Shown here one piece after another: positions 1-64,000 of a DNA stretch of 64,000 nt. A program made the translations under genes and the position numbers. The notes under the pieces were generated by a model. It did no database searches. It was not told the origin of the DNA and saw nothing but the letters and a program-made list of their open reading frames with translations. How positions within the stretch are numbered: the stretch's first letter is position 1; the number at the start of each line of letters is the position of its first letter. The DNA is from Pseudoflavitalea sp. G-6-1-2 (GTDB lineage Bacteria; Bacteroidota; Bacteroidia; Chitinophagales; Chitinophagaceae), in contig NZ_JABBGB010000003.1 of NCBI RefSeq assembly GCF_012927185.1, positions 1,054,001 to 1,118,000 on the forward strand, written 5' to 3'.

Positions 1-434
1 CTCCGGGTAAATTCAGCGGCGCTGAAATTGCCTGAAGCTCCAGTTGGGGTCTTTGCGGAAGACTTTGCTGATTTTGCTTTAGGGGAAGGGGATGTTTTGG
101 AATTTACTGCTGCTTTGGTGGCTGCTTTACGGGGATGGACAGCCGTATTCACTGAACCAGAGCCTGTTACCTTTGGAGAAATGCCTTTGCGTGAAGGAGA
201 AAGCGGCTTAGCAGACTTCGAAGCCTGTGCCGGCTTTGTGCCGGAATTGGGTGTTGCGGAACCGTTAGCCCGGTTGCCGGATGCTTTTTTGGAAGTTGTT
301 GCAGCTTTCTGCTTGTTTTCACTTCTGGTTCTTGCAGCAGAAGTTGCAGTCTTTTTTTGCGAAGAAACTGATCTGGCGGAGCTTTTGCCCACTTTTCCGG
401 TAGACTTTTGATTTTTGTTGCGGAGGGTGGCCAT
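1..434 (-). CDS. N-terminal part of a Lys/Ala/Ser-rich protein (runs off the left edge)
   Basis: Reading leftward from the ATG at 434 the frame stays open for 144 codons to the window edge. The product begins MATLRNKNQKSTGK and continues as a low-complexity, strongly basic chain of Lys, Ala, Ser, Thr and Pro with repeated short K-S/A-A-K patterns. There is no signal peptide and no hydrophobic segment. Such tails occur on histone H1-like proteins and as disordered N-terminal extensions of larger nucleic-acid enzymes or catalases in Bacteroidota, but no folded domain is visible here, so no function is assigned. The antisense frame 28-411 is a shadow of this composition. It is divergent from the response regulator at 714, with 279 bp between them. 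Confidence 0.6.
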   Translation of the reverse strand, partial: MATLRNKNQKSTGKVGKSSARSVSSQKKTATSAARTRSENKQKAATTSKKASGNRANGSATPNSGTKPAQASKSAKPLSPSRKGISPKVTGSGSVNTAVHPRKAATKAAVNSKTSPSPKAKSAKSSAKTPTGASGNFSAAEFTR

Positions 435-713
435 AACCGAAAATTTTTCGTTGTTTTTCCAAGATACACAATTTGGATAAGCACTAACCCTTAGTGAGAC
501 TTGAAAAAATAATAAAGCCTGAAAAAAATCAAATGAACTAACGTCTTTATTTACAATGCAAAGCGCTGTAAAGTACGCCGGATGCGATTTGCATGATAAG
601 TTTTCTGTAGAAATTTTTACTAAATTTATTGCCTCAGTTACTGATAGTTTCAACACTGGGTTGTATAACCGAAATGTGAAACACGGCTGAAAAAACCTAA
701 CAATTATAACCTT

Positions 714-1415
714 ATGCTATCCAAACTGACCAATGTGGCTATTGTAGATGATCACACGTTATTCCGTAAAACGCTCAGAAACTTTTTATCTACACAGGCC
801 AATGTGAATGTGGTAATCCAGTCTCCCGACATCGCGGACCTCCTGAGCAAATTGAAAGACGCCAATGTTCATGTACTGCTGATGGACATATTCATGCCGA
901 AATTATTCGGGCATGATGCGGTGAAAATCATCAAAGCAGAGTATCCTGAAATCAAGATTCTTATTTTGTCTATGTGCACCGACATGGAGCTGCTGAGCAG
1001 CCTCCTCGATGCAGGTGTATGTGGCATCCTCTCCAAAGCGGATGAACCCGAAGAGCTGATCCATGCCATCGGCGCTTTGTCTGAACAGCGCATCTACCGA
1101 AGCAAACTGTTCACCGAAGCGATGTACTGGAGCAAGCAGAACATCATCAAGAAAAATGCAGGCGCCGAGATCCCGCTCAATGCACGTGAAAGAGAAGTGC
1201 TGCAATTGCTCTGGGAAGAAAAGAGCAACAAAGAAATTGCAGATCATCTTTTTTTAAGTGTAAGATCTATCGAAAAGATCAGGCAGGATATGAAAGAAAA
1301 ACTGGGATTGAAATCCACAGTTGGTTTGCTCAAGTACGCCATCGCCAAAAAGATCATACGCCTGTATGAACCGGAGGCTGATATGAGCGTGCATCTTGCA
1401 TCCACTCATTTCTAA
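714..1415 (+). CDS. NarL/FixJ-type response regulator (REC + LuxR HTH)
   Basis: This 233-residue two-component response regulator has a receiver domain at about 6-125, with an acidic pocket (VDDH, residues 11-14), the phospho-acceptor D58 in LLMDIFMP, and the conserved K108 in GILSKADEPEE. A LuxR-type helix-turn-helix follows at about 153-213 (LNAREREVLQLL, SNKEIADHLFLSVRSIEK). It should bind DNA as a dimer once phosphorylated. No partner kinase is adjacent; the hybrid kinase at 5342-7195 carries its own receiver, and a link is only a guess. The gene stands alone and converges with the minus-strand gene ending at 1440, with no clear terminator between them. Confidence 0.9.
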   Translation: MLSKLTNVAIVDDHTLFRKTLRNFLSTQANVNVVIQSPDIADLLSKLKDANVHVLLMDIFMPKLFGHDAVKIIKAEYPEIKILILSMCTDMELLSSLLDAGVCGILSKADEPEELIHAIGALSEQRIYRSKLFTEAMYWSKQNIIKKNAGAEIPLNAREREVLQLLWEEKSNKEIADHLFLSVRSIEKIRQDMKEKLGLKSTVGLLKYAIAKKIIRLYEPEADMSVHLASTHF

Positions 1416-1439
1416 ACTAAAACTTATAGCAGCAGGTGT

Positions 1440-2117
1440 TTACGGAAAGCGGCTCAGCTCCGATCTGAATACCAGTGTTTCCGAACTGATGGATTTGAAT
1501 ATAGCCGAATCCATCAGTCTCTCACCTGCATTCCAGGTAGGCTCCATATCTGCCCAGCTGTCTGAACCGATCAGCAGGTACCAGTGGTTGAGGTTATCTC
1601 CATCTACTGCTTTGTAGGTGCGGAAGTATTTGATACCGGGTTTATCCTGCAATTTGTTGCGTAATGTCCTCACTCTCCATTGTGCGCGATAGTCGTCCCG
1701 CACTTCAAGAGCTATCATTTTCATGTATTTTGTTTTCAGCCCAACTTCAAGGTTGTAGCTGACAGCTGGTATGGCCTGCCATTTCATGGCGCTTTGAAAA
1801 TCTGCGTAGGGTTCGGTATTTTTCTCGTTGTCTTCTCTGTCGCCCGATGGGTTCACCGGATGATCAAAATCAGCCCATGCATGATCGATGGTAGCATCCA
1901 TAAATTGTCCGGCCCTCGGCCCGGAAATGAAAGTCCATCCATACCATCCCCATGTATCGCCGTTATCCGCATGCCATCCGAGATGGCGTTTATATCCATC
2001 CTCAAATTTTTGTTCCATTCCGGCTTTGGGTTTCCAGGTCACAAACTGCGCGAGGCTTTTGCTCTGCGCCTCACTGATCAGAGGAAATATCAGCAATAGT
2101 GTAAAAAAGGATCTCAT
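1440..2117 (-). CDS. Secreted protein of unknown function, possible dimeric alpha/beta-barrel fold
   Basis: This 225-residue protein has a short N-terminal signal peptide (MRSFFTLLLIFPLISEAQ). The mature part appears to hold two similar halves, each opening with a beta strand such as AQFVTWKPKAGMEQKFEDGYKR, which recalls antibiotic-biosynthesis-monooxygenase/NIPSNAP-like ferredoxin folds. The resemblance is structural intuition only, and no catalytic motif is visible. It has many Trp and Tyr residues. A TATCTTTA sequence, one mismatch from the Bacteroidota -7 box, lies just upstream of the ATG. It is monocistronic between convergent and unrelated neighbours. Confidence 0.6.
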   Translation of the reverse strand: MRSFFTLLLIFPLISEAQSKSLAQFVTWKPKAGMEQKFEDGYKRHLGWHADNGDTWGWYGWTFISGPRAGQFMDATIDHAWADFDHPVNPSGDREDNEKNTEPYADFQSAMKWQAIPAVSYNLEVGLKTKYMKMIALEVRDDYRAQWRVRTLRNKLQDKPGIKYFRTYKAVDGDNLNHWYLLIGSDSWADMEPTWNAGERLMDSAIFKSISSETLVFRSELSRFP

Positions 2118-2237
2118 GGCTTTTTCTTTTAAAGATAAAATAGTGCGTTGGCTGTTTATCGTTGCTCCGCCTGATTTATAGGTTGCTTAACAAAATGAGA
2201 TCGGTATTGGTTGCAGTTTTATTACCGTAAATGAAAC

Positions 2238-2265
2238 TGCCCCGGAAGCGGTTGCTTCCGGGGCA
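2238..2265 (-). terminator. Hairpin after the S10 peptidase gene
   Basis: A perfect 12-bp GC-rich stem (TGCCCCGGAAGC against GCTTCCGGGGCA) with a 4-nt loop lies 30 nt past the S10 peptidase stop. On the minus strand it is followed by a modest T-rich stretch (GTTTCATTT), so it is probably a terminator with a weak U tract. Confidence 0.65.
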
Positions 2266-2295
2266 GAGATCAAAAATCATTTATTGAAAAGATGA

Positions 2296-3837
2296 TTAAT
2301 ATTTAGCTGGTTGACCTGCCTGTGGTAAAGAGGCTTTGATGAATTTGCGAACATCTTCGTTCGAAGTTTCGAGATCGGCTTTACGGAGATACATCATGTG
2401 CCCGCTGCGGTAACCCACAAAGCTCAGTCTGTTCTTCAGCTTGCCGCTTGGATCGATATTCCACATGCTGTACTTGGCGTTGAAGTAATCGCAGGCGCCA
2501 TCGTAATAGCCACTCTGGATCATCACTTTCAGCCATGGGTTCTGTGCCATAGCCTGACGGAGATTCTCGCCGGTGCGGTCCTGCGTGCGATCCCACGGAT
2601 ACACCGATCCGAACATATTGTACTTGAGATCGGTTTTGTATTTCAGTTCATCACGCAGATACATATTGATGGGAGGCGTAAAAGAATGCAGCCAGCTGGT
2701 AAGCTCTGCATTAAAATCAGGAGAGTTGCCGCCATCGCTGCGGTCTACGCCGAGGTAACGGCTGTCGAGCCTTCCAACGGTAAAGCCTTTATCGCGCATG
2801 AGCTCTTTCCAGAAGAGATCGATGGGCAGAACGAGATTGTTGCGCAACACCACCTCTTCCGAAATTCCGGAGTAGCGCGCCACTTTTGCAGCGAGCGCTT
2901 TCTTTTTCGATTCTTCGAGAAAGCCGCCTTTAGCGAGTGCAGGAAGCAGTTCGTTTACAGTAAACTCTTCTACTTCGGGCAGCATATTGGTGAGGTCTTT
3001 CTGCTGAAGTGAAGACTCCAGTTTTTTATGAAACCATGCAGTGGCAGCGAAGTAGGGGAGGCGGTTGGCTCCGCTAACGGGACCGTCCCTTTCGATATCG
3101 AGGTCAGTGGGAGATACGAGTATCACACCATTGAGATACATCCAGTGTGCGTTCTGCAGTTCGAGTGCGAGGCCCGAAACTCTTGTGGTACCATAACTTT
3201 CGCCGATAAGGTATTTGGGAGATGCCCAGCGGTTGTTGCGGTTCACGAAAGTGTTGATCCATTCACCGAGATATTTGATGTCGGCCCTGGTGCCGAAGAA
3301 TTTTGTAGCAGGAACATTCTTATCGATGATGCGGCTGAAGCCGGTGTTCACCGGATCGACGTACACAATGTCTGCCACGTCGAGAATGGAGTAGGGATTT
3401 TCTTTGTATCCGTATGGCTGAACGGGATAACCTTCGTCGTCGATATTCAGCAAACGTGGACCAGTATACGCAATATGCATCCATACCGAAGCGGAGCCGG
3501 GTCCGCCGTTGAAGCTGATCACGAGCGGGCGTGCAGCTTTGTCCTTAACATCGGAGCGTTCGTAGTAAGTGTAAAAAACGCCGGCGATCACTTTACCATC
3601 TTCATCCCATACAGGAATGGTGCCGGTAGTAGCGCGGTATGGAACTCTTTGTCCTTTGATGGTTACAGCATTTTCAGTAACAACATTCTGATCGGGATTC
3701 AGTACGCGGCTGCCTGCGGCCGGCTTCTCTTCTTTGGGAGGGGGCGGTGTTTCTTTCGGGGGATTGTTTTTAGGTTGTGCATTGGACTGTGCAATTGCCA
3801 TGCAGCAAAGAAATACCATCAGAGCAGTTTTTTTCAT
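2296..3837 (-). CDS. Secreted S10-family serine carboxypeptidase-like peptidase
   Basis: This 513-residue protein has a signal peptide (cleavage after about AIAQSNA) and then a Pro/Lys-rich linker at about 22-42. The S10 alpha/beta-hydrolase core contains the oxyanion segment NGGPGSAS (110-117), the nucleophile elbow GESYG with S214, a likely catalytic Asp in GYYDGACDY and a catalytic His in GYRSGHMMY. S10 enzymes remove C-terminal residues from peptides at acidic pH; here the enzyme would act in the periplasm or outside the cell. The length fits the bacterial branch of the family. It is monocistronic, with a strong hairpin downstream. Substrate specificity cannot be read from the sequence. 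Confidence 0.9.
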   Translation of the reverse strand: MKKTALMVFLCCMAIAQSNAQPKNNPPKETPPPPKEEKPAAGSRVLNPDQNVVTENAVTIKGQRVPYRATTGTIPVWDEDGKVIAGVFYTYYERSDVKDKAARPLVISFNGGPGSASVWMHIAYTGPRLLNIDDEGYPVQPYGYKENPYSILDVADIVYVDPVNTGFSRIIDKNVPATKFFGTRADIKYLGEWINTFVNRNNRWASPKYLIGESYGTTRVSGLALELQNAHWMYLNGVILVSPTDLDIERDGPVSGANRLPYFAATAWFHKKLESSLQQKDLTNMLPEVEEFTVNELLPALAKGGFLEESKKKALAAKVARYSGISEEVVLRNNLVLPIDLFWKELMRDKGFTVGRLDSRYLGVDRSDGGNSPDFNAELTSWLHSFTPPINMYLRDELKYKTDLKYNMFGSVYPWDRTQDRTGENLRQAMAQNPWLKVMIQSGYYDGACDYFNAKYSMWNIDPSGKLKNRLSFVGYRSGHMMYLRKADLETSNEDVRKFIKASLPQAGQPAKY

Positions 3838-4221
3838 ACAGTGTGTGCGTTTGGTTGGTTCTGGAAAACAGCAATCTACTCAATAATGAATAATATCGGT
3901 AAGAAGCGGTGGCAGCGGTTTTTTTCAGGTATTTGCGGTTGGAGCAGGCCATGTGCGACGCGAAAACCGCGCAGACACCTCATTGTAACGAAAAGACAAC
4001 TGCATAGAAAAAAATTTAAATGTGCTGATGTTTGAACGTTTTTCGAATTTTATTTTGAAATTTGTTTAGATAGCCCTCTCACTCTCCCCCTCTGCATATT
4101 TACAATCCATCCCATTAAAACGATCTTGTTTCTTCAATAGCTATGTGTGCAATTCCTGCTCCGGAAACGGTGCATCGGTTGTACTGTCTGATACATACTA
4201 TTAACCATTAAACCTTGTTTT
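3838..4221. other. Intergenic region between divergent S10 peptidase and terpene synthase genes
   Basis: These 384 bp carry the 5' regions of both divergent genes. I find no ORF, RNA gene or convincing palindrome. An AT-rich tract near 4045-4070 includes TATTTTG, one base short of a consensus -7 box, so any terpene synthase promoter assignment here would be weak. Confidence 0.4.
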
Positions 4222-5349
4222 ATGAAACATGAACATTCCGTTCAGGTAGCAACCCGTATTGCCCTGATTAGAGTGCAGCAGGACTATGCCCAAATGGTAA
4301 AGACCTCTACATTCTCCCTTCAAGAACTTTTCAATCCGGATGATTTTAGTTTGATGGAGTATTGCCGTGCTTATAACCCTCACCCACAAACGGAGTTGCT
4401 GGTGGATGTGGTAAAAGAGTTCGGCGAGCGATTCAACATCTGGCTGCCGAATGCAAGGCATTATGTTACCAGTGCACTGTTTCTTTTTCCCGATGCCGAT
4501 TATCAGCGTGCAACTGCGCTGGTGAAGAATCTGGCCACCGATTATTTTCTCAACGACACTATGGGCAGAGAGATCTACAAGTATCTTTCCAAAGAACAGC
4601 AGATGGGAGCGAAGGAACTGATTGGCCGAATCACTTCGCTCGACGAAGAGCTCTCCACCATCCCCGCTGCATTAGGCATCGAGCTGGCCAATGTGGAGAT
4701 GCTGAAAGAGATCAGGGATATTTCACCGCTTCCCTGGTTTATGGAGTTTCTTAAACTGTACCTGTATCACATCGAAGTAACGCATAAAGATTGCTCGGCT
4801 GCTGCGCTCGGTTATATGCCAACGGTAGAAGAATATATCAGCATGCGCAATCATACTTCGGGTATGCCGCATATCATTGCACTGGCAGAGTACAGCGACA
4901 ACCGGTTCCTCGATTGGAACTGGCTGGCCGATATGAAGCTCGACGCACACCTGAGAAGAATACATCGCGCCGTGGCCCTGTTCGGTTGCCTTACCAACGA
5001 CCTTTTCTCATTCGAGAAAGAAGTGATCGACAGAAATGCCGACCCCAATCTGGTGATGGCAGTGGCAATGAACAATCCCGAAATGAGTTTTGAAGAGATC
5101 ATCCGCTTTTCGGCAGGCATTGTGAAGAATGTACTTACAGACTTCCTTTCGCTCACCGAACGCATTTACGAACGCATAAAAAACCTGCCTACATCTGAAG
5201 AATCAGAAACCCTGCGGATCCATATGGGAACTATGGAGAAGATCGTACAGGCTTCCTGGATGTGGCAGGTATATACAAAAAGATATAAACGCGAGCAAAG
5301 CATCTGGACTGAAACCAGGCTGCAGGAAACAGCAGCTGTTGTCAGCTGA
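4222..5349 (+). CDS. Class I terpene synthase with an atypical Asp-rich motif
   Basis: This 375-residue, all-helical protein has the hallmarks of bacterial class I terpene cyclases: a complete NSE metal-binding motif NDLFSFEKE (N259, S263, E267), a pyrophosphate-sensing Arg at R209 about 50 residues before it, and a C-terminal KRY motif (about 355). The first metal motif, normally DDxxD/E, is represented by NDTMGRE (111-117), in which the first Asp is Asn. It should convert a prenyl diphosphate to a sesqui- or diterpene in the cytosol. Terpene synthases have been characterised from Chitinophaga pinensis, so the family is expected in this group. No prenyltransferase or P450 adjoins it. Its 3' end overlaps the opposing kinase gene by 8 bp. 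Product and chain length cannot be predicted. Confidence 0.85.
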   Translation: MKHEHSVQVATRIALIRVQQDYAQMVKTSTFSLQELFNPDDFSLMEYCRAYNPHPQTELLVDVVKEFGERFNIWLPNARHYVTSALFLFPDADYQRATALVKNLATDYFLNDTMGREIYKYLSKEQQMGAKELIGRITSLDEELSTIPAALGIELANVEMLKEIRDISPLPWFMEFLKLYLYHIEVTHKDCSAAALGYMPTVEEYISMRNHTSGMPHIIALAEYSDNRFLDWNWLADMKLDAHLRRIHRAVALFGCLTNDLFSFEKEVIDRNADPNLVMAVAMNNPEMSFEEIIRFSAGIVKNVLTDFLSLTERIYERIKNLPTSEESETLRIHMGTMEKIVQASWMWQVYTKRYKREQSIWTETRLQETAAVVS

Positions 5350-7195
5350 TCTTTTCTTTAACAGCATTTTCTTCGGCCAGCCCGTTTGAAGCAGACAGGG
5401 CTCTGCTGAGCACTTTTGCCAGCGAGCCCTGCTCTATTGGCTTGAGAATATAATCATCGGCGCCGGCAGCCAGCAGTTTGTCGAGCGAATCTGTATACAC
5501 ATCTCCGGTTGTAACTATCACCGGAATGCTGCGCAGCCTGGCATCGCTTTTCAGCAGGCGGATGGCTGTTTCGCCATTCATCAATGGCATATGATAGTCC
5601 ATTATGATAAGATCGTAATTCATGGATGAAGCTTTCAGCAACAGCTCTTTTCCGTTCTCCGCAATGGTAGCCTTGCAATCCAGCGCTTCGAGGCTGATGC
5701 AAAGTGCTCTTGCATTGAGTGCATCGTCTTCGGCGATCAGCACTTTGGCTCCGTTGAAACTTGCTGGTGTATTGTCTTCTTCGGGCAGTTCCAGATCCAC
5801 TTCTTTGAGTTTGCCGAGATGGAGTGGAAGAGTTACCGTGAAAATGGTATACCCATCGAAGGTGCAGTCGAATCCGATATTGCCTTCGAGTGATTCTACT
5901 TTGTTACGGGTGATGAATAAACCGAGGCCGCTGCTTTCCGGTACCAGCGTGCCATTCATGCCACGCATGAAAGGATCCCAGATGGTCTCTCTTTTCTCAG
6001 GCGGAATAGGCTTGCCCTGATTCTTCACCTGAATGATCCATCTGCCATTGGATTCGTCTACACTTACCAGCACTGTTACTTTGCTTCTCTTGGTGCCGAA
6101 CTTGATGGCATTCGACAGCAGGTTGTTTACAATATGACTGATCTTATGCGGATCGGAAGAAATGAGCGAAGGAATATTATCGAACAGCAATCCGATACTG
6201 ATCTGTTTCTTCTGAGCCAGTACGCCTCCTACACTGATCAGTTTGGTAAAGAATTGTTTTACGTTGAATGTAGAAATGATATTGGGTTCTGGCTTGCCCG
6301 CTTCAATCTCAGACAGGGTGAGTACGTTGGAGATCACCTGCTGTGCATTGATGCTGGCCATATTCAGCATATGCGAATACCCCTCCAGATTTTTATAGTT
6401 TTCGTTTTTGGTGACCTCTGCATGCAGTTTTTTGGAGAGCAGTGAAATGGCATTGATGGGGGAACGCACTTCGTGTGTTACGTGCGCCATATAGTTCTTG
6501 ATATAGCGGTTCGATTTTTCGAGTTGATAGCTTTTGTCCTGCCGAAGTACAAAACCTGCTGAAGTGAGCAGTACGATCACCAGAACACTGATCATAGCCA
6601 GCAGCTGAATAGTGCGGATATAATCTGCGTGTTTGATAGGATCGAGAAAAACAAGAGGTTTTCCGTAATTATACACGCATTGTACAAATATCAGTACGCC
6701 GATAGCTGTTGCAAATGCAAGCGCTCTGTTGCCCGGCTTGCGGAACAACTGAAATGCAATGGCCAGCATAAAGAATACCATGAATTGCAACTGAAGCACT
6801 TTGCCCATCATGGCGCCGAAATAAGCTACGGCCGCGCAGGTAGTGGCAAAGATGGTGAAGGCGGCGAGGTTTTGCTTATGCCATCTTCTGTTGAGTTGTG
6901 TGGCGAAATAATTCAATGCAGCATACAGCGCAATGGCGATGGTGATGCGCCAATCGGCAACGGGCAATGCCCAGAGATGAAATACAAATGTAAATGGAAC
7001 CAGCACCCAGGTGAGGAGAAGACCGAATTGATTGATCTTTTTGAACCGCTCTTTGTCTTCCTCGTCGGGAAGAATTTCGCTGCCTTTGGTGATCTTGTTC
7101 TGCCACCACTGCCTTACAAAACCTGCTACATTAGTACAGGAGGTTGCGATTCGCTCCCATAAGCGGATTACCGGGTTAATGACAGTTGTAAGCAT
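5342..7195 (-). CDS. Hybrid sensor histidine kinase with receiver domain
   Basis: This 617-residue protein has an N-terminal membrane domain of roughly six hydrophobic helices (about 45-215). A HisKA dimerisation domain follows with the phospho-acceptor His in AHVTHEVRSPINAIS, then a HATPase with N box (NNLLSNAIKFG) and G box (SGLGLFITRN), and a C-terminal receiver with the acceptor Asp in LIIMDYHMP and a conserved Lys in YILKPIE. No periplasmic sensor domain is present, so the stimulus is likely sensed in the membrane. No DNA-binding output domain is fused, so a phosphotransfer partner elsewhere is needed. It converges with the terpene synthase gene, overlapping by 8 bp; that is geometry, not evidence of a shared role. 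Confidence 0.92.
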   Translation of the reverse strand: MLTTVINPVIRLWERIATSCTNVAGFVRQWWQNKITKGSEILPDEEDKERFKKINQFGLLLTWVLVPFTFVFHLWALPVADWRITIAIALYAALNYFATQLNRRWHKQNLAAFTIFATTCAAVAYFGAMMGKVLQLQFMVFFMLAIAFQLFRKPGNRALAFATAIGVLIFVQCVYNYGKPLVFLDPIKHADYIRTIQLLAMISVLVIVLLTSAGFVLRQDKSYQLEKSNRYIKNYMAHVTHEVRSPINAISLLSKKLHAEVTKNENYKNLEGYSHMLNMASINAQQVISNVLTLSEIEAGKPEPNIISTFNVKQFFTKLISVGGVLAQKKQISIGLLFDNIPSLISSDPHKISHIVNNLLSNAIKFGTKRSKVTVLVSVDESNGRWIIQVKNQGKPIPPEKRETIWDPFMRGMNGTLVPESSGLGLFITRNKVESLEGNIGFDCTFDGYTIFTVTLPLHLGKLKEVDLELPEEDNTPASFNGAKVLIAEDDALNARALCISLEALDCKATIAENGKELLLKASSMNYDLIIMDYHMPLMNGETAIRLLKSDARLRSIPVIVTTGDVYTDSLDKLLAAGADDYILKPIEQGSLAKVLSRALSASNGLAEENAVKEKIS

Positions 7196-7450
7196 ACCGT
7201 TAATTTTGATGGATGATTAATAAATAACAGATGCCGTGGGTACGAACATCATCTTTCAATTGCATCTATCAGAGCTAACCATGCTATAGAGGATATACCT
7301 GCGTGTTCCTGTTGCAAGGCATAACGGTATTTACTGCTGTGAACGTAGTCAAATATAGACAATTCTTCCATATTTTTTCTTAGCATCAGATAAGAGTAAC
7401 TGCTTACATGGGTTTTATACCATTCGGTTTAAAAACTTCTGCTTCCCGTT

Positions 7451-7594
7451 TCAGTGGATTAAACAAAACAGGTTTGAATTATTGTACGGAATAGCCTCGG
7501 ATTGCTCTTGCATCAACACCGGCTTACAGCCTGAAATGATGGCCGGATCACTGTTTGCAGAGAAATAGATTTGTTCCATTGCAATCATTTTCAT
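7451..7594 (-). CDS. Possible 47-residue peptide gene
   Basis: An ATG at 7594 opens a 47-codon frame ending in TGA at 7451. The product starts MKMIAMEQIYFSANSDP and contains two Cys and several Gln/Asn residues. A perfect TAnnTTTG box (TAATTTTG) sits 40 nt upstream on the same strand, but no TTG lies at the expected -33 spacing. There is no ribosome site to judge, as is usual in this phylum. Nothing in the peptide matches a family I know. It may be a chance frame in a long spacer. Confidence 0.2.
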   Translation of the reverse strand: MKMIAMEQIYFSANSDPAIISGCKPVLMQEQSEAIPYNNSNLFCLIH

Positions 7595-7868
7595 TTAGTT
7601 ATTGATTGAGTCGATAAGAAGAGGCAGGCGTCGCAAAATTAGTTGCCAATAATTAGCGGCGACACCGCTGAAACTGTTCTGCATCCTCCGGAACAGCTTG
7701 GCGGCTTACTGAAATTTTTTTTCAGAACGGGTATTTCTACCCGGTAAATTCTTCCTTCCCGCTCTGCGGAAACGGGCACGCAACTATGCAACCAGGCATC
7801 ACGGGTAGGAGGGAGCGCGAATGTTTTTCCTGCCGATGAAGATATCCTTCGCTAACCGGATATACATT

Positions 7869-7876
7869 TATCTTTG
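7869..7876 (+). promoter_or_regulatory. -7 box upstream of the LAS peptidase gene
   Basis: TATCTTTG is an exact match to the Bacteroidota sigma-ABfr -7 consensus TAnnTTTG, 50 nt before the ATG at 7927. The -33 position holds TTC rather than TTG. Confidence 0.5.
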
Positions 7877-7926
7877 AACGGCAATTGGATTGAACAGATT
7901 TTGAAAATCTTTGCGAACCCCTGACG

Positions 7927-8769
7927 ATGAATTATTTTCTGCTGACCCTCCGGATCATCTGGATAGTGATTGTTTTTGTTTTTCTCACGGCCCTTACTCA
8001 AGTGGGAGGAGTTATTTACCTGCTCTGCTTTCTGGCTCATCCCCTCATCAATAACAAAACTGAACAATGGTGGATGCGCGCATTGCTGAAAACCGTTTTA
8101 TTTCTCATAATGTATTGCTGCATTTCCATCTGGGTGGTACCCATTGCAGCCAAACCTTTCGGCAGAGTGCAGTTGCCGGTATTTACAGGTGGACCGGTAC
8201 GCCCTTTGAATTTTGCATTCGGATTATGCAACCGGAATTATGTACGTCCCGAACTGAAAGAAACTTTGATCAGCGCAGGAGCAACACTTCGTCAGCAATA
8301 TCATAATGCCACCATCTGTTATCTCGACGCAGGTTTTCCGTTCTTCGACGGTTTCCCATTGCCTCCACATCGCAGTCACGACGACGGAAAGAAACTGGAT
8401 CTCGCATTCTTCTATCTCGATGCGCGGCTCGAACAACCCGTTACAGACGCGCCATCACCCATCGGATACGGCATCAGCGAAGGACCGCGAAAAGGAGAAG
8501 TGAATATGCCTTTGCTCTGCGCATCGAAAAAACAATGGCAGTACAATGTGCTCGACAGTCTCGTTCCGAAAGGGAACAAAAAGAATTACATCTTCGACAG
8601 TGTAAGAACAAAAGCCCTGATAATGGCTTTTGCAAAGCAGGATGCCATCGCTACCATCTTCATAGAACCTCATCTCAAAGCAAGGCTCGGCATTACCAGC
8701 AAGAAAGTTCGCTTCCATGGATGTGCAGCCATCCGTCACGACGATCACCTGCATGTACAAATGAAGTGA
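7927..8769 (+). CDS. Membrane-anchored LAS-type zinc peptidase (M15/M74-like)
   Basis: This 280-residue protein starts with two hydrophobic helices (about 5-35 and 50-75), followed by an extracytoplasmic domain with the zinc-site pattern of LAS peptidases: SHDDGKKLD (His-x6-Asp) and, near the C terminus, DDHLHVQ (His-x-His). LAS enzymes (lysostaphin, D-Ala-D-Ala carboxypeptidase, sonic hedgehog superfamily) cleave peptidoglycan peptide crosslinks or D-Ala-D-Ala ends, so a role in cell-wall turnover is likely. The region between the His-x6-Asp and His-x-His motifs is long. The exact family (M15, M74 or an unassigned relative) is uncertain. It is monocistronic. Confidence 0.7.
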   Translation: MNYFLLTLRIIWIVIVFVFLTALTQVGGVIYLLCFLAHPLINNKTEQWWMRALLKTVLFLIMYCCISIWVVPIAAKPFGRVQLPVFTGGPVRPLNFAFGLCNRNYVRPELKETLISAGATLRQQYHNATICYLDAGFPFFDGFPLPPHRSHDDGKKLDLAFFYLDARLEQPVTDAPSPIGYGISEGPRKGEVNMPLLCASKKQWQYNVLDSLVPKGNKKNYIFDSVRTKALIMAFAKQDAIATIFIEPHLKARLGITSKKVRFHGCAAIRHDDHLHVQMK

Positions 8770-8916
8770 TTTGCTTCTGCGATCGCTTTCATCAAAGAAA
8801 AAGATGTACTATATACAGGTGTTACACTGTTTGCATTAAGCATGCTCATCGCGAGTTTACTCACATAATTGGATAGGTCCGCCGATTTTGTTTACTTTAC
8901 GAAAAAGCATCAACTG

Positions 8917-9495
8917 ATGGCTGTTTCACCGAAGATCGATTTTGATGATGTTTATGAGATCGAACCTATATCCGAAGACCTTCGCTACAGTTATTTCAAA
9001 TCGAAACTGGAGAGTGGAAGGGAAGTGAGCCTTAGCGTAAAGATCAGCAACCAAAGTCATGCACTGCTTCCGAATGTATACAACCTGAGTTTCGGGCCAC
9101 TGAATGCAAAAGGAAAGATCAACGACAAAGCGGAGCTTACTCACGACGATTATTCAAAGGTTTTCTCAACCATACTGCTTACGGCATACGTGTATCTGAA
9201 GAACAATCCCGACCATTATCTGGGGATCGACGGCTCAGACAATGCCCGCGCCTATTTCTATTACAGGGCCCTGCAACGAAATTTTAACTATCTCGACAAA
9301 TATTTCAGGATGTTCGGGGTAAAATACTTCGTCCGCATAACCCGATTTGGCAAAACGCAATACGATAACCCCTTTGATTTTGAGGATATTATGCCATATC
9401 CCTTCCGCATAGAGAAAGGAAGCTCAGTATCTCAGGACCATATGTACAACTATTTCATCTTTAACCTCAGGCAAAGGGGTGAAAAGACACATTAA
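8917..9495 (+). CDS. DUF6934-like protein, first gene of a two-gene unit
   Basis: This is a 192-residue soluble protein if begun at ATG 8917; an in-frame TTG at 8869 is more likely part of a -33 element than a start. The segment YNLSFGPLNAKGKINDK, the middle acidic stretch followed by an alternating helix (SKVFSTILLTAYVYLKNNP) and the Arg/Tyr-rich ARAYFYYRALQRNF resemble the DUF6934 family common in Bacteroidota. That assignment is from memory of the family pattern. No catalytic residues are known. A basic 54-residue ORF follows after 45 nt, and both precede a strong terminator. This layout suggests a toxin-antitoxin or effector-partner module, but that is inference. Confidence 0.55.
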   Translation: MAVSPKIDFDDVYEIEPISEDLRYSYFKSKLESGREVSLSVKISNQSHALLPNVYNLSFGPLNAKGKINDKAELTHDDYSKVFSTILLTAYVYLKNNPDHYLGIDGSDNARAYFYYRALQRNFNYLDKYFRMFGVKYFVRITRFGKTQYDNPFDFEDIMPYPFRIEKGSSVSQDHMYNYFIFNLRQRGEKTH

Positions 9496-9540
9496 TTAAA
9501 AAAAACCGTACATTTGACTTGAACCCGTGAATTTTTTTGG

Positions 9541-9705
9541 TATGAAACAAACAATAGCCCGTAAGGTAGCCGCACTTACCCGCAAAGCAAAACAAGAGGG
9601 TAAAAAGTCTGAGCCAAAGCCAGCAATGGCCAATTCGTCACTGCATCAGGTGATCAAAACCAAGGAACAGGCCGCTTTGTTTATGAAGCTGTTGAAAGAA
9701 GCATA
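9541..9705 (+). CDS. 54-residue basic partner protein
   Basis: This is a short frame starting MKQTIARKVAALTRKAKQEGKK. The N-terminal half is Lys/Arg-rich; the C-terminal half (VIKTKEQAALFMKLLKEA) is a predicted amphipathic helix of the kind seen at the ends of small antitoxins and ribbon-helix proteins. It lies 45 nt after the DUF6934-like gene and 26 nt before an intrinsic terminator, so the two should form one transcript. A second 54-residue Lys-rich ORF lies at 28970-29134 in the genomic island, but clear homology between the two is not evident. Confidence 0.6.
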
Positions 9706-9731
9706 ATGAAATTGTCCTAATATATTTGATC

Positions 9732-9758
9732 AGCCCGCAATCAAAGCGGGCTTTTTTT
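9732..9758 (+). terminator. Intrinsic terminator of the DUF6934-like unit
   Basis: A 7-bp stem AGCCCGC/GCGGGCT with loop AATCAAA is followed by seven T residues. This is a textbook rho-independent terminator, and it rules out the upstream start (9726) for the next gene. Confidence 0.92.
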
Positions 9759-9791
9759 ATGCCTGCCATTCAACTACAATTGAAAGGATTT

Positions 9792-10310
9792 ATGAAAAAG
9801 AATATCAGGGAGACCCTTTGCATTATCGGGATCATCCTGCTCTATATTATCGGGGAGTTTATCGCAACGTTTCCGGTAGCTATTTGTACGGCTGCAATTG
9901 TTTTTCTTTTGAAGATATGGATCGAAGGAATCATCCATCTCATTAACCAGAAATTTGGCGTACATGCAGAAGGCACAATAGTAAAAAGTATTGAACGAGA
10001 GTTTTCGCCTGTGCCGGACAAAACACACTATCGCCTTAGAGTGGCTTTCCAATCGCCCATCGATCAGCAGTTGTATAATATTCCTTTCAACTTTTATGGA
10101 GATCCTCCTCCGGCCAAAATGGTGATACTCGTGAACAGAAAGAATCCATTAAGATCTGTGGAGTTGCAGAAAGAAAGTTTCTGGCTGGTGGCGCTGTACA
10201 CTGTGCTGCTGCTTTGTACTGTAGCGCTGACGATTTATTTCTTCAATGAGATGTTTCATACTGCTGCGTTACCGGATGAGGTACCGGTTGAGATTCCTTC
10301 GGGCGATTAA
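9792..10310 (+). CDS. Membrane protein, DUF3592-like
   Basis: The ATG at 9792 (MKKNIRETL) is chosen because the longer frame from 9726 runs through a terminator hairpin and because AAAGGA lies 4-5 nt upstream. The 172-residue product has two N-terminal hydrophobic helices (about 8-50), a soluble beta-rich segment ([12 protein letters not shown] to [15 protein letters not shown]) and a C-terminal helix ([22 protein letters not shown]). This order of TM, a GxV-type beta domain ending in a vNxxNP motif, then TM is typical of DUF3592 proteins, whose function is unknown. It overlaps the opposing macrodomain gene by 4 bp. Confidence 0.65.
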
Positions 10311-10816
10311 TCGAGTAATGCTTTGTACAAATCATAATTCTCCTTATCGAAACAAACGAACACTACACGTTTGATTGAAGTTGTCTTTTGCAGATATGCT
10401 TTCACTGTACGCACTGCAATTTCTGCTGCGAGCTGTTTCGGAAAATGATAAATGCCGGTACTGATATTCGGGAAAGCAATCGACTGCAGTCCGTTCTCCT
10501 CCGCCAATTTCAAACTGTTCTCATAGCATAATGCCAGCAGCGTTTCTTCATTACTGTTACCTCCGTTCCATACCGGTCCAACAGTATGTATCACAAACCT
10601 CGCAGGCAGTCTGCCTCCGGTGGTGAGTACCGCTTCTCCGGTTTTGCATCCTCCCTGTCTGTTTCTGATCTGCACACAGGCTTCGAGAATGGCCGGTCCG
10701 CCGGCTCGGTGAATGGCTCCATCCACACCGCCACCGCCCAGCAGGGAAGTGTTGGCGGCATTCACGATAGCGTCGGTATCAAGTTTAGTGATATCTCCCT
10801 GGATCAGTTCGACCAT
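10307..10816 (-). CDS. Macrodomain protein (O-acetyl-ADP-ribose deacetylase type)
   Basis: This 169-residue protein consists of a single macrodomain: [16 protein letters not shown] (7-22), [29 protein letters not shown], and the phosphate-binding loop [10 protein letters not shown]. These match the MacroD/YmdB class, which removes acetyl groups from O-acetyl-ADP-ribose and can hydrolyse ADP-ribose from proteins. The catalytic-loop residues (Asn in VNAAN and Asp in GVDGAIH) are present. It is probably a cytosolic housekeeping or stress enzyme. It is monocistronic and convergent with the gene at 9792. Confidence 0.93.
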
Positions 10817-10924
10817 GCTGAATTGTTATAGAAGGGCAAATCTAATCAAACCCAGCCGCTTTCACATTTCACGCTTTAACAGTTTGAACAACATTTTTTC
10901 TATATTTTCGCGGACCGGTGAATT

Positions 10925-11329
10925 ATGAAAACAGACAAGCATTCAATTTCATACAGAATTGGCGCGCAAAATAGCTCTGGACCCCTGGTTGTGATAGCGG
11001 GGCTGGTGCTTATTCTGCTTTGCAGTTTCTCGTCTGCTCATACATCGGCCCAAAAGGCAAAAAACAGCCTGCCCGGATGGCTTCTTCCTTCAGCCACCGG
11101 CGCTGAGCGCTTTGCAGCTTGGCAGGATGCAGGCGATCCCAACGGCGATCTTCATCTCTCTGTAAGAAAGCAAACCAAGGTGAAATGCGTAAAGAAACTT
11201 ACGCTCAATGCCATGTATGCCGACAGATCGGAGAGCCGCTCAGCTGCTGTTTTACATCCCATCGCAGGTTTTGATACGGTAAAAAGGCCTGCTTACTACA
11301 TCTTCCTCTTCCGGTATACATTGTTCTGA
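10925..11329 (+). CDS. Hypothetical secreted or membrane-anchored protein
   Basis: This 134-residue product has one strong hydrophobic segment at about 20-42 (GPLVVIAGLVLILLCSFSSAHTSAQ), ending in a possible signal peptidase site. The remainder is polar with no recognisable domain. The frame stops close to a hydrophobic C terminus (YYIFLFRYTLF). I do not recognise it. It stands alone 108 bp from the divergent macrodomain gene. Confidence 0.45.
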   Translation: MKTDKHSISYRIGAQNSSGPLVVIAGLVLILLCSFSSAHTSAQKAKNSLPGWLLPSATGAERFAAWQDAGDPNGDLHLSVRKQTKVKCVKKLTLNAMYADRSESRSAAVLHPIAGFDTVKRPAYYIFLFRYTLF

Positions 11330-11438
11330 TCTCTCACTTCATACGGAAACCTCCGTTCACTACCTCCGTTGCGGAGGCCGCGAAACGCTTTTGCTGTGCA
11401 CTTTCCACAGCCATTGTATACCCTCAAATTTGAAAACT

Positions 11439-11729
11439 ATGAAATGTCCGAATTGCAATGAGACCCTGCTCATGACCGAACGGAACAAAATCGAGATCGA
11501 TTATTGTCCCGCCTGTCGCGGCATCTGGCTCGATAAAGGAGAGCTGGATAAAATGCTCGAATACGCAGAGCAGCAACAGAAACAGGTACAGCAGCCAGGT
11601 CAGAATGGGCAACATCATTATCCTGATCATAAAAAAGAGCATTACAAATACGATCAATACAAGCAAGATCCCAACTATCACAAGCATAAGAAGAAAGGAT
11701 TTTTGGGCGATCTGTTTGATTTTGATTAG
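11439..11729 (+). CDS. Small zf-TFIIB-type zinc-ribbon protein
   Basis: The start is at ATG 11439 (MKCPNC), since the zinc ribbon normally begins at the N terminus. The 96-residue product has CPNC and CPAC knuckles with the family signature around IEIDYCPACRGIWLDKGELDKML, followed by a His/Lys/Tyr/Gln-rich low-complexity tail and a C-terminal GFLGDLFDFD. Proteins of this family (Pfam zf-TFIIB) are widespread in bacteria, with unclear function. The gene is 41 bp upstream of the DedA gene and could be co-transcribed with it. Confidence 0.8.
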   Translation: MKCPNCNETLLMTERNKIEIDYCPACRGIWLDKGELDKMLEYAEQQQKQVQQPGQNGQHHYPDHKKEHYKYDQYKQDPNYHKHKKKGFLGDLFDFD

Positions 11730-11770
11730 GCCTTAACAAAACCAATTGGAATAACTAAATCGTAAGTAGT

Positions 11771-12439
11771 ATGTCGGCATTGTTGGAACTGTTTCACAAT
11801 CTCACCAACGCAAATTGGATCATGGCACACGGTGGCCTGTACATTGTAGTGTTCATTGTGTTTGCAGAAACAGGTTTGTTTGCAGGTTTCTTTCTCCCCG
11901 GTGACTCCATTCTTTTCATTGCGGGGATGATCATTGCCCAGGCAGCCGTTCCCGGTACTGCACCGGTACTGAGCCTGCTCTATTGGGTAACACTGATATC
12001 GGCAGCAGCCATCATCGGAAATTACCTGGGTTACTGGTTCGGAAAGCGTTCCGGTGAAATATTGATGAAACGGAAAGACAGCTGGCTCTTCAAAAAGAAG
12101 TACCTTATACAGGCCAAAGATTTTTACGAAAAGAAGGGTGGAGGCGCTATCATGATCGCACGCTTCCTGCCGGTTGTACGTACCTTTGCTCCCATAGTGG
12201 CAGGCATGGTTAGTATGGATCGCCGCAAATTCACTATCTACAATATCCTCGGCGCCGTTGCATGGGCCGGGAGCATCGTAACAGCAGGTTTCCTGCTCGG
12301 CAATTACGAAGTAGTGAAGAACAATCTCGATATGATCATCATCGGAATCGTTGTGGTAACCACTGCGCCCGTACTGATCAAAATGATCGCAGGAAGAAAA
12401 AAGAAAGCTCCCCTCCCGGCCGATCAAATAAACTCATAA
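11771..12439 (+). CDS. DedA/VTT-family membrane protein
   Basis: This 222-residue integral membrane protein has the DedA signatures FLPGDSILF (about 41-49), GYWFGKRSG and RFLPVVRTFAPIVAG, with Arg residues in the re-entrant region. DedA proteins act as undecaprenyl-phosphate or phospholipid flippases and affect membrane potential and envelope stress. The TerC gene follows after 4 nt, so the two are translationally coupled or at least one operon, ending at the terminator at 13271. Confidence 0.93.
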   Translation: MSALLELFHNLTNANWIMAHGGLYIVVFIVFAETGLFAGFFLPGDSILFIAGMIIAQAAVPGTAPVLSLLYWVTLISAAAIIGNYLGYWFGKRSGEILMKRKDSWLFKKKYLIQAKDFYEKKGGGAIMIARFLPVVRTFAPIVAGMVSMDRRKFTIYNILGAVAWAGSIVTAGFLLGNYEVVKNNLDMIIIGIVVVTTAPVLIKMIAGRKKKAPLPADQINS

Positions 12440-12443
12440 CAAA

Positions 12444-13250
12444 ATGACCGAATTTCTGATGCCGGATTTTGCAGATCCGGCGATATGGATCAGCTTGCTG
12501 ACCCTCTGTTTTCTCGAAATTGTATTGGGGATCGACAATATCATTTTCATCTCCATCGTGGCAGGCAAACTGCCCGAAGCACAACAGCGCAAGGCCCGCA
12601 ACACAGGTCTGCTGCTGGCCATGGTTTTCAGGGTACTGCTGCTGCTTTGCATCAACTGGATCATCGGCCTCAAGGAAGCAGTATTCACCCTCCCGCATGT
12701 GAAAGGCATCACCGATGCACCGATCGGACTGAGCTGGAAAGACCTTATTCTGATCGCAGGCGGTATCTTCCTCATCGTTAAGAGCACACTGGAAATTCAC
12801 CATAAGCTGGTAAAAAAAGAAGAAGAGACAAAGAAAGGATCGAAGAAAGCCTCGATGTCCGTTGCGGCTGTACTGGGACAAATAATATTGGTGGATGCCG
12901 TGTTCTCCTTCGATTCTATCCTCACGGCAGTGGGGCTGGTAGAGAATGTGATCATCATGATCATCGCCGTGATAGTATCGATTGGTGTAATGATGTTGTT
13001 CGCTGGTCCGGTTACCCGTATCATCAACAAGCAGCCTACCTTGCAGATGCTGGCATTGAGTTTCCTTGTAGTGATCGGTGTGGTGCTGGTAGCCAGTGGC
13101 TTCCACCAGGAAGTGGCCAAGAGCATCATCTACTCCTGTCTGGCATTCTCGCTGGGTGTTGAGTTGCTCAATATCAAGCTGAGAGGAAGACAGAAAAATA
13201 TCGAACTGAACGATGGAGAAGAAGTGATCAGCCAGCAGGAGAAAAAGTAA
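12444..13250 (+). CDS. TerC-family integral membrane protein
   Basis: This 268-residue protein has about seven hydrophobic helices and TerC family motifs, including LEIVLGIDNIIFISI (N-terminal Asp/Asn pair), VDAVFSFDSILTAVGL and GVELLNIKLR. A charged cytoplasmic loop (KKEEETKKGSKK) sits mid-chain. TerC proteins are linked to metal handling (manganese export in some homologues) and to insertion of secreted metalloproteins. It is co-transcribed with the DedA gene 4 nt upstream, and both point to an envelope homeostasis role. Confidence 0.93.
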   Translation: MTEFLMPDFADPAIWISLLTLCFLEIVLGIDNIIFISIVAGKLPEAQQRKARNTGLLLAMVFRVLLLLCINWIIGLKEAVFTLPHVKGITDAPIGLSWKDLILIAGGIFLIVKSTLEIHHKLVKKEEETKKGSKKASMSVAAVLGQIILVDAVFSFDSILTAVGLVENVIIMIIAVIVSIGVMMLFAGPVTRIINKQPTLQMLALSFLVVIGVVLVASGFHQEVAKSIIYSCLAFSLGVELLNIKLRGRQKNIELNDGEEVISQQEKK

Positions 13251-13270
13251 TCACCTGATTTATCATAGCA

Positions 13271-13300
13271 ATCCCGGTTCAGGCGAACCGGGATTTTTTT
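13271..13300 (+). terminator. Terminator of the DedA-TerC operon
   Basis: A perfect 10-bp stem (ATCCCGGTTC/GAACCGGGAT) with loop AGGC is followed by a T7 run, 20 nt past the TerC stop. Confidence 0.93.
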
Positions 13301-13383
13301 GCGCTGTGCGGCAGTGCGGGGCCGTGTACGGCAATCTTGCAGCAGCGCTTTTATTTGCGTAAAACCTGACGTAAATTTCTGGT

Positions 13384-13902
13384 ATGGAATTACAAATAGT
13401 TGAAGGAGGACTGCATCAGCGCGATCAGTTATTGCGGCTGTATCAGGCTGTGGCGGCCATTCCCGGCGGATTGATCCGTCAGCCTGCAGAAGTTACACCT
13501 GCCTATATCGAAGAGTTCACCAGCGAGTCTGTATCGCATGGATTGATGCTGGTGGCCATGGAAGGAGAGGAGCTGGTAGGCGACATACACGCGCATACGC
13601 CACCCATCTATGCATTCAGTCATTTGCTCACCGATCTCACCATAATGGTGCATCCTGAACATCAGGGGAAGGGCATTGGGAGGAAATTGTTCAATGCGTT
13701 TTTAGCACGGGTGGAGAAAGATTATCCGCATATTCTGCGGGTAGAACTCTACGTTAGGAGACACAACACAAAGAACGTACAGTTTTATACCAGCCTTGGT
13801 TTCGAAACGGAAGGCGTGCACGAACGAAAGATTTTTGCAGGAAATGGCCGGTTTGAAACGCCGCTTCAGATGGTTTGGATCAATCCGGGCTATCGCGGAT
13901 AG
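13384..13902 (+). CDS. GNAT-family N-acetyltransferase
   Basis: This 172-residue GNAT fold has a core strand DLTIMVHPEHQGKGIGRKLFNAFL holding the acetyl-CoA loop (Q/R-x-x-G-x-G/A form, QGKGIG), and a C-terminal NVQFYTSLGFETEGVHERK segment typical of the RimI/ribosomal-protein or small-molecule branch. The substrate is unknown. It is monocistronic, and the last chromosomal gene before tRNA-Ser and the inserted element. The 272 bp after it are AT-rich and contain only the tRNA promoter. Confidence 0.88.
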   Translation: MELQIVEGGLHQRDQLLRLYQAVAAIPGGLIRQPAEVTPAYIEEFTSESVSHGLMLVAMEGEELVGDIHAHTPPIYAFSHLLTDLTIMVHPEHQGKGIGRKLFNAFLARVEKDYPHILRVELYVRRHNTKNVQFYTSLGFETEGVHERKIFAGNGRFETPLQMVWINPGYRG

Positions 13903-14140
13903 GATGAAAAGATAAAAATCCGGTAGCCTGTAAATCAGTTTGGGGCTGGTTTTGGGGTGAATGGTAATTTTTTGAATTTGCGAAAAGAAATTTTTAAAAA
14001 ATATTTTTCTCTTCATTCAGGAATTTTAGTGTTGGCTGAAATGCAGTACTGTACTGTGTTCCGGAAGATCGTAAAATTCTTAACTGCCTCGGTATCTTTC
14101 ACTAACGAAGATTTTTTTTTCAAAATAATTGCAGGAGATT

Positions 14141-14170
14141 TTGTCAATTTCAAACGCAGACTTACATTTG
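14141..14170 (+). promoter_or_regulatory. Promoter of tRNA-Ser
   Basis: TTG at 14141-14143, a 19-bp spacer, then TACATTTG at 14163-14170 is an exact match to the Bacteroidota promoter TTG-19-TAnnTTTG, ending 4 nt before the first base of the tRNA. Confidence 0.88.
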
Positions 14171-14174
14171 CCCC

Positions 14175-14259
14175 GGAGAGATGGCAGAGCGGTCGAATGC
14201 GGCGGTCTTGAAAACCGTTGACTGTTACAGGTCCGGGGGTTCGAATCCCTCTCTCTCCG
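14175..14259 (+). tRNA. tRNA-Ser (anticodon UGA)
   Basis: The 85-nt sequence folds as a class II tRNA. The acceptor stem is GGAGAGA (14175-14181) with TCTCTCC (14252-14258); the anticodon loop CTTGAAA carries TGA; a long variable arm and a T arm with loop TTCGAAT follow. The CCA end is not encoded. The 3' end from the T stem onward is the integration target: 16 bp starting at 14247 recur at 30051. Confidence 0.97.
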
Positions 14260-14262
14260 CTG
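14247..14262 (+). repeat. attL core (16-bp direct repeat)
   Basis: CCCTCTCTCTCCGCTG spans the 3' strand of the T stem, the acceptor strand and three bases beyond the tRNA. It is identical to 30051-30066. Partial similarity continues upstream into the T loop (GGTTC is shared). Confidence 0.92.
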
Positions 14263-14283
14263 GATAACTTATCAAATCGTATT

Positions 14284-14322
14284 AAAGGGCTCATAAAACG
14301 CTGGTTTTGTGGGCCCTTTTTG
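14284..14322 (+). terminator. Terminator-like hairpin after tRNA-Ser, inside the element
   Basis: AAAGGGC, then TCA and TAAAAC, pairs across a short GCTG loop with GTTTT, GTG and GGCCCTTTTT, giving a long stem and a T run. The element brings its own 3' terminator for the tRNA, replacing the chromosomal one that now lies at 30073-30105. Confidence 0.75.
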
Positions 14323-14370
14323 ATTTTTCCACCTCAAATCGCATCAAACGAAATCAACCTGAAAGGTGGA

Positions 14371-14412
14371 AATTCGGTGCACCTGGATCTTACTTAATTT
14401 CGGTGCACCGAA
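14371..14412 (+). repeat. Two GGTGCACC-centred repeats near attL
   Basis: AATTCGGTGCACC (14371-14383) is followed by the perfect palindrome TTCGGTGCACCGAA (14399-14412). A third copy, AATTCGGTGCACC with a matching AGGTGG prefix, occurs at 29978-29990 beside attR. Their placement at both ends of the element fits arm-type binding sites for the integrase or an excision factor. Confidence 0.6.
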
Positions 14413-14507
14413 TTTTCCGGAAACGCCCTACTGGTGAGGGTTTGAAGCGATAGAACTTTTAGTGACGGATTTTAATCATTCGTAAAACACAAAAAAGGAG
14501 GTGAAAG

Positions 14508-15758
14508 ATGGAACACCGGATCAGTATTCTTTTTTATGCCCGCAAGTCTAAAATGACCAAAGGGAATTTGACTCCAATCTATGCCCGCATTACAATTAAT
14601 GGGCAACGTCTTGAACACAGCATTCAACGGTATATCGAGGTCGCGCGTTGGAGTGCGGCGGCGGGCCGCGCGCGGGGTAACAGCGTGGAGGCGCGGCAGC
14701 TCAATACCTACCTCGACACCCTTACCGGGAAAGTATTGAAGCTGGAGCGGGAAATGGTGCAGGATGGGCTGGAAATTACTTTTGAAACATTCCGGGAAAA
14801 ATGGATGGGCAACCAGGAACGGCCCCGGATGTTGATTGAAATTTTCCAGCACCACAACGATCAACTGGCGGCTTTGATTGGGAAAGAGTTTTCCGCCGCT
14901 ACCCTGGAACGATATAATACCTCAAGAGATCACACAAAAGCATTTTTGCAATGGAAGTATGGGATCAATGATATTGATATCAAACGCCTGAATTATGAAT
15001 TTGTATCCGATTATGAGTTTTGGCTGAAAACCCAAAGGAACTACAATCACAATACCGCGATCAAGTATATCAGCAATTTCCGGAAGATCATCAATATCTG
15101 TATTCGCAAGGGCTGGCTGCAGAAAGATCCATTCGTGGGTTTTAAGATGACCAAACACGAAGTGGAAAGGGACTTTCTGACGGAAGAAGAATTACAAACT
15201 ATTGTTTCAAGGGATTTTGGTACTGATCGACTAAATCATGTCCGCGACATTTTTGTGTTTAGCTGCTTTACCGGCCTGGCTTATGCAGATGTGCAGAAAT
15301 TGAAGCGGTCTGAGGTGGCCCTTGGGATCGATGGCGACTACTGGATCTTTACGAGTCGGCAGAAAACGGAGACTGCCTCCCGTATTCCTCTTTTGCCTAC
15401 AGCCGTAGAAATATTGGACAGATATAAGGACTACCCTCTTTGTGTGAGTTCGGGCAAAGCCCTACCAGTGTTGAGTAATCAGAAAATGAATGCCTACCTG
15501 AAGGAAATTGCCGATGTATGCAAAATTCATAAGAACCTTACTTTTCATATTGCCCGGCATACTTTCGCTACTACCGTTACGCTCAGTAATGGCGTGCCGA
15601 TGGAATCGGTGAGTAAGATGTTGGGGCATAAAAATCTGAAAACGACGCAGCATTATGCGAAAATCCTGGACAAGAAGGTAAGTGATGATATGAAAGTTTT
15701 GAGGGAGAAGTTTGGCGGTAAAGGTAACGGAAGTTTGAAGCCCAAAACGGCTGGATAA
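14508..15758 (+). CDS. int: Tyrosine site-specific integrase (CTnDOT-like family)
   Basis: This 416-residue recombinase has an N-terminal arm-binding domain (about 1-90, with RISILFYARKSKM), a SAM-like core-binding domain (about 105-205) and a catalytic domain with K286, H347-x2-R350 (HIARHTF), H374 (LGH) and nucleophile Y383 (TTQHYAKI). The usual first catalytic Arg is replaced by Ala in TGLAYADV (A258), a substitution known for the Bacteroidota CTnDOT-type integrases. It catalyses integration and excision at the tRNA-Ser att site 245 bp away. The start has a full Shine-Dalgarno, AGGAGGTGA, rare in this phylum. The C-terminal 33 residues reappear in a remnant at 28819-28920. Confidence 0.95.
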   Translation: MEHRISILFYARKSKMTKGNLTPIYARITINGQRLEHSIQRYIEVARWSAAAGRARGNSVEARQLNTYLDTLTGKVLKLEREMVQDGLEITFETFREKWMGNQERPRMLIEIFQHHNDQLAALIGKEFSAATLERYNTSRDHTKAFLQWKYGINDIDIKRLNYEFVSDYEFWLKTQRNYNHNTAIKYISNFRKIINICIRKGWLQKDPFVGFKMTKHEVERDFLTEEELQTIVSRDFGTDRLNHVRDIFVFSCFTGLAYADVQKLKRSEVALGIDGDYWIFTSRQKTETASRIPLLPTAVEILDRYKDYPLCVSSGKALPVLSNQKMNAYLKEIADVCKIHKNLTFHIARHTFATTVTLSNGVPMESVSKMLGHKNLKTTQHYAKILDKKVSDDMKVLREKFGGKGNGSLKPKTAG

Positions 15759-16001
15759 TATTCTTGACAAAAAAGGCATTTCCGGCATTAAATGTGAAGA
15801 CTGTCTTGGCAACCCCCAAAACTTGTATAAACAAAATTTAACTGTTCCTGCTTTAATCTCAGGAAATACTTCTTTCAACTGCTCCGGGAAGGCTGCTTTA
15901 AATATTCTTTTTGTACGTGGTGCTTCAGACAAGCCGAAATAAACGGTTTTCTTGTCTTTGTACCAGTCAAAACTCAATATGTTGAACAACAGATTCTGCA
16001 C
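15759..16001 (-). pseudogene. Truncated ninth gene of the defence operon
   Basis: A frame starts with ATG at 16001, only 6 nt past the McrC stop, and reads MQNLLFNILSFDWYKDKK, then about 45 further plausible codons (KRIFKAAFPEQLKEVFPEIKAG). It then runs antisense into the end of the integrase gene, where the sequence loses natural character (continuing to 15462). The first 60 or so residues look like a genuine protein start, in operon with mcrC, cut off by the junction with the integrase. I do not recognise the family. It may be a non-functional scar. Confidence 0.45.
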
Positions 16002-16007
16002 AGTGTA

Positions 16008-17330
16008 TTACGCTTTATGAAATAATGGGTTTAAAGTTTCTATTCTTGATTTCATCGTCATATCTGCATTTTGCAAATTATTGAAAACGATGTTTAAATT
16101 TCTCACATCAATGATTATATCCCCGGAGAGCATAGCCGAAGGAATAGAAAATGTCGCATCAACAGCGGATGAATTTACCGTTGCCGGATACAGTAAAAGC
16201 ACATTACTGCAATTGCGTCTTAAAGCATAACTAATCATCTGATAAAGGTCAGACTGAGCTACACCAGCCTTCAGGCCATCATTAGTTGAACGGATTTTGT
16301 ACTTGGTGTCAATTATCAGCTTATCGGGAATGTAGATGTCATTACGAATTTGAAAAACAGAAGAACCTTTGCTAAGAGCAAGATAATCGGTACTCTGACT
16401 TCTGATGTTTGATGTTGGCCACTTATCTGAAACAAAGCCAAAAATAAAATCCTCAAAAATGTACTCCATTGGCAGCAAAAAGCAGAAGTTGTTACTATCC
16501 TCATCTTCTAAATCAATTACCTGATTGGACAGGTACAACCTGCACAGATCCAGTATGTGTTTATGTTCGGCAAATAAAGGATTCAGTTTGACTTTATCAC
16601 AATCATTTGCCGAGCAAGGAATATCCGAAACGTCATTTAGGATAAAAAGAATCTCGTTTAACCGTTCCTGATTCAGATAGTTTTCGCTGACAGCAAGCAA
16701 TCGCTTTGTAACGTACTTTACTATCCGATTAAAAAGATTATCGTAAACAAACGGTTCATGGTTGCAAAAGAAATTCTGCCATTTGCCGGTTGTAAGGTTG
16801 CTTTTGGTGTACTCCTCAAATGAAATACGCCCTTTTAAAAACGGGGTTTCTTCACCTACCGTTTGGTATGCCTGAAAAGGCTGATTGGAAATAACGTCTT
16901 CGGTAAAATTGGCAAAAATGTAAATGAGCAGTTCCAGAAAGTCATCGAATTGCAGCTTAGAAACATCGGCAAATGAAAAAGGAAACTTCACCTTCCGGCA
17001 ATAAGAAAGCCAATACAACATGTTAAGTTGCCACTGCTTTGTATTTTCTGCTTCATCATCTGCAAATATTTTGGGGTACACTTCAACACGGATTCCATCA
17101 TATTGTACTACGCCCACATAGTTTCTTGCAGAGATTTTACCATCTATCGTGAAATCAAAAAAACGCTGCCTTTGTATTTTCTCCTCCTGCTGTTCTTCTT
17201 CTGTTAGTTCTTCCGTTGATTCGACATACCGATTCCTGTTTTGCCAAACACCAGAAAGGTAATTGACAAATCCCGGCAGCTTTGATTGATGACCGGCAAA
17301 AGAAACGCTATGCCACTCGAATAACCTCAC
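16008..17330 (-). CDS. mcrC: McrC-type subunit of a McrBC restriction system
   Basis: This 440-residue McrC-family protein has an N-terminal beta-rich McrB-binding region (EWHSVSFAG to ISARNYVGVVQYDGIRVEVYPKI) and a C-terminal PD-(D/E)xK nuclease with the catalytic segment KLIIDTKYKI. In the paradigm, McrC stimulates the McrB GTPase and provides the DNA cleavage site, cutting foreign DNA that carries modified cytosines. The start codon overlaps the McrB stop by 4 bp (ATGA), giving strict coupling and the usual B-C order. It is the last intact gene of the operon. Confidence 0.93.
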   Translation of the reverse strand: MRLFEWHSVSFAGHQSKLPGFVNYLSGVWQNRNRYVESTEELTEEEQQEEKIQRQRFFDFTIDGKISARNYVGVVQYDGIRVEVYPKIFADDEAENTKQWQLNMLYWLSYCRKVKFPFSFADVSKLQFDDFLELLIYIFANFTEDVISNQPFQAYQTVGEETPFLKGRISFEEYTKSNLTTGKWQNFFCNHEPFVYDNLFNRIVKYVTKRLLAVSENYLNQERLNEILFILNDVSDIPCSANDCDKVKLNPLFAEHKHILDLCRLYLSNQVIDLEDEDSNNFCFLLPMEYIFEDFIFGFVSDKWPTSNIRSQSTDYLALSKGSSVFQIRNDIYIPDKLIIDTKYKIRSTNDGLKAGVAQSDLYQMISYALRRNCSNVLLLYPATVNSSAVDATFSIPSAMLSGDIIIDVRNLNIVFNNLQNADMTMKSRIETLNPLFHKA

Positions 17331-19729
17331 TCAGCAATAATTTGAAAATTTTCTTTGATGCCTGTTGATTTTAAAGCTACACCTGCCTCACTTAAAATGT
17401 TTTTCACTGTAGCCGCATTACTTTGACAGTATTCATAAAGCAGGGGTATAATCTTTGTGTTCAATATCCTGGCTCTGTCTGCCTCTGGTTTGTTTATAAA
17501 AAAGGCATGGCCAATAAAAAAATCAGGGTTCTTCTTCCAATTATAAATAGCCTGATTCAAGGCTTCCAGCAGTGATGCCCACCATTCGGATTCTATGTAT
17601 TCAGGGTAGAGTGACTTAAACTCAAACCTTCTTCTCAAAGCAATATCCAATAAAGCAATTGAGCGGTCGGCTGTGTTCATTGTGCCAATAACATACAAAT
17701 TCCCTGGCACACTGAATTTCTCATTTGAATAAGGCAATTCTAACCACATTTCATTGTCTGCTCCTATACGTTTGTCATCTTCAAGCAGGGTGATGAGTTC
17801 GCCAAATACTGCTGAAATATTCGCCCTGTTTATTTCATCAATAAACAAAGCAAACTGCATGGATGGATTGGATTTTGCCGTTTCAAACTTTGCAATCCGG
17901 TTTTCTACTGAATCCTGATAGCATGCTTCAAATGAATCATAACCCACTAAACGCAATGCTTCCAGACAGCTATTGTAGAAGATACCTTTCTTTAATTCAA
18001 ACTGCAATTCACCTGACTGTTCCTCTGCATCTTCACTGCTAAGCAACGGCTTAATGCCTTCGATAAAATCTTCATAGCTGTATTTCTGGTGGAACGTAAT
18101 GAAATTATACCGGGTTTTGAAAGTGGAACTTTGTACTGGTTGCTGCACCGGATTGGCGGCTATGTCTAATAATTCCTGATCAATAATGTCAGCCAAATCC
18201 GCTTTCTTATCTTCTAAAATTGACCATTTGCTATCATTACTCTTCTTAAACAACTGTATAGGACCCTTATACTTTACATCCATATCTGTTGAAGCACTAT
18301 CGGCGTAGGATTGAAGAATACGCCATACAGTATTTCTTGGTGTTTTAGCGTCAGGATTTATCTTTGCTTTAATCAATGGAGACTCTAAAATTTCACTTAC
18401 AGACATAGAAGCACTCCTTGATCCTAATACCGCACCTAATACTTTCCAAAAGGGATAAGCATTTACCTTACCCTTTAGCACATCTTCTGCACTGTTGGTA
18501 ACACCTCTATCGGTGAAGTAGGTTTCTTCGTATTGGTTGAGTTTGTATGTTTTGCCCGTGCCGGGAGGACCATACAGTATTGTATTGATGTACAAGTCTA
18601 ATTTCTTGCCCATATTCTGAGTGTTTGCTTCAATTAATTTTAACAGGGTGTGATACTGCTTTCTGGTTGCTGAAAAGTTGGTTCCCTGATTGCCAACTTT
18701 CAATTCCTCTAAACCTTTCGTGGATTTAATGTTTTGCCACAGCAACGGATTATCGACCAGGTTGTGTGTTAATTCAATACCTGCTTTTAATGATATTTTC
18801 GGCTCTGATTTCCAGAGATGGTTGTCGGGAGATATGCCTGTCTCAGCAGGGTCGTTGGTAATACGTGCCAATGCGTAACAACCTGCTCTTTTGCCGGTAA
18901 GCCAAAGAATGACCTTGTCGTTAGTCTTGATTTTATCTTTATGAGCCGCTACTGTCCAATCGTGTAGCAAATTGCTTTTTACTGCCTTTGCATAATCAAA
19001 TTCTGCCGGGTTGCATTGGAATACCCAATAATTGATAAAGCGATCATGCCAAATACCTAAAACAATATTTTTGTAGGGAGCATGTACCCTGCATATTCCT
19101 TGTTGTAATGGATAAGTAAATACTTCGTCTTCTGACAATTCATACCATTCAACTTTGGAGATATTTACATTGCTATCATATTCAATTTTGTGGTTGTCGA
19201 AATCGGCTTCATACTCCGGGAAATTAACAGATGGTGACGGTGCTTCAAGAACTTTGCCGATTGATAAAACCGTTTGCCCCTCTGTAATGATCACCAAATC
19301 GCCAATGGAGTACATTCTATCATTTACTCCAATAACCATTGAGTGCTTTTTGATGAACTCGTAAAAACTCGGAGCACCTTTCCCCCAATTACAGCCCAGC
19401 TTGCAAACATTACCAGTGAGGTTAACAATAGTACCAAGGATCTGAACAAACCCTTCTTTGGTGGCCGGTATTTCAGGTTCTTCTCCTTTGGGAACAATTT
19501 CAAACTCAAACTTCCTTAGATACTTGTTTGTGGGTTCGCCACCACTGTATAGCCAATCCTTTGTACCATTGGCAAGCAGGTTGGCATACCGCATTATCTC
19601 TTTGGGAGGATACGCCTTCCCGTCGATAACAACATCATAATCTCTCGATCGCTTCAGTTCAATACCTTCCCGTTCGATCTTATCAACCGCATCTAAAACA
19701 TGTTGCTTTGTGATTTTATCAATGCTCAT
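17327..19729 (-). CDS. mcrB: McrB-like AAA+ GTPase with EVE domain
   Basis: This 800-residue protein has three parts. The N-terminal domain (about 1-80; VIDGKAYPPKEIMRYAN) is of the type found on ScoMcrA-like restriction proteins. An EVE/PUA-fold module follows at about 234-360 (YWVFQCNPAEFDYAK, GDKVILW-like KTNDKVILWLTGKRAGCYA), preceded by another beta-rich segment (90-230). The AAA+ motor has Walker A YGPPGTGKT (386-394), Walker B LFIDEINRANIS and the McrB signature GTMNTADRS. EVE domains read modified bases, so this subunit probably selects DNA with modified cytosine or similar. It lies 15 nt after hsdR and overlaps mcrC by 4 bp. Confidence 0.92.
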   Translation of the reverse strand: MSIDKITKQHVLDAVDKIEREGIELKRSRDYDVVIDGKAYPPKEIMRYANLLANGTKDWLYSGGEPTNKYLRKFEFEIVPKGEEPEIPATKEGFVQILGTIVNLTGNVCKLGCNWGKGAPSFYEFIKKHSMVIGVNDRMYSIGDLVIITEGQTVLSIGKVLEAPSPSVNFPEYEADFDNHKIEYDSNVNISKVEWYELSEDEVFTYPLQQGICRVHAPYKNIVLGIWHDRFINYWVFQCNPAEFDYAKAVKSNLLHDWTVAAHKDKIKTNDKVILWLTGKRAGCYALARITNDPAETGISPDNHLWKSEPKISLKAGIELTHNLVDNPLLWQNIKSTKGLEELKVGNQGTNFSATRKQYHTLLKLIEANTQNMGKKLDLYINTILYGPPGTGKTYKLNQYEETYFTDRGVTNSAEDVLKGKVNAYPFWKVLGAVLGSRSASMSVSEILESPLIKAKINPDAKTPRNTVWRILQSYADSASTDMDVKYKGPIQLFKKSNDSKWSILEDKKADLADIIDQELLDIAANPVQQPVQSSTFKTRYNFITFHQKYSYEDFIEGIKPLLSSEDAEEQSGELQFELKKGIFYNSCLEALRLVGYDSFEACYQDSVENRIAKFETAKSNPSMQFALFIDEINRANISAVFGELITLLEDDKRIGADNEMWLELPYSNEKFSVPGNLYVIGTMNTADRSIALLDIALRRRFEFKSLYPEYIESEWWASLLEALNQAIYNWKKNPDFFIGHAFFINKPEADRARILNTKIIPLLYEYCQSNAATVKNILSEAGVALKSTGIKENFQIIAE

Positions 19730-19744
19730 AAAAGACTACGGTAG

Positions 19745-22732
19745 TTATTTATTTGGCTGAATATTGTGGTTTTGTTTCCAGATTCTGTCAAACACAAAAT
19801 CGAGGTATTGCCTTTTGAAATCGGCATCATCTGTAAACTTCTTGTATAAATCGGTATAGGTGAAAATGACATCCTGCATCAGGTCTTCCACCTTTTTATC
19901 AGAGGTGATTTTTGCATTTTGTTTATCTGAATTAATGACTGCATTAACCGTTGCCTGGTCTCTGGCTAAGTCGGCAGGCAATTGTTCAAATAGGAACCGC
20001 TTTACCTTGTCATCATCTGTCCAGTTATCAATGCCAAAACGGGTATTGAAATCATTAATGATGGCCTCCAGTTCATCAAACTCATTATCGCCTTTCTTGC
20101 CTTTCATTATTGCCGGGGTGGGGTCTAATTCTTCACCGCCCTGCAATTTGATGTTGTCGGTTGTTGTTTTGCTTAGCCTGTAACTATCCAGGTCTATGGC
20201 TTCCAGTATGCCTTTTGCCAAATCCTCATTTTCCTGCTGCTTAATTTTTGGCATCAGGAATTTCAAAAACCAATACAGCCTTTCCCAATAAGGATTATTG
20301 AAGGATAAAATCTTTGAAAGGAAAGCGTAGGTTCGGTTAAAGGATTTTGCCTTTACATAAAAGTCTACCTGAGCATCGGGATTGAGTTCTGTTTTAAACT
20401 GATGCACACAGCCGTCTATAATGGGGTCTAATTCAGTACGGTCTGCATTTTTGAAATACAGGTCGGTAAAGTTGATCACATCGTCTTTGCTGTACACCTG
20501 TGCATTATCCAACGCATCCTGCAAATCGTTCAGCTTGTTGGCATCGGTTTCTTCACTCAATACTGTTGTGGTGTAGAAAGGCTCAAACGATTCCTTAATG
20601 TCATCTACAGAGTTGAAGAAATCAAGCACAAAAGTGTCTTCCTTATCAGGCTTGTACGCCCTGTTTAATCGTGAAAGCGTTTGAACGGCCTGCACATCGG
20701 TTAGCTTCTTATCTACATACATGGTATGCAGTAAAGGCTGGTCGAAACCTGTTTGGAATTTATTGGCCACAATAAGGAAACGATATTCATTTTTCTTGAA
20801 CAACTTTGGAATATCTCCACTTGGGAAACCGTTGAGTTTGGCTTCATCATATTCCACGCCATCAATGGTTCTTTTACCGGAGAAGGCAACGATGGCTTTG
20901 TATGGCGAATGAATTTCTTTGAGATACGTATTGAATGCCCTGTAGTACTGAATGGCATTGTTGATGGATTTGGTTACCACCATCGCTTTTGCCTTACCCT
21001 TAATCTGCTTTTTTACTTCGCTGTGGAAATGGTCCACCATTACTTTCGACTTTTCCCTAATGGAAAAGGCATGATTCTCCACATAAGCCCTTAGCTTCTT
21101 TTGTGCCTGATGGGTTTCAAATTCCGGGTTTTCTTCAACTGCCTTATTGAGCTTGTAATAGCTTTGGTAGGTGGTATAGTTTTTCAGCACATCGAGAATA
21201 AATTCTTCCTCGATGGCCTGTTTCATGCTGTATAAGTGGAATGGGTAAAACTTACCGGGTTCTCTTGCGGTATCATCCGGCAATATGCCTTTGCGGCCAA
21301 AGGTTTCCAGTGTTTTGTTTTTGGGTGTAGCCGTAAAAGCAAAGTAGCTGGCATTCTTCAGCATCTTGCGTTGCTGAATCATTTGGTTTATCTGGTCTTC
21401 GGTATCTTCCGGTTCTTCGTCAGGAATTTTATCTTCATCACCGTAAGGTTCGCTGCGGTCGCTGAGTACCCAATTCATTTTGGATGCGGTTTCTCCGCTT
21501 TGGCTGCTGTGTGCTTCATCTATAATGATGGCGAAACGCTTTCCTGCCAATTCGCCAATTTCATCCATCACAAAGGGAAATTTCTGTACGGTGGTAATGA
21601 TAATTTTCTTGCCATCTTCCAACGCCTGTTTCAACTGCTTGCTGCCTTTATCAATGGCTTCCACCACTTTGGCCACTTGTGCAAACTGTTTGATGTTGTC
21701 CCGTATTTGTTTGTCCAGGACTTTACGGTCGGTTACTACAATTACGCTGTCAAAAACAGGTTGTGTATTGGCTGCTTCGTGCAGGCTTACCAACTGATGG
21801 GCCAACCAAGTAATAGAATTGGATTTGCCAGAACCTGCGGAATGCTGAATTAAGTATCGCTGCCCAACACCGTTTGCCTTTGAATCGGCCAACAGCTTTT
21901 GCACCACTTTGAGCTGGTGGTAACGGGGGAATACCAGTTTGCGTTTAACCTTGCCGGTATCTTCATCCGTTTCCTCTACAATCTGTGCGTAGTTTTCAAT
22001 GATGTTGCTCAGGCTGTGTTTGGTGAGTATCTCCTTCCATAAATAATCACTTTTCAGCCCGTTGGGATTAACCGGATTGCCTGCACCGTTGTTTACGCCT
22101 TTGTTGAAAGGGAGGAAAAAGGTAGAGAAGCCCGACAAGGCGGTAGCCATGTACACCAAATCGGGGTCAACAGCAAAATGAACCATGCAACGGCCAAAGG
22201 CAAACAATGGCTCTTTAGGGTCACGGTCGGTTTGGTATTGGCGAATGGCATGTTTAACATTCTGCCCTGTCCAAGGGTTTTTCAATTCAAAAGTAATTAC
22301 AGGAAGGCCGTTGATGAACAAGGCCATGTCCAGCGAATTGTTGTTGCTGAGGCTGTAATGCAGTTGACGGGTAATGGAAAATATATTGGACTGATACAGT
22401 TTGGTGGCTTTGGCATTGAGGGTGGAGGCAGGGCTTTTGAAATACAGCCATACATTGAGGTCGAGGTCTTTAATGCCTTTACGCAACACATCAATAATGC
22501 CCCGTTGTTTGATTTGCTCGGCAAGGCGTTTCAGGAATTTTTCTTCGCCCCGCTTTTGTATGGTATCCCATGCATCGGGTTGGGTGCTTTGCAAAAACTC
22601 AAACAATAGTTTTCTATTCAGGCATAAATCCCTGTCGTAATCCGTTGGGTACGAAATACGAAACGCCTGCTCCTCTACCAGGCTTTTTTCGATGAGGGTT
22701 TCTAACCCTTTTTCTGATGTATCTGTACTCAT
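19745..22732 (-). CDS. hsdR: Type I restriction enzyme R subunit (HsdR)
   Basis: This 995-residue motor-nuclease has an N-terminal PD-(D/E)xK nuclease with D135, E149 and K151 in DMALFINGLPVITFELK. The SF2 translocase follows, with Walker A HSAGSGKSNS (about 297-306), a DEAH box (IIDEAHSSQSG), TATPKNKT, and the C-terminal motif VI region QTLSRLNRAYK. A helical C-terminal tail joins the M2S complex. It translocates DNA and cuts far from the recognition site when it meets unmethylated targets. It starts 3 nt after the hsdS stop. The length is usual for the family and it appears intact. Confidence 0.96.
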   Translation of the reverse strand: MSTDTSEKGLETLIEKSLVEEQAFRISYPTDYDRDLCLNRKLLFEFLQSTQPDAWDTIQKRGEEKFLKRLAEQIKQRGIIDVLRKGIKDLDLNVWLYFKSPASTLNAKATKLYQSNIFSITRQLHYSLSNNNSLDMALFINGLPVITFELKNPWTGQNVKHAIRQYQTDRDPKEPLFAFGRCMVHFAVDPDLVYMATALSGFSTFFLPFNKGVNNGAGNPVNPNGLKSDYLWKEILTKHSLSNIIENYAQIVEETDEDTGKVKRKLVFPRYHQLKVVQKLLADSKANGVGQRYLIQHSAGSGKSNSITWLAHQLVSLHEAANTQPVFDSVIVVTDRKVLDKQIRDNIKQFAQVAKVVEAIDKGSKQLKQALEDGKKIIITTVQKFPFVMDEIGELAGKRFAIIIDEAHSSQSGETASKMNWVLSDRSEPYGDEDKIPDEEPEDTEDQINQMIQQRKMLKNASYFAFTATPKNKTLETFGRKGILPDDTAREPGKFYPFHLYSMKQAIEEEFILDVLKNYTTYQSYYKLNKAVEENPEFETHQAQKKLRAYVENHAFSIREKSKVMVDHFHSEVKKQIKGKAKAMVVTKSINNAIQYYRAFNTYLKEIHSPYKAIVAFSGKRTIDGVEYDEAKLNGFPSGDIPKLFKKNEYRFLIVANKFQTGFDQPLLHTMYVDKKLTDVQAVQTLSRLNRAYKPDKEDTFVLDFFNSVDDIKESFEPFYTTTVLSEETDANKLNDLQDALDNAQVYSKDDVINFTDLYFKNADRTELDPIIDGCVHQFKTELNPDAQVDFYVKAKSFNRTYAFLSKILSFNNPYWERLYWFLKFLMPKIKQQENEDLAKGILEAIDLDSYRLSKTTTDNIKLQGGEELDPTPAIMKGKKGDNEFDELEAIINDFNTRFGIDNWTDDDKVKRFLFEQLPADLARDQATVNAVINSDKQNAKITSDKKVEDLMQDVIFTYTDLYKKFTDDADFKRQYLDFVFDRIWKQNHNIQPNK

Positions 22733-22735
22733 AGA

Positions 22736-23971
22736 TTATGCTACTTTAATTTTACCTGTTACTACCTCAGCAATCAGGCTATTTTTAAATTCATTGAGCT
22801 TCTGTTTTTCAACTTCAAACACCTTGACTAACTCTTCAAAACGGATAAAATCCTCCATCATCATCTTTACATCATCTTCAGTTGGAATTGGTATTGGCAA
22901 TTCAGCAAAGTCCACCCAATTAACATTCTTACCATCTCTAATTCCTGTAATTGCTGTATTCAAAAGCGAAATGAACTGGGGTGTTTTAAATAAATATTTA
23001 TAATACTGAGTCATCCAAGGCGATTCATATTGTTCTCTTAAATTGAATATTGTGTAAGCAGGACTAATAATCCCCCTATACGGTGAATACTCAATACCAC
23101 CTTGGAATGAACGAAGGCTAATTACAAAGTCATTTTCACAAACAAGTTTTAAGCCCGATAAATCACCGGCTGGTGAAACAAAATTTTCAGAGCACATGTC
23201 TTTAGGTAGAACTCCTCGATCCTGTGTGGATGCCAATAGTGCTTCTGAGGATTTATTCTTTATGTTCCTCTCTATAAAAATCCGTTTAGCCTTTTCAACT
23301 TTCCACGTTTTAGGTATTGTAGGCCAAAATTTGGAATCGTTTAATTGTTCTCCCTCTATTGATTGAACAATGACATCAATCTTCTCCCTAAGGCTTTTAA
23401 TCAGCTTTTCTTTTTTCTCAATAAAGCGGTTGATTTGTTCGGTTTTGGCATCGAGGTAGTTGGCAATGGCGGTTTGTTCGGGCAGTGGGGGGAACGGCAA
23501 TAACGAATCTTTGAACTCAGCATAGTCAATATTCTGCCCTTCCCTGATGCCGGTTACAAAAAGAGTCAATGAATTAATGAAAGGATGTGATTTGAATAAG
23601 TGTCTGTAAAAAGCCTTATTCACTGGCACTTTATTTTTTTCATAAAAAATGGTGTATGCCGGGCTAATAATACCCCTGTGATAAGCATACTCAATGCCGC
23701 CCTGAAATGAACGTAAGCTGATAACAAAATCTTCTTCTTTGACCAGTTTCAGCAAATGAAAATCTTTTTGTGCCGTAACAGTTCTGGTCTCATATTCTTC
23801 TTTCCTTACTACACCTTTTGTTTGTGTGGCAGCCAACAAGGGTTCATTAGGATAGCCCTTCTCTGAACGTTCCTTAAAAATGTGCTTAGCCTTTAATGCA
23901 TCCCAATGCTCAGGCATTTCAGGCAGCCAGGGGATAGAAGTTGATTTATATGTAGGGTATGATGCTCTCAT
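22736..23971 (-). CDS. hsdS: Type I specificity subunit (HsdS) with two near-duplicate TRDs
   Basis: This 411-residue protein has two target-recognition domains (about 15-165 and 220-370), separated by a coiled-coil spacer (TAIANYLDAKTEQINRFIEKKEK) and ending in a second conserved helix (EEDFIRFEELVKVFEVEKQKL region). Both TRDs carry DFVISLRSFQGGIEY, YRGIISPAYTIF and TGIR(E/D)G motifs, so they are very similar. In type I systems each TRD reads one half of a bipartite target. Two alike TRDs imply two alike, oppositely oriented half-sites. It lies 7 nt after the HNH gene and 3 nt before hsdR. Confidence 0.94.
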   Translation of the reverse strand: MRASYPTYKSTSIPWLPEMPEHWDALKAKHIFKERSEKGYPNEPLLAATQTKGVVRKEEYETRTVTAQKDFHLLKLVKEEDFVISLRSFQGGIEYAYHRGIISPAYTIFYEKNKVPVNKAFYRHLFKSHPFINSLTLFVTGIREGQNIDYAEFKDSLLPFPPLPEQTAIANYLDAKTEQINRFIEKKEKLIKSLREKIDVIVQSIEGEQLNDSKFWPTIPKTWKVEKAKRIFIERNIKNKSSEALLASTQDRGVLPKDMCSENFVSPAGDLSGLKLVCENDFVISLRSFQGGIEYSPYRGIISPAYTIFNLREQYESPWMTQYYKYLFKTPQFISLLNTAITGIRDGKNVNWVDFAELPIPIPTEDDVKMMMEDFIRFEELVKVFEVEKQKLNEFKNSLIAEVVTGKIKVA

Positions 23972-23978
23972 TATTCAA

Positions 23979-24746
23979 TTAAATGGGGTCAGCGATATTT
24001 GCAGGGTTACGGGGAATGGGCTTATAACCATTGGCAGGGTCAAAACAATTTGTTGCCGTACCTTGGATAATTGTATTATCAGTTAGCCTTTCCATAACCA
24101 AAGGCTCATTCATAAACTCTTCGTACCACAAGCTAAAAAAGCCGCTATCTGCTGCTCTTCTTGCTATATCTGTAGCAACTACATTAGCATTATATGTGGG
24201 TGAAGCAACAGCCATATCATACACCTGCCGGGCTGATTGGACAGATAACATTGCAGCCTTACGTTTTAAACTTCGGATGTCAACAATAGCAGGCCTTTCA
24301 TCAATGTTATCCAACTCAAGAAGGTCAATGGTGTCCTCTGCTTTTTGTTGTTGAGCAGCAAGAACGTCCGGAACTGCCTTAGCGGCTACTATTGCATGAT
24401 CCGGATTTATTGATAGCACTATTGAAAAGGGTAAATGTGTATTATGCTCTTCTGGCAGATAATAGATGTTTGCATCTACCGGGTTATTACTTTTTGCATT
24501 GTTACATGGGCCACAAGCAAGCAGCATATTTGACCATGCAATCGGATCGCCTGCAGTGTAACCCGGAGGAGGATTCTTTGGAACCACATGTTCCACTTGC
24601 AGACTATGACTTAACGGTTGGTTACAATACACACAATAATAGCCAATCCGTTCAATTAATGCTTTACGCCAATTTTTATAATCGGTAGGTGCAATTACAT
24701 TACCTGTTGCATCAGTAGGTGTATTTCCTTTATTTAATGGCCTCAT
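23979..24746 (-). CDS. ptuB: PtuB-like HNH endonuclease
   Basis: This 255-residue protein has an HNH core in the N-terminal third: C38-x2-C41 (CVYC), the catalytic pair E52-H53 (QVEHVVPK), N73, the second zinc knuckle C78-x2-C81 (CGPC) and CNNAK. The Cys-x2-Cys, EHxxPK, LLAC, CN arrangement is that of PtuB, the nuclease of Septu systems and of retron Ec78. Its start overlaps the ATPase stop by 4 bp (ATGA), as in ptuAB pairs. No reverse transcriptase or msr/msd is nearby, so a retron is excluded. The C-terminal half has no recognised domain. It probably cuts nucleic acid when released by the ATPase. Confidence 0.8.
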   Translation of the reverse strand: MRPLNKGNTPTDATGNVIAPTDYKNWRKALIERIGYYCVYCNQPLSHSLQVEHVVPKNPPPGYTAGDPIAWSNMLLACGPCNNAKSNNPVDANIYYLPEEHNTHLPFSIVLSINPDHAIVAAKAVPDVLAAQQQKAEDTIDLLELDNIDERPAIVDIRSLKRKAAMLSVQSARQVYDMAVASPTYNANVVATDIARRAADSGFFSLWYEEFMNEPLVMERLTDNTIIQGTATNCFDPANGYKPIPRNPANIADPI

Positions 24747-26008
24747 TTCCCTTTAGAAATTTTTTGTAGTTCAAGAAATGCTCTTACTGCCGGGTCTGAA
24801 ATATCATCCAGTTCTTTTTGAAGCTCATCCACAGATTTATTTGATTCGAGGTCTTCCATGAATTTTTTGCTTTTATTATAAAGGCCCTCGTTAGATTCAG
24901 AGTAAGCACTTGAAACGCCCATTATCTCGGTTGCTACGGTATCAATCTTTAACTCGTCTGGAGCTACATCCATTAATTTGTCAAGATTCCAGATTTCATC
25001 ACTTTTTAAGGATTGAACAATGAATGGAGAATGGGTAGTAACGACAAATTGAATATTTGGGAATGCTTTCTTTAAATCAGCAACAACATGCCTTTGCCAC
25101 TTAGGATGAAGATGGAGATCAATTTCATCAATCATAACAACACCCCTTGTTTCCTCAACTGCTTTTTCTTTGTGATGCCCGTTCAGGACTATACAGCGAT
25201 AGGCAATTTCTGCAACCATTTCAGTGAAATAGTGAATACCATCGCTGTGCAGACTTAAAGGAAGCATGTTAGATTCATCCCCATCTATCTTTACTTTTAC
25301 CCATAACTCACCATCGTAAAACTCCATTTGGGTAATAAATGAATTTGCAGTTTTCACGGCATGGAAGAAAGCCTCTTTTGTACGAGGGTACTCCTTTTCC
25401 TGATTAAGTAATACTTCATAACGTGCAAGCCATTCCGGATAATGAAATTTTACCGCTTTCATTTCCTCCCAATCTTGATAACCTTCACGGAATAGCATTT
25501 TACCCAAACGCTGTATGCGACTTTTCTTAGTGACACGTCCCGCACCAACAGCCCGTGATATTCCATAAAATGCGATGATAGGCAAGCCCACTGTATCGTC
25601 ACCATCTTTTGTAACTTTCTGATATTTGGAAGATGCTATCGCCTTGATGTTACCAACATCGGAATTTCTAATAGTTGACGATGAACTGCCCTCTAACCAC
25701 TGCCTACGCCATATAACAGGCTCATTAATTCCAGGAAAAAAAGCCTTTGCTTCTACTTTCACAGGATACTGAGGCAATAACAACTTACCAGATTCATCCA
25801 TCCTAATTTCATCCTTCTGAATATGCCGGGATTTAACATCTGGAATAGCAAGAAAATAAGAACCACTCGCCACCCGTAAGGCATGGAGAATGGTTGATTT
25901 ACCTTTACCGTTAATACCGATAAAAGCTGTAAAATGCCTATTCAGGAGAAAGGTTCGTTCCTTTCCAATATTCCTGAAGTTTTGTATGGTGATGCTTTCT
26001 ATATTCAT
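24743..26008 (-). CDS. ptuA: PtuA-like ABC/AAA ATPase
   Basis: This 421-residue SMC/ABC-type ATPase has Walker A GINGKGKST (31-39), a signature-like LSLHSDGIH (251-259), Walker B VVMIDEIDLHLHP with D294-E295, and the switch His in TTHSPFIVQS (about 324-333). That layout is the one found in OLD, RloA and PtuA ATPases of defence systems; the HNH partner overlapping its 3' end makes PtuA the best fit. It lies between hsdM (3 nt) and hsdS, a position known for accessory rlo genes in type I loci. In Septu the ATPase holds PtuB in check and senses infection; here that is inferred. Confidence 0.8.
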   Translation of the reverse strand: MNIESITIQNFRNIGKERTFLLNRHFTAFIGINGKGKSTILHALRVASGSYFLAIPDVKSRHIQKDEIRMDESGKLLLPQYPVKVEAKAFFPGINEPVIWRRQWLEGSSSSTIRNSDVGNIKAIASSKYQKVTKDGDDTVGLPIIAFYGISRAVGAGRVTKKSRIQRLGKMLFREGYQDWEEMKAVKFHYPEWLARYEVLLNQEKEYPRTKEAFFHAVKTANSFITQMEFYDGELWVKVKIDGDESNMLPLSLHSDGIHYFTEMVAEIAYRCIVLNGHHKEKAVEETRGVVMIDEIDLHLHPKWQRHVVADLKKAFPNIQFVVTTHSPFIVQSLKSDEIWNLDKLMDVAPDELKIDTVATEIMGVSSAYSESNEGLYNKSKKFMEDLESNKSVDELQKELDDISDPAVRAFLELQKISKGK

Positions 26009-26011
26009 CGT

Positions 26012-28003
26012 TTAAGCTATTATATCGTTTAATAAACCTTCAGTTTCTCTTTCCAGCTGCATTATCTCCTCGGTGATGGTAGCCACACTTCGCAATGGTT
26101 GGTAGCGATAGAAAATTTTGGTAAAGGACACTTCATAGCCTTTAACCGTTTTTGAATGGTCAATCCATGCATCGGGAACAAAGGGCCACACTTCCTTTTC
26201 AAAATACTCCTGCACATTTTGCTTTACAGGAACACTCTCGTAATCCCGTAATTCAGGGTCGGCTTCATAAATTACTTCGTCTTTGTCCTGCTTTTTGATA
26301 ACAGGTTGGGCTTCTTCATCACGCCATGACAGTGCATCTAAAAAAGTTTTCTTCTCTTTTGGCTTCCACTTCAATGACAATTTCTTTAGCTGCGTATCTA
26401 ATGCAGACAATAGTTGATTGAAGTCGTTTTGAACAGCAGTGCCAAACTGCTTTTGCAATGCTTTGAGTACCGGCAAATAGTAATCAGTATCCTCAATTGC
26501 AGATAGCTTTTCTTCTGTTAGCTGCCATGCCAAACGCAAAGGCCGTTCTACCGTAATACTCCAATAGGCAAAGTCATCGTTTTCAAAATTTCTGCTGATT
26601 TCGTTCTGTTGAAAATCTTTAAATGCATCTGCAATTTGTTGGATATGGGTTTCCGTCAATTCATTTGACTTGCTGCCTAAACCCTTTCGCATTTTGCTGT
26701 AGATGCTAGAGGCATCAATCAATTGAACTTTACCTTTTCTTCTTTCCTCTTTTTTGTTACTCAACACCCATATATACGTTGCGATGCCAGTGTTATAAAA
26801 CATATCATTGGGCAACTGAATGATTGCTTCGAGTAAATCGTTTTCAATGATGTACTTTCTGATTTCGCTTTCACCTCCACCAGCTTCTCCTGTAAAGAGT
26901 GATGAACCGTTATGAACAGAAGCAATACGGCTGCCTATTTCACTATCGACCTTCATTTTGGAAACCATGTTCATCAAGAACAGCAACTGGCCATCACTTA
27001 CTCTTGGTACACCAACACTAAAGCGACTATCAAGAATCTCTTTTGTTTTTGAATCAACAATGCTGTCCTGGTCAACCTTCCATGTTTTACCATAAGGCGG
27101 ATTGGACAGCATAAAGTCAAACTTTAGCTTGGGAAAGCCATCATTTGACAAAGTAGAACCAAAAGCAATCTTCTCAGGGTCTTCCTCTTTAATGAGCATA
27201 TCTGCTTTGCAGATGGCAAATGTTTCAGGGTTCACTTCCTGACCGTATAAATGGTAGGTTGCTTTGGGATTTATTTCCAATGCAAAATGTTCGGCTTCCG
27301 TTAACATACCACCACTGCCACAAGCAGGGTCATAAATGAGATAAGTACCTTCCTTTATTTTGTTTTTGACGGGTTCAAAAATGAGGTGGGTCATCAACTT
27401 AATGATTTCCCTTGGTGTGAAGTGTTCACCAGCTTCTTCGTTGTTTTCTTCATTGAACTTGCGAATAAGCTCCTCAAAAACATAGCCCATTCCCAGATTA
27501 CTCAATCCTTCATGCACAATGTTTCCATCCTTATCTTTCACCGCTACCGGACTAAGGTTGATTTGAGAAGAACAGAATTTTTCAATCAATGGGAACGTGA
27601 TATTGCCTTCTTCAAGCGTATCCAACTGATTACGCAATTTGAATTTGCTAATGATGTCCTGCACATCTGAACTAAAGCCATCCAGATAATTTTCAAGGTT
27701 CTGCCGAATGTTTGCAGGGTCATTCAGTAACTTCTTGAAAGTGTATTTAGAAGTGTTGTAAAAAACGTATCCTGATACCTTTCTTAGCTGTGGTGACTGA
27801 TTTTCGATTTTCAACTTATTGAGTTGCTCATGCATTTCAATCACCTTGTCTTTTGAAGGCTCCAGCAAAGCATCTAACCTGCGTAATACCGTGAATGGAA
27901 GTATTATATCTCTGTATTTGCCTCGTGTATAAACATCTCGAAGCACATCATCGGCAATACCCCAAATGAAATTGACAATTTGATTATGTTGGATATGGTT
28001 CAT
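26012..28003 (-). CDS. hsdM: Type I DNA methyltransferase (HsdM)
   Basis: This 663-residue N6-adenine methyltransferase has an N-terminal HsdM helical domain (1-170), SAM motif I DPACGSGG (225-232) and catalytic motif NPPY (301-304). A long C-terminal region (about 450-663), including a Lys/Asp-rich segment near 560-600, is larger than in E. coli HsdM. With HsdS it methylates the recognition site and protects self DNA. Its ATG overlaps the XRE regulator stop by 4 bp, so it is the second gene of the operon. It appears complete. Confidence 0.96.
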   Translation of the reverse strand: MNHIQHNQIVNFIWGIADDVLRDVYTRGKYRDIILPFTVLRRLDALLEPSKDKVIEMHEQLNKLKIENQSPQLRKVSGYVFYNTSKYTFKKLLNDPANIRQNLENYLDGFSSDVQDIISKFKLRNQLDTLEEGNITFPLIEKFCSSQINLSPVAVKDKDGNIVHEGLSNLGMGYVFEELIRKFNEENNEEAGEHFTPREIIKLMTHLIFEPVKNKIKEGTYLIYDPACGSGGMLTEAEHFALEINPKATYHLYGQEVNPETFAICKADMLIKEEDPEKIAFGSTLSNDGFPKLKFDFMLSNPPYGKTWKVDQDSIVDSKTKEILDSRFSVGVPRVSDGQLLFLMNMVSKMKVDSEIGSRIASVHNGSSLFTGEAGGGESEIRKYIIENDLLEAIIQLPNDMFYNTGIATYIWVLSNKKEERRKGKVQLIDASSIYSKMRKGLGSKSNELTETHIQQIADAFKDFQQNEISRNFENDDFAYWSITVERPLRLAWQLTEEKLSAIEDTDYYLPVLKALQKQFGTAVQNDFNQLLSALDTQLKKLSLKWKPKEKKTFLDALSWRDEEAQPVIKKQDKDEVIYEADPELRDYESVPVKQNVQEYFEKEVWPFVPDAWIDHSKTVKGYEVSFTKIFYRYQPLRSVATITEEIMQLERETEGLLNDIIA

Positions 28004-28293
28004 TTCTTCTTTTTAATCTTTCGTGAAACGGATTTTAAAGCCTCATCAGCCATGTTTTCATCTTTGATAACATCAAAAACCTGGTCTGCAAGCCAAAGGG
28101 TAATGAGTTCATCCTTATCAGCTTTCAGGATTTCGGCAAGCAAAGGGATCTGCTCCTTCTTCAAATGGCGTTGCCCTTTTTCAATTTTACTAAGCTGGGC
28201 GGTATCCATCTCAAGTAAGGGGGCAACCTGCCGCAAATACAGTTTCTGCTTTTCCCTCAAGGCTCTAACCCTATTACCAAACTGGCTTTCCAT
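28000..28293 (-). CDS. XRE-family controller of the defence operon
   Basis: ATG 28293 (MESQFGNRVRALREKQ) is taken as start; an upstream in-frame TTG at 28314 lies inside a palindrome and is less likely. The 97-residue product has a helix-turn-helix (YLRQVAPLLEMDTAQLSKIEKGQRH) and a basic tail ending KKKK. Being first in the operon, overlapping hsdM by 4 bp and having TTGAC-N2-GTCAA directly before its start, it is most likely an autorepressor like C proteins of R-M systems, delaying expression of the nucleases until methylation is established. That role is inferred from layout. Confidence 0.88.
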   Translation of the reverse strand: MESQFGNRVRALREKQKLYLRQVAPLLEMDTAQLSKIEKGQRHLKKEQIPLLAEILKADKDELITLWLADQVFDVIKDENMADEALKSVSRKIKKKK

Positions 28294-28302
28294 TGTCTTT
28301 TT

Positions 28303-28314
28303 TTGACTTGTCAA
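28303..28314 (-). promoter_or_regulatory. Palindromic operator before the XRE gene
   Basis: TTGACTTGTCAA is a 5-bp inverted repeat with a 2-nt centre, starting 10 nt upstream of the ATG at 28293 and just downstream of a candidate -7 box. The position suits repression of transcription initiation by the XRE protein. Confidence 0.6.
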
Positions 28315-28321
28315 TATTTGG

Positions 28322-28352
28322 CTAATATAGGCAAAAAAGAAATTCCTGACAA
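28322..28352 (-). promoter_or_regulatory. Candidate promoter of the defence operon
   Basis: On the minus strand TTG (28350-28352), a 20-bp spacer and TATATTAG (28322-28329) approximate TTG-19-TAnnTTTG, with one mismatch in the -7 box. It is the only promoter-like signal found upstream of the eight-gene operon. Confidence 0.5.
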
Positions 28353-28583
28353 CAAAAAGAAAATAATCCCAAACGTCTGGTTTTCACTATTTTAAGCAAG
28401 CGGAGGAAGCTGAGTGCGGTTACCTCTTACCTTCTCTTAGATCCTGAGTTTCCTTAGCGTTGGGATTCAGGTAATGCTCTTGCTTTTCTCTATGAATCAG
28501 CCTCCCGTTTGCAGGAGTCGGTAATGTAACCTTCGGCTGTTTTATCGAGTTTGGACATAGAGGCGGCAATTTCTTAGGTACTC

Positions 28584-28793
28584 CTACCTGTTGAAGCTGG
28601 CAAGTAGGGCATCCAGAAACCTTTCCTTTTGGTTTTTACGCTTAGGCATTGGTGTATCTTGGAGTAGTTCGGAAAATACCTTACTGGCATGTTTCACCAA
28701 TACCCGGACTATCTCCAACGGGGTTTGAAATTCTCTTTCCTCACAAATGATGCGTTCCAGCAATCTACATGTTCCATAATCCGAGAAGTGCAT
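28584..28793 (-). CDS. Small ORF of unknown function in the decayed right end
   Basis: This is a 69-residue frame (MHFSDYGTCRLLERIICEER start; later PKRKNQKERFLDALLASFNR), with natural-looking helical composition. An in-frame stop immediately precedes the ATG. In the next frame the region 28430-28583 stays open as a Lys/Pro-rich stretch (GVPKKLPPLCPNSIKQPK), so the gene may once have been longer and frameshifted near its end. It partly abuts the integrase remnant. I do not recognise it. Confidence 0.35.
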   Translation of the reverse strand: MHFSDYGTCRLLERIICEEREFQTPLEIVRVLVKHASKVFSELLQDTPMPKRKNQKERFLDALLASFNR

Positions 28794-28818
28794 TTAAAAG
28801 ATGTACGTGGTTGAAGGG

Positions 28819-28920
28819 ATACAAATTCTGGGCAGGAAGGTGAGTGAGGATATGAAGATAATGCGGGAGAAATTTGGCGCGAAAGGTAATCGAAGTTGGA
28901 CGCCCAAAACGGCTGGATGA
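28819..28920 (+). pseudogene. C-terminal remnant of a second integrase
   Basis: Thirty-three codons ending in TGA read KVSEDMKIMREKFGAKGN and then a tail PKTAG, closely matching the last 33 residues of the intact integrase (KVSDDMKVLREKFGGKGN, PKTAG). The catalytic Tyr and everything upstream are missing. The remnant shows that a related element sat to the right of the present one and lost most of its integrase by deletion. Confidence 0.8.
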
Positions 28921-28969
28921 TAATGATAACATCAGATACCGGTTATGAGAAAAACTCTTAAATTGTAGT

Positions 28970-29134
28970 ATGAAAAAGAATACCCAAGTAAAAGGTCGCA
29001 AAAGGGTTCTGGCGACTAAAAAACTTGTTGGCACTGCAACAGTGAAACAAAGTACACCATTAAAGTTCAGACAATTGTCTGCATCAGAGTTATCTGCTAA
29101 GCGTAATTCAGCTTATGCATATATCATTCGTTAA
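28970..29134 (+). CDS. 54-residue basic small protein
   Basis: The frame starts MKKNTQVKGRKRVLATKK and ends SAYAYIIR, 50 nt after the integrase remnant. The N-terminal half is Lys/Arg-rich. The size and basic N terminus recall the 54-residue ORF at 9541, but the C-terminal halves differ. It could be a leftover small partner of a lost gene. There is no terminator after it; 160 bp further on the opposing pseudogene ends. Confidence 0.4.
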   Translation: MKKNTQVKGRKRVLATKKLVGTATVKQSTPLKFRQLSASELSAKRNSAYAYIIR

Positions 29135-29294
29135 TGTTTGATTCCCATCTACCGCACTTACTTCTTAGTAAGAAAATTCAAGAAAATCCCTCATTTCTAA
29201 AGACGACGACTTTTTACAAGATAAAACCTGTTGGGGGCCTTATATTAATGAAACTGAAGAATACCTGATACTTTTATTCTGAAGCATGAATAAG

Positions 29295-29815
29295 TCAGGC
29301 ATGGAAAGGAAGTAGCCCTAAGGCGGTACGCAACTTATCAGCTTCTTCAGCAGATAATTGACGAACAACTTCGAAATCATTTCCAGATTCGTTGATCTGT
29401 TCTATGGTTATTTTGCCATCCGCATATTCCATGTAACATTGGCGCGACGTACCGGGAAACCGCGACATTTACCAAGGGAGCATAACCATCAGCGTAAACA
29501 AAGATGTTACGGATGGCATTTAACTCTTGTACCTAGGTAATCTGCCACCTTTTCCACAAAATCACGGATATGCTCAATATAAGCGAACAGTCCGTCGTGA
29601 AAATAGAAATGGTATGTATAAGACCGGTGCTGTTCAAGATCGAAAGAGTCTGCATTACTATCCATAACAACATCATGATAAGAGATAAAAACTTTGTTAG
29701 AAGCCCTTGAGAAATACAGGTTAAAGCGGGTTTAATTCTTTAGCTTTTTCTCATGTAGTTTATGAAAATTAGGAATAAAGGTAAACTCTACATTGATCGC
29801 TTCAAGTGCATCCAT
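29295..29815 (-). pseudogene. Multiply frameshifted gene of unknown family
   Basis: Read leftward from ATG 29815, a coherent protein can be stitched from at least four frame segments. MDALEAINVEFTFIPNFHKL ends in a stop. The next frame holds RFNLYFSRASNKVFISYHD to DFVEKVADYLG, then another gives VQELNAIRNIFVYADGYAP. The last gives CYMEYADGKITIEQINES to KLRTALGLLPFHA and a stop at 29295. Each piece has normal protein composition while the joins need single-base shifts, so this is a decayed gene of about 170 codons. No domain is recognised. The rest of 29816-30050 shows no ORF, only the GGTGCACC repeat. Confidence 0.55.
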
Positions 29816-29977
29816 TGATTCATATGTTAAACAGAACCTATCTACATGAACCAGTTCTCATAAAAGATATGGTTAGTAAATGTAATGTAAAGAGATTATT
29901 ACAGGGGCCGGGAGAACAGTACTTTGAATTTTATTCTTGGAAAAGATGTAATTTCGTCTATTGTCACAGAGGTGGCA

Positions 29978-29990
29978 AATTCGGTGCACC
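29978..29990 (+). repeat. GGTGCACC repeat near attR
   Basis: AATTCGGTGCACC, preceded by AGGTGGCA, copies the attL-proximal repeat at 14371-14383 (preceded by AGGTGGA) in the same orientation, 61 bp before the attR core. Confidence 0.6.
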
Positions 29991-30050
29991 GGCCAGTAAC
30001 AGTGAGTCTAAATCTTTGATAATAAACTAAATTAGAGAGTAGGTTCAACT

Positions 30051-30066
30051 CCCTCTCTCTCCGCTG
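30051..30066 (+). repeat. attR core (16-bp direct repeat)
   Basis: CCCTCTCTCTCCGCTG is identical to the tRNA-Ser 3' end at 14247-14262. The T-loop side has diverged (GGTTCAACT against GGTTCGAAT), so no second functional tRNA exists here. Confidence 0.92.
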
Positions 30067-30105
30067 AAAAGCAAAAGCCTTCAAGTCATAGATTTGAAGG
30101 CTTTT
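30063..30105 (+). terminator. Original chromosomal terminator of tRNA-Ser (repeat copy 1)
   Basis: The stem AAAAGCCTTCAA/TTGAAGGCTTTT is followed by TT and GTG, immediately right of attR. Before insertion it would have followed tRNA-Ser. The 22 bp from 30063 are repeated exactly at 31685. Confidence 0.85.
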
Positions 30106-30236
30106 TTGTGTTTGAAATATTTTGGATTGCTTATGCAGAGAAAATAGATCAAACAGCATTTTGCTTTGGTAAGGGTCTTTATTGAATTAGTAAAAGACCA
30201 TTTATTTATTGCGCTTTTTTCAAAATACCTGATCGA

Positions 30237-31655
30237 ATGTTGAAATATTATGTGTTATTGCTGGCTCTGTTTGCCGCGAATGGAGTGTTTGCCCAGGATT
30301 GTAATTGCGAATCCAGTTTTCTTTGGATGAAGAAGACTTTTGAGGATAATGATGCAGGCTTTACCTATATCTTGTCCAAAAAAGGAAAAGATGCTTACGA
30401 AATGCACAACAGCGCTTACCTTAAAAAGGTAAAGAAGATCACCAGTGATAAGGAATGTGCCATTGTATTGGATCGATGGATGAGATTCTTCAGACAAGGC
30501 CATATTGGGGTGGATTACATAGCAAAGGATACAGTAACCGGAGCAGTTGTCGGGAAATCGGAGACAATTAAAGTGGATACCAGGGAGTTTGAAAAATACC
30601 TGACCGATAAGAAAGACCCGGGGTATGAAGGGATCTGGTTGTCTGAGCCCTATAAAATCGGAATCAAAAAAACAGGCGATCACTATGTAGGTTTTATCAT
30701 AGAGACCACTGCCGAAAATTGGAAAGCCGGTGAGGTTAAAGCGAAATTCAACGACGATGGAGGTGCCTACTACACCAGAAACAAAACAGAAGTGAAATTT
30801 GCTAAATCGGGACTTAAACTGGAAGGTAAGAATGATTTGCAGCTAGGCAATTTTTCGTTGAAGAGAACATATCCGGTATTAAAGAATGATGCTGAAACAG
30901 AACTCGATCTAAAGCTATTGAGAAGCTCTAAACCGTTTCTCGAAAAACTGAATGCAACCACTCTTATCCTCCGCATTCCCTTCTTTGAAATTACAGAGAA
31001 AAAATACATCGATAGCGTCATCAGAGTAAACAGGGCAACAATTCTGGCAACGCCTAATCTGATCATCGATCTGCGAAACAACCCTGGTGGCAGCGACGAA
31101 AGCTTCGAAGAGATCCTTCCATTCCTCTACACCAATCCTATTCGGTCTGTGGGTGTAGATTTTCTTTCTACAAAGCTGAATAATCAACGGATGCTGGATT
31201 TATCGAACAACACGGAGTTTGATGAGGATTCCAGAAAGCAGCTAAAAAAATATTACGAAAAGCTGGAGCAGTCTTTGGGAAAATTTGTCAGCCTTTCTGA
31301 TCAAAAGGTTGAAATTTACAAGAGAGACAGTGTCTATACCTATCCACAGCAAGTGGGTATCCTCATCAATGAAAAGAATGGCAGTACAACCGAACAGTTT
31401 CTGCTTGCTGCAAAGCAGAGTAAAAAAGTAAAATTGTTTGGAGTAACAACATACGGTATGCTCGATATTTCCCATGTACATACCCTGGCTTTTCCCTGTG
31501 GGAAATTTGAGCTTTTCTATGGACTGTCCAGGAGCTATCGCATACCGGGAATGGCAATAGACGACATTGGCCTTCAACCCGATTATTATATTGATGGGAC
31601 TATTGAACGCAATGGATGGGTGAAATTTGCCAATGAAGTACTGAACAATAAATAG
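30237..31655 (+). CDS. Secreted S41-family peptidase
   Basis: This 472-residue protein has a signal peptide (cleaved after GVFAQ), a mixed N-terminal domain, and an S41 catalytic domain: the strand PNLIIDLRNNPGGSDESF, then VGILINEKNGSTTEQFLLAAKQ with the likely nucleophile Ser in GSTTEQF, and KVKLFGVTTYG. S41 peptidases are Ser/Lys tail-specific or interphotoreceptor-type proteases; here there is no PDZ domain visible. It probably acts in the periplasm or at the surface. The gene is flanked on both sides by copies of the same terminator, suggesting it came as a unit. Confidence 0.87.
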   Translation: MLKYYVLLLALFAANGVFAQDCNCESSFLWMKKTFEDNDAGFTYILSKKGKDAYEMHNSAYLKKVKKITSDKECAIVLDRWMRFFRQGHIGVDYIAKDTVTGAVVGKSETIKVDTREFEKYLTDKKDPGYEGIWLSEPYKIGIKKTGDHYVGFIIETTAENWKAGEVKAKFNDDGGAYYTRNKTEVKFAKSGLKLEGKNDLQLGNFSLKRTYPVLKNDAETELDLKLLRSSKPFLEKLNATTLILRIPFFEITEKKYIDSVIRVNRATILATPNLIIDLRNNPGGSDESFEEILPFLYTNPIRSVGVDFLSTKLNNQRMLDLSNNTEFDEDSRKQLKKYYEKLEQSLGKFVSLSDQKVEIYKRDSVYTYPQQVGILINEKNGSTTEQFLLAAKQSKKVKLFGVTTYGMLDISHVHTLAFPCGKFELFYGLSRSYRIPGMAIDDIGLQPDYYIDGTIERNGWVKFANEVLNNK

Positions 31656-31684
31656 TCTCAGGAGAATCCCGACTCACTTTCCCT

Positions 31685-31726
31685 GCTGAAAAGCAAAAGC
31701 CTTCAATCTTGGATTTGAAGGCTTTT
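31685..31726 (+). terminator. Terminator after the S41 gene (repeat copy 2)
   Basis: The stem AAAAGCCTTCAA/TTGAAGGCTTTT plus a T run follows the S41 stop. The first 22 bp (GCTGAAAAGC onward) are identical to the terminator beside attR at 30063, and the bases before it (CTCACTTTCCCT) loosely resemble the att core. Confidence 0.85.
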
Positions 31727-31787
31727 TTTGTGCCGAATATTCTGATTGTTTTTGGACTATGCCCATGACCCTTCTCTGGAAATACAT

Positions 31788-32843
31788 TTACGGAATTATC
31801 TTTTTTTGCCGCATCTCCTCAAACAAATTATAAAACATGGTCTCCGTCTCGATGTATTCATGAAATCCGAATCGTCTCGACTTGCTGCTATCCCCAAACA
31901 TATCATAGTCCCAACTGAACACCACGTCTCCGAATCCCCATGAAGAAACAGCATCATAGCTGTGTTTTTCAAGTCCGTATTTTTCCTGCATTGATTTCCA
32001 TAATTCGGCTTTATCTGCCATAATAACCTGCAACTGCATTGGCAATGGAGGAGCAGTTTCCAGGTCGAACCAGGAAGCCAGTTTGGGCCATAATTCTTCC
32101 CACCTGAAAAGATCTCCATTGGTGATATTGAATGCCTGGTTGGCACAACGTGGATCTGTAGCCGCCCATACGGTGGCTTTGGCGAGAAGCCCGGCATCAG
32201 TCATTTCCAGCAGTTTGTTATATGCTCCGGGTTTACCGGGAAAACGTAATGGAAGTCCCAGTTCTTTGGAGATACTGGCATAAACGGCAATCACCATTGC
32301 CAGGTTCATCGGGTTGCCTAATGCTGTTCCTCCTACAACTGAAGGCCTGATCGCAGACCAGGTCCATTGTTTCCCTTTTTGCTGTTGTTCCAGAAATTGC
32401 TGCTGATCAACATTGAACTCAGGAGGCATATGTGCTGCATCTGTTTCGCGCGCGGGTGTTTTGAAAGGGCCAAGATGGGCTCCATACACTTTATATCCCT
32501 GCATCAGGCTGATATGCTGCAGTCCATGAGCAATGGGTTCAACTGCCGACACAACATTCACCAGCATCGCAAGATTGGGAGCCACCAGTTCTGCCCATGT
32601 TGGTCTGTCCTGAAAAGCTGCATAAAAGATATGTGTAACGTCTGTAAGATGTTTCAATTGCTGTTCGGTATTCTCCCGGTTCAGAAGATCCACACTTATG
32701 TACTGAAGTCTTTCCTTGTTTTGTCCGCCTTTGCGTGAGAGGCCAATTACCTGCCAGTCCTCAAGCGTAAGCAAATGATCGATGAGACTGCTCGCGATTA
32801 CGCCATTGGCTCCTACAACCAATGCTGTGTATTTTGTTTTCAT
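31788..32843 (-). CDS. SDR-family NAD(P)-dependent reductase (PRISE-like)
   Basis: The start is set at ATG 32843 (MKTKYTALVVGANGVIASS), because the Rossmann strand begins there; the longer frame adds an unlikely 21 residues. The 351-residue extended SDR has a glycine-rich nucleotide loop GANGVIASS and the segment QHISLMQGYKVYGAHLGPF. That segment parallels the active-site region of progesterone 5-beta-reductase/iridoid synthase-like (PRISE) enzymes, where Lys and Tyr are catalytic. Such enzymes reduce enones. The substrate is unknown. It is divergent from an AraC regulator 116 bp away, which may control it. Confidence 0.82.
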   Translation of the reverse strand: MKTKYTALVVGANGVIASSLIDHLLTLEDWQVIGLSRKGGQNKERLQYISVDLLNRENTEQQLKHLTDVTHIFYAAFQDRPTWAELVAPNLAMLVNVVSAVEPIAHGLQHISLMQGYKVYGAHLGPFKTPARETDAAHMPPEFNVDQQQFLEQQQKGKQWTWSAIRPSVVGGTALGNPMNLAMVIAVYASISKELGLPLRFPGKPGAYNKLLEMTDAGLLAKATVWAATDPRCANQAFNITNGDLFRWEELWPKLASWFDLETAPPLPMQLQVIMADKAELWKSMQEKYGLEKHSYDAVSSWGFGDVVFSWDYDMFGDSSKSRRFGFHEYIETETMFYNLFEEMRQKKIIP

Positions 32844-32959
32844 CTGTTTGTTCTTTTTTGTTTTACCGGAATACGGCGGCCATGTTTCCGATGTAAAATT
32901 GAACAAAACCCCGTTTACAGCGTTTGTATAAATCGGTCTAAAAATTGTACAATTACGTT

Positions 32960-33772
32960 ATGAAACAATACAGGCAATTCGAACCGGTACTGATTGCTGA
33001 TTTTGAATCGGAGGAGTGGCTGCATCCTTTGCACAGGCATAATCATTATGAGATCATTTACATCAGCAAAGGGCGTGGTGTTCATCATGTGAATCAGTCT
33101 GAGATCCCATACAGTGCAGGAAATGTTTTCTTTGTTGGTCCGGATGACGAACATTATTTCGATATTCATCAGTCAACGCGATTCGTATATGTAAAATTCA
33201 CTGATGAGTTTCTGCATCAGCAGGATGCTCATTTTTATCGGGGAATACAATCTTTGGAGTACCTGATCAAAAGACGGGACCTGCATTTGTCAGGATTTCA
33301 ATTTTCTTCGCAGGACCAGAAAATTCTCAACAATCTTTTTAAAGTGATCATTTCTCTGAAGTACGATACTGCGGGTAATGAGCCTTTGATCTGGCTGCAG
33401 TTGATTGCTGTTGCGGGGATACTGCAAAGAAACCTGCCTGAGATCACTGATATGAATGGGCAGTCAAAGAATATGCAGGCGATATTCTGTTTTATTCATA
33501 AACACATTTATGACCCAGCCAGGTTGCGGGCGTCAGAGCTGGCAAAACAGTTCAATACAACCGAAGATTATATCGGTCGTTATTTCAGAAAACATGCAGG
33601 TATTACCCTGCGGGATTATGTGCGGGGATATCGAAATACACTGATCAAAAAAAGACTCAATAACGGCGCGTACAGTCTCAAACAGATCGCTGCTGAGTTT
33701 GGGCTTACAGACGAAAGCCATGTAAGCAAACTGCTGAAAAAGGATAAGGTCAATGCAGGCAAAAGTAATTAA
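32960..33772 (+). CDS. AraC-family transcriptional regulator
   Basis: ATG 32960 (MKQYRQFEPVL) is preferred over 32945. The 270-residue product has an N-terminal cupin-like ligand domain (HRHNHYEIIYISKGRG, GNVFFVGPDDEHYFDI) and a C-terminal pair of helix-turn-helix motifs (LRASELAKQFNTTEDYIGRYFRK; SLKQIAAEFGLTDESHVSKLLKK). The ligand domain is of the class that binds small molecules. It is divergently arranged with the SDR gene, so it probably regulates that gene and itself. Confidence 0.92.
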   Translation: MKQYRQFEPVLIADFESEEWLHPLHRHNHYEIIYISKGRGVHHVNQSEIPYSAGNVFFVGPDDEHYFDIHQSTRFVYVKFTDEFLHQQDAHFYRGIQSLEYLIKRRDLHLSGFQFSSQDQKILNNLFKVIISLKYDTAGNEPLIWLQLIAVAGILQRNLPEITDMNGQSKNMQAIFCFIHKHIYDPARLRASELAKQFNTTEDYIGRYFRKHAGITLRDYVRGYRNTLIKKRLNNGAYSLKQIAAEFGLTDESHVSKLLKKDKVNAGKSN

Positions 33773-33850
33773 CCAAAGACCTGAAACAGAGAGTGCACAT
33801 CATACTGATGCGCACCTTAAAATCAGGCAGCATAGCAGTTAATTGCACCT

Positions 33851-33895
33851 TCCGCCGAAAAGACAAAAGCCTTCGGAGCCTGAATCCGATGGCTT
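33851..33895 (-). terminator. Diverged copy 3 of the tRNA-side terminator
   Basis: The sequence CCGCCGAAAAGACAAAAGCC with stem AAGCCTTCGGA/TCCGATGGCTT resembles copies 1 and 2 in sequence and structure. It sits between the AraC gene and the hydrolase gene ending at 33898. Confidence 0.6.
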
Positions 33896-33897
33896 GT

Positions 33898-34770
33898 TTA
33901 CTGTAAGAAATTATCCAGGTATTCAAATATCTTTTTGGTTTGCTTCATCAGGCTAACATGGCTTTCATTGGGAACAATGGCCAGATGTGATTTTGGCATT
34001 GGTTGAAAACCTGCAGAAATTCCACCTCCCAGCAACTTGTATGTTTTTGCCAGTTCGATTTTATCCATACCATCATTGTCTCCTGATATGATTAATACAG
34101 GTGCTGTGATTTTTGCGATATTGTCATCCCCCAAATTAAATGGCTCTCCGGCTGAGGCAATCATCTGTTCGAGGAATTTATTCCATTTTGTTTTATCAGG
34201 CGCTACTGCATCATAAGCCGCTTGCAGGGGAGAGTTGGCAAAAAACTCAGGCTTCATATTTTTGAAGGCGCCTCTTACTTCCGGTACCCAACCTTCACTT
34301 TTATGAACAGAAGAGATAATCACCAGCTTTTTCAATCGCTTAGGACTTTGTATCGCAAACTGATAGGCAATCTGACCACCGAAACTATAGCCCACTATAT
34401 CTGCACTGTCAATTTTCAGATGATCCATTACCTGCTCCACATCGCTGGCTAAAGTTGCCCGTGATAATGCCCTTTCTGAATAAGGTGTATGCCCATGACC
34501 TTGCAATTCCAGCGCAATTACTTTTCTTGTTTTTGCCAGTTCCGGTATCAATTCTCCCCAGTTCATCGCGATGGTATAGTACGCACCATGCAACAAAACT
34601 ATTGGCTCGCCGTCGCCATATACTTCGTAATAAACTTTGGTGCCATTTGCTGGTGCGTAGCCACTGCTGGTAGGTTTAATTTGTTGAGCATTGGAAGTAG
34701 GAACCATAGTAATGATAATTGCGATTAGGAATAGAATATTTAAATATCGTGGTTTTATTATTTTTTTCAT
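33898..34770 (-). CDS. Secreted alpha/beta hydrolase
   Basis: This 290-residue protein has a signal peptide or anchor (KPRYLNILFLIAIIITMVPTSNAQ). The hydrolase core shows the oxyanion loop LLHGAYYT, the nucleophile elbow VGYSFGGQ, an acid in ISGDNDGMD and the catalytic His in PNESHVSLM. It is an esterase, lipase or haloperoxidase-like enzyme; specificity is unknown. It lies 115 bp downstream of another hydrolase gene with the same orientation; the pair is divergent from a TetR gene whose palindrome probably controls at least the first of them. Confidence 0.87.
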   Translation of the reverse strand: MKKIIKPRYLNILFLIAIIITMVPTSNAQQIKPTSSGYAPANGTKVYYEVYGDGEPIVLLHGAYYTIAMNWGELIPELAKTRKVIALELQGHGHTPYSERALSRATLASDVEQVMDHLKIDSADIVGYSFGGQIAYQFAIQSPKRLKKLVIISSVHKSEGWVPEVRGAFKNMKPEFFANSPLQAAYDAVAPDKTKWNKFLEQMIASAGEPFNLGDDNIAKITAPVLIISGDNDGMDKIELAKTYKLLGGGISAGFQPMPKSHLAIVPNESHVSLMKQTKKIFEYLDNFLQ

Positions 34771-34885
34771 AAACCAGTTAGGTTTGATTGTTGGTGATAA
34801 TGCAAAGATCAGCAGCTGACTATTATTCTAAGTGGTATAAAAACGACAAATTGGGGGTAAATCATGCCAATACTCTTATGAAAAC

Positions 34886-35815
34886 TCACAATTTTGTTCG
34901 ATTTGCCGGTTCATTCGCTGAGCCTTTTCCCAGAAAGAATTTTCGAAGTGTTTCTGCGACTATCATTGGACTTCCACTGTTGTCAGCTGCACAATGACCC
35001 AGTTTTTCAAATTGGATGCGCTTAACATGCGGAATAGACCTTTCCAGACAGTCTAATGCAACGGACAAATAATGATGGCTCCTGGTGCCACCCAGCAATA
35101 ACACTTCTGCTTTGATAGTTCTTGACTTTTCAATCAGCGGCAAAGATTCGCTGACCACTCTGCTGTCGTACCGAAAAGTAGGAACCAGTTCCGCTAATGG
35201 CAATTCAGTTTCATCCTTTTTCTTCTCTTGTTTTTTTATCATGAAATTGAGCAGGGGACTGATAATAAAAGCTGGCAGAATAGTAAACAGTGATTTGTCT
35301 CCGGGATCACCGGTGCCTTTGAGTATTGTCACAAACGCTTTCCCTGCATTTCCTGTACGCATAGCGTTTGTATAATCGACCTGTGTTTTTTTCAACAGCT
35401 CAATATCAGCTTTTCGCAGGAGTTTATTATCCACCTGAATGGGTGGTTCGTACAGCGCAATCTTTTGCAGGGATTGTCCCATTAATGCTGCTTGCAGCGT
35501 AATGATGGCTCCGCTGCTCAATGCAAAAATTTGTTTGGCGTCTATTGTGTTTATTAATGTTAGCAGGTCTTCTGCTTCCGTCAACAGATTGTCCTTTTCC
35601 TGGTAAGGGCTGCTTAAACCTCTTCCACGCCGGTCTGGAACATATACCGTAAAATCGGTTGAAAGCAATGTCGCAAGCGTTGTGAAATTCAGGGAAGACT
35701 GAAGTCCGCCATGCAGTAAAATAAGTGCCGGACCGTTACCAATGATCCGGTAACCAATAGTAGTCCCATCAGAAACTGTTACAAAACCTGTTCGGAATTT
35801 TTTTAGGACAGACAT
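34886..35815 (-). CDS. Cytosolic alpha/beta hydrolase under the TetR palindrome
   Basis: This 309-residue protein has no signal peptide. The core contains the oxyanion loop ILLHGGLQSSL, DRRGRGLSSPY, and a nucleophile segment FALSSGAI in which the first Gly of the usual GxSxG is Ala. A C-terminal His candidate lies in KLGHCAADNSG. The middle lid is rich in Lys and Glu (KKQEKKKDETELPL). Its start is 4 nt from the edge of a perfect 28-bp palindrome shared with the divergent TetR gene, so it is the prime target of that repressor. Confidence 0.85.
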   Translation of the reverse strand: MSVLKKFRTGFVTVSDGTTIGYRIIGNGPALILLHGGLQSSLNFTTLATLLSTDFTVYVPDRRGRGLSSPYQEKDNLLTEAEDLLTLINTIDAKQIFALSSGAIITLQAALMGQSLQKIALYEPPIQVDNKLLRKADIELLKKTQVDYTNAMRTGNAGKAFVTILKGTGDPGDKSLFTILPAFIISPLLNFMIKKQEKKKDETELPLAELVPTFRYDSRVVSESLPLIEKSRTIKAEVLLLGGTRSHHYLSVALDCLERSIPHVKRIQFEKLGHCAADNSGSPMIVAETLRKFFLGKGSANEPANRTKL

Positions 35816-35819
35816 GAAA

Positions 35820-35847
35820 CCAAGTTAATGAATATTCATTAACTTGG
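35820..35847. promoter_or_regulatory. Perfect 28-bp palindromic operator (TetR site)
   Basis: The half-site CCAAGTTAATGAAT is followed directly by its exact reverse complement. It fills half of the 59-bp gap between the divergent hydrolase (start 35815) and TetR (start 35875) genes, where a TetR dimer would block both promoters. Confidence 0.85.
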
Positions 35848-35874
35848 GTACGTTGAAATTAATTTAACCATCTT

Positions 35875-36468
35875 ATGACAAAAGCAGGCTCAACGGAGAT
35901 AACTATTCGGGAACAAGCCATCCATATGATTGCAAAGGAGGGGTTTGATGGTTTTAGCATGAATAAGCTTGCCAAAGTATCCGGGTTTTCTGTAGCGGCG
36001 ATCTACATTTACTATAAGAACAAAGAAGAACTATTAAGCAGGATTTTCAATTATGTACAAACAGATTTTTCAGATCATATGCTTAAAGGTTTTGCTGCCG
36101 ATGCGTCATTTGAAAAAGGCTTATGGACACTTTGGGAAAACTATGTTGCGTTTGCGCTTGCAAAGCCTTCTTATTTTTTGTTCTTCGATCTTTTTCGCAA
36201 TTCACACCTTGTCAATAGCGCTGATATTGAAGTGTCTTCATTCAACCAGTCGGTGGAGAAGTTTGCACGGAATGCAATTAATAAAAAGGAGATAAGGGGG
36301 ATGGAGCCAGAACTATTCTGGTCGCTTGCTTTCGGACCTTTGAATGCATTGATCAGGTTTCATTTTGAAAAGGAAAATGTGTACACCCATGAAATGTTTG
36401 AAATCACAAAAAAGAATTTGAAGAGTCTGTTCAGCATGGTAGTGGCTGGCTTTCAAAGAAAGAAATGA
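35875..36468 (+). CDS. TetR/AcrR-family repressor
   Basis: This 197-residue regulator has an N-terminal TetR helix-turn-helix (IREQAIHMIAKEGFDGFSMNKLAKVSGFSVAAIYIYYKNKEELLSRIF, with the HTH at about 30-50) and a helical C-terminal ligand and dimerisation domain. It is divergent from the hydrolase gene with a perfect palindrome between them, so it probably represses itself and the hydrolases until a lipophilic ligand binds. Confidence 0.93.
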   Translation: MTKAGSTEITIREQAIHMIAKEGFDGFSMNKLAKVSGFSVAAIYIYYKNKEELLSRIFNYVQTDFSDHMLKGFAADASFEKGLWTLWENYVAFALAKPSYFLFFDLFRNSHLVNSADIEVSSFNQSVEKFARNAINKKEIRGMEPELFWSLAFGPLNALIRFHFEKENVYTHEMFEITKKNLKSLFSMVVAGFQRKK

Positions 36469-36531
36469 GCTGGTCTGCTGCGATCTGGTAAAAGATCGAA
36501 AAGCCTTCCACCTGATCCAATTATGACCAAA

Positions 36532-36554
36532 GCCTTCAAATATTCTTTGAAGGC
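36532..36554 (-). terminator. Hairpin between convergent TetR and flavoprotein genes
   Basis: GCCTTCAAA/TTTGAAGGC with a 5-nt loop again uses the AAGCCTTCAA core of the repeated terminators. On the minus strand it is followed by TTTGG only, so termination may be weak. Confidence 0.5.
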
Positions 36555-36579
36555 CCTGGTTTGTTCGGATTTATTATTT

Positions 36580-38190
36580 CTAATTACTCCAGCTTCCGAT
36601 ATTGGAGAATCCCCAATGATCGGGGTTCGCATGCCTGAAATCCGATTTATATCTTTCTGGAATTTCATTCAGAAAAGAACCGGTTTCATAGGAAGGGAAG
36701 ATCTCTTCATAAGTGGACATCGATTGAAATGAAATCCTTCTGTAAATATGCGAACGGGTAATATTTTCTTTTCTTTCGAGCCCCGATGCACCTAACAATT
36801 CTACAACGCTTTCAATGGTATTCTTGTGAAAATTGGCGATCCTGGTTTTTTTATCTTCCACAACCAATCCTACAGTTAATCTTGGATCTTGTGTGGCTAC
36901 GCCTACAGGGCATTTATTGGTATTGCATTGCAGAGCCTGGATACATCCTACGGCCATCATCATGGCTCTCGCAGAATAGCAGGCATCGGCTCCCAGTGCC
37001 ATGGCGCGTATGATATGGAAGCCGGTGACGATCTTTCCGGATGCCATTATTTTGATATGTCTGCGGATATTCAGGCCATTGAGGATATTGTGCACGAAAT
37101 CCAATCCGTCGAGCAAGGGTGCACCCACATAGTTGGAGAATTCCTGTGGTGCAGCACCAGTGCCGCCTTCAGCTCCGTCGATGGTGATGAAGTCGGGATA
37201 AATGTCCAGTTCCATCATCGCTTTACAGATGCCGATGAATTCACTTTTATGGCCGATACATAATTTGAATCCGATTGGTTTGCCACCTGAAAGCTCTCTG
37301 AGTTTCTGAATGAAGAGCATCATTCCCCTTGGAGTGCCAAATGCTTTGTGGAAGGGTGGGGATGCTACCACAGTATGCGGTTCTATATTTCTGATGGCAG
37401 CAATTTCAGGCGTGTTCTTGGAAGCAGGGAGGATACCGCCATGGCCGGGCTTGGCTCCCTGAGACATCTTTAATTCGATCATTTTCACCTGAGGCAATTG
37501 CGCTTTTTCACGGAACAGTTCTTCACTGAAATTGCCATCGGCAGTTCTGCATCCGAAATATCCGGTACCGATCTGCCAGATCACATCTCCACCATGTTTC
37601 AGGTGAAAAGGACTCAGGCCACCTTCTCCCGTGTTATGGGCAAATCCTCCGATTTTGGCGCCGGCATTCATGGCTTCAACTGCATTGGAGCTAAGCGCTC
37701 CATAACTCATGGCCGAAATATTATAGATGCTGCACGAGTAAGGCTGCGTGCAGTCTTTATTGCCGATCATAACTCTGGGATTGTGATCGAGCAGATTGAA
37801 ATCTTTTGGAGCCATGGAATGGCACATCCATTCGTATCCTTCTGAATATACATCCAGCTGCGTACCGAAAGGCATGGTGTCGTTTTCCTTTTTCGCACGC
37901 TGATAAATAGTGGAACGATCTATTCTGTTGATCGGTCTGCCATCGATATCAGACTCGATGAAATACTGATAAATTTTTGGACGGAGCTCTTCCATTAAAA
38001 ACCTCAGTCTGCCAAAAACCGGATAGATCCGCATAATGGAATGTTTGGTTTGCAGCATATCGTAATATCCAATACAGGTAAGGATAATTACAATGGACAG
38101 AACAACATACCAATTGGGATTCAGGTACATGGCAAGAGCAAGGGTAACAACAATAAGCAATGTAGAAGTGAGGATGAAACTCCGTCTCAT
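36580..38190 (-). CDS. FMN-binding glutamate-synthase-like protein
   Basis: This 536-residue protein has two N-terminal hydrophobic helices (about 5-45) and a full glutamate synthase central (FMN/TIM barrel) domain. Visible segments are ISAMSYGALSSNAVEAM, NTGEGGLSPFH, MSQGAKPGHGGILPASK, TIDGAEGGTGAAP, and a Cys cluster CIQALQCNTNKCPVGVAT matching the 3Fe-4S ligand region. There is no glutaminase domain. Such stand-alone, membrane-anchored homologues are common in Bacteroidota; their reaction is not established. It is monocistronic. Confidence 0.9.
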   Translation of the reverse strand: MRRSFILTSTLLIVVTLALAMYLNPNWYVVLSIVIILTCIGYYDMLQTKHSIMRIYPVFGRLRFLMEELRPKIYQYFIESDIDGRPINRIDRSTIYQRAKKENDTMPFGTQLDVYSEGYEWMCHSMAPKDFNLLDHNPRVMIGNKDCTQPYSCSIYNISAMSYGALSSNAVEAMNAGAKIGGFAHNTGEGGLSPFHLKHGGDVIWQIGTGYFGCRTADGNFSEELFREKAQLPQVKMIELKMSQGAKPGHGGILPASKNTPEIAAIRNIEPHTVVASPPFHKAFGTPRGMMLFIQKLRELSGGKPIGFKLCIGHKSEFIGICKAMMELDIYPDFITIDGAEGGTGAAPQEFSNYVGAPLLDGLDFVHNILNGLNIRRHIKIMASGKIVTGFHIIRAMALGADACYSARAMMMAVGCIQALQCNTNKCPVGVATQDPRLTVGLVVEDKKTRIANFHKNTIESVVELLGASGLERKENITRSHIYRRISFQSMSTYEEIFPSYETGSFLNEIPERYKSDFRHANPDHWGFSNIGSWSN

Positions 38191-38464
38191 AGTGATATTT
38201 TTTGTTTCAACTAATCTAAAAATGTACGTTTTTCCAGCTGAGTTCTTTTTCTGTTGCTGGAAAAGGCGCTGCTATGGGCTATAATCTGCAGTATATGTTG
38301 GGAGAACTTCAGGGTAATCTTGCACGCGAAAATAGCATTTTTTATTCTTTGCAAGCTTGCCGGGGTTATGGAAAGACAGTAATGCAGTTTGTCTGGATTT
38401 ATAAACGTAGTTTAGCGGGCTTGTATAACCTTAGTGTTAAATATACTTAGCTTAAGCATACACG

Positions 38465-39253
38465 ATGACCCATCAACAAATAATTGACAAGCTTGCAGCC
38501 AGACATCTGGTTCAATCTATTGACGAGGATCTGGCAAGACTGGTATACACTGCCATGTGTTTTCATAAGGACGATAGCAAACAGGCTTCATATATCCTTA
38601 CAAAACTTTTACTTCGCTGGAATTGTGTTTTAAAAGCCGGCGATACTGTTTCGGTACACTACAAAAAGAAAACAGTACTTGCATTAGCCGTTTTACTGCA
38701 TAAATATGGCTTCACTGACAATAACATCACTGCCGAATCACTCCAGGCAATTGATGATCTGAATGCTGATGTTGTTTTGGACGACGACTTTTTCAGGAAG
38801 TCTGAGGAAATAAAAAAATTCCTGACAGCCGAACCAGTAAAACTAAAGCGGAAACCTACAGTTCCTGAAAACATCACTTTTTACCGGCCCAAAGATGTTA
38901 TTTCCATTCAGCTGGATAACCGATATTATGCGGCTTATATTCACCGGCTTTCGGCTCCTAATGAAAGTACGGTCATAGAATTTTATGATGGGATTTTTGA
39001 CCATGTGCCCACACTGGCAGAACTTGAAAGACTGCAGGCAAAAGGGCAGAAGTTCAATGATGGACTTGAAAGAGTTGCTAACTTTTCAATATGCGGGCTG
39101 AAATTCCTGCCAGACCTGGCCAATCAGGTTCAGCTGATCAGCGCATGTATTGAAACAAAACCTTCAAATAGTCACCTCAGTGAATCAATCGGATTGTATA
39201 CTGTTAAAGATATTTTTATGATTCAGGATGATATAACGGCCATGTTCCAATAA
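38465..39253 (+). CDS. Hypothetical protein, possible immunity-type beta domain
   Basis: This 262-residue soluble protein has a helical N-terminal half with a Lys-rich stretch, and a beta-rich C-terminal half beginning PKDVISIQLDNRYYAAYIHRL and continuing with IEFYDGIFDHVPTLAELERL. The latter faintly recalls the Imm26-type immunity fold, but no firm match can be claimed. It converges with the DUF3592-like gene with 5 bp between the stops. It has no obvious operon partners. Confidence 0.5.
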   Translation: MTHQQIIDKLAARHLVQSIDEDLARLVYTAMCFHKDDSKQASYILTKLLLRWNCVLKAGDTVSVHYKKKTVLALAVLLHKYGFTDNNITAESLQAIDDLNADVVLDDDFFRKSEEIKKFLTAEPVKLKRKPTVPENITFYRPKDVISIQLDNRYYAAYIHRLSAPNESTVIEFYDGIFDHVPTLAELERLQAKGQKFNDGLERVANFSICGLKFLPDLANQVQLISACIETKPSNSHLSESIGLYTVKDIFMIQDDITAMFQ

Positions 39254-39258
39254 GCCGT

Positions 39259-40302
39259 TCAATTGTAATTGATGCATTTCGGGATGTGCTTCTCTGCGCT
39301 GATGAGTGCTTTCAGTGTGCCTTTCTCATTGTCCAGATAAACAAAACGAACATAATCTCCCGGTGCAAAACGATCGTCGTCTATATTCCCCGGGATTATC
39401 TGACTACCTATCCGGTACCAGTACAAACAGGTGTATGCTGCGCCATCTCCATCATACCGGGAAGCAAATATTTCAGTGATAAAGCCAGTTATGGATACTT
39501 TTAGTTTTGCATTTTGGGTACGTCGGTTGATTAGTGCGAATGAAACTGCAAAATATGCTGCTATCGCAAGCAATGGCGTTGCGATCAGAAAACTGGCTTT
39601 CAGCGGGCTGGTCCTTACTTGTTCAATCAGTAAGAAACACACAATCAAAAAGGCGAGCGTAATGAATAGGAATATTTTGAGCAGTTGCAATATTGATTTG
39701 GAGGACGCCATAAAAGGCTGATTCATGGCTTTGTCTGCAGGGGCTGTTATCACCGTAGGTTCAGGTACTTCTTTGTAAGTGATGTTCAGCAGCAAATTGC
39801 CTTCTCCCGTGAGTGGAAGTATTTCCAAAATTACCGGCACCTGAGCTATATAATTGCAGCTATTAATACTTCTTAACGGATTGCTTGTTTTTACGCTTAT
39901 TATGCTGTCGCCGATGGTATAGGTGATGGTTTTTTTATGCAGCCCCACTGTTATTGCCTGAAGTGTACCGGCGATTATTTGTTTGTTCGAGACGGACAAT
40001 GTTTTGTTTATTCTTAAGAAATGTTGCAGCGAAACAACCAGCTTGCAGGTAAAGAACAATCCGAGCGGAGCAACACAAACAATAGTCAGTATATTAATCA
40101 ATAATTCTTCTTCTTTGTCAGTGGACAAATGAAGCCATGTAGCACCAACAGCAAGTAAGGTGATTGAACCAGCCCAAAGCCACATCAATCCGGCATATTC
40201 CATTTTTCTCTGGCGTACAAGTATTTTGTCGGTATTGCTTAGTGGTTCAGTTTTGGGCTGATGACTAAATTTAGTTGAAACCGGCATAGTCAAAAATAGC
40301 AA
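39259..40302 (-). CDS. Membrane protein with DUF3592-like C terminus
   Basis: This 347-residue protein has two helices near the N terminus (about 38-95), a beta-rich extracytoplasmic or cytoplasmic domain, two further helices (about 208-260), and a C-terminal beta segment (VSITGFITEIFASRYDG to YVRFVYLDNEKGTLKALIS). The last segment has the GxI, CLYWYRIG, PGDYVRFVYL order of DUF3592-type domains. Function is unknown. A Met-initiated start 20-30 codons downstream is also possible. Confidence 0.6.
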   Translation of the reverse strand: MLFLTMPVSTKFSHQPKTEPLSNTDKILVRQRKMEYAGLMWLWAGSITLLAVGATWLHLSTDKEEELLINILTIVCVAPLGLFFTCKLVVSLQHFLRINKTLSVSNKQIIAGTLQAITVGLHKKTITYTIGDSIISVKTSNPLRSINSCNYIAQVPVILEILPLTGEGNLLLNITYKEVPEPTVITAPADKAMNQPFMASSKSILQLLKIFLFITLAFLIVCFLLIEQVRTSPLKASFLIATPLLAIAAYFAVSFALINRRTQNAKLKVSITGFITEIFASRYDGDGAAYTCLYWYRIGSQIIPGNIDDDRFAPGDYVRFVYLDNEKGTLKALISAEKHIPKCINYN

Positions 40303-40338
40303 TGACAGAGGGTTTGGGTATCCCTGAAAACCATTAAT

Positions 40339-41164
40339 TTATAAATCGCGGTATTCACTTGGAGAAAAGCCACTCTTTTTCTTAAAGAATGTAGAAAATC
40401 CGGATATGTTCTCGAATCCGAGATCAAACGTAATTTCTTTTACTGATTTGTCGGAATATCTCAGTTGCGCTTTTGCTTCCTGCATAATTTTCTGATGAAT
40501 CATATCTGTGGCTGTGATGTTTAGATGCTTCCTGCATAGGGTATTCAGGTAAGTTCGGTGTTACAGCAAGTTGTTCGGCATACCAGCCGGGAACTTTCTT
40601 TCTGGAATAATTTTCACTGATCAGATTCCAGAATCGTTTAACGGTTGGGTTAGATTTGGATAACAGGTTTTCTTTGATAAAACTTTCTGCTTCCCTTCGC
40701 ATAATGGAAGCCAGAATATCCATGCGAAGTTGAATGATCTTATTCCATGAGTTGTCGTTTTTCAGAAACTGAAGGTCTCTTTCAATGCTTTCAACTTCAT
40801 GATTGACCACCTGAAATAAAGGATCGGAAAGCCTGAACACCGGATTCAGGTTATGCCTGATAAAGTGGAATTCATCCGTACTTGAAAAAGATTCAAATAC
40901 TTTTCTGCCTACAATGATTTTATGCGCAAATGTCTCGGGACCTGTAACCCAGTGGTGATGCTGCCCCGGGAATAAAAAGTGCAGTTGGTTTTTCCCGATT
41001 GGAAACTCTTCACCGTCAATATAGTGAATGCCGCTTCCCTCGCTGAAAAGTACAACCAGAAAATAAGAGCAGTGGATAGTTTTGTTGAAATCATCGATTC
41101 CCCTGAGCATTTTATGCACAACCTCATAGTCTGGCAGTTTACCTGCCGGTAAATTCGCTTCCAT
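40339..41164 (-). pseudogene. Frameshifted AraC-family regulator
   Basis: The frame from 41164 encodes an AraC-type ligand domain and the first helix of the DNA-binding region, but near 40553-40556 the frame shifts and ends at 40424 in junk. In the neighbouring frame the missing part is intact: NTLCRKHLNITATDMIHQK, then YSDKSVKEITFDLGFENISGFSTFFKKKSG, and a stop at 40339. One extra A in the minus-strand run CCGAACTTACC accounts for it. Without correction the protein lacks both HTH motifs. It may be a true pseudogene or a sequencing error. Confidence 0.85.
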
Positions 41165-41329
41165 ACCTACATATTTAACTAATCAAAATTATTAATTTGG
41201 GGGAGTGAATTGTTTACGATAGCCAATTATCATGCATTTGAACGCTAATTCTACACCCATGAAAATTGCTTCTTATTACTTCTGACTGCATTGTCAATAC
41301 TTTAAGTTCGATTAAGGATAGGCCAAATC

Positions 41330-41368
41330 AAAACGGCGGAACTTTCTTTACGAAGGCTCCGCCGTTTT
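41330..41368 (-). terminator. Terminator downstream of the GH16 locus
   Basis: The stem AAAACGGCGGA/TCCGCCGTTTT with a 17-nt loop lies 33 nt past the last gene of the leftward operon and has T-rich flanks on both sides. Confidence 0.8.
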
Positions 41369-41401
41369 ATTTTAATGATGTCAGTTTGTAAGCAATAAAA
41401 C

Positions 41402-42220
41402 TTAATCTTTCAACTCCAGAATAACAAGCACCGGCTTATGATCAGATGCCTTCGCATCGATCACCTTCACCTCCTTTACTTTCCATTTGTTTTCTTTACT
41501 CAAAAAAACATAATCCAGTCGCACTGTTGGTTTATCCGAAGGGAAAGTCAGTTCAGGCTTGCCATGCAGCTCGGCTGCATCTTTGTAAACAGTTGTCAGA
41601 TACTGATAGGGTTGGGTATCTGGTGTAATATTCAGATCGCCTGCCAATATCGCCGGTACTTTTTTAGCGGCAAGCGTGGCGGCGATTTCTTTCACCTGCG
41701 CCATTCTGTTTTCTTCGTATTCATGACAAAGGTGTGTTGCTCCGAACACAATCTGTCTGCCATTCGGAAAGGTATGACGGATAGCAATCATAGCCCTCGG
41801 TTCTCCTCCCTTGGGGATAGGAAGATGATACACTGCTGATGTATCTGCATACCTCGACAATAATCCTTCTCCGTATCCACCATTGCTGTAGTCCATGGCC
41901 TTCCCATAATAGCCATACATGCCTGTTAGAGCGGCCAGTTCTTTCACCAGATCTTTGCGTGTACCGTTGTTGAACCTGGCTGTGCGGTCAGTCATGCTGT
42001 CCACTTCCTGCAATGCCACAAAATCGGGTTTGTATTGTTTGATGATGGCGGCAATATCTTCCAGATTGCTTTTGCCTTTATCGTATCCCTGTTCGCCATG
42101 ATAAATATTGTATGTCAGGATCTTTATTTCCTGCGCGCTGATCTGGCTGAAACCAAAGCCTGCGAACAAACAGAACAATCCGCGTTTACCATATTTTTTG
42201 ATACCTGTGAACATCGACAT
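41402..42220 (-). CDS. Secreted endonuclease/exonuclease/phosphatase-family enzyme
   Basis: This 272-residue protein has a signal peptide ending near SQISAQ. The EEP fold motifs are complete: LTYNIYHG, LQEVDSMTDRT, GATHLCHEYEENR, GDLNITPDT and KASDHKPVLV, with the metal-binding Glu, Asp/Asn and His residues. Family members hydrolyse phosphodiesters or phosphomonoesters (DNases, sphingomyelinases, inositol phosphatases). It is the last gene of the GH16 locus, 22 nt after it. In a glycan locus it might remove phosphate esters or scavenge phosphate, but that is speculation. Confidence 0.88.
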   Translation of the reverse strand: MSMFTGIKKYGKRGLFCLFAGFGFSQISAQEIKILTYNIYHGEQGYDKGKSNLEDIAAIIKQYKPDFVALQEVDSMTDRTARFNNGTRKDLVKELAALTGMYGYYGKAMDYSNGGYGEGLLSRYADTSAVYHLPIPKGGEPRAMIAIRHTFPNGRQIVFGATHLCHEYEENRMAQVKEIAATLAAKKVPAILAGDLNITPDTQPYQYLTTVYKDAAELHGKPELTFPSDKPTVRLDYVFLSKENKWKVKEVKVIDAKASDHKPVLVILELKD

Positions 42221-42242
42221 GATATAGATTTTTACTGAACTA

Positions 42243-43835
42243 TTACTTCTTTTTGATTGTCACATCATCCAGCACAACCTGTGTTTTGCCCGTATTCTCA
42301 AAAACAAGCCTCACCGTTTTCTTATTGTTTACATACTCCGGTCCTGTAGTGAAACGAAGAGTGTTTTGTGTAAACTGATCTTTCCCGCTTGATTGCTGCG
42401 TTATGATTTCCGATAGTTCGCCATTGACCATCGTTACATTATCTATTCTGGCTTTTACAGTGCTCTTGCCCTTACTCCAGTACTCCAGGGTGTAGGCTGT
42501 GCTATTGTCGAGGTAAATATACTGCTCCAGTTTTTCTCCTGCGTTAAGAATTAGTCCTGTGCTGTGATTGCGGCCAGTACCGGGTTTCAGACCTGCGCCT
42601 CCTTCCCATGGCTGCAGGCCGCTGCTGTATTCGAAACCGGGATTGGGCAACTCGTTGCCATCCTGCAATGGCCAGTTGTATGCACGGATATAATCAACTT
42701 CCATACTCACCGTTCCGTCGGAGCCATAGCTTCCGAGGAAAACGCTCATCAGGTGATTGGGGGACATGATCTTTCGTTTGTCTGTATATGCTTTGATGAG
42801 ATTGCCGTTGATGTAATGTTGGATGCTGGTGGGCGTCCACAAAATGCCATGCGTTACCCATTGATCGCGATGCTCATATCCCGTGGCGATATGTGTGTCG
42901 ATATTGTGTTCGAAGCGTCCGTTCTTATCAACATGACCGTGCAATACAAACTGTGCTGTGAGGTATTCGAATATGTCTATTTCGAATACCTGGCCTTTAG
43001 GTCTGATGCCTTTTACACCGTCGAGCTCTGTGCCTTGTTCGAGATAATACTTTAGATCAGGGCCGGGTGAATCGAACCAGAAAGCAGTGTTCAGTCCTTT
43101 GGGATTACCGGTGCTGCTTCGTTTTACCCTGGCTTCAAAGTAGCCACCACGGCTGTTATCGAGCAACTGCTCATTTGTTCTCCAGTCGTAGGTTTGGATG
43201 CTCGATATTTTCTGATTCCCTTTTGGAGTGAACAGTCGGGTAGGGAGGGTATCGTTTACATACAGTTCGATGGTGCGACCGTTCAGGCGATAAGCGGGCT
43301 GAGGGAGCTGATCCGAAAGCATTTCTGCTTTCGATGTTTTATCCAGATAATTGAATGAAGAAAAATAATTGGTTGTCCATTTATTGCGATCGAGCAGGGA
43401 GTCGTTGAATTCATCCTGCCAGAACAATTGCATGCCGGATGGAACAGCAGCCGAGCTGGGGTTCAATTGCAGCTCTGTCAGTTCAGCCGGTTGCAGGTAC
43501 CATTGCCTGGTGGTGACTATTTCCTGATGGGTTGATTTCGATACGCCTGTTTCATTGAATGTTTCGATCCAGATATGGTAATGGGTTTCCGGCAAGACAT
43601 CCTTGATGTAGAAATGCTTTCTGCCCTTATTCAGTAGGGCATTGGGCATCGGTGGCTTCTGGTTGTTGTTACTCCAGTATAGATTGTATCCTGCTATCTT
43701 TCCTTCCTTGTTTTTCAAATCAACCCTGATCCAGCTTCTGGTGGCATAGATACTGAAGTTGTCAGAAGAAACCGGGGTCTGTGACCAGGCCCCGGATGAA
43801 AGTATAAAAACGACAAACACAAAAACGTACTTCAT
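42243..43835 (-). CDS. Secreted GH16-family glycoside hydrolase with fibronectin-like and C-terminal domains
   Basis: This 530-residue protein has a signal peptide (cleaved about SSGAWSQ). An N-terminal fibronectin type III-like domain (about 25-115) is followed by a GH16 jelly roll (about 130-395) with the catalytic ExDxxE motif in VFEIDIFEYL. A C-terminal carbohydrate-binding or galactose-binding-like beta domain (about 395-530) ends in VVLDDVTIKKK. GH16 enzymes cut beta-1,3/1,4 glucans or galactans with retention. The substrate here cannot be read. Translation is almost coupled to SusD (2 nt), placing it in the locus. Confidence 0.88.
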   Translation of the reverse strand: MKYVFVFVVFILSSGAWSQTPVSSDNFSIYATRSWIRVDLKNKEGKIAGYNLYWSNNNQKPPMPNALLNKGRKHFYIKDVLPETHYHIWIETFNETGVSKSTHQEIVTTRQWYLQPAELTELQLNPSSAAVPSGMQLFWQDEFNDSLLDRNKWTTNYFSSFNYLDKTSKAEMLSDQLPQPAYRLNGRTIELYVNDTLPTRLFTPKGNQKISSIQTYDWRTNEQLLDNSRGGYFEARVKRSSTGNPKGLNTAFWFDSPGPDLKYYLEQGTELDGVKGIRPKGQVFEIDIFEYLTAQFVLHGHVDKNGRFEHNIDTHIATGYEHRDQWVTHGILWTPTSIQHYINGNLIKAYTDKRKIMSPNHLMSVFLGSYGSDGTVSMEVDYIRAYNWPLQDGNELPNPGFEYSSGLQPWEGGAGLKPGTGRNHSTGLILNAGEKLEQYIYLDNSTAYTLEYWSKGKSTVKARIDNVTMVNGELSEIITQQSSGKDQFTQNTLRFTTGPEYVNNKKTVRLVFENTGKTQVVLDDVTIKKK

Positions 43836-43837
43836 TG

Positions 43838-45355
43838 CTAGTTGTATCCAAAATTTTGTTTAATAATTCCATTGCTTTGAGTAACTGCCGTGCGTGGTAA
43901 CGGGTACAGTACTTTGAACGATTCTGCGGTTGAAGAACCATCATTGGCTGCACGCTGCGTAAATAGATTCCATCTGATTAGATCGTCTCTTCTCCAGCCT
44001 TCGCCCCATAATTCAAAGAGACGTTCATCCTGTATTTTGGCGAGGAACTGCGCTTTGTTCAAACCCTGTGGCAGCGCTGCTACTCCCGCACGTGTGCGTA
44101 TCAGATTGATGGCATCATATGCATCACTGTTGGGGCCTCCGTTTACTTCGTTGATGCTTTCTGCGAGCATCAGCAATACATCGCCATAACGATAGATGGG
44201 CAGATCCACTGCACTCTTCTGCGAATTGGCTTTTGATGGATCAGGACCGAACTTAACCGGCACTGCGCCCATGTCGCCGGCGGTTCTTGCATTTTTATAG
44301 ATGATGTTGCCGGAGCCGTCCTTGCCGATCGGATAATTTTCCAGCACCACTTTCAATCGTTTATCGTTTGCAGCAAATTTGTCGTAGCTGCTCCATTTCA
44401 TTTTGTATCCGCCCCATGCTGTGAGTGTGATGCCCGAAGGATCTTTGTAGTCTGCGGGCAGCGCATGCGCGAGCCACATATTGGTGTACTGATCACCTCC
44501 GGTGGCTGTGCATACAACGGCGAGGATCATTTCAGGGGATGCTCCGTTCTTATTGGCGATGCTGAACAGGTCTTCGTATTTATCCTGCAATGAATAACCC
44601 ATTGTTTTTATTTTGTTGCCGGCAGCCACTGCTTTCTCCCACTGCTTCTCGTGCATATACAGTTTCATCAATCCGGTAAGTGCTGCGGCTTTGGAGAATC
44701 TGCCGTAGTTGCCTCCGGTGAATCTGTCGGGCAATGCGTCTGCGGCTTCGAGAAAATCCTGCTCTATCTGTTTCACCATTTGTTCGGCTGTAGGCCTGGG
44801 TACGGGCGCTGCATATGGATCGGCGGCTATTTTCGGATCGGTGATGATGGTCAATGGACCGTATGCGAAATAGAGTTGTTCTGCATATTGTGCGCGTAAT
44901 GCCTTCAGTTCTCCGATGAGTCTTTTCTTGAGTGTTTCATCGATCTGAATTGTCTGGATATCTGCAAGTGTGATAGTGATGCGCGAGATGTAAGGAAGAT
45001 AACGTGTATAGTTATGCGTTACCCAATCGAAGTCCGGTGTAAAATTCAGGGTATGCATTTTGCCCCAGTCGTTGCCCCATGCGCAAACACCTTCGTCTGT
45101 GGTCATCATAGCCTGTGTTCTCCATCCGTAAGTGCCGGCGCCCCAGCCGCCCTGCCAGTCTGTACCGCCTGCGAGGCCGGTATAGGCGGCGTTTACAGCT
45201 GCTGTAACTCCTTCGGGTGTTTTTACTACAGAGTTGAGATCGCCAAAACTTACATAGTCGAGTTTTTTCTCACAGGCGCTGAAAAGAATCATGCCACCAC
45301 ATACGCAGGCTAAAGAAAAATATTTATTAAGTGTTCGGTTGTTTATCCGTTTCAT
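43838..45355 (-). CDS. susD: SusD/RagB-family nutrient-binding lipoprotein
   Basis: This 505-residue lipoprotein has a signal with a lipobox Cys in LFSACEKKLDY. The SusD fold is rich in TPR helices (QYAEQLYFAYGPLTIITDPK; YRYGDVLLMLAESINEVNGG). The C-terminal signature is WGEGWRRDDLIRWNLF. It sits on the cell surface as the lid of the SusC channel and captures glycan. It is preceded by susC (17 nt) and followed by the GH16 gene, the classic order. Confidence 0.96.
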   Translation of the reverse strand: MKRINNRTLNKYFSLACVCGGMILFSACEKKLDYVSFGDLNSVVKTPEGVTAAVNAAYTGLAGGTDWQGGWGAGTYGWRTQAMMTTDEGVCAWGNDWGKMHTLNFTPDFDWVTHNYTRYLPYISRITITLADIQTIQIDETLKKRLIGELKALRAQYAEQLYFAYGPLTIITDPKIAADPYAAPVPRPTAEQMVKQIEQDFLEAADALPDRFTGGNYGRFSKAAALTGLMKLYMHEKQWEKAVAAGNKIKTMGYSLQDKYEDLFSIANKNGASPEMILAVVCTATGGDQYTNMWLAHALPADYKDPSGITLTAWGGYKMKWSSYDKFAANDKRLKVVLENYPIGKDGSGNIIYKNARTAGDMGAVPVKFGPDPSKANSQKSAVDLPIYRYGDVLLMLAESINEVNGGPNSDAYDAINLIRTRAGVAALPQGLNKAQFLAKIQDERLFELWGEGWRRDDLIRWNLFTQRAANDGSSTAESFKVLYPLPRTAVTQSNGIIKQNFGYN

Positions 45356-45372
45356 AACAAGTTCTTTTTAGA

Positions 45373-48300
45373 TCAGAAAGATGCATTGATGCCAAATACA
45401 TAGCTTTTTACCAGTGGGTAATAATTGGTAGTGCTCAACTCCGGATCGAGGCCAGGATACTTTGTGATAGTGAAAGCATTCTGTACATCGAACGAAACCC
45501 TGATGGCTGAGAAGATCTTCTGATTAGCCAGCAGTTTAGCAGGAATGGAATATCCCAGCGTGATGTTCCTTGCACGAAGAAAGTCTGCATCTACAAGCCA
45601 GTAGGTGGAGTTGTTCTGATAACCGCCATAGGTATCATCAAACAAAGCAGTAGGGAAATTGCCGCCGGTATTTTTGATGCTCCAGCGCTGGTCTTTGGTT
45701 GGCATGGCATTGAATCCGAATGTGAGCATGTCTTTCTCTGTTGCTCTGCCAGCCTGCACCGGCGACCACTTCTGTTGTTTTACACCAGAGAAATAAATGT
45801 TGAGATCAAAACCTTTGTATTTGAATGTATTTCCGATGCCAAAAATGAAACGCGGGTCCTGATTGCCGATGTAAGTGCGGTCCGCATCTGTAATTTTCCC
45901 GTCGGGTCCGGTGAGATTTCCATTTGCATCGTATCCGTGAATGTCTTTGATGATCACACCGCCGGGCAGCATGTTTGCCATCTGGGCAGGACCTTTGCCT
46001 GCATTACCCTGATATATGCCTTCTGCAATGTAGCCCCAGAAAGGAGTGAAGAGTGCATTACGTCCTTTTTCATTTTCGTATTTGGGCAGCACTTTCAATG
46101 CTTCGGGAGAACGCTCTACCCAGAAGTTGCGGTAGTGTGAGAAGTTGATATTGGTAGACCAGCTGAATCCACCTGATGCAGCAGCACGGATGTTCTTAGA
46201 TTCGAGACTCACTTCATATCCGGTAGATCTTGTCTTACCTGCATTGCCATACACACCATTGATGATGAAACCGGCAGGGTAGGGAACAAACGCAATAAGG
46301 TTGCGGATGGTTTTATTGAAGTAATCAACCGAACCGGTGATTCTGTTATTGAAAAGGGCGAAGTCTGCACCTACATTTATTTCACCGGCAGTTTCCCAGG
46401 TGAGGTTCGGGCTTTCTGCGCGAATGAGCGCCAGGCCCGATGCTACACTATTGTTGCCGAAATATGCGTTGAGACTGGTTCCGTATTGTGCAAAGGCCGC
46501 AGATGCAAATGAACTGTTGCCTGTTTCTCCATAACCAACGCGGACTTTGAGGTAGGAGACTGGCTTCAGCGCACTCATCCACGATTCATCAGACAGTACC
46601 CAACCTGCTGACACAGCAGGGAAGTAGCCCCATTTTTTGTTGTTGGCAAAAATGGATGATCCGTCTCTTCTTACCGATGCCTGCAGAGAGATATTTCCGT
46701 TGAATGTATAGATTGCACGTGCAAAATAAGAAGCCCATGTAGTCTGGCTTTTGCTGGAACCTACAATTGGTTTGTCCGATTGGCCTGATTGCAGCGCGTA
46801 GTATTGTGATATGTCAGACAGGAAGTTCTGATTGCCTGCGTTGAGACCTTCCCAGTCTGTTTGCTGGAAAGTATAACCAGCCACTGCATTTACGTGATGC
46901 TTCGCACTGATCTCTTTATCGTAGCTGAGTGTGTACTCATACAATTTCGATTGAGAGCCGGACTCGATGATTTCCGCAGATCCGTTGGCTTGTGTGCCGT
47001 ACAGAAATGTCTTGGGGAAATAAGTAGATCTTTTGGAGGCCGATTGGTCGTAGCTGAAACCAGCTCTGGCTTTCAGTCCGCTGATGATGCTCCATTCTCC
47101 ATAAGCACTTGTAAGGAATCTGTTTGTTTTGGTGAGATCCGATATCGTTGCGTAAGACAATGGGTTGGGGATGTTCGGATAGTATGGACTCAATGGATAA
47201 CTGCCATCTGTGCCGCGCAGCGGGATATTCGGAGCCCAGTAAATAGCGGCTGTTACGATGCCTCCGTTTTCCAGTGTTCCATTGGTGATGGTGTTGTTAG
47301 ATTGAGCATTGGACACCACTATATTGGCGCCTATCTTGATTTTTTTGCTCAGAATATGATCGATATTCAGTCGGCCGTTGTAACGTTTGAAATCGGTTCC
47401 GATCAGCACACCTTTCTGATCGAAGTAGTTGCCGGATGCGAAGAATTTTGTTTTGTTATTGCCTCCGGTGAGCGAGATATTGTGCTGTTGTGTGTTGCCC
47501 GATTGAGTGATGGCATCCGTGGCAGATTTGCCTGTTGGAGCATTGTCGATTTCCTGCTGGGTGTAAAATGGTTTGTAGGGAGTAACAGTAGAACCATCGA
47601 CTGAGCCATACCAGGGGCCAATCTTGTTGTCTTTGTACCATTTTTCTTCTCCGAGCAGATTGCGTTCCGTCATGTATTCGCGGGCGCCATACACGGGATA
47701 CATTTTATCTACCCGCTGAATGCCGTAGGTGCCGGTATATTGAAGCGTTGATTTCCCTTCAACTCCTTTTTTTGTAGTGATCAATACCACGCCGGCACCT
47801 GCACGTGCACCGTAGATGGAAGCTGCACTCGCATCTTTCAGAAACTGAATCGATTCAATGTCATTAGGATTGATGAAGTTCATCGGAGATTTATCCACCC
47901 CGCCTGATTTGTACTTCGATCCTACGCCGGCATTCATTTCAGGCTGACCCGCATTGTCGTTCACAGGTACTCCGTCGATTACATAGAGTACACCTGCATT
48001 GGCGAATGAGGGGTTGCTTCTGATCTGTACGGTAACGCCTGCGCCCGGTTGACCGGTTGCCTGCAAAACCTGCACCCCGGCTGCTTTTCCCTGCAGTGTC
48101 TGCTGAAAGCTGGATGCCACGCTGCTGTTCAGGTCCTTGCCTTCCACTTTGGAAACTGCACCAGTTACATTTTTTTGTTTGATGGCGCCGTATCCGATTA
48201 CGATTACACTCGACAACGATTTGCTGGCGGAAACCAGATTGATGTCGATGGTTGACTGGCCACGGTAGATCCATTCCAGTTCCTCATAACTCACGTGTGT

Positions 48301-48840
48301 GATCACCAGAACATTTCCGTCCTCGAGGTCGAGGCTAAAGCGGCCATTGTTATCGGTTTGAACGCTTTTGCCGGTTCCTTTTATGGTGATCACAGCGCCG
48401 GGAATGCCGTTGCCGTTCTCATCTTTTATTTGTCCGGATACTGCGGCACGCTCTGCATACACCAGGGTACCGGCGGACTCCTTTTCGGATGCCTTTTTTA
48501 ATACAACAGTGCGCCCTTTGATCTCATAGACCAATGGCTGATTTTTCATCAGTTGATTCAATGCTTCTTTCAGTGGAGCATTTTTCAGATCGAGTGTAAC
48601 GGGTTGCGTGTTTTCGAGCAGGGAAGCGACATAAAAGAAATTGTATCCGCTTTTACTGCGCAGCTCTTCGAGCGCTTTCTGAAAGGAGGCATTTTTTACA
48701 GCCAGCGTAATAGTTTGCGCAGTGGCTGCAAGATTCATTTGCAACAGAGACGCAAGCAGTAAGATCCTGGCGCCGGAAAGCCATTTGCGGAAAGGCCGCT
48801 TGCATGGCATGGACGTTAATTTCGGTTTAGTTGATCTCAT
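45373..48840 (-). CDS. susC: SusC/RagA TonB-dependent transducer with STN domain
   Basis: This 1155-residue protein has a signal peptide, a secretin/TonB N-terminal (STN) domain (about 42-115; ITLAVKNASFQKALEEL), a carboxypeptidase-regulatory-like beta domain (about 130-215), a TonB-box region (VIVIGYGAIKQKNVTGAVS), a plug (about 230-340) and a 22-strand barrel ending in FGINASF. The STN domain contacts the FecR anti-sigma factor, so substrate binding here triggers transcription via the upstream sigma/FecR pair. It imports oligosaccharides with SusD. Confidence 0.97.
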   Translation of the reverse strand: MRSTKPKLTSMPCKRPFRKWLSGARILLLASLLQMNLAATAQTITLAVKNASFQKALEELRSKSGYNFFYVASLLENTQPVTLDLKNAPLKEALNQLMKNQPLVYEIKGRTVVLKKASEKESAGTLVYAERAAVSGQIKDENGNGIPGAVITIKGTGKSVQTDNNGRFSLDLEDGNVLVITHVSYEELEWIYRGQSTIDINLVSASKSLSSVIVIGYGAIKQKNVTGAVSKVEGKDLNSSVASSFQQTLQGKAAGVQVLQATGQPGAGVTVQIRSNPSFANAGVLYVIDGVPVNDNAGQPEMNAGVGSKYKSGGVDKSPMNFINPNDIESIQFLKDASAASIYGARAGAGVVLITTKKGVEGKSTLQYTGTYGIQRVDKMYPVYGAREYMTERNLLGEEKWYKDNKIGPWYGSVDGSTVTPYKPFYTQQEIDNAPTGKSATDAITQSGNTQQHNISLTGGNNKTKFFASGNYFDQKGVLIGTDFKRYNGRLNIDHILSKKIKIGANIVVSNAQSNNTITNGTLENGGIVTAAIYWAPNIPLRGTDGSYPLSPYYPNIPNPLSYATISDLTKTNRFLTSAYGEWSIISGLKARAGFSYDQSASKRSTYFPKTFLYGTQANGSAEIIESGSQSKLYEYTLSYDKEISAKHHVNAVAGYTFQQTDWEGLNAGNQNFLSDISQYYALQSGQSDKPIVGSSKSQTTWASYFARAIYTFNGNISLQASVRRDGSSIFANNKKWGYFPAVSAGWVLSDESWMSALKPVSYLKVRVGYGETGNSSFASAAFAQYGTSLNAYFGNNSVASGLALIRAESPNLTWETAGEINVGADFALFNNRITGSVDYFNKTIRNLIAFVPYPAGFIINGVYGNAGKTRSTGYEVSLESKNIRAAASGGFSWSTNINFSHYRNFWVERSPEALKVLPKYENEKGRNALFTPFWGYIAEGIYQGNAGKGPAQMANMLPGGVIIKDIHGYDANGNLTGPDGKITDADRTYIGNQDPRFIFGIGNTFKYKGFDLNIYFSGVKQQKWSPVQAGRATEKDMLTFGFNAMPTKDQRWSIKNTGGNFPTALFDDTYGGYQNNSTYWLVDADFLRARNITLGYSIPAKLLANQKIFSAIRVSFDVQNAFTITKYPGLDPELSTTNYYPLVKSYVFGINASF

Positions 48841-48910
48841 AAATTTTCGATTGGTTGGAAACTGTTTGCTGAATTACCCGGAGGGTCAGTTTATTATTGT
48901 GTGGAGTGGG

Positions 48911-49840
48911 TTAGAATTTGCTGATGTAAATTTTTCTTCCTTCCTGTCTGCATCGCAGCAGGCTGGTGGTTTGTATGATCTCGAGTATTTCCGGGATGCT
49001 CTGACGGAGAGCGAAATTTCCGTTCATTCCATCCATTGGTATATGGCCTTCATAGATCACCTGTATATCGTGAAAGCGGCTGATCTTACGCATGATGCCA
49101 TAGATGTTTTCATTCCTGAATTCGAGATTGCCTTTCTTCCAGCTCACTGCCATGGCGGTGTCTGCCTTGCGGATGGTGAGTTTGCCTGCATCATCGAGCA
49201 GTGTTTGTTCGCCGGGTTCCAGCGTTATCTGATTGTTTACTTTAACTGATCCTTCGAGCAGAGTAGTCTGAACAAGCGGATCATCACTGTAGCTGCTGAT
49301 ATTGAAATGAGTGCCCAATACTTTTACTTCCTGATCCCGCGACTGTACAATGAATGGTTTTTCCTTATCCTTCGCCACTTCAAAATATGCTTCACCGGTC
49401 AGTTCCACTCTTCGTTCAGTTGTTGAAGCGAAACTCGCGGGGTATTTCAGGTGCGATGCTGCATTGAGCCAAACATTGGTTCCGTCGGGCAATGTAATAT
49501 GGCGTTGTTGACCTTTTTCAGTGGCAAGTATATTGTAGGGCATTGATGGTTGTTTGCTGGAAATGTTTACTGAAAAGAATCCTCCGGACATATAAAGTAT
49601 CAGTACTGCCGCCGCCGCAGCTACACCCGACCAGATGATGAGTTTTCTGTAGCTTTTGCCTTTGATACGGCTTTCAATGTTTTGCAGCATCTGTTGTTGC
49701 CTGTCGGGAAAGTCAGCAGGCATGGGGCTTTGCTGCTCCTGTGCTGCATTGCACCAGTTGTTGTACAGCTCAAGATCCTGATCTGTATGGGTGCCGGCTG
49801 CAATTCTGTCGATGGCTTGTTGTAATGCTTCCTTACTCAT
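48911..49840 (-). CDS. fecR: FecR-family anti-sigma regulator
   Basis: This 309-residue protein has a cytosolic anti-sigma N terminus, one TM helix (about 73-90; LIIWSGVAAAAAVLILYMSGG), a FecR periplasmic domain (KGQQRHITLPDGTNVWLNAASHLKYP; GEAYFEVAKDKEKPFIV) and a C-terminal STN-like segment (IRKISRFHDIQVIYEG). It passes the SusC signal to the sigma factor 84 bp upstream. Confidence 0.95.
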   Translation of the reverse strand: MSKEALQQAIDRIAAGTHTDQDLELYNNWCNAAQEQQSPMPADFPDRQQQMLQNIESRIKGKSYRKLIIWSGVAAAAAVLILYMSGGFFSVNISSKQPSMPYNILATEKGQQRHITLPDGTNVWLNAASHLKYPASFASTTERRVELTGEAYFEVAKDKEKPFIVQSRDQEVKVLGTHFNISSYSDDPLVQTTLLEGSVKVNNQITLEPGEQTLLDDAGKLTIRKADTAMAVSWKKGNLEFRNENIYGIMRKISRFHDIQVIYEGHIPMDGMNGNFALRQSIPEILEIIQTTSLLRCRQEGRKIYISKF

Positions 49841-49924
49841 AGTGTGCAGTCACCGGGTTTGAACCGGTTTCTGTATGATAAGGAACATGAACGAAGTGTA
49901 TCCCCTAAGACATTCAAAAAAATA

Positions 49925-50461
49925 TTACAGAAAAACTGACCAGAAAGACATTTTGCCCAAATGCAGTTTGAGTTTTTTGAGGGAGATGGTCATCTGTGCT
50001 TCTACCGTTTTTTCGGAGATGCCAAGCCGGGCGGCGATTTCCTTGTTGGAAAAATATTGTTCCCTGCTCAGCTGATATATTTCTCTCGCCCGTGGCGGCA
50101 ATGTTTTGATGAAGTCTGCGATGGTTTCGCGGAGTTGTTTTATTTCGAGGTCTTCACCGGTAGAAAGTGTATTGATAGCAATGGGATGTGATGAGAGTAT
50201 TGCTTCTTTTCTCTTGCTGCTCACGATGATGCGCGACAGCTTGTATTTGATAGCTGCAAGCAGATATCCTTTCAGGTTGCTGATGTTGAGCTTTTCGCGG
50301 TTGGTCCAGAGCCAGACGAATATGTCCTGCACTGCATCTGTACATTCTTCATCATTTTGCAGAATATGAAGTGCATACCTGTACATCATTTCGGAGTACC
50401 GGAAATAAATGGTGTTGAATGCATCCATGTCTCCGTTACGGAGCTGTTCAGTGAGCAGCAA
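49925..50461 (-). CDS. ECF sigma factor of the FecI/SigX type
   Basis: This 178-residue sigma factor has a region 2 (DAFNTIYFRYSEMMYRYALHI; CTDAVQDIFVWLW) and region 4 (LPPRAREIYQLSREQYFSNKEIAARLGISEKTVEAQM). It heads the sigma-FecR-SusC-SusD-GH16-phosphodiesterase locus and should drive susC transcription when FecR is triggered. The 179 bp upstream of it show no strong consensus promoter. Confidence 0.95.
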   Translation of the reverse strand: MLLTEQLRNGDMDAFNTIYFRYSEMMYRYALHILQNDEECTDAVQDIFVWLWTNREKLNISNLKGYLLAAIKYKLSRIIVSSKRKEAILSSHPIAINTLSTGEDLEIKQLRETIADFIKTLPPRAREIYQLSREQYFSNKEIAARLGISEKTVEAQMTISLKKLKLHLGKMSFWSVFL

Positions 50462-50640
50462 ATCAGTTTGCTGTTCCTGATTGTGGGCTACAGAAAGGTA
50501 TGGCAGTATGGCTTCTATTTGAATCGTTTTTACGTCGCTGGGAATGACGAATTTTAAACGATACTACCAACATTTATGTAAACTAACAACAGCAAATGGC
50601 ACGCAAACGATTGTGCTATTTATTATCCGGAATATGTCAA

Positions 50641-51057
50641 TCAGAAAAGGCCGATCTGCTTCATGATACTGGCATTGTCGATCAGGTTCCAGGTCTCGGC
50701 AATCTGTCCTTCTTCATTGAAAAGATGCAGGTCCCAAAACGCTGCAGTGATTGGCTTATGTGTAGGTGCAATACCCATTACAGCCTTGTTATGGATAGCT
50801 GTAGCGATACTGCGACCCATTACCCAGTTGTCTTCCGCCACTGCATGTTCAACGGTCAGCTGAAGATTGTCCCAGGTGTTGTGCAGCCCCTCGAAAAACT
50901 GTTGAATTACCTGCCGTCCTTTCTCCGCAGGCATGGATTTCACGATATGATCAGCAGCATAATATTCTAAGCACCCGGCAATATCTTTCCGGTTGAATGC
51001 TTCTTTGGCGGCAAGATAATTGGCTTTGTTTCTTGCTGCCTTGTTTTGTATTTCCAT
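50641..51057 (-). CDS. SnoaL-like ester cyclase family protein
   Basis: The start ATG 51057 (MEIQNKAARNKANY) is preferred over 51081. The 138-residue product has the NTF2-like cone fold of SnoaL proteins: YLAAKEAFNRKDIAGCLEYYAADHIVKSM, GRQVIQQFFEGLHNTWDNLQLTVEHAVAEDNWVMGR, KPITAAFWDLHLFNEEGQIAETWNLID. It may be a small-molecule cyclase or isomerase, or a binding protein. It lies 88 bp downstream of a MocR regulator on the same strand and could be co-transcribed. Confidence 0.85.
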   Translation of the reverse strand: MEIQNKAARNKANYLAAKEAFNRKDIAGCLEYYAADHIVKSMPAEKGRQVIQQFFEGLHNTWDNLQLTVEHAVAEDNWVMGRSIATAIHNKAVMGIAPTHKPITAAFWDLHLFNEEGQIAETWNLIDNASIMKQIGLF

Positions 51058-51145
51058 TAAGGATGGTTTATATGAAAGCAATGTTGTTGATGGTTCGAAC
51101 CATACTCATAAAATACAAAAAATGTATCAGCCGGGAACTTTTTTT

Positions 51146-52594
51146 TCAGCGTTGTTTCAGTGTTGATTTCAATAGGTTTACTGCCGCTTCCAGCTCTTTT
51201 TCGTCCATAGAGGCAAAACCAAAACGAAACGCGTTCTGTTTATTGTAAACCCTTGCTATTCTTAATTCCGGGATTTTTGTGAGTTGCGCAACTGAATAAC
51301 CCGGCTGTAACTTAACCCAGATGGCCATTCCGCCGGATGGCATCGACCAGGTGATGTATTTGCTGAGGCAAGCTTTCAGCAGGGAATCCAGAAAATCTCT
51401 GCGCTGATGGTAAATCTTCTTCGCTTTTTTCAGGTGGCGTTTGATTTCTCCGTTTCTGATCAGAGTGGCGAGCGCGTTTTGCATGTAACCATCACCTCCG
51501 GTGTCTATCAGTGCTCTGAGTGCAGTGCATTGTTCGATGAAGTTGGCAGGTGCCACCATAAATCCTATGCGCAGTCCGGGATCGAGAACTTTGGAGAAGG
51601 AGCCGATGTAAAGAATATTGCCTTTGTGATTACTGCTGGCCAAAGGCAGATAAGGAGAGGATGTATAATGATAGTCGTAATCATAATCATCTTCGATTAT
51701 GGCAAACCCATATTTGTTGGAAAGCTCCAGCAGCTTCATTCTTCTTTCCACACTCAATGTAACGGTGGTTGGATAATGATGATGCGGAATCACATACACC
51801 GCTGTTATTTTTTTCTTTTTGCAAAGCGTTTCAATGGCAGTTGTATCGATACCATTCTCATCGATATTAACTTCGATAACGTTTGCGCCTGTTTCTTCGA
51901 AGGCCTTGCTGGCTACGGGATAGCCGGGTTTGGCTACAATGATGTTCGAACCCGTCTGCAGCAATAACCGGGCGGAAAGATAAATGCTCATCTGTGCTCC
52001 ATGCGTGATAAGGATGTTCTCTGCACCCATATTCAGCCCTCTTGTTTCGGATAAGTATCGAACCAGTTCGGTACGCAGCATGGCCGTTCCCTGATCTGTT
52101 CCGGTATGTGCATTTTTGATGGCGTATTTTCTGGAGGTAAATGTGCGATAGGTTTTGAGCAATTCATCGATGGGCGATAAGCGCACATCGGGATAGCCGT
52201 CGTCGATAATCAATGTAGGAATGGACGTTTCAGACTGAGCTTTTACCTGGGCCACTGTTTTTCTGAAGGGCAGTTTGAAATTTCCTGCGAATGGAGAAGC
52301 GGATTCTGCCGCATTCCATTTCTGTGGTTTGAGCAACGGGATCCGCTCAGATACCGAAACATGCTTTCTCGGAACAATGGTGATCCAGTCCTGCGCATTC
52401 AATTCTTCATACGCAGCAATGGCTGTTTTGCGATGGATGTTCAGTGTCCTCGCCAGTTCACGACTGCCCGGAAGATGCACGCCCGGCCTGAGTGTACCGT
52501 TCCTGATGGCGTTGATAATGCTTACGGCAATCTGTTTGTAGACGGCTGTTTTGCTGTTTTTATCGATGAGTATGATCCGTTCGAATGGTAGCAT
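51146..52594 (-). CDS. MocR/PdxR-type regulator (GntR HTH + aminotransferase fold)
   Basis: The start is set at ATG 52594 (MLPFERIILIDKNSK); the longer frame would begin with TTG inside the promoter. The 482-residue product has an N-terminal winged helix (AVSIINAIRNGTLRPGVHLPGSRELARTL) and a large class I aminotransferase domain with a PLP-lysine candidate in YIGSFSKVLDPGLRIG. MocR proteins such as PdxR sense PLP or amino-acid adducts. Its promoter overlaps that of the divergent GNAT gene, and an inverted repeat lies between them. Confidence 0.9.
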   Translation of the reverse strand: MLPFERIILIDKNSKTAVYKQIAVSIINAIRNGTLRPGVHLPGSRELARTLNIHRKTAIAAYEELNAQDWITIVPRKHVSVSERIPLLKPQKWNAAESASPFAGNFKLPFRKTVAQVKAQSETSIPTLIIDDGYPDVRLSPIDELLKTYRTFTSRKYAIKNAHTGTDQGTAMLRTELVRYLSETRGLNMGAENILITHGAQMSIYLSARLLLQTGSNIIVAKPGYPVASKAFEETGANVIEVNIDENGIDTTAIETLCKKKKITAVYVIPHHHYPTTVTLSVERRMKLLELSNKYGFAIIEDDYDYDYHYTSSPYLPLASSNHKGNILYIGSFSKVLDPGLRIGFMVAPANFIEQCTALRALIDTGGDGYMQNALATLIRNGEIKRHLKKAKKIYHQRRDFLDSLLKACLSKYITWSMPSGGMAIWVKLQPGYSVAQLTKIPELRIARVYNKQNAFRFGFASMDEKELEAAVNLLKSTLKQR

Positions 52595-52597
52595 ATC

Positions 52598-52657
52598 TGG
52601 ACTACTTGATAATTGAAAACTGGATTCCAAAGGTAGTCCAATTAGAAAATACTTTTG
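52598..52657. promoter_or_regulatory. Divergent promoters with an inverted repeat (MocR site)
   Basis: Two exact TAnnTTTG boxes point outward: TACCTTTG on the minus strand (52628-52635) for the MocR gene and TACTTTTG on the plus strand (52650-52657) for the GNAT gene. TGGACTAC (52598-52605) and GTAGTCCA (52633-52640) form an 8-bp inverted repeat, centre to centre 35 bp, overlapping the minus promoter. It is a likely autoregulatory site. Confidence 0.6.
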
Positions 52658-52682
52658 TGGAACAAATCAAATCGGTACAACT

Positions 52683-53129
52683 ATGAGTTACAACATCAGA
52701 AAAGCCAGTCTGGAAGAATTGGACGAAACCGCGGAATTATTCAATCTATACCGGATCTTTTATCGTCAGCAATCAGATCTGGAAAAGGGCAAAGCCTTTC
52801 TGAAAGAACGGATGCTGAACAACGAATCGGATATCTTTCTGGCTTTTGCAGATGGAAAGGCGGTAGGATTTGTGCAGTTGTACAAATTGTTTCACTACAC
52901 GAAGCTGCAAAAGCAATGGTTGCTGAGCGATCTGTTTGTGCATCCCGATTATCGTGGACGGGGATTGTCTGTGGCACTGATCGACAGAAGCAAGCAGTGG
53001 TGCGAAGAAACAGGCGCCTGCGGCCTGATGCTGGAAACCGAAAAAACAAATGAAATCGGCAACCAGCTTTATCCACGTACCGGTTTCGAATACGACGGGG
53101 CGCATAATTACTATCATTGGTGGAAATAA
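52683..53129 (+). CDS. GNAT-family N-acetyltransferase
   Basis: This 148-residue GNAT protein has SLEELDETAELFNLYRIFY at the N terminus and a coenzyme A loop in LFVHPDYRGRGLSVALIDRSKQW, ending TGFEYDGAHNYYHWWK. The substrate is unknown. Its promoter is exact, and it is divergent from a MocR regulator that may control it. The gene is 25 bp upstream of the AAA gene, so the three plus-strand genes (to 54604) are probably one operon. Confidence 0.9.
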   Translation: MSYNIRKASLEELDETAELFNLYRIFYRQQSDLEKGKAFLKERMLNNESDIFLAFADGKAVGFVQLYKLFHYTKLQKQWLLSDLFVHPDYRGRGLSVALIDRSKQWCEETGACGLMLETEKTNEIGNQLYPRTGFEYDGAHNYYHWWK

Positions 53130-53154
53130 CAGACCGGCAGCTTAATTTTGACGC

Positions 53155-53880
53155 ATGAACATCTTCGACCTGATCATCAAGAATAAAGAAACCGTAGCCC
53201 TCAGCGATGTAATTCTCGATAAGGAAAACAGCGCGAGCATCCGTCAACTGATCAAAGAGCATTCGTATGCCGATGAACTCGCCAAATACGGACTGCCTGT
53301 AAACAATAAAGTGTTGTTGTACGGAAGTTCAGGATGCGGCAAAACGATGACGGCTAAAGCCATCGCCGGTGCACTCGGTAAAAATATTCTGATACTCAAT
53401 CTCAGCAATATCGTGTGTTCACGGATCGGGGAAACGTCTCAGAATATTCAACAGGTATTTGATAAAGCAGCGAAGGAAAAAGCAGTGCTGTTTCTCGATG
53501 AGTTCGATCAGATCGGCAAAACAAGAGGAAATGGTGTGCAGGATGTGGAAGAAATGCGCAGACTGGTGAATACACTTATTCAGCTCATCGATTATTTTCC
53601 GTCTTATGCGCTGCTGATCTGTGCCACCAATTTTCCGGAGATCATCGATGTTGCATTGATGCGCAGGTTTCAGCTGCGTATTGGATATGAGATGCCGCCA
53701 ACAGAAATACTCGACGGATATTACGATAAACTGCTGGCCGCGATGCCGGAACAATATCAGGATATCCCGCGCAAATATGATATTTCCTTTGCAGAAGCGA
53801 GAGACTACGCATTCACACTGGTGAAATCCTTACTGATCGAAGAGCTGGAGCAAAACAAAAAATTACAGCAGCATGAGTGA
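53155..53880 (+). CDS. AAA+ ATPase (small, single-domain)
   Basis: This 241-residue ATPase has Walker A YGSSGCGKT, Walker B VLFLDEFDQIGKTRG, a sensor Asn in ICATNFPEI and an Arg finger region MRRFQLRI. It resembles the FtsH/spastin-like single AAA modules and ORC-like proteins but carries no adaptor domain. Its 3' end overlaps the YggS gene by 8 bp. The client is unknown. Confidence 0.88.
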   Translation: MNIFDLIIKNKETVALSDVILDKENSASIRQLIKEHSYADELAKYGLPVNNKVLLYGSSGCGKTMTAKAIAGALGKNILILNLSNIVCSRIGETSQNIQQVFDKAAKEKAVLFLDEFDQIGKTRGNGVQDVEEMRRLVNTLIQLIDYFPSYALLICATNFPEIIDVALMRRFQLRIGYEMPPTEILDGYYDKLLAAMPEQYQDIPRKYDISFAEARDYAFTLVKSLLIEELEQNKKLQQHE

Positions 53881-54604
53881 AGAAATCCGGAATAACCTGC
53901 ATAACATCCTTACAAGAATTGAAAATGCCTGCATCAGCAACGGGCGGCAATCCGGTGAAGTGAAATTGTTGCTGGCCACAAAAACAGTGGATGCAGAGCG
54001 GATTGCAGTAGCGCTGCAAACCGGACAAACACTGATAGCTGAGAACAAGGTGCAGGAACTCAAGGAGAAATATGAAGCACTGAAACCCATCCCGCATACC
54101 AATCATTTTATTGGCCATCTGCAAAGCAATAAGATCAAAGATCTGCTGAAGTACGAAGTGGCCTGTGTGCAATCGCTCGACCGGCTGGAGCTTGCTGAAA
54201 AGCTGCATCAGCGTTTATTGTTCGAGAAGAAAACAATCGAAGTGCTGATACAGGTAAACACATCCGGCGAGGAAAGCAAATTTGGTGTTCATCCAGATAA
54301 TGCTCTCGAACTTGTTCGACAGGTAGCGAAGCTGGAAACCTTACACATAAAAGGACTCATGACCATCGGTCTCTTCAGTTCCGAAACAGAAAAGGTAAGG
54401 CAGTGTTTCAGACTGTTGAAAGATATTCAGCAGGCTGTTATCGCGGAAAATATTCCGAATGTGGAGATGAAAGAATTATCGATGGGCATGAGTGGAGATC
54501 TGGAAACGGCGATCGCGGAAGGTGCTACCATCGTAAGAGTGGGCACGGCTATTTTCGGAAAACGGATCTATCCTGATAGTTATTACTGGAACGAAAATCA
54601 GTAA
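53873..54604 (+). CDS. YggS-family PLP homeostasis protein
   Basis: This 243-residue protein has an alanine-racemase-like TIM barrel without the second domain. The PLP Lys is in LLLATKTV, followed by GENKVQE-like AENKVQELKEKYEAL, FIGHLQSNK, VLIQVNTSGEESKFGV, and the C-terminal SMGMSGDLETAIAEGATIVRVGTAIFG. It binds PLP and affects vitamin B6 balance rather than catalysing a known reaction. It is translationally coupled to the AAA gene. The MocR (PdxR-like) regulator nearby may form a B6-linked neighbourhood, which is inference. Confidence 0.95.
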   Translation: MSEEIRNNLHNILTRIENACISNGRQSGEVKLLLATKTVDAERIAVALQTGQTLIAENKVQELKEKYEALKPIPHTNHFIGHLQSNKIKDLLKYEVACVQSLDRLELAEKLHQRLLFEKKTIEVLIQVNTSGEESKFGVHPDNALELVRQVAKLETLHIKGLMTIGLFSSETEKVRQCFRLLKDIQQAVIAENIPNVEMKELSMGMSGDLETAIAEGATIVRVGTAIFGKRIYPDSYYWNENQ

Positions 54605-54617
54605 AGATAAAAAGAAG

Positions 54618-54650
54618 AAAGGGCGGTTATCATTGTGATAGCCGCCCTTT
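54618..54650. terminator. Bidirectional terminator
   Basis: AAAGGGCGGTTATCA pairs with TGATAGCCGCCCTTT across a 3-nt loop, with A-rich and T-rich flanks, between the convergent YggS and oxidoreductase genes. Confidence 0.9.
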
Positions 54651-54667
54651 CTTTTACGCGGGATATT

Positions 54668-55321
54668 TTAACGTACCATCTTGAATGCTACAAATCCTTT
54701 TTTGGTAGCGCCGTACACGCTCAGCCAAACCGGCAGCATCATTTCCGATGAACGGGCATGAGTGATATCGCCCATGTCGATGATATCATTCCATCCAAAC
54801 TGTTGCAGCAATTCAGTAACGCTTGCTTTGGCAGTGGTGTTGTTTCCTGCCAGCAGCATAGTGGCGTCGCCTCCGCATTTGGAAGCGTTTACCATTACTT
54901 CGCAGTTTACGATGTTGAGGGTTTTCACAACATGCGTGTCGGGCAGGAACTGCTGAATGCTTTCACCCAGTGAATTGGTGTTGCAGAGTCCAGGCATGAG
55001 CGCGGGCCTTTTGCCAGGCTCGAACAGCAATGGATTGCTTACGTCGATCAGAATTTTGTTGCGGAGATTTTCATTGCCGGCCTGTTTCATTACTTCGAGT
55101 GAAACATCACCCTGCGTGCAGTTGAAGACGATGTCTCCGAAAGCCGCAGCGGAAGCGAAAGTGCCGGTGGATGCGTTGTTGCCTTGTTGTTTCGCCCATG
55201 CGAGGGCCTTTTCATTGTCGGGAGTGCGCGATCCCATCATTACTTCGTATCCAAGCTGAACCAGTTTGGTGGCGATTGCGTTGCCAACCATGCCTGTTCC
55301 AAATACACCTATCTTTTTCAT
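54668..55321 (-). CDS. NADPH-dependent F420-reductase-like oxidoreductase
   Basis: This 217-residue Rossmann protein begins MKKIGVFGTGMVGNAIATKLVQLGYEVMMGSRT, with the dinucleotide loop GTGMVG and NADP-specific Ser-Arg. Later segments (KTLNIVNCEVMVNASKCGGDATMLLAGNN) match the NAD(P)-binding/F420 reductase-type family (COG2085). Bacteroidota lack F420, so it probably reduces another substrate. It is 14 nt downstream of the metallo-beta-lactamase gene, in one operon. Confidence 0.9.
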   Translation of the reverse strand: MKKIGVFGTGMVGNAIATKLVQLGYEVMMGSRTPDNEKALAWAKQQGNNASTGTFASAAAFGDIVFNCTQGDVSLEVMKQAGNENLRNKILIDVSNPLLFEPGKRPALMPGLCNTNSLGESIQQFLPDTHVVKTLNIVNCEVMVNASKCGGDATMLLAGNNTTAKASVTELLQQFGWNDIIDMGDITHARSSEMMLPVWLSVYGATKKGFVAFKMVR

Positions 55322-55335
55322 TTAATCGTTGCTGT

Positions 55336-56169
55336 TTAGTGGTGATGGCCTGCCAGTTCTTTTCCTACATTGTCAGCAGAGAGACCTACCATGAACTGAC
55401 ATCCGTAATCGGGATAGGCAGTTAACATCACCTGTTCAAATTGTTTTCTGGTTTCGTCGTTGAAGATGCCGGTTCCATTGGTGGCTTTCAATACTTCTGA
55501 ACAGTAGTGGAGGAAGTAAGCGCGCTGTTTATCGAAGTCTTTGAGTTCGCAAACCGGTCCGTGTCCAACGTAGAAAGATTCGTAGCTCTTCAATGAGGGA
55601 GCCAGGTTTTCGAGGTTGGAGAGCCAGCGGAGGATACCGCCATCGTTCATGTAAGTGTGGTTGTTCTTGTAGAGGAGGTCGCCGGCAAATACAGCACGGT
55701 TCTCATCTTCGAGCAGCCAGATGGAGTTGGCATCACAGTCTCCACCGGCACCGATGTCGAGCACTGTGAAATGCATGTTGCCAATTTTCACCTGATCGTT
55801 GTTGTGTACGATTTCGGTAGGGTAGGCCCATTGGGGGATCCACTCATCTCCGAACATGCCGGACCATTGTGCATGTTTTGCCTGTTCGGTATCGAGCATC
55901 AGTTGTTTTACTGCGGGTACGGCAAATACAGGAATATCCTGATCCTGCTTCACATTGAAGGCGCCCGCTATGTGATCGGGGTGACCGTGTGTGAGAATGA
56001 TGCCCGAAATGGGTTTGCCTAAAGAATCAGCCTGTTGACGAAGCGCAAGGCTATCGCTTTTTGTGAGGGTTGTATCCACAATTACCAGCTCATCGTTACC
56101 TTCTACAATGAAGGCCTTTACTTGCAACATCGGTTCTTTTGATGTATAAGTATGAATTTTTCTTTTCAT
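55336..56169 (-). CDS. Metallo-beta-lactamase-fold hydrolase
   Basis: The start at ATG 56169 (MKRKIHTYTSKEP) is preferred over 56202. The 277-residue MBL-fold enzyme has the zinc motif ILTHGHPDHIAG, GAGGDCDANSIWLL, the third ligand in VFAGDLLYKNNH and FYVGHGP. It may be a lactonase, thioesterase or glyoxalase-like enzyme. It is divergent from an HxlR regulator with a palindrome between them, and its 3' neighbour is an oxidoreductase. Together they look like an HxlR-controlled detoxification pair. Confidence 0.9.
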   Translation of the reverse strand: MKRKIHTYTSKEPMLQVKAFIVEGNDELVIVDTTLTKSDSLALRQQADSLGKPISGIILTHGHPDHIAGAFNVKQDQDIPVFAVPAVKQLMLDTEQAKHAQWSGMFGDEWIPQWAYPTEIVHNNDQVKIGNMHFTVLDIGAGGDCDANSIWLLEDENRAVFAGDLLYKNNHTYMNDGGILRWLSNLENLAPSLKSYESFYVGHGPVCELKDFDKQRAYFLHYCSEVLKATNGTGIFNDETRKQFEQVMLTAYPDYGCQFMVGLSADNVGKELAGHHH

Positions 56170-56233
56170 GTTATATTTTTGGGTCCTTGTAAAGAAGACC
56201 AAAAGTAAACTGAACCCAAATCGTGCACAATAG

Positions 56234-56249
56234 CTGTCAATTCTGACAG
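56234..56249. promoter_or_regulatory. HxlR operator candidate
   Basis: CTGTCAATTCTGACAG is a perfect 6-bp inverted repeat with a 4-nt centre, 16 nt before the HxlR ATG and 65 nt before the divergent MBL gene. Confidence 0.7.
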
Positions 56250-56264
56250 GTGCAAAAAATAATT

Positions 56265-56639
56265 ATGATCATCAACGGAAAAGAAGCCGGGTTTAAACTG
56301 CATGGGAAAACCTACCACTGTGCGATGGATATCACCATGGATTATATCGGAGGCAAATGGAAGTCGGTAATTCTATGGTATCTGCGTAACAACACCATGC
56401 GTTTTATGGAACTGAAACAACGCATTCCGGACATCACTGAGAAAATGCTGAGCCTGCAATTGAAAGCGCTGGAGGGAGATGGACTGATACAACGCGCATC
56501 ATTCGGAACCAAGCCACCGCTTCGCGTGGAATATTCCTTAACCGAGTTCGGAAAAACTTTGATTGAACCGCTTGAAACCATTGCCAGATGGGGGCGGACG
56601 CTGGGTGAGACTGCAGGGACCATTCAAATGATGGAGTAG
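56265..56639 (+). CDS. HxlR-family transcriptional regulator
   Basis: ATG 56265 (MIINGKEAGFKLH) is preferred to the GTG at 56250, which lies beside the operator. The 124-residue product has the winged helix of HxlR: Cys in YHCAMDITMDYIGGKWKSVILWYL, RFMELKQRIPDITEKMLSLQLKALEGDGLI. HxlR proteins respond to aldehydes or reactive species, often through a conserved Cys. It probably controls the divergent MBL/oxidoreductase genes. Confidence 0.93.
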   Translation: MIINGKEAGFKLHGKTYHCAMDITMDYIGGKWKSVILWYLRNNTMRFMELKQRIPDITEKMLSLQLKALEGDGLIQRASFGTKPPLRVEYSLTEFGKTLIEPLETIARWGRTLGETAGTIQMME

Positions 56640-56647
56640 AGGAAAGG

Positions 56648-57052
56648 CTATTTTTTGTTCAGCCAGTCAGCTGCTGCACTGAGCAATAACTTGGGATCTA
56701 TGTCGGGATTATGCACCAATCCAACAAACCTGGCAGACTGTTTTGGAGTGGAATGCACTATGCTCAACTGCACATTGTTTTCGTGAATTACCAATGCTTG
56801 ATGCTGTTTTCCGGATTGCAAAAATGCGATGATTTTTTCCGAAGATTCAATGGCAGTTTTGGTGGGAAATCTGATGGGAGCAGTGATGGTCATCACAACA
56901 GTGGCTCCTTTTGGAACATCATTTTGCACAGCAGCTCTGATATCTCTTAACAAGCGAATAACAACTCCGTCGAAGCGAAGGCCCATTTTTTTGACGGTAG
57001 AACCGGCGAGGGCGGCAATTTCGAGACCGTTTTGTTTTTCTGATTGTTCCAT
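56648..57052 (-). CDS. Hypothetical protein
   Basis: ATG 57052 (MEQSEKQNGLEIAALAGSTVKKM) is preferred; the longer frame adds a hydrophobic stretch out of keeping with the rest. The 134-residue soluble product has alternating strands (TVVMTITAPIRFPTKTAIESSEKI; NNVQLSIVHSTPKQSARFVGLV). I do not recognise it. It converges closely with the HxlR gene (8 bp). Confidence 0.6.
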   Translation of the reverse strand: MEQSEKQNGLEIAALAGSTVKKMGLRFDGVVIRLLRDIRAAVQNDVPKGATVVMTITAPIRFPTKTAIESSEKIIAFLQSGKQHQALVIHENNVQLSIVHSTPKQSARFVGLVHNPDIDPKLLLSAAADWLNKK

Positions 57053-57190
57053 AGGTTTTATTTGGCTCTCTAATTTAATGATAAAATAAAACGGGAAGCT
57101 CACTACGCATACGTTTGTTTGAAATCTTTCTGCGCATACCCCTGCCTGCATCTTTTTAACTACTTTTAACCACCAACAAAAGTTTAGTAC

Positions 57191-58843
57191 ATGCGAATTG
57201 TTTTCAGTTTATTAATGGCTATAACCTGCTGTGCGGCTGCATCTGCGCAGACAGTGAATATTATTCCCCAGCCTGTTTCCGTGAAAACCGGTAAAGGACA
57301 GTTCACCGTTTCACCATCAACAGTACTGGTAGTGCAGGATGAAGGCGACCGGAAAGCTGCCGACTTCTTAAACAAGTACCTCAGACAATATTATGGATTC
57401 AGTTTGCCGGTAAAGAAACAGGCAACAAAGAATGCCATTCGTTTCAATACACGAAAATTCATCAGAAAGCCGGATAACGATGCATATTCTTTCAGCTCAA
57501 CCCCAGCAGGAGTAAGCATCGACGGCGATACGTATGAAGGAACCTTCTACGGAATGCAAACCTTAATTCAACTGCTGCCGCTCACCAAATCAAAATCACT
57601 GGCTATTCCTGCCGTATCGATTCAGGATGAACCCCGCTTTGGATATCGTGGTATGATGCTCGATTGCAGCCGTCACTTCTTCGATCTGGCATTCGTAAAA
57701 AAATACATCGATTACCTGGCGCTGCACAAATTCAACTATTTCCACTGGCACCTTACCGATGATCAGGGATGGCGCATAGAGATAAAAAAATATCCTGAGC
57801 TGATGAGCAAGGGTGCATGGCGCAATGGAACGGTTATTGGCCGTTATCCCGGAACGGGCAACGACAATGAACATTACGGCGGATACTACACACAGGAGCA
57901 GGTGAAAGAAATTGTGCAATATGCAGCAGACAGACATATCACAGTTGTTCCCGAAATTGAAATGCCGGGCCACGCAAGCGCTGCCATCACGGCCTATCCT
58001 GATCTGAGCTGTTTCCCTGAAACACCCACTAAGGCATACTATCCGAAAGAATGTGCCTGGGCTGGCGACAGTACCGGCAAACAGGTGGTACAGAGCTGGG
58101 GTGTATACGCAGATGTATTCTGCGCAGGAAAAGAAAATACATTTAAATTTCTGCAGGATGTGATCGATGAGATCCTTCCATTGTTCCCTTCACAATACAT
58201 TCACGTGGGTGGCGACGAATGCCCCAAATCGAACTGGCAGAAATGCGCCAAATGCCAGCAACGCATGAAGGAAAATAACCTGAAAGATGAACACGAGCTT
58301 CAGAGCTACTTCATTCAGCGCATGGAAAAATACATCAACGAAAAAGGCAAAACCCTTATCGGATGGGATGAAATTCTCGAAGGTGGTCTCGCTCCCAATG
58401 CATGGGTAATGAGCTGGAGAGGGGAGAAAGGCGGAATCGAAGCTGCAAAGCAACACCATAACGTGATCATGACACCCACTGATTATGTATACTTCGATTA
58501 CAATCAAACGAAGAAAGAAGACTCTGTTACCATCGGCGGGTACATCAATCTGGAAAAAGTATACGGCTACAATCCTGTTCCGAAAGAACTGACAGCAGAG
58601 GAAGGAAAATTCATTGTGGGAGCACAGGCCAATCTCTGGACCGAATACGTTACCAATCCAGGAAAGGTGGAATACATGGTGTTCCCGCGTATGACGGCCC
58701 TTAGCGAAGTATTATGGACACCGCTTGAAAAGAAGAACTGGCCTGCATTTGAGAAGAAACTCAAAACCCAGTACAAACGCTACGATCGCTGGGGATCCGA
58801 TTATCACAAAGAGCATTTCAAGGCTACTGCAGCCAATAAATAG
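57191..58843 (+). CDS. Secreted GH20 beta-N-acetylhexosaminidase
   Basis: This 550-residue protein has a signal peptide (CCAAASAQ), an N-terminal GH20b alpha/beta domain (about 25-145) and a GH20 barrel beginning PRFGYRGMMLDCSRHF. The catalytic pair D342-E343 in HVGGDECPK performs substrate-assisted cleavage of terminal GlcNAc or GalNAc. The Trp residues lining the pocket (SWRGEKGG; NLWTEYV) are present. It acts in the periplasm on chitin or N-glycan fragments. It is followed by its own terminator and then a regulator and a SusC/SusD pair, suggesting a GlcNAc-glycan locus. Confidence 0.95.
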   Translation: MRIVFSLLMAITCCAAASAQTVNIIPQPVSVKTGKGQFTVSPSTVLVVQDEGDRKAADFLNKYLRQYYGFSLPVKKQATKNAIRFNTRKFIRKPDNDAYSFSSTPAGVSIDGDTYEGTFYGMQTLIQLLPLTKSKSLAIPAVSIQDEPRFGYRGMMLDCSRHFFDLAFVKKYIDYLALHKFNYFHWHLTDDQGWRIEIKKYPELMSKGAWRNGTVIGRYPGTGNDNEHYGGYYTQEQVKEIVQYAADRHITVVPEIEMPGHASAAITAYPDLSCFPETPTKAYYPKECAWAGDSTGKQVVQSWGVYADVFCAGKENTFKFLQDVIDEILPLFPSQYIHVGGDECPKSNWQKCAKCQQRMKENNLKDEHELQSYFIQRMEKYINEKGKTLIGWDEILEGGLAPNAWVMSWRGEKGGIEAAKQHHNVIMTPTDYVYFDYNQTKKEDSVTIGGYINLEKVYGYNPVPKELTAEEGKFIVGAQANLWTEYVTNPGKVEYMVFPRMTALSEVLWTPLEKKNWPAFEKKLKTQYKRYDRWGSDYHKEHFKATAANK

Positions 58844-58864
58844 GTAATTAACACTAATGTTCGT

Positions 58865-58895
58865 GCCGCTGGTAATTATTATCAGCGGCTTTTTT
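58865..58895 (+). terminator. Terminator of the GH20 gene
   Basis: The stem GCCGCTG/CAGCGGC with an inner AT-rich loop is followed by six T residues. Confidence 0.9.
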
Positions 58896-58926
58896 GTTTG
58901 GTGAAAGTGCTTAATTTTAATTCACC

Positions 58927-59505
58927 ATGAAAGAAGATATCATTGTGCAGATCAGTAACCGGCTGAAAGAAAGCCGTAAAGATAAAAGCATCACGTTGCA
59001 GGAACTGGCAGACTCTGCCGGTGTAACAAAAGGACTGCTGTCGCAGATCGAAAACGGAAGAACCATTCCTTCCCTGCAGGTGCTGCTCAATCTGATCAAA
59101 GAGCTGAAGCTCGATCTGAATGAATTCTTCAAAGACATCAATCTGCATGGTCCCGAAAGCAAAGTACTGGTGAGACGCAGGAGCGATCATCAGGCATTCG
59201 AGAAAGAGAATGCTATCGGCTTTCATTACAAACGTATCTTCTCCACCACCATTCAGGAGCATATCGTAGACTTTGTTATTCTTACATTGGACCCCGGTTG
59301 TTCACGTCCACCTGTAGAAACGGAAGCCTTCGAATTCAAATACATCCTCTCCGGAAAAGTAACATACACTGTCGCCGATCAGCAATATGATCTCGAAGCA
59401 GGCGACTCCATTTTCTTTGATGCAGCAGAAACGCATAACCCTTACAACAACTCAAAAGAGCCGGTAACAATGCTGGTTATTTACTTCTTCAAAAACCGGA
59501 AGTAA
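58927..59505 (+). CDS. XRE-cupin transcriptional regulator
   Basis: This 192-residue protein has an N-terminal XRE helix-turn-helix (ITLQELADSAGVTKGLLSQIENGRTIPSLQVLLNLI) and a C-terminal cupin_2 barrel (SRPPVETEAFEFKYILSGKVTYTV; EAGDSIFFDAAETHNPYN). Such regulators (like PuuR/SutR types) bind a small ligand in the cupin. It stands between GH20 and susC, and may act at the operator-like repeats 40-100 bp downstream. Confidence 0.93.
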   Translation: MKEDIIVQISNRLKESRKDKSITLQELADSAGVTKGLLSQIENGRTIPSLQVLLNLIKELKLDLNEFFKDINLHGPESKVLVRRRSDHQAFEKENAIGFHYKRIFSTTIQEHIVDFVILTLDPGCSRPPVETEAFEFKYILSGKVTYTVADQQYDLEAGDSIFFDAAETHNPYNNSKEPVTMLVIYFFKNRK

Positions 59506-59544
59506 TTGATATACAAGGTGTTTTAATGTGTTTTTAATGCCTGA

Positions 59545-59607
59545 ATTTGTTTAGTATATGTAAACAAATGGCGTTTATAAAGACTTTAAAGTTTAGTATA
59601 TCTTAAC
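59545..59607 (+). promoter_or_regulatory. Tandem operator-like repeats before susC
   Basis: An inverted repeat ATTTGTTTA-N7-TAAACAAAT (59545-59569) contains the 17-bp unit GTTTAGTATATGTAAAC. The unit recurs as GTTTAGTATATCTTAAC at 59591-59607, with 15 of 17 bases the same and 42 bp apart (four helical turns), about 80-140 bp before susC. Spacing and symmetry suggest cooperative binding of a dimeric regulator. Confidence 0.6.
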
Positions 59608-59686
59608 TTTAACGTAATTTTTGCAACATAACAAGATAACATAGCAGCAATAGTTTTGGGGCCAATTCTTAAAACTCATTGCTAGT

Positions 59687-62600
59687 ATGTACAACCAACT
59701 CCAGCAGTTTATGCTGGCCATTCTTTTCCTGATTTCAGTACCGGTTACTGCCCTTGCGCAGCAGGATGTAAATGGCCAGGTAATCTCTGCCGAAAACAGG
59801 CAGCCGATAGCAGGTGCTACCATTACTTTAAAAAACAATGGCAAAAGAACTTTAACCGATGCAGGTGGATATTTCCGCATCCATGCCAATTCCGGCGACC
59901 TGCTGATTGTTAGCAGCGTTGGATATATGGTGAAAGAAGTTGCTGCCGGAAGCGACACCATCATTTCTCTCGCTACAGATCCTAAGAACCTCTCCGAAGT
60001 AGTTGTTACTGCATTAGGCATCAAAAAAGAAAAAAAGAAACTGGGTTACTCCATTCAGGAAGTTCGCGGTGAAGACCTCGTGAAAGCACGCGAACCAAAT
60101 CCACTCAACGGTCTCGTTGGTAAAGTAGCAGGCCTTACTGTGGGCGCTTCCGCCGAAATGCTTGCTGCTCCTCAGTTGATCCTTCGCGGCCGCAATATCG
60201 ATCTCTTTGTTGTGGACGGTGTTCCTATCAATTCCGATACCTGGAACATTAGTCCTGACGACATTGAAACATACACTGTTCTAAAAGGCGTTACTGCCGC
60301 TGCTCTCTATGGTTCCCGCGGCCTCAACGGCGCTATCATGATCACCACTAAACGCGGCTCACGCGATAAACGTGGCTACGCCATCGAGTTCAACAGCAGC
60401 ACCATGGTGGACAAAGGATTCAATGCAATTCCTAAAGTGCAGGACGAATACGGCCCCGGCGATCACGGCAAATATGCTTTCAAAGATGGAAAGGGTGGTG
60501 GTACCAATGATGGCGACTATGATGTATGGGGACCAAAATTCGAAGGTCAGCTCATTCCTCAGTACGATAGTCCTGTTGATCCGAATACCGGTGAAAGAAA
60601 AGGAACACCATGGACCAACCGCGGAAAGAACAACCTTACACGCTTCCTGAATCCTGGAATTCTTTCTACCAACAACGTAGCTGTATCAGCACGTGGTGAT
60701 AAATATGATCTCCGTTTCTCACTATCGCATACTTACCAGAAGAGCATCGTGCCTAACATGAAGCTCAACATCACCAACTTCAATATTTCAGCAGGTTACA
60801 ATTTCTCTGATAAGGTGAGAATGGAAGCCAACTTCAACTACAACCGTCAGTACACACCCAACTTCCCCGATGTAGCTTATGGTCCCAACAGCCTTATCTA
60901 CAATATGGTGATCTGGGCAGGTGCAGACTGGAATGTAGACGATATGCGCAATTACTGGCAGCCCGGTAAAGAAGGCAGACAAAGCATTTACGCAGAATAC
61001 CAGCGTTATCACAACCCCTACTTTGTGGTATACGAATGGCTGCGTGGTCATTACAAAACCGATATGAACGGTTATGCCAAACTGACCTACAAACCAACTA
61101 AAAACTGGGAGATCCTGGCGCGCACACAGGTTACTACGTATGATCTTTTCCGTGACGAAAAAATGCCTTTCTCTGCTCACCCTTATGGAAGAGAAGAAGG
61201 CCGTGGTGATTATCGTGAAGACAAGCGCTCACTTTTCGAGAATAACAGTGATGTGCTGGCTACTTATACCAACAATATCGGAGCAGTTAGCATCAAAGCT
61301 TCTGCCGGTGGTAACATCCGCAGCTTCAGATATAACTCCAGCTTCGTAACAACTGATTATCTCAATGTACCAGGTTGGTACAATTTCAATAACTCACGCA
61401 ATCCGGTTAAAGCCTCTGGCTTCAATAGTGATATGCTTGTGTTGAGCGGATATGGCTATGTAGATATCGGGCTCAGCAAATACGCTACTGTTTCATTGAC
61501 TGGTCGTCTCGATAAACATTCTACACTCCCTTCCGATCACAATGTGGGTTTCTATCCCGGTGTGTCTGTGAGCACAGTGGTAAGTGATTATGTGCAGATG
61601 CCTGAATATATCTCCATGGTGAAACTGCGTGGTTCATATGCCAACGTAAAAGGTGGTATCACTGCAACGCAGATCGGTGCTACGCCGCAGGCCAGCTATC
61701 CAATCGGTTATGGAATGGAGTACCTGAGCAGCTATGATGGTCCGTCTTATCAGAACTCGGGTTCTTACACTGTTCGTCCGGTTTACAACAATCAGCCTGG
61801 TGCATTTTTCACTGATCAGCTGCCTAACCCTGAGATCAAACCCTTTACCAGTACTGCTTATGAAGCAGGTGCAGATATCCGCTTCCTCAGAAACCGTGTA
61901 GGTATTGAAGCTACTTACTTCCTTACCAATGATGGTCCCCGTATCTTCTCTCTGCCTCTTTCAGAAACCACCGGTTATACTGGTGTGCTGAAGAATGGTA
62001 TCACCACACGCAAAACCGGTTGGGAAGTTTCTCTCACCGGAACTCCGTTGAAAAGTGCCAAGGGACTCAACTGGGATGTAATGGTGAACTGGTCTACTTT
62101 CAAAGAAGTATATACGAAGTTCTATGATGATGTAAAACAACTGGATCTCTACACCAAAATCGGCAGCCGCGTAGATCAGTTCGTTGGTTCTGCATTCGTA
62201 AAAACGCCTGAAGGAAAAATCATTTACGATGGTGGTGGATTGCCTATCCGCAACCCCATCAATCAGATTCAGGGATATACCAATCCCGACTGGGTTTGGA
62301 GTGTGATTAACAATTTCAGCTATAAGAATTTTCGTCTCGGTTTCCAGTTCGATGGACGAGTAGGTGGAAAGATGATCAACTATATTCAACAGCAAACATA
62401 CCGTGGCGGCCGTCACATAAACACTGTTGAAGGTGCTATGGGCGCAGCACGCTATCAGGATTACAAAGGGGTAAAATCATGGGTTGGTGAAGGCGTAACT
62501 GTGAACAATGGTGTAGGTATCAACTACGACAATCTCGGTAATGTAACCAACTACAAAGACCTCGCTTACGCACCAAACACCAAAGCCACTTACCTGCAGG

Positions 62601-62878
62601 ATTATATCAGCTTCTACTACAGCACCAACGAAGCGAACCTGATCAGTAAAACATTTGCGAAGCTGCGTGAAGTAACACTCACTTACAGCCTTCCTCAGAC
62701 TTTGCTGAAGCGTTCATTCTTCAGACAGGCGAGCATTTCACTGGTAGGCCGTAACCTGTTCTACTTCTCCAAATACAAAGACGTAGATATCGATCAGTAT
62801 GCTGGTCCGCAAGGTTCTTCCAACCTGCAGACACCTACTACAAGAAGATATGGTGTAAACCTCAACCTGGTGTTCTAA
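59687..62878 (+). CDS. susC: SusC/RagA TonB-linked outer membrane transporter (no STN domain)
   Basis: This 1063-residue protein has a signal peptide (VPVTALAQ), a carboxypeptidase-regulatory-like domain (about 25-95), a TonB-box region (SEVVVTALGIKKEKKKLGYSIQEV), a plug, and a barrel ending YGVNLNLVF. Unlike the SusC at 45373 it lacks an STN domain, so it is not wired to a sigma/FecR pair. The operator repeats and XRE-cupin gene upstream are the likelier control. It forms a pair with the SusD 20 nt downstream, and with GH20 suggests import of GlcNAc-containing glycans. Confidence 0.96.
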   Translation: MYNQLQQFMLAILFLISVPVTALAQQDVNGQVISAENRQPIAGATITLKNNGKRTLTDAGGYFRIHANSGDLLIVSSVGYMVKEVAAGSDTIISLATDPKNLSEVVVTALGIKKEKKKLGYSIQEVRGEDLVKAREPNPLNGLVGKVAGLTVGASAEMLAAPQLILRGRNIDLFVVDGVPINSDTWNISPDDIETYTVLKGVTAAALYGSRGLNGAIMITTKRGSRDKRGYAIEFNSSTMVDKGFNAIPKVQDEYGPGDHGKYAFKDGKGGGTNDGDYDVWGPKFEGQLIPQYDSPVDPNTGERKGTPWTNRGKNNLTRFLNPGILSTNNVAVSARGDKYDLRFSLSHTYQKSIVPNMKLNITNFNISAGYNFSDKVRMEANFNYNRQYTPNFPDVAYGPNSLIYNMVIWAGADWNVDDMRNYWQPGKEGRQSIYAEYQRYHNPYFVVYEWLRGHYKTDMNGYAKLTYKPTKNWEILARTQVTTYDLFRDEKMPFSAHPYGREEGRGDYREDKRSLFENNSDVLATYTNNIGAVSIKASAGGNIRSFRYNSSFVTTDYLNVPGWYNFNNSRNPVKASGFNSDMLVLSGYGYVDIGLSKYATVSLTGRLDKHSTLPSDHNVGFYPGVSVSTVVSDYVQMPEYISMVKLRGSYANVKGGITATQIGATPQASYPIGYGMEYLSSYDGPSYQNSGSYTVRPVYNNQPGAFFTDQLPNPEIKPFTSTAYEAGADIRFLRNRVGIEATYFLTNDGPRIFSLPLSETTGYTGVLKNGITTRKTGWEVSLTGTPLKSAKGLNWDVMVNWSTFKEVYTKFYDDVKQLDLYTKIGSRVDQFVGSAFVKTPEGKIIYDGGGLPIRNPINQIQGYTNPDWVWSVINNFSYKNFRLGFQFDGRVGGKMINYIQQQTYRGGRHINTVEGAMGAARYQDYKGVKSWVGEGVTVNNGVGINYDNLGNVTNYKDLAYAPNTKATYLQDYISFYYSTNEANLISKTFAKLREVTLTYSLPQTLLKRSFFRQASISLVGRNLFYFSKYKDVDIDQYAGPQGSSNLQTPTTRRYGVNLNLVF

Positions 62879-62898
62879 TCACTTCAAAAAAGAGAAAC

Positions 62899-64000
62899 AT
62901 GAAATCAACCAAAATACTCCTGACACTGATCACTGCCGGAGCCCTGGCAGCAGGTTGTCAGAAAAAGTTCAACGATTACGAAGCAAATCCTAATCGCCCG
63001 TTAACTGTACCTCCGAATCTGCTGCTGACCGGTGTATTGTCAGACATGAACGGAGATAAGCCATGGAGCAATGTCAGCCGCTGGAATCAGTTCGATAACT
63101 GCAATTACAATTATTACGGCGATCAGCGTTATGACTGGACGGGTGCTTCCCTCAACTACCTCACACTGAAAAATGTAGTGAAGATGGAAGAAGAAGCGCA
63201 GAAGATCGGCGAAGAAGAGAAGAAAGCGTACCTGGCCATCGGCAAATTCATCCGCGCCTGGTATTTCTACCGCATGACCAATCTGGTTGGAGACCTTCCG
63301 ATGACCGAAGCATTGAAAGGTATGGATAATACCAGACCTAAATATGATTCGCAGAAAGAGATTTTTGTGCAGATACTGAAATGGCTCGATGAAGCAAACA
63401 ATGAACTGGCGGCACTTACAGCCGGTTTCAACGGAAATGCAAAGATCGACGGTGATATTTATTTCAACGATAAAACCTCCTGGCGCCGTGCTATCAATAC
63501 GTTCCGTTTGCGTGTGTTGATTTTGCTGAGCAACAAAACAGCCGATGCCGATCTGAAAGTAAAGCAGGATTTTGCTGCAGTAATGGCGGATGCTGTCAAA
63601 TATCCGTTGATGCGCAGCAATGCTGAAAACCTTCAGTACATCTACAACAATTTCAACAAGTATCCCAGCAATCCTGATAACCTTGGTAACGATGCTACGA
63701 GATACAACATGTCTTCGAGCTACCTCAATACACTGGTTGATCTGAAAGATGCCCGCGCATTTGTAACGGCAGAGCCTGCAACACAGCAGTTGAATGAATT
63801 CCATAAAACACCGGCTGACATCACTGCATATGTAGGTGCAGAATCAGGTGAAGAGCTGGCTGTGATGTCTTCAAAAATGTCGAACGTAGATACGGCAGCG
63901 TATTCAGTTCGGAGCAGAAGCCGTTACTATTCAAGTTATACAGCTGAACCCGGAACATTGATCGGTTATGCAGAATTGTGTTTCAATATCGCTGAAGCCA
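62899..64000 (+). CDS. susD: SusD-like lipoprotein (C terminus off the right edge)
   Basis: The ATG at 62899 opens a frame that stays open to the window end (367 codons). The product has a lipoprotein signal (TLITAGALAAGCQKKF, lipobox Cys) and SusD-family features: a TPR-rich chain (KKAYLAIGKFIRAWYFYRMTNLVGDLPMTEAL) and a late SusD signature (IGYAELCFNIAEA) at the very edge. It resembles the SusD_like branch. It is the surface partner of the SusC 20 nt upstream. Confidence 0.95.
   Translation, partial: MKSTKILLTLITAGALAAGCQKKFNDYEANPNRPLTVPPNLLLTGVLSDMNGDKPWSNVSRWNQFDNCNYNYYGDQRYDWTGASLNYLTLKNVVKMEEEAQKIGEEEKKAYLAIGKFIRAWYFYRMTNLVGDLPMTEALKGMDNTRPKYDSQKEIFVQILKWLDEANNELAALTAGFNGNAKIDGDIYFNDKTSWRRAINTFRLRVLILLSNKTADADLKVKQDFAAVMADAVKYPLMRSNAENLQYIYNNFNKYPSNPDNLGNDATRYNMSSSYLNTLVDLKDARAFVTAEPATQQLNEFHKTPADITAYVGAESGEELAVMSSKMSNVDTAAYSVRSRSRYYSSYTAEPGTLIGYAELCFNIAEA

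What the first reader, a model, noticed from the sequence alone, without database searches (positions are those of the whole stretch)
16008..28293. One operon fuses type I R-M, a Septu-like PtuA/PtuB pair and EVE-McrBC
Eight genes run XRE, hsdM, ptuA-like, ptuB-like, hsdS, hsdR, mcrB, mcrC on one strand with overlaps or gaps of 3-15 nt. The ATPase-HNH pair sits inside the hsd cluster, between M and S. A methyltransferase, a restriction motor, a modified-base nuclease and an abortive-type pair would thus be co-expressed. Accessory ATPases inside hsd loci are known (rlo genes), and Septu and McrBC are known separately. This exact integrated order under a single XRE controller I do not recall being described. 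It would cover unmodified phage DNA (type I), base-modified DNA (McrBC-EVE) and restriction escape (PtuAB).
Basis: partly seen in the sequence, partly recalled or inferred. Interest (0 to 1): 0.82.

Follow-up and report, generated by a model that had tools for sequence, protein, structure and literature searches.

The report
Septu pair embedded in restriction-modification operon
A mobile bacterial island carries one compact operon in which a complete Septu anti-phage pair sits inside a type I restriction-modification system, with McrBC behind it; relatives show that this slot is repeatedly refilled with different defence genes while the rest of the operon hardly changes.

Summary
Eight genes on the minus strand (28293→16008) read XRE, HsdM, PtuA, PtuB, HsdS, HsdR, EVE-McrB, McrC, with junctions of -4 to +15 nt, and all catalytic motifs look intact. 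The pair is genuine Septu by profile (PtuA 3e-96, PtuB 1e-46) and by predicted structure. The operon fills a ~15.8-kb island at tRNA-Ser with an integrase. It is not a one-off: a second Chitinophagaceae genome has HsdM, HsdR, McrB and McrC at 94-99% identity but PtuA, PtuB and HsdS at only ~33-36%, and no XRE; a Flavobacteriales genome has PtuA at 78% plus two extra genes. Unrelated hsd operons carry other PtuAB lineages in the M-S or the S-R slot. So the hsd operon is a near-constant chassis whose M-S junction is a payload slot that has taken up PtuAB several times. Embedding a defence module in an hsd operon is known (PrrC, RloF, TgvAB), and hsd beside mcrBC is the enteric immigration control region. 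Septu as the embedded payload, swapped while the chassis stays fixed, I did not find described. Most likely PtuAB is an autonomous second-layer effector under the hsd promoter; PrrC-style coupling to HsdRMS is possible but untested.

The parts
14175..14260 (+). tRNA-Ser(TGA), attachment site of the island (attL side)
14238..14262 (+). attL-like repeat, 3' end of tRNA-Ser; partner at 30042-30066
   Evidence: family D8: 23 of 25 nt identical, last 17 nt exact
14508..15758 (+). tyrosine recombinase (integrase) of the island
   Evidence: PF13102, PF00589, PF17293
16008..17330 (-). McrC, PD-(D/E)xK nuclease subunit
   Evidence: PF10117 4.6e-68; DIYI..DTKYK motif translation
17327..19729 (-). EVE-McrB GTPase with a modified-base reading domain; lacks ~146 aa (at ~19437) present in relatives
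19745..22732 (-). HsdR, restriction/translocation subunit
   Evidence: GSGKS and DEAH motifs present
22736..23971 (-). HsdS, specificity subunit with two homologous target-recognition domains
   Evidence: D2
23979..24746 (-). PtuB, HNH nuclease of Septu
   Evidence: 1e-46; best PDB matches are PtuB chains
24743..26008 (-). PtuA, ABC-type ATPase of Septu
   Evidence: 2.7e-96; 8ee4 5.6e-31; 8sux, 8eea
26012..28003 (-). HsdM, N6-adenine methyltransferase
   Evidence: DPACGSGG and NPPY motifs
28000..28293 (-). XRE-family regulator, probable autorepressor of the hsd operon
28303..28314 (-). palindromic operator TTGACAAGTCAA between promoter and XRE start
   Evidence: conserved upstream of XRE in relatives
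28324..28352 (-). probable promoter of the operon (TATATTAG resembles the Bacteroidota -7 box TAnnTTTG; also a sigma-70-like hit upstream)
   Evidence: the number of promoter-like hits in the region is no higher than in shuffles, so support comes from conservation
28823..28931 (+). integrase remnant, 80% identical to the 3' end of the resident integrase gene
   Evidence: family D1
30042..30066 (+). attR-like repeat, far end of the island
   Evidence: family D8

Best explanation
This is a mobile type I R-M island whose hsd operon is a conserved chassis with exchangeable payload positions. Here the HsdM-HsdS junction holds a complete Septu (PtuA ATPase plus PtuB HNH nuclease), and the position after HsdR holds EVE-McrBC. 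Shown by sequence: gene identities, order and tight spacing, island borders, near-identical chassis with different PtuAB and HsdS alleles in other genomes, several separate PtuAB lineages in hsd slots, and a conserved XRE operator. Inferred: XRE represses the promoter until enough of it accumulates; one transcript makes all components; HsdRMS cuts unmethylated DNA; McrBC cuts DNA with bases read by EVE; and PtuAB is an autonomous effector that senses infection through its ATPase and stops the cell or phage by PtuB cleavage (tRNA-Tyr or DNA in characterised Septu) when restriction fails. PtuAB borrows the operon's expression and mobility rather than forming a fixed complex with HsdM.
For: Operon anatomy. 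Septu identity by profile, PDB sequence and fold, with Walker A K37, Walker B D294/E295 and HNH H53/N73 conserved. No RT hit among the operon proteins and integrase and no retron RNA, so it is Septu rather than a retron. L100: HsdM 98.0%, HsdR 98.7% and McrB 94.5% against PtuA 35%, PtuB 36%, HsdS 33%, with DNA identity changing at the HsdM stop codon and ~25 codons before the PtuB stop. L099/L185: HsdM 98%, PtuA 78%, PtuB 67% plus a DpdF-like helicase pair, then HsdR 97-99.5%, McrB and McrC, split over two contigs. L043 and L079 carry other PtuAB lineages in the M-S and S-R slots of divergent hsd operons. The PtuA tree puts the M-S-linked PtuA in three places, forced by well-supported branches; their nearest non-hsd kin are loci without hsd genes. 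Census: 40 of 104 M-S and 68 of 88 S-R intervals hold cargo, much of it in defence families. Operator conservation. Septu and retron-Eco7 PtuAB cleave tRNA-Tyr and act abortively (PMC13096335, PMC11555353). TgvAB embedded in a type I operon still protects without the hsd genes (PMC11411939).
Against: No expression, methylation or phage data. The single transcript and autonomy of PtuAB are inferred. HsdS changes together with PtuAB in L100, so coupling to HsdS rather than HsdM is not excluded. tgvAB alone protected less than the whole Vibrio cluster, a hint that embedded modules can gain from the hsd genes (PMC11411939).
Confidence: 0.6

Rival explanations
1. PrrC-like guard: PtuAB is held silent by the HsdRMS complex and is released when a phage anti-restriction protein inactivates or remodels the type I enzyme, killing the cell by tRNA or DNA cleavage.
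For: PrrC, an ABC-ATPase tRNA nuclease encoded inside the EcoprrI operon, works this way (PMC3874165, PMC2610378). Retron-Eco7 PtuAB is a toxin held by a partner complex and cleaves tRNA-Tyr (PMC11555353). PtuAB has entered hsd operons several times and in two slots.
Against: PtuA/PtuB alleles only ~35% identical sit on 98%-identical HsdM and HsdR, which argues against a fixed allele-specific interface. The closest relatives outside the clade lie at loci without hsd. PtuA gives no PrrC or RloC match among the best PADLOC hits.
Confidence: 0.2
2. Passive bundling: defence genes simply collect in islands, and the operon position gives PtuAB nothing beyond transcription; hsd, Septu and McrBC act with no functional relation.
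For: The slots accept many unrelated genes (YhcG-type nucleases, GmrSD, OLD-like ATPases, Schlafen-type proteins). PtuAB is found in only a few percent of hsd loci.
Against: Repeated capture in tight, same-strand positions inside hsd, far above a crude random rate (0.008 expected, 4 lineages observed; 2 even after leaving out the near-identical clade), and preservation of the complete chassis around it.
Confidence: 0.2

Closest known systems
EcoprrI (hsd operon with embedded prrC anticodon nuclease)
   Same: an ABC-ATPase-based effector gene inside a type I R-M operon; backs up restriction
   Different: effector is the two-protein PtuAB, not PrrC; it sits between M and S; silencing by the R-M complex is not shown; McrBC follows
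Septu (stand-alone PtuA-PtuB)
   Same: PtuA and PtuB by profile, PDB match and predicted fold; two overlapping genes
   Different: lies inside an hsd operon and probably shares its transcription unit
Vibrio cholerae VPI-2 type I operon with embedded TgvAB; C. jejuni rlo genes
   Same: a second defence module carried within the hsd genes, in VPI-2 also on a genomic island
   Different: TgvAB is a GmrSD-type modification-dependent nuclease; here Septu is embedded and the modification-dependent enzyme (EVE-McrBC) follows HsdR
Enteric immigration control region (hsdRMS with mcrBC)
   Same: type I R-M adjacent to McrBC
   Different: here mcrB starts 15 nt after hsdR, McrB carries EVE, and the unit lies in a tRNA-Ser island
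Retron I-A (Ec78/Eco7, PtuAB effector)
   Same: PtuA/PtuB effector
   Different: no reverse transcriptase hit and no retron RNA in the operon

Membership tests
Septu | PtuA ATPase of the Septu family with Walker A and B | tested here: met
Septu | PtuB HNH nuclease with catalytic H and N | tested here: met
   H53, N73 and four Cys invariant
Septu | ptuA and ptuB adjacent as a pair | tested here: met
   4-nt overlap
Septu | anti-phage activity requiring both proteins | not testable with these tools
   needs phage assays
Type I restriction-modification | HsdM, HsdS and HsdR present with catalytic motifs | tested here: met
Type I restriction-modification | methylates and cuts a bipartite site | not testable with these tools
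   needs methylome data
McrBC type IV restriction (EVE-McrB) | McrB GTPase with reading domain, followed by McrC nuclease | tested here: met
   EVE match is modest (8e-8) but above Pfam's cut-off
McrBC type IV restriction (EVE-McrB) | restricts modified DNA | not testable with these tools
   in-frame absence of ~146 aa relative to relatives leaves activity open
EcoprrI/PrrC-type guard | effector embedded in the hsd operon | tested here: met
EcoprrI/PrrC-type guard | effector is a PrrC homologue | tested here: not met
   best profiles are PtuA, no PrrC among the best hits shown
EcoprrI/PrrC-type guard | silenced by HsdRMS, released by anti-restriction | not testable with these tools
   needs co-expression assays
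Retron I-A | reverse transcriptase and msr/msd RNA with PtuAB | tested here: not met
   no RT among the operon proteins; no RNA family except tRNA

The most novel reading that the evidence does not exclude
The M-S junction of this hsd lineage is a dedicated effector-exchange position: PtuAB (and other effectors) are swapped like HsdS recognition domains, and the type I enzyme regulates or triggers the embedded PtuAB, making a PrrC-like guarded system with interchangeable Septu effectors.
Probability: 0.2. Interest if true: 0.8.

Novelty: new variant of a known kind. Interest (0 to 1): 0.52.

Why it matters
It gives natural near-isogenic operons that share HsdM, HsdR and McrBC but differ in PtuAB and HsdS. 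With them one can test directly whether an embedded effector depends on its restriction system or only shares its promoter and vehicle, a question open for most embedded defence genes. It also shows that PtuAB occurs in at least two contexts beyond stand-alone Septu and retrons: the M-S and S-R positions of hsd operons.

Tried and rejected
Viral contigs: no relatives of this PtuA. Plasmids and phages: only distant PtuA. Retron origin rejected for lack of RT hit and RNA. The 510-516 aa 'PtuA' hits in L103 and L174 rejected as PtuAB: short local matches, L103 scores best as HEC-04, and neither locus has a PtuB-profile hit. Empty-site comparison within the genus failed: the flanking gene is only 32-46% identical and no tRNA lies beside it. 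Sigma-70 and terminator scans were no better than shuffles. No held paper found describes Septu inside an hsd operon, but the library lacks preprints, including the Payne et al. 2024 preprint on embedded defences.

Full report
Observation. The window carries eight contiguous minus-strand genes, XRE-HsdM-PtuA-PtuB-HsdS-HsdR-McrB-McrC, from 28293 down to 16008, with junctions between -4 and +15 nt. Profile searches confirm every assignment. Catalytic motifs read directly from the translations are intact: DPACGSGG/NPPY (HsdM), GSGKS/DEAH (HsdR), GKGKS and IDE (PtuA), HNH with CxxC pairs (PtuB), GPPGTGKT/IDEINR (McrB), D..DTK (McrC).

Island. tRNA-Ser (14175-14260) is followed by a tyrosine integrase. 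The 3' end of the tRNA is repeated at 30042-30066 with 17 exact nt. The operon is thus most likely cargo of a ~15.8-kb integrated island, which also holds an integrase remnant at 28823-28931.

Septu identity. PtuA's best PDB sequence match is Septu PtuA 8ee4 (5.6e-31), and its predicted structure (mean pLDDT 82) matches E. coli Septu PtuA best, ahead of retron PtuA. The PtuB model (pLDDT 90) has only three matches with E below 0.01, all PtuB of retron PtuAB complexes. No RT domain in the operon proteins and no retron RNA were found.

Relatives with the same chassis. Using HsdM as bait, 80 named loci were fetched. L100 (Chitinophagaceae isolate SCNH_1) holds HsdM, PtuA, PtuB, HsdS, HsdR, McrB, McrC in the same order. 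HsdM is 98.0% identical, HsdR 98.7%, McrB 94.5%, but PtuA and PtuB are ~35% and HsdS ~33% by local alignment. DNA identity falls from 83-90% to ~60% at the HsdM stop codon and returns to 93-100% near the end of PtuB, running into the first codons of HsdS. L100 has no XRE; instead a tRNA-like sequence with a GAA (Phe) anticodon lies about 0.5 kb upstream of HsdM (read by eye, not scanned). L099 (Flavobacteriales MS006; same as G696) has XRE and HsdM at 98%, PtuA 78%, PtuB 67%, then a DpdF-like helicase and a 212-aa protein before HsdS; HsdR, McrB and McrC continue on another contig of that genome. L101 has HsdM 96% followed by a NERD-helicase and a DpdF-like gene instead of PtuAB. L186 carries HsdR 99% and the same 212-aa protein.

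Independent captures. Among 116 distinct hsd loci, 104 had M and S and 40 of these had cargo between them; 68 of 88 had cargo between S and R. Cargo is rich in YhcG-type nucleases, GmrSD, OLD/AAA ATPases and Schlafen-type proteins. True PtuAB pairs occur in the M-S slot of L099, L100 and L043 and in the S-R slot of L079. In the PtuA tree the M-S-linked proteins need three label changes that well-supported branches force; strictly, three changes could also be one gain and two losses. Closest non-hsd relatives lie at loci without hsd genes, in one case beside an aldehyde-dehydrogenase-family gene. A crude Poisson estimate gives 0.008 expected against 4 lineages, and P about 3e-5 when the near-identical clade is left out. 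This uses a rough PtuA density and a bait-selected set of loci, and it reflects defence cargo in general rather than PtuAB alone.

Control. Upstream of XRE lies TTGACAAGTCAA, conserved at the same distance in relatives, after a Bacteroidota-type -7 box (TATATTTG in L043). Loci with a different XRE recognition helix (L106, L110, L120) carry TTGTCAAGACAA or close forms. XRE with this operator also heads hsd operons without PtuAB. So XRE probably autoregulates the hsd operon and is not part of a Septu circuit.

Mechanism. The chassis tolerates very different PtuAB with almost unchanged HsdM and HsdR, so a fixed PtuAB-HsdM complex is unlikely; autonomous PtuAB sharing the promoter and the vehicle fits best. 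Characterised Septu and retron PtuAB cleave tRNA-Tyr and act abortively (PMC13096335, PMC11555353), while one Septu was reported to attack nicked DNA (as cited in PMC11555353). The precedent for autonomy is TgvAB (PMC11411939), and for guarding PrrC (PMC3874165, PMC2610378).

Comparison and verdict. Embedding in hsd operons and hsd-mcrBC adjacency are known (PMC11411939, PMC12707154). Septu as the payload, its repeated capture, and the swap of payload and HsdS on a constant chassis were not found in the held literature; the library holds no preprints. New variant of a known kind; interest 0.52.

Noticed in passing
window 24743-25000 (PtuA tail) and 23979-24746 (PtuB): PtuA is a mosaic: across 20 PtuAB pairs the tail after the TTHSPF motif tracks PtuB identity (r 0.92; 0.86 after correcting for the head) while the ATPase head does not (partial 0.21; 0 of 2000 permutations). 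Tail and PtuB seem to move as one exchangeable module.
   Followed up: partly
window ~19437 (McrB): McrB lacks about 146 aa, in frame, that L100 and L185 carry and that the gapped match in L186 also implies; an extra N-terminal domain seems to have been lost here.
   Followed up: partly
window 28303-28314; L106, L110, L120 upstream of XRE: The XRE operator seems to covary with the recognition helix (TTGACAAGTCAA versus TTGTCAAGACAA).
   Followed up: partly
L099:14036-19186, L186:5434-6030, L101:4418-5442: A DpdF/PsyrT-like 1502-aa helicase with a 212-aa, seemingly coiled-coil and membrane-ended partner sits in the same slot; the partner is 100% identical over 198 aa in L186, and L101 has a DpdF-like gene. 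Candidate embedded defence module.
   Followed up: no
116 hsd loci (L043, L060-L178): 38% of M-S and 77% of S-R intervals in this type I family hold accessory genes, many in known or candidate defence families.
   Followed up: partly
window 14401-14418 and 29974-29991: 18-nt inverted repeat (94%) just inside both island ends, possibly integrase arm sites (I16).
   Followed up: no
window 23046-23149 and 23646-23749: The two halves of HsdS are homologous (72% DNA identity over 104 nt), suggesting similar half-site recognition (D2).
   Followed up: no
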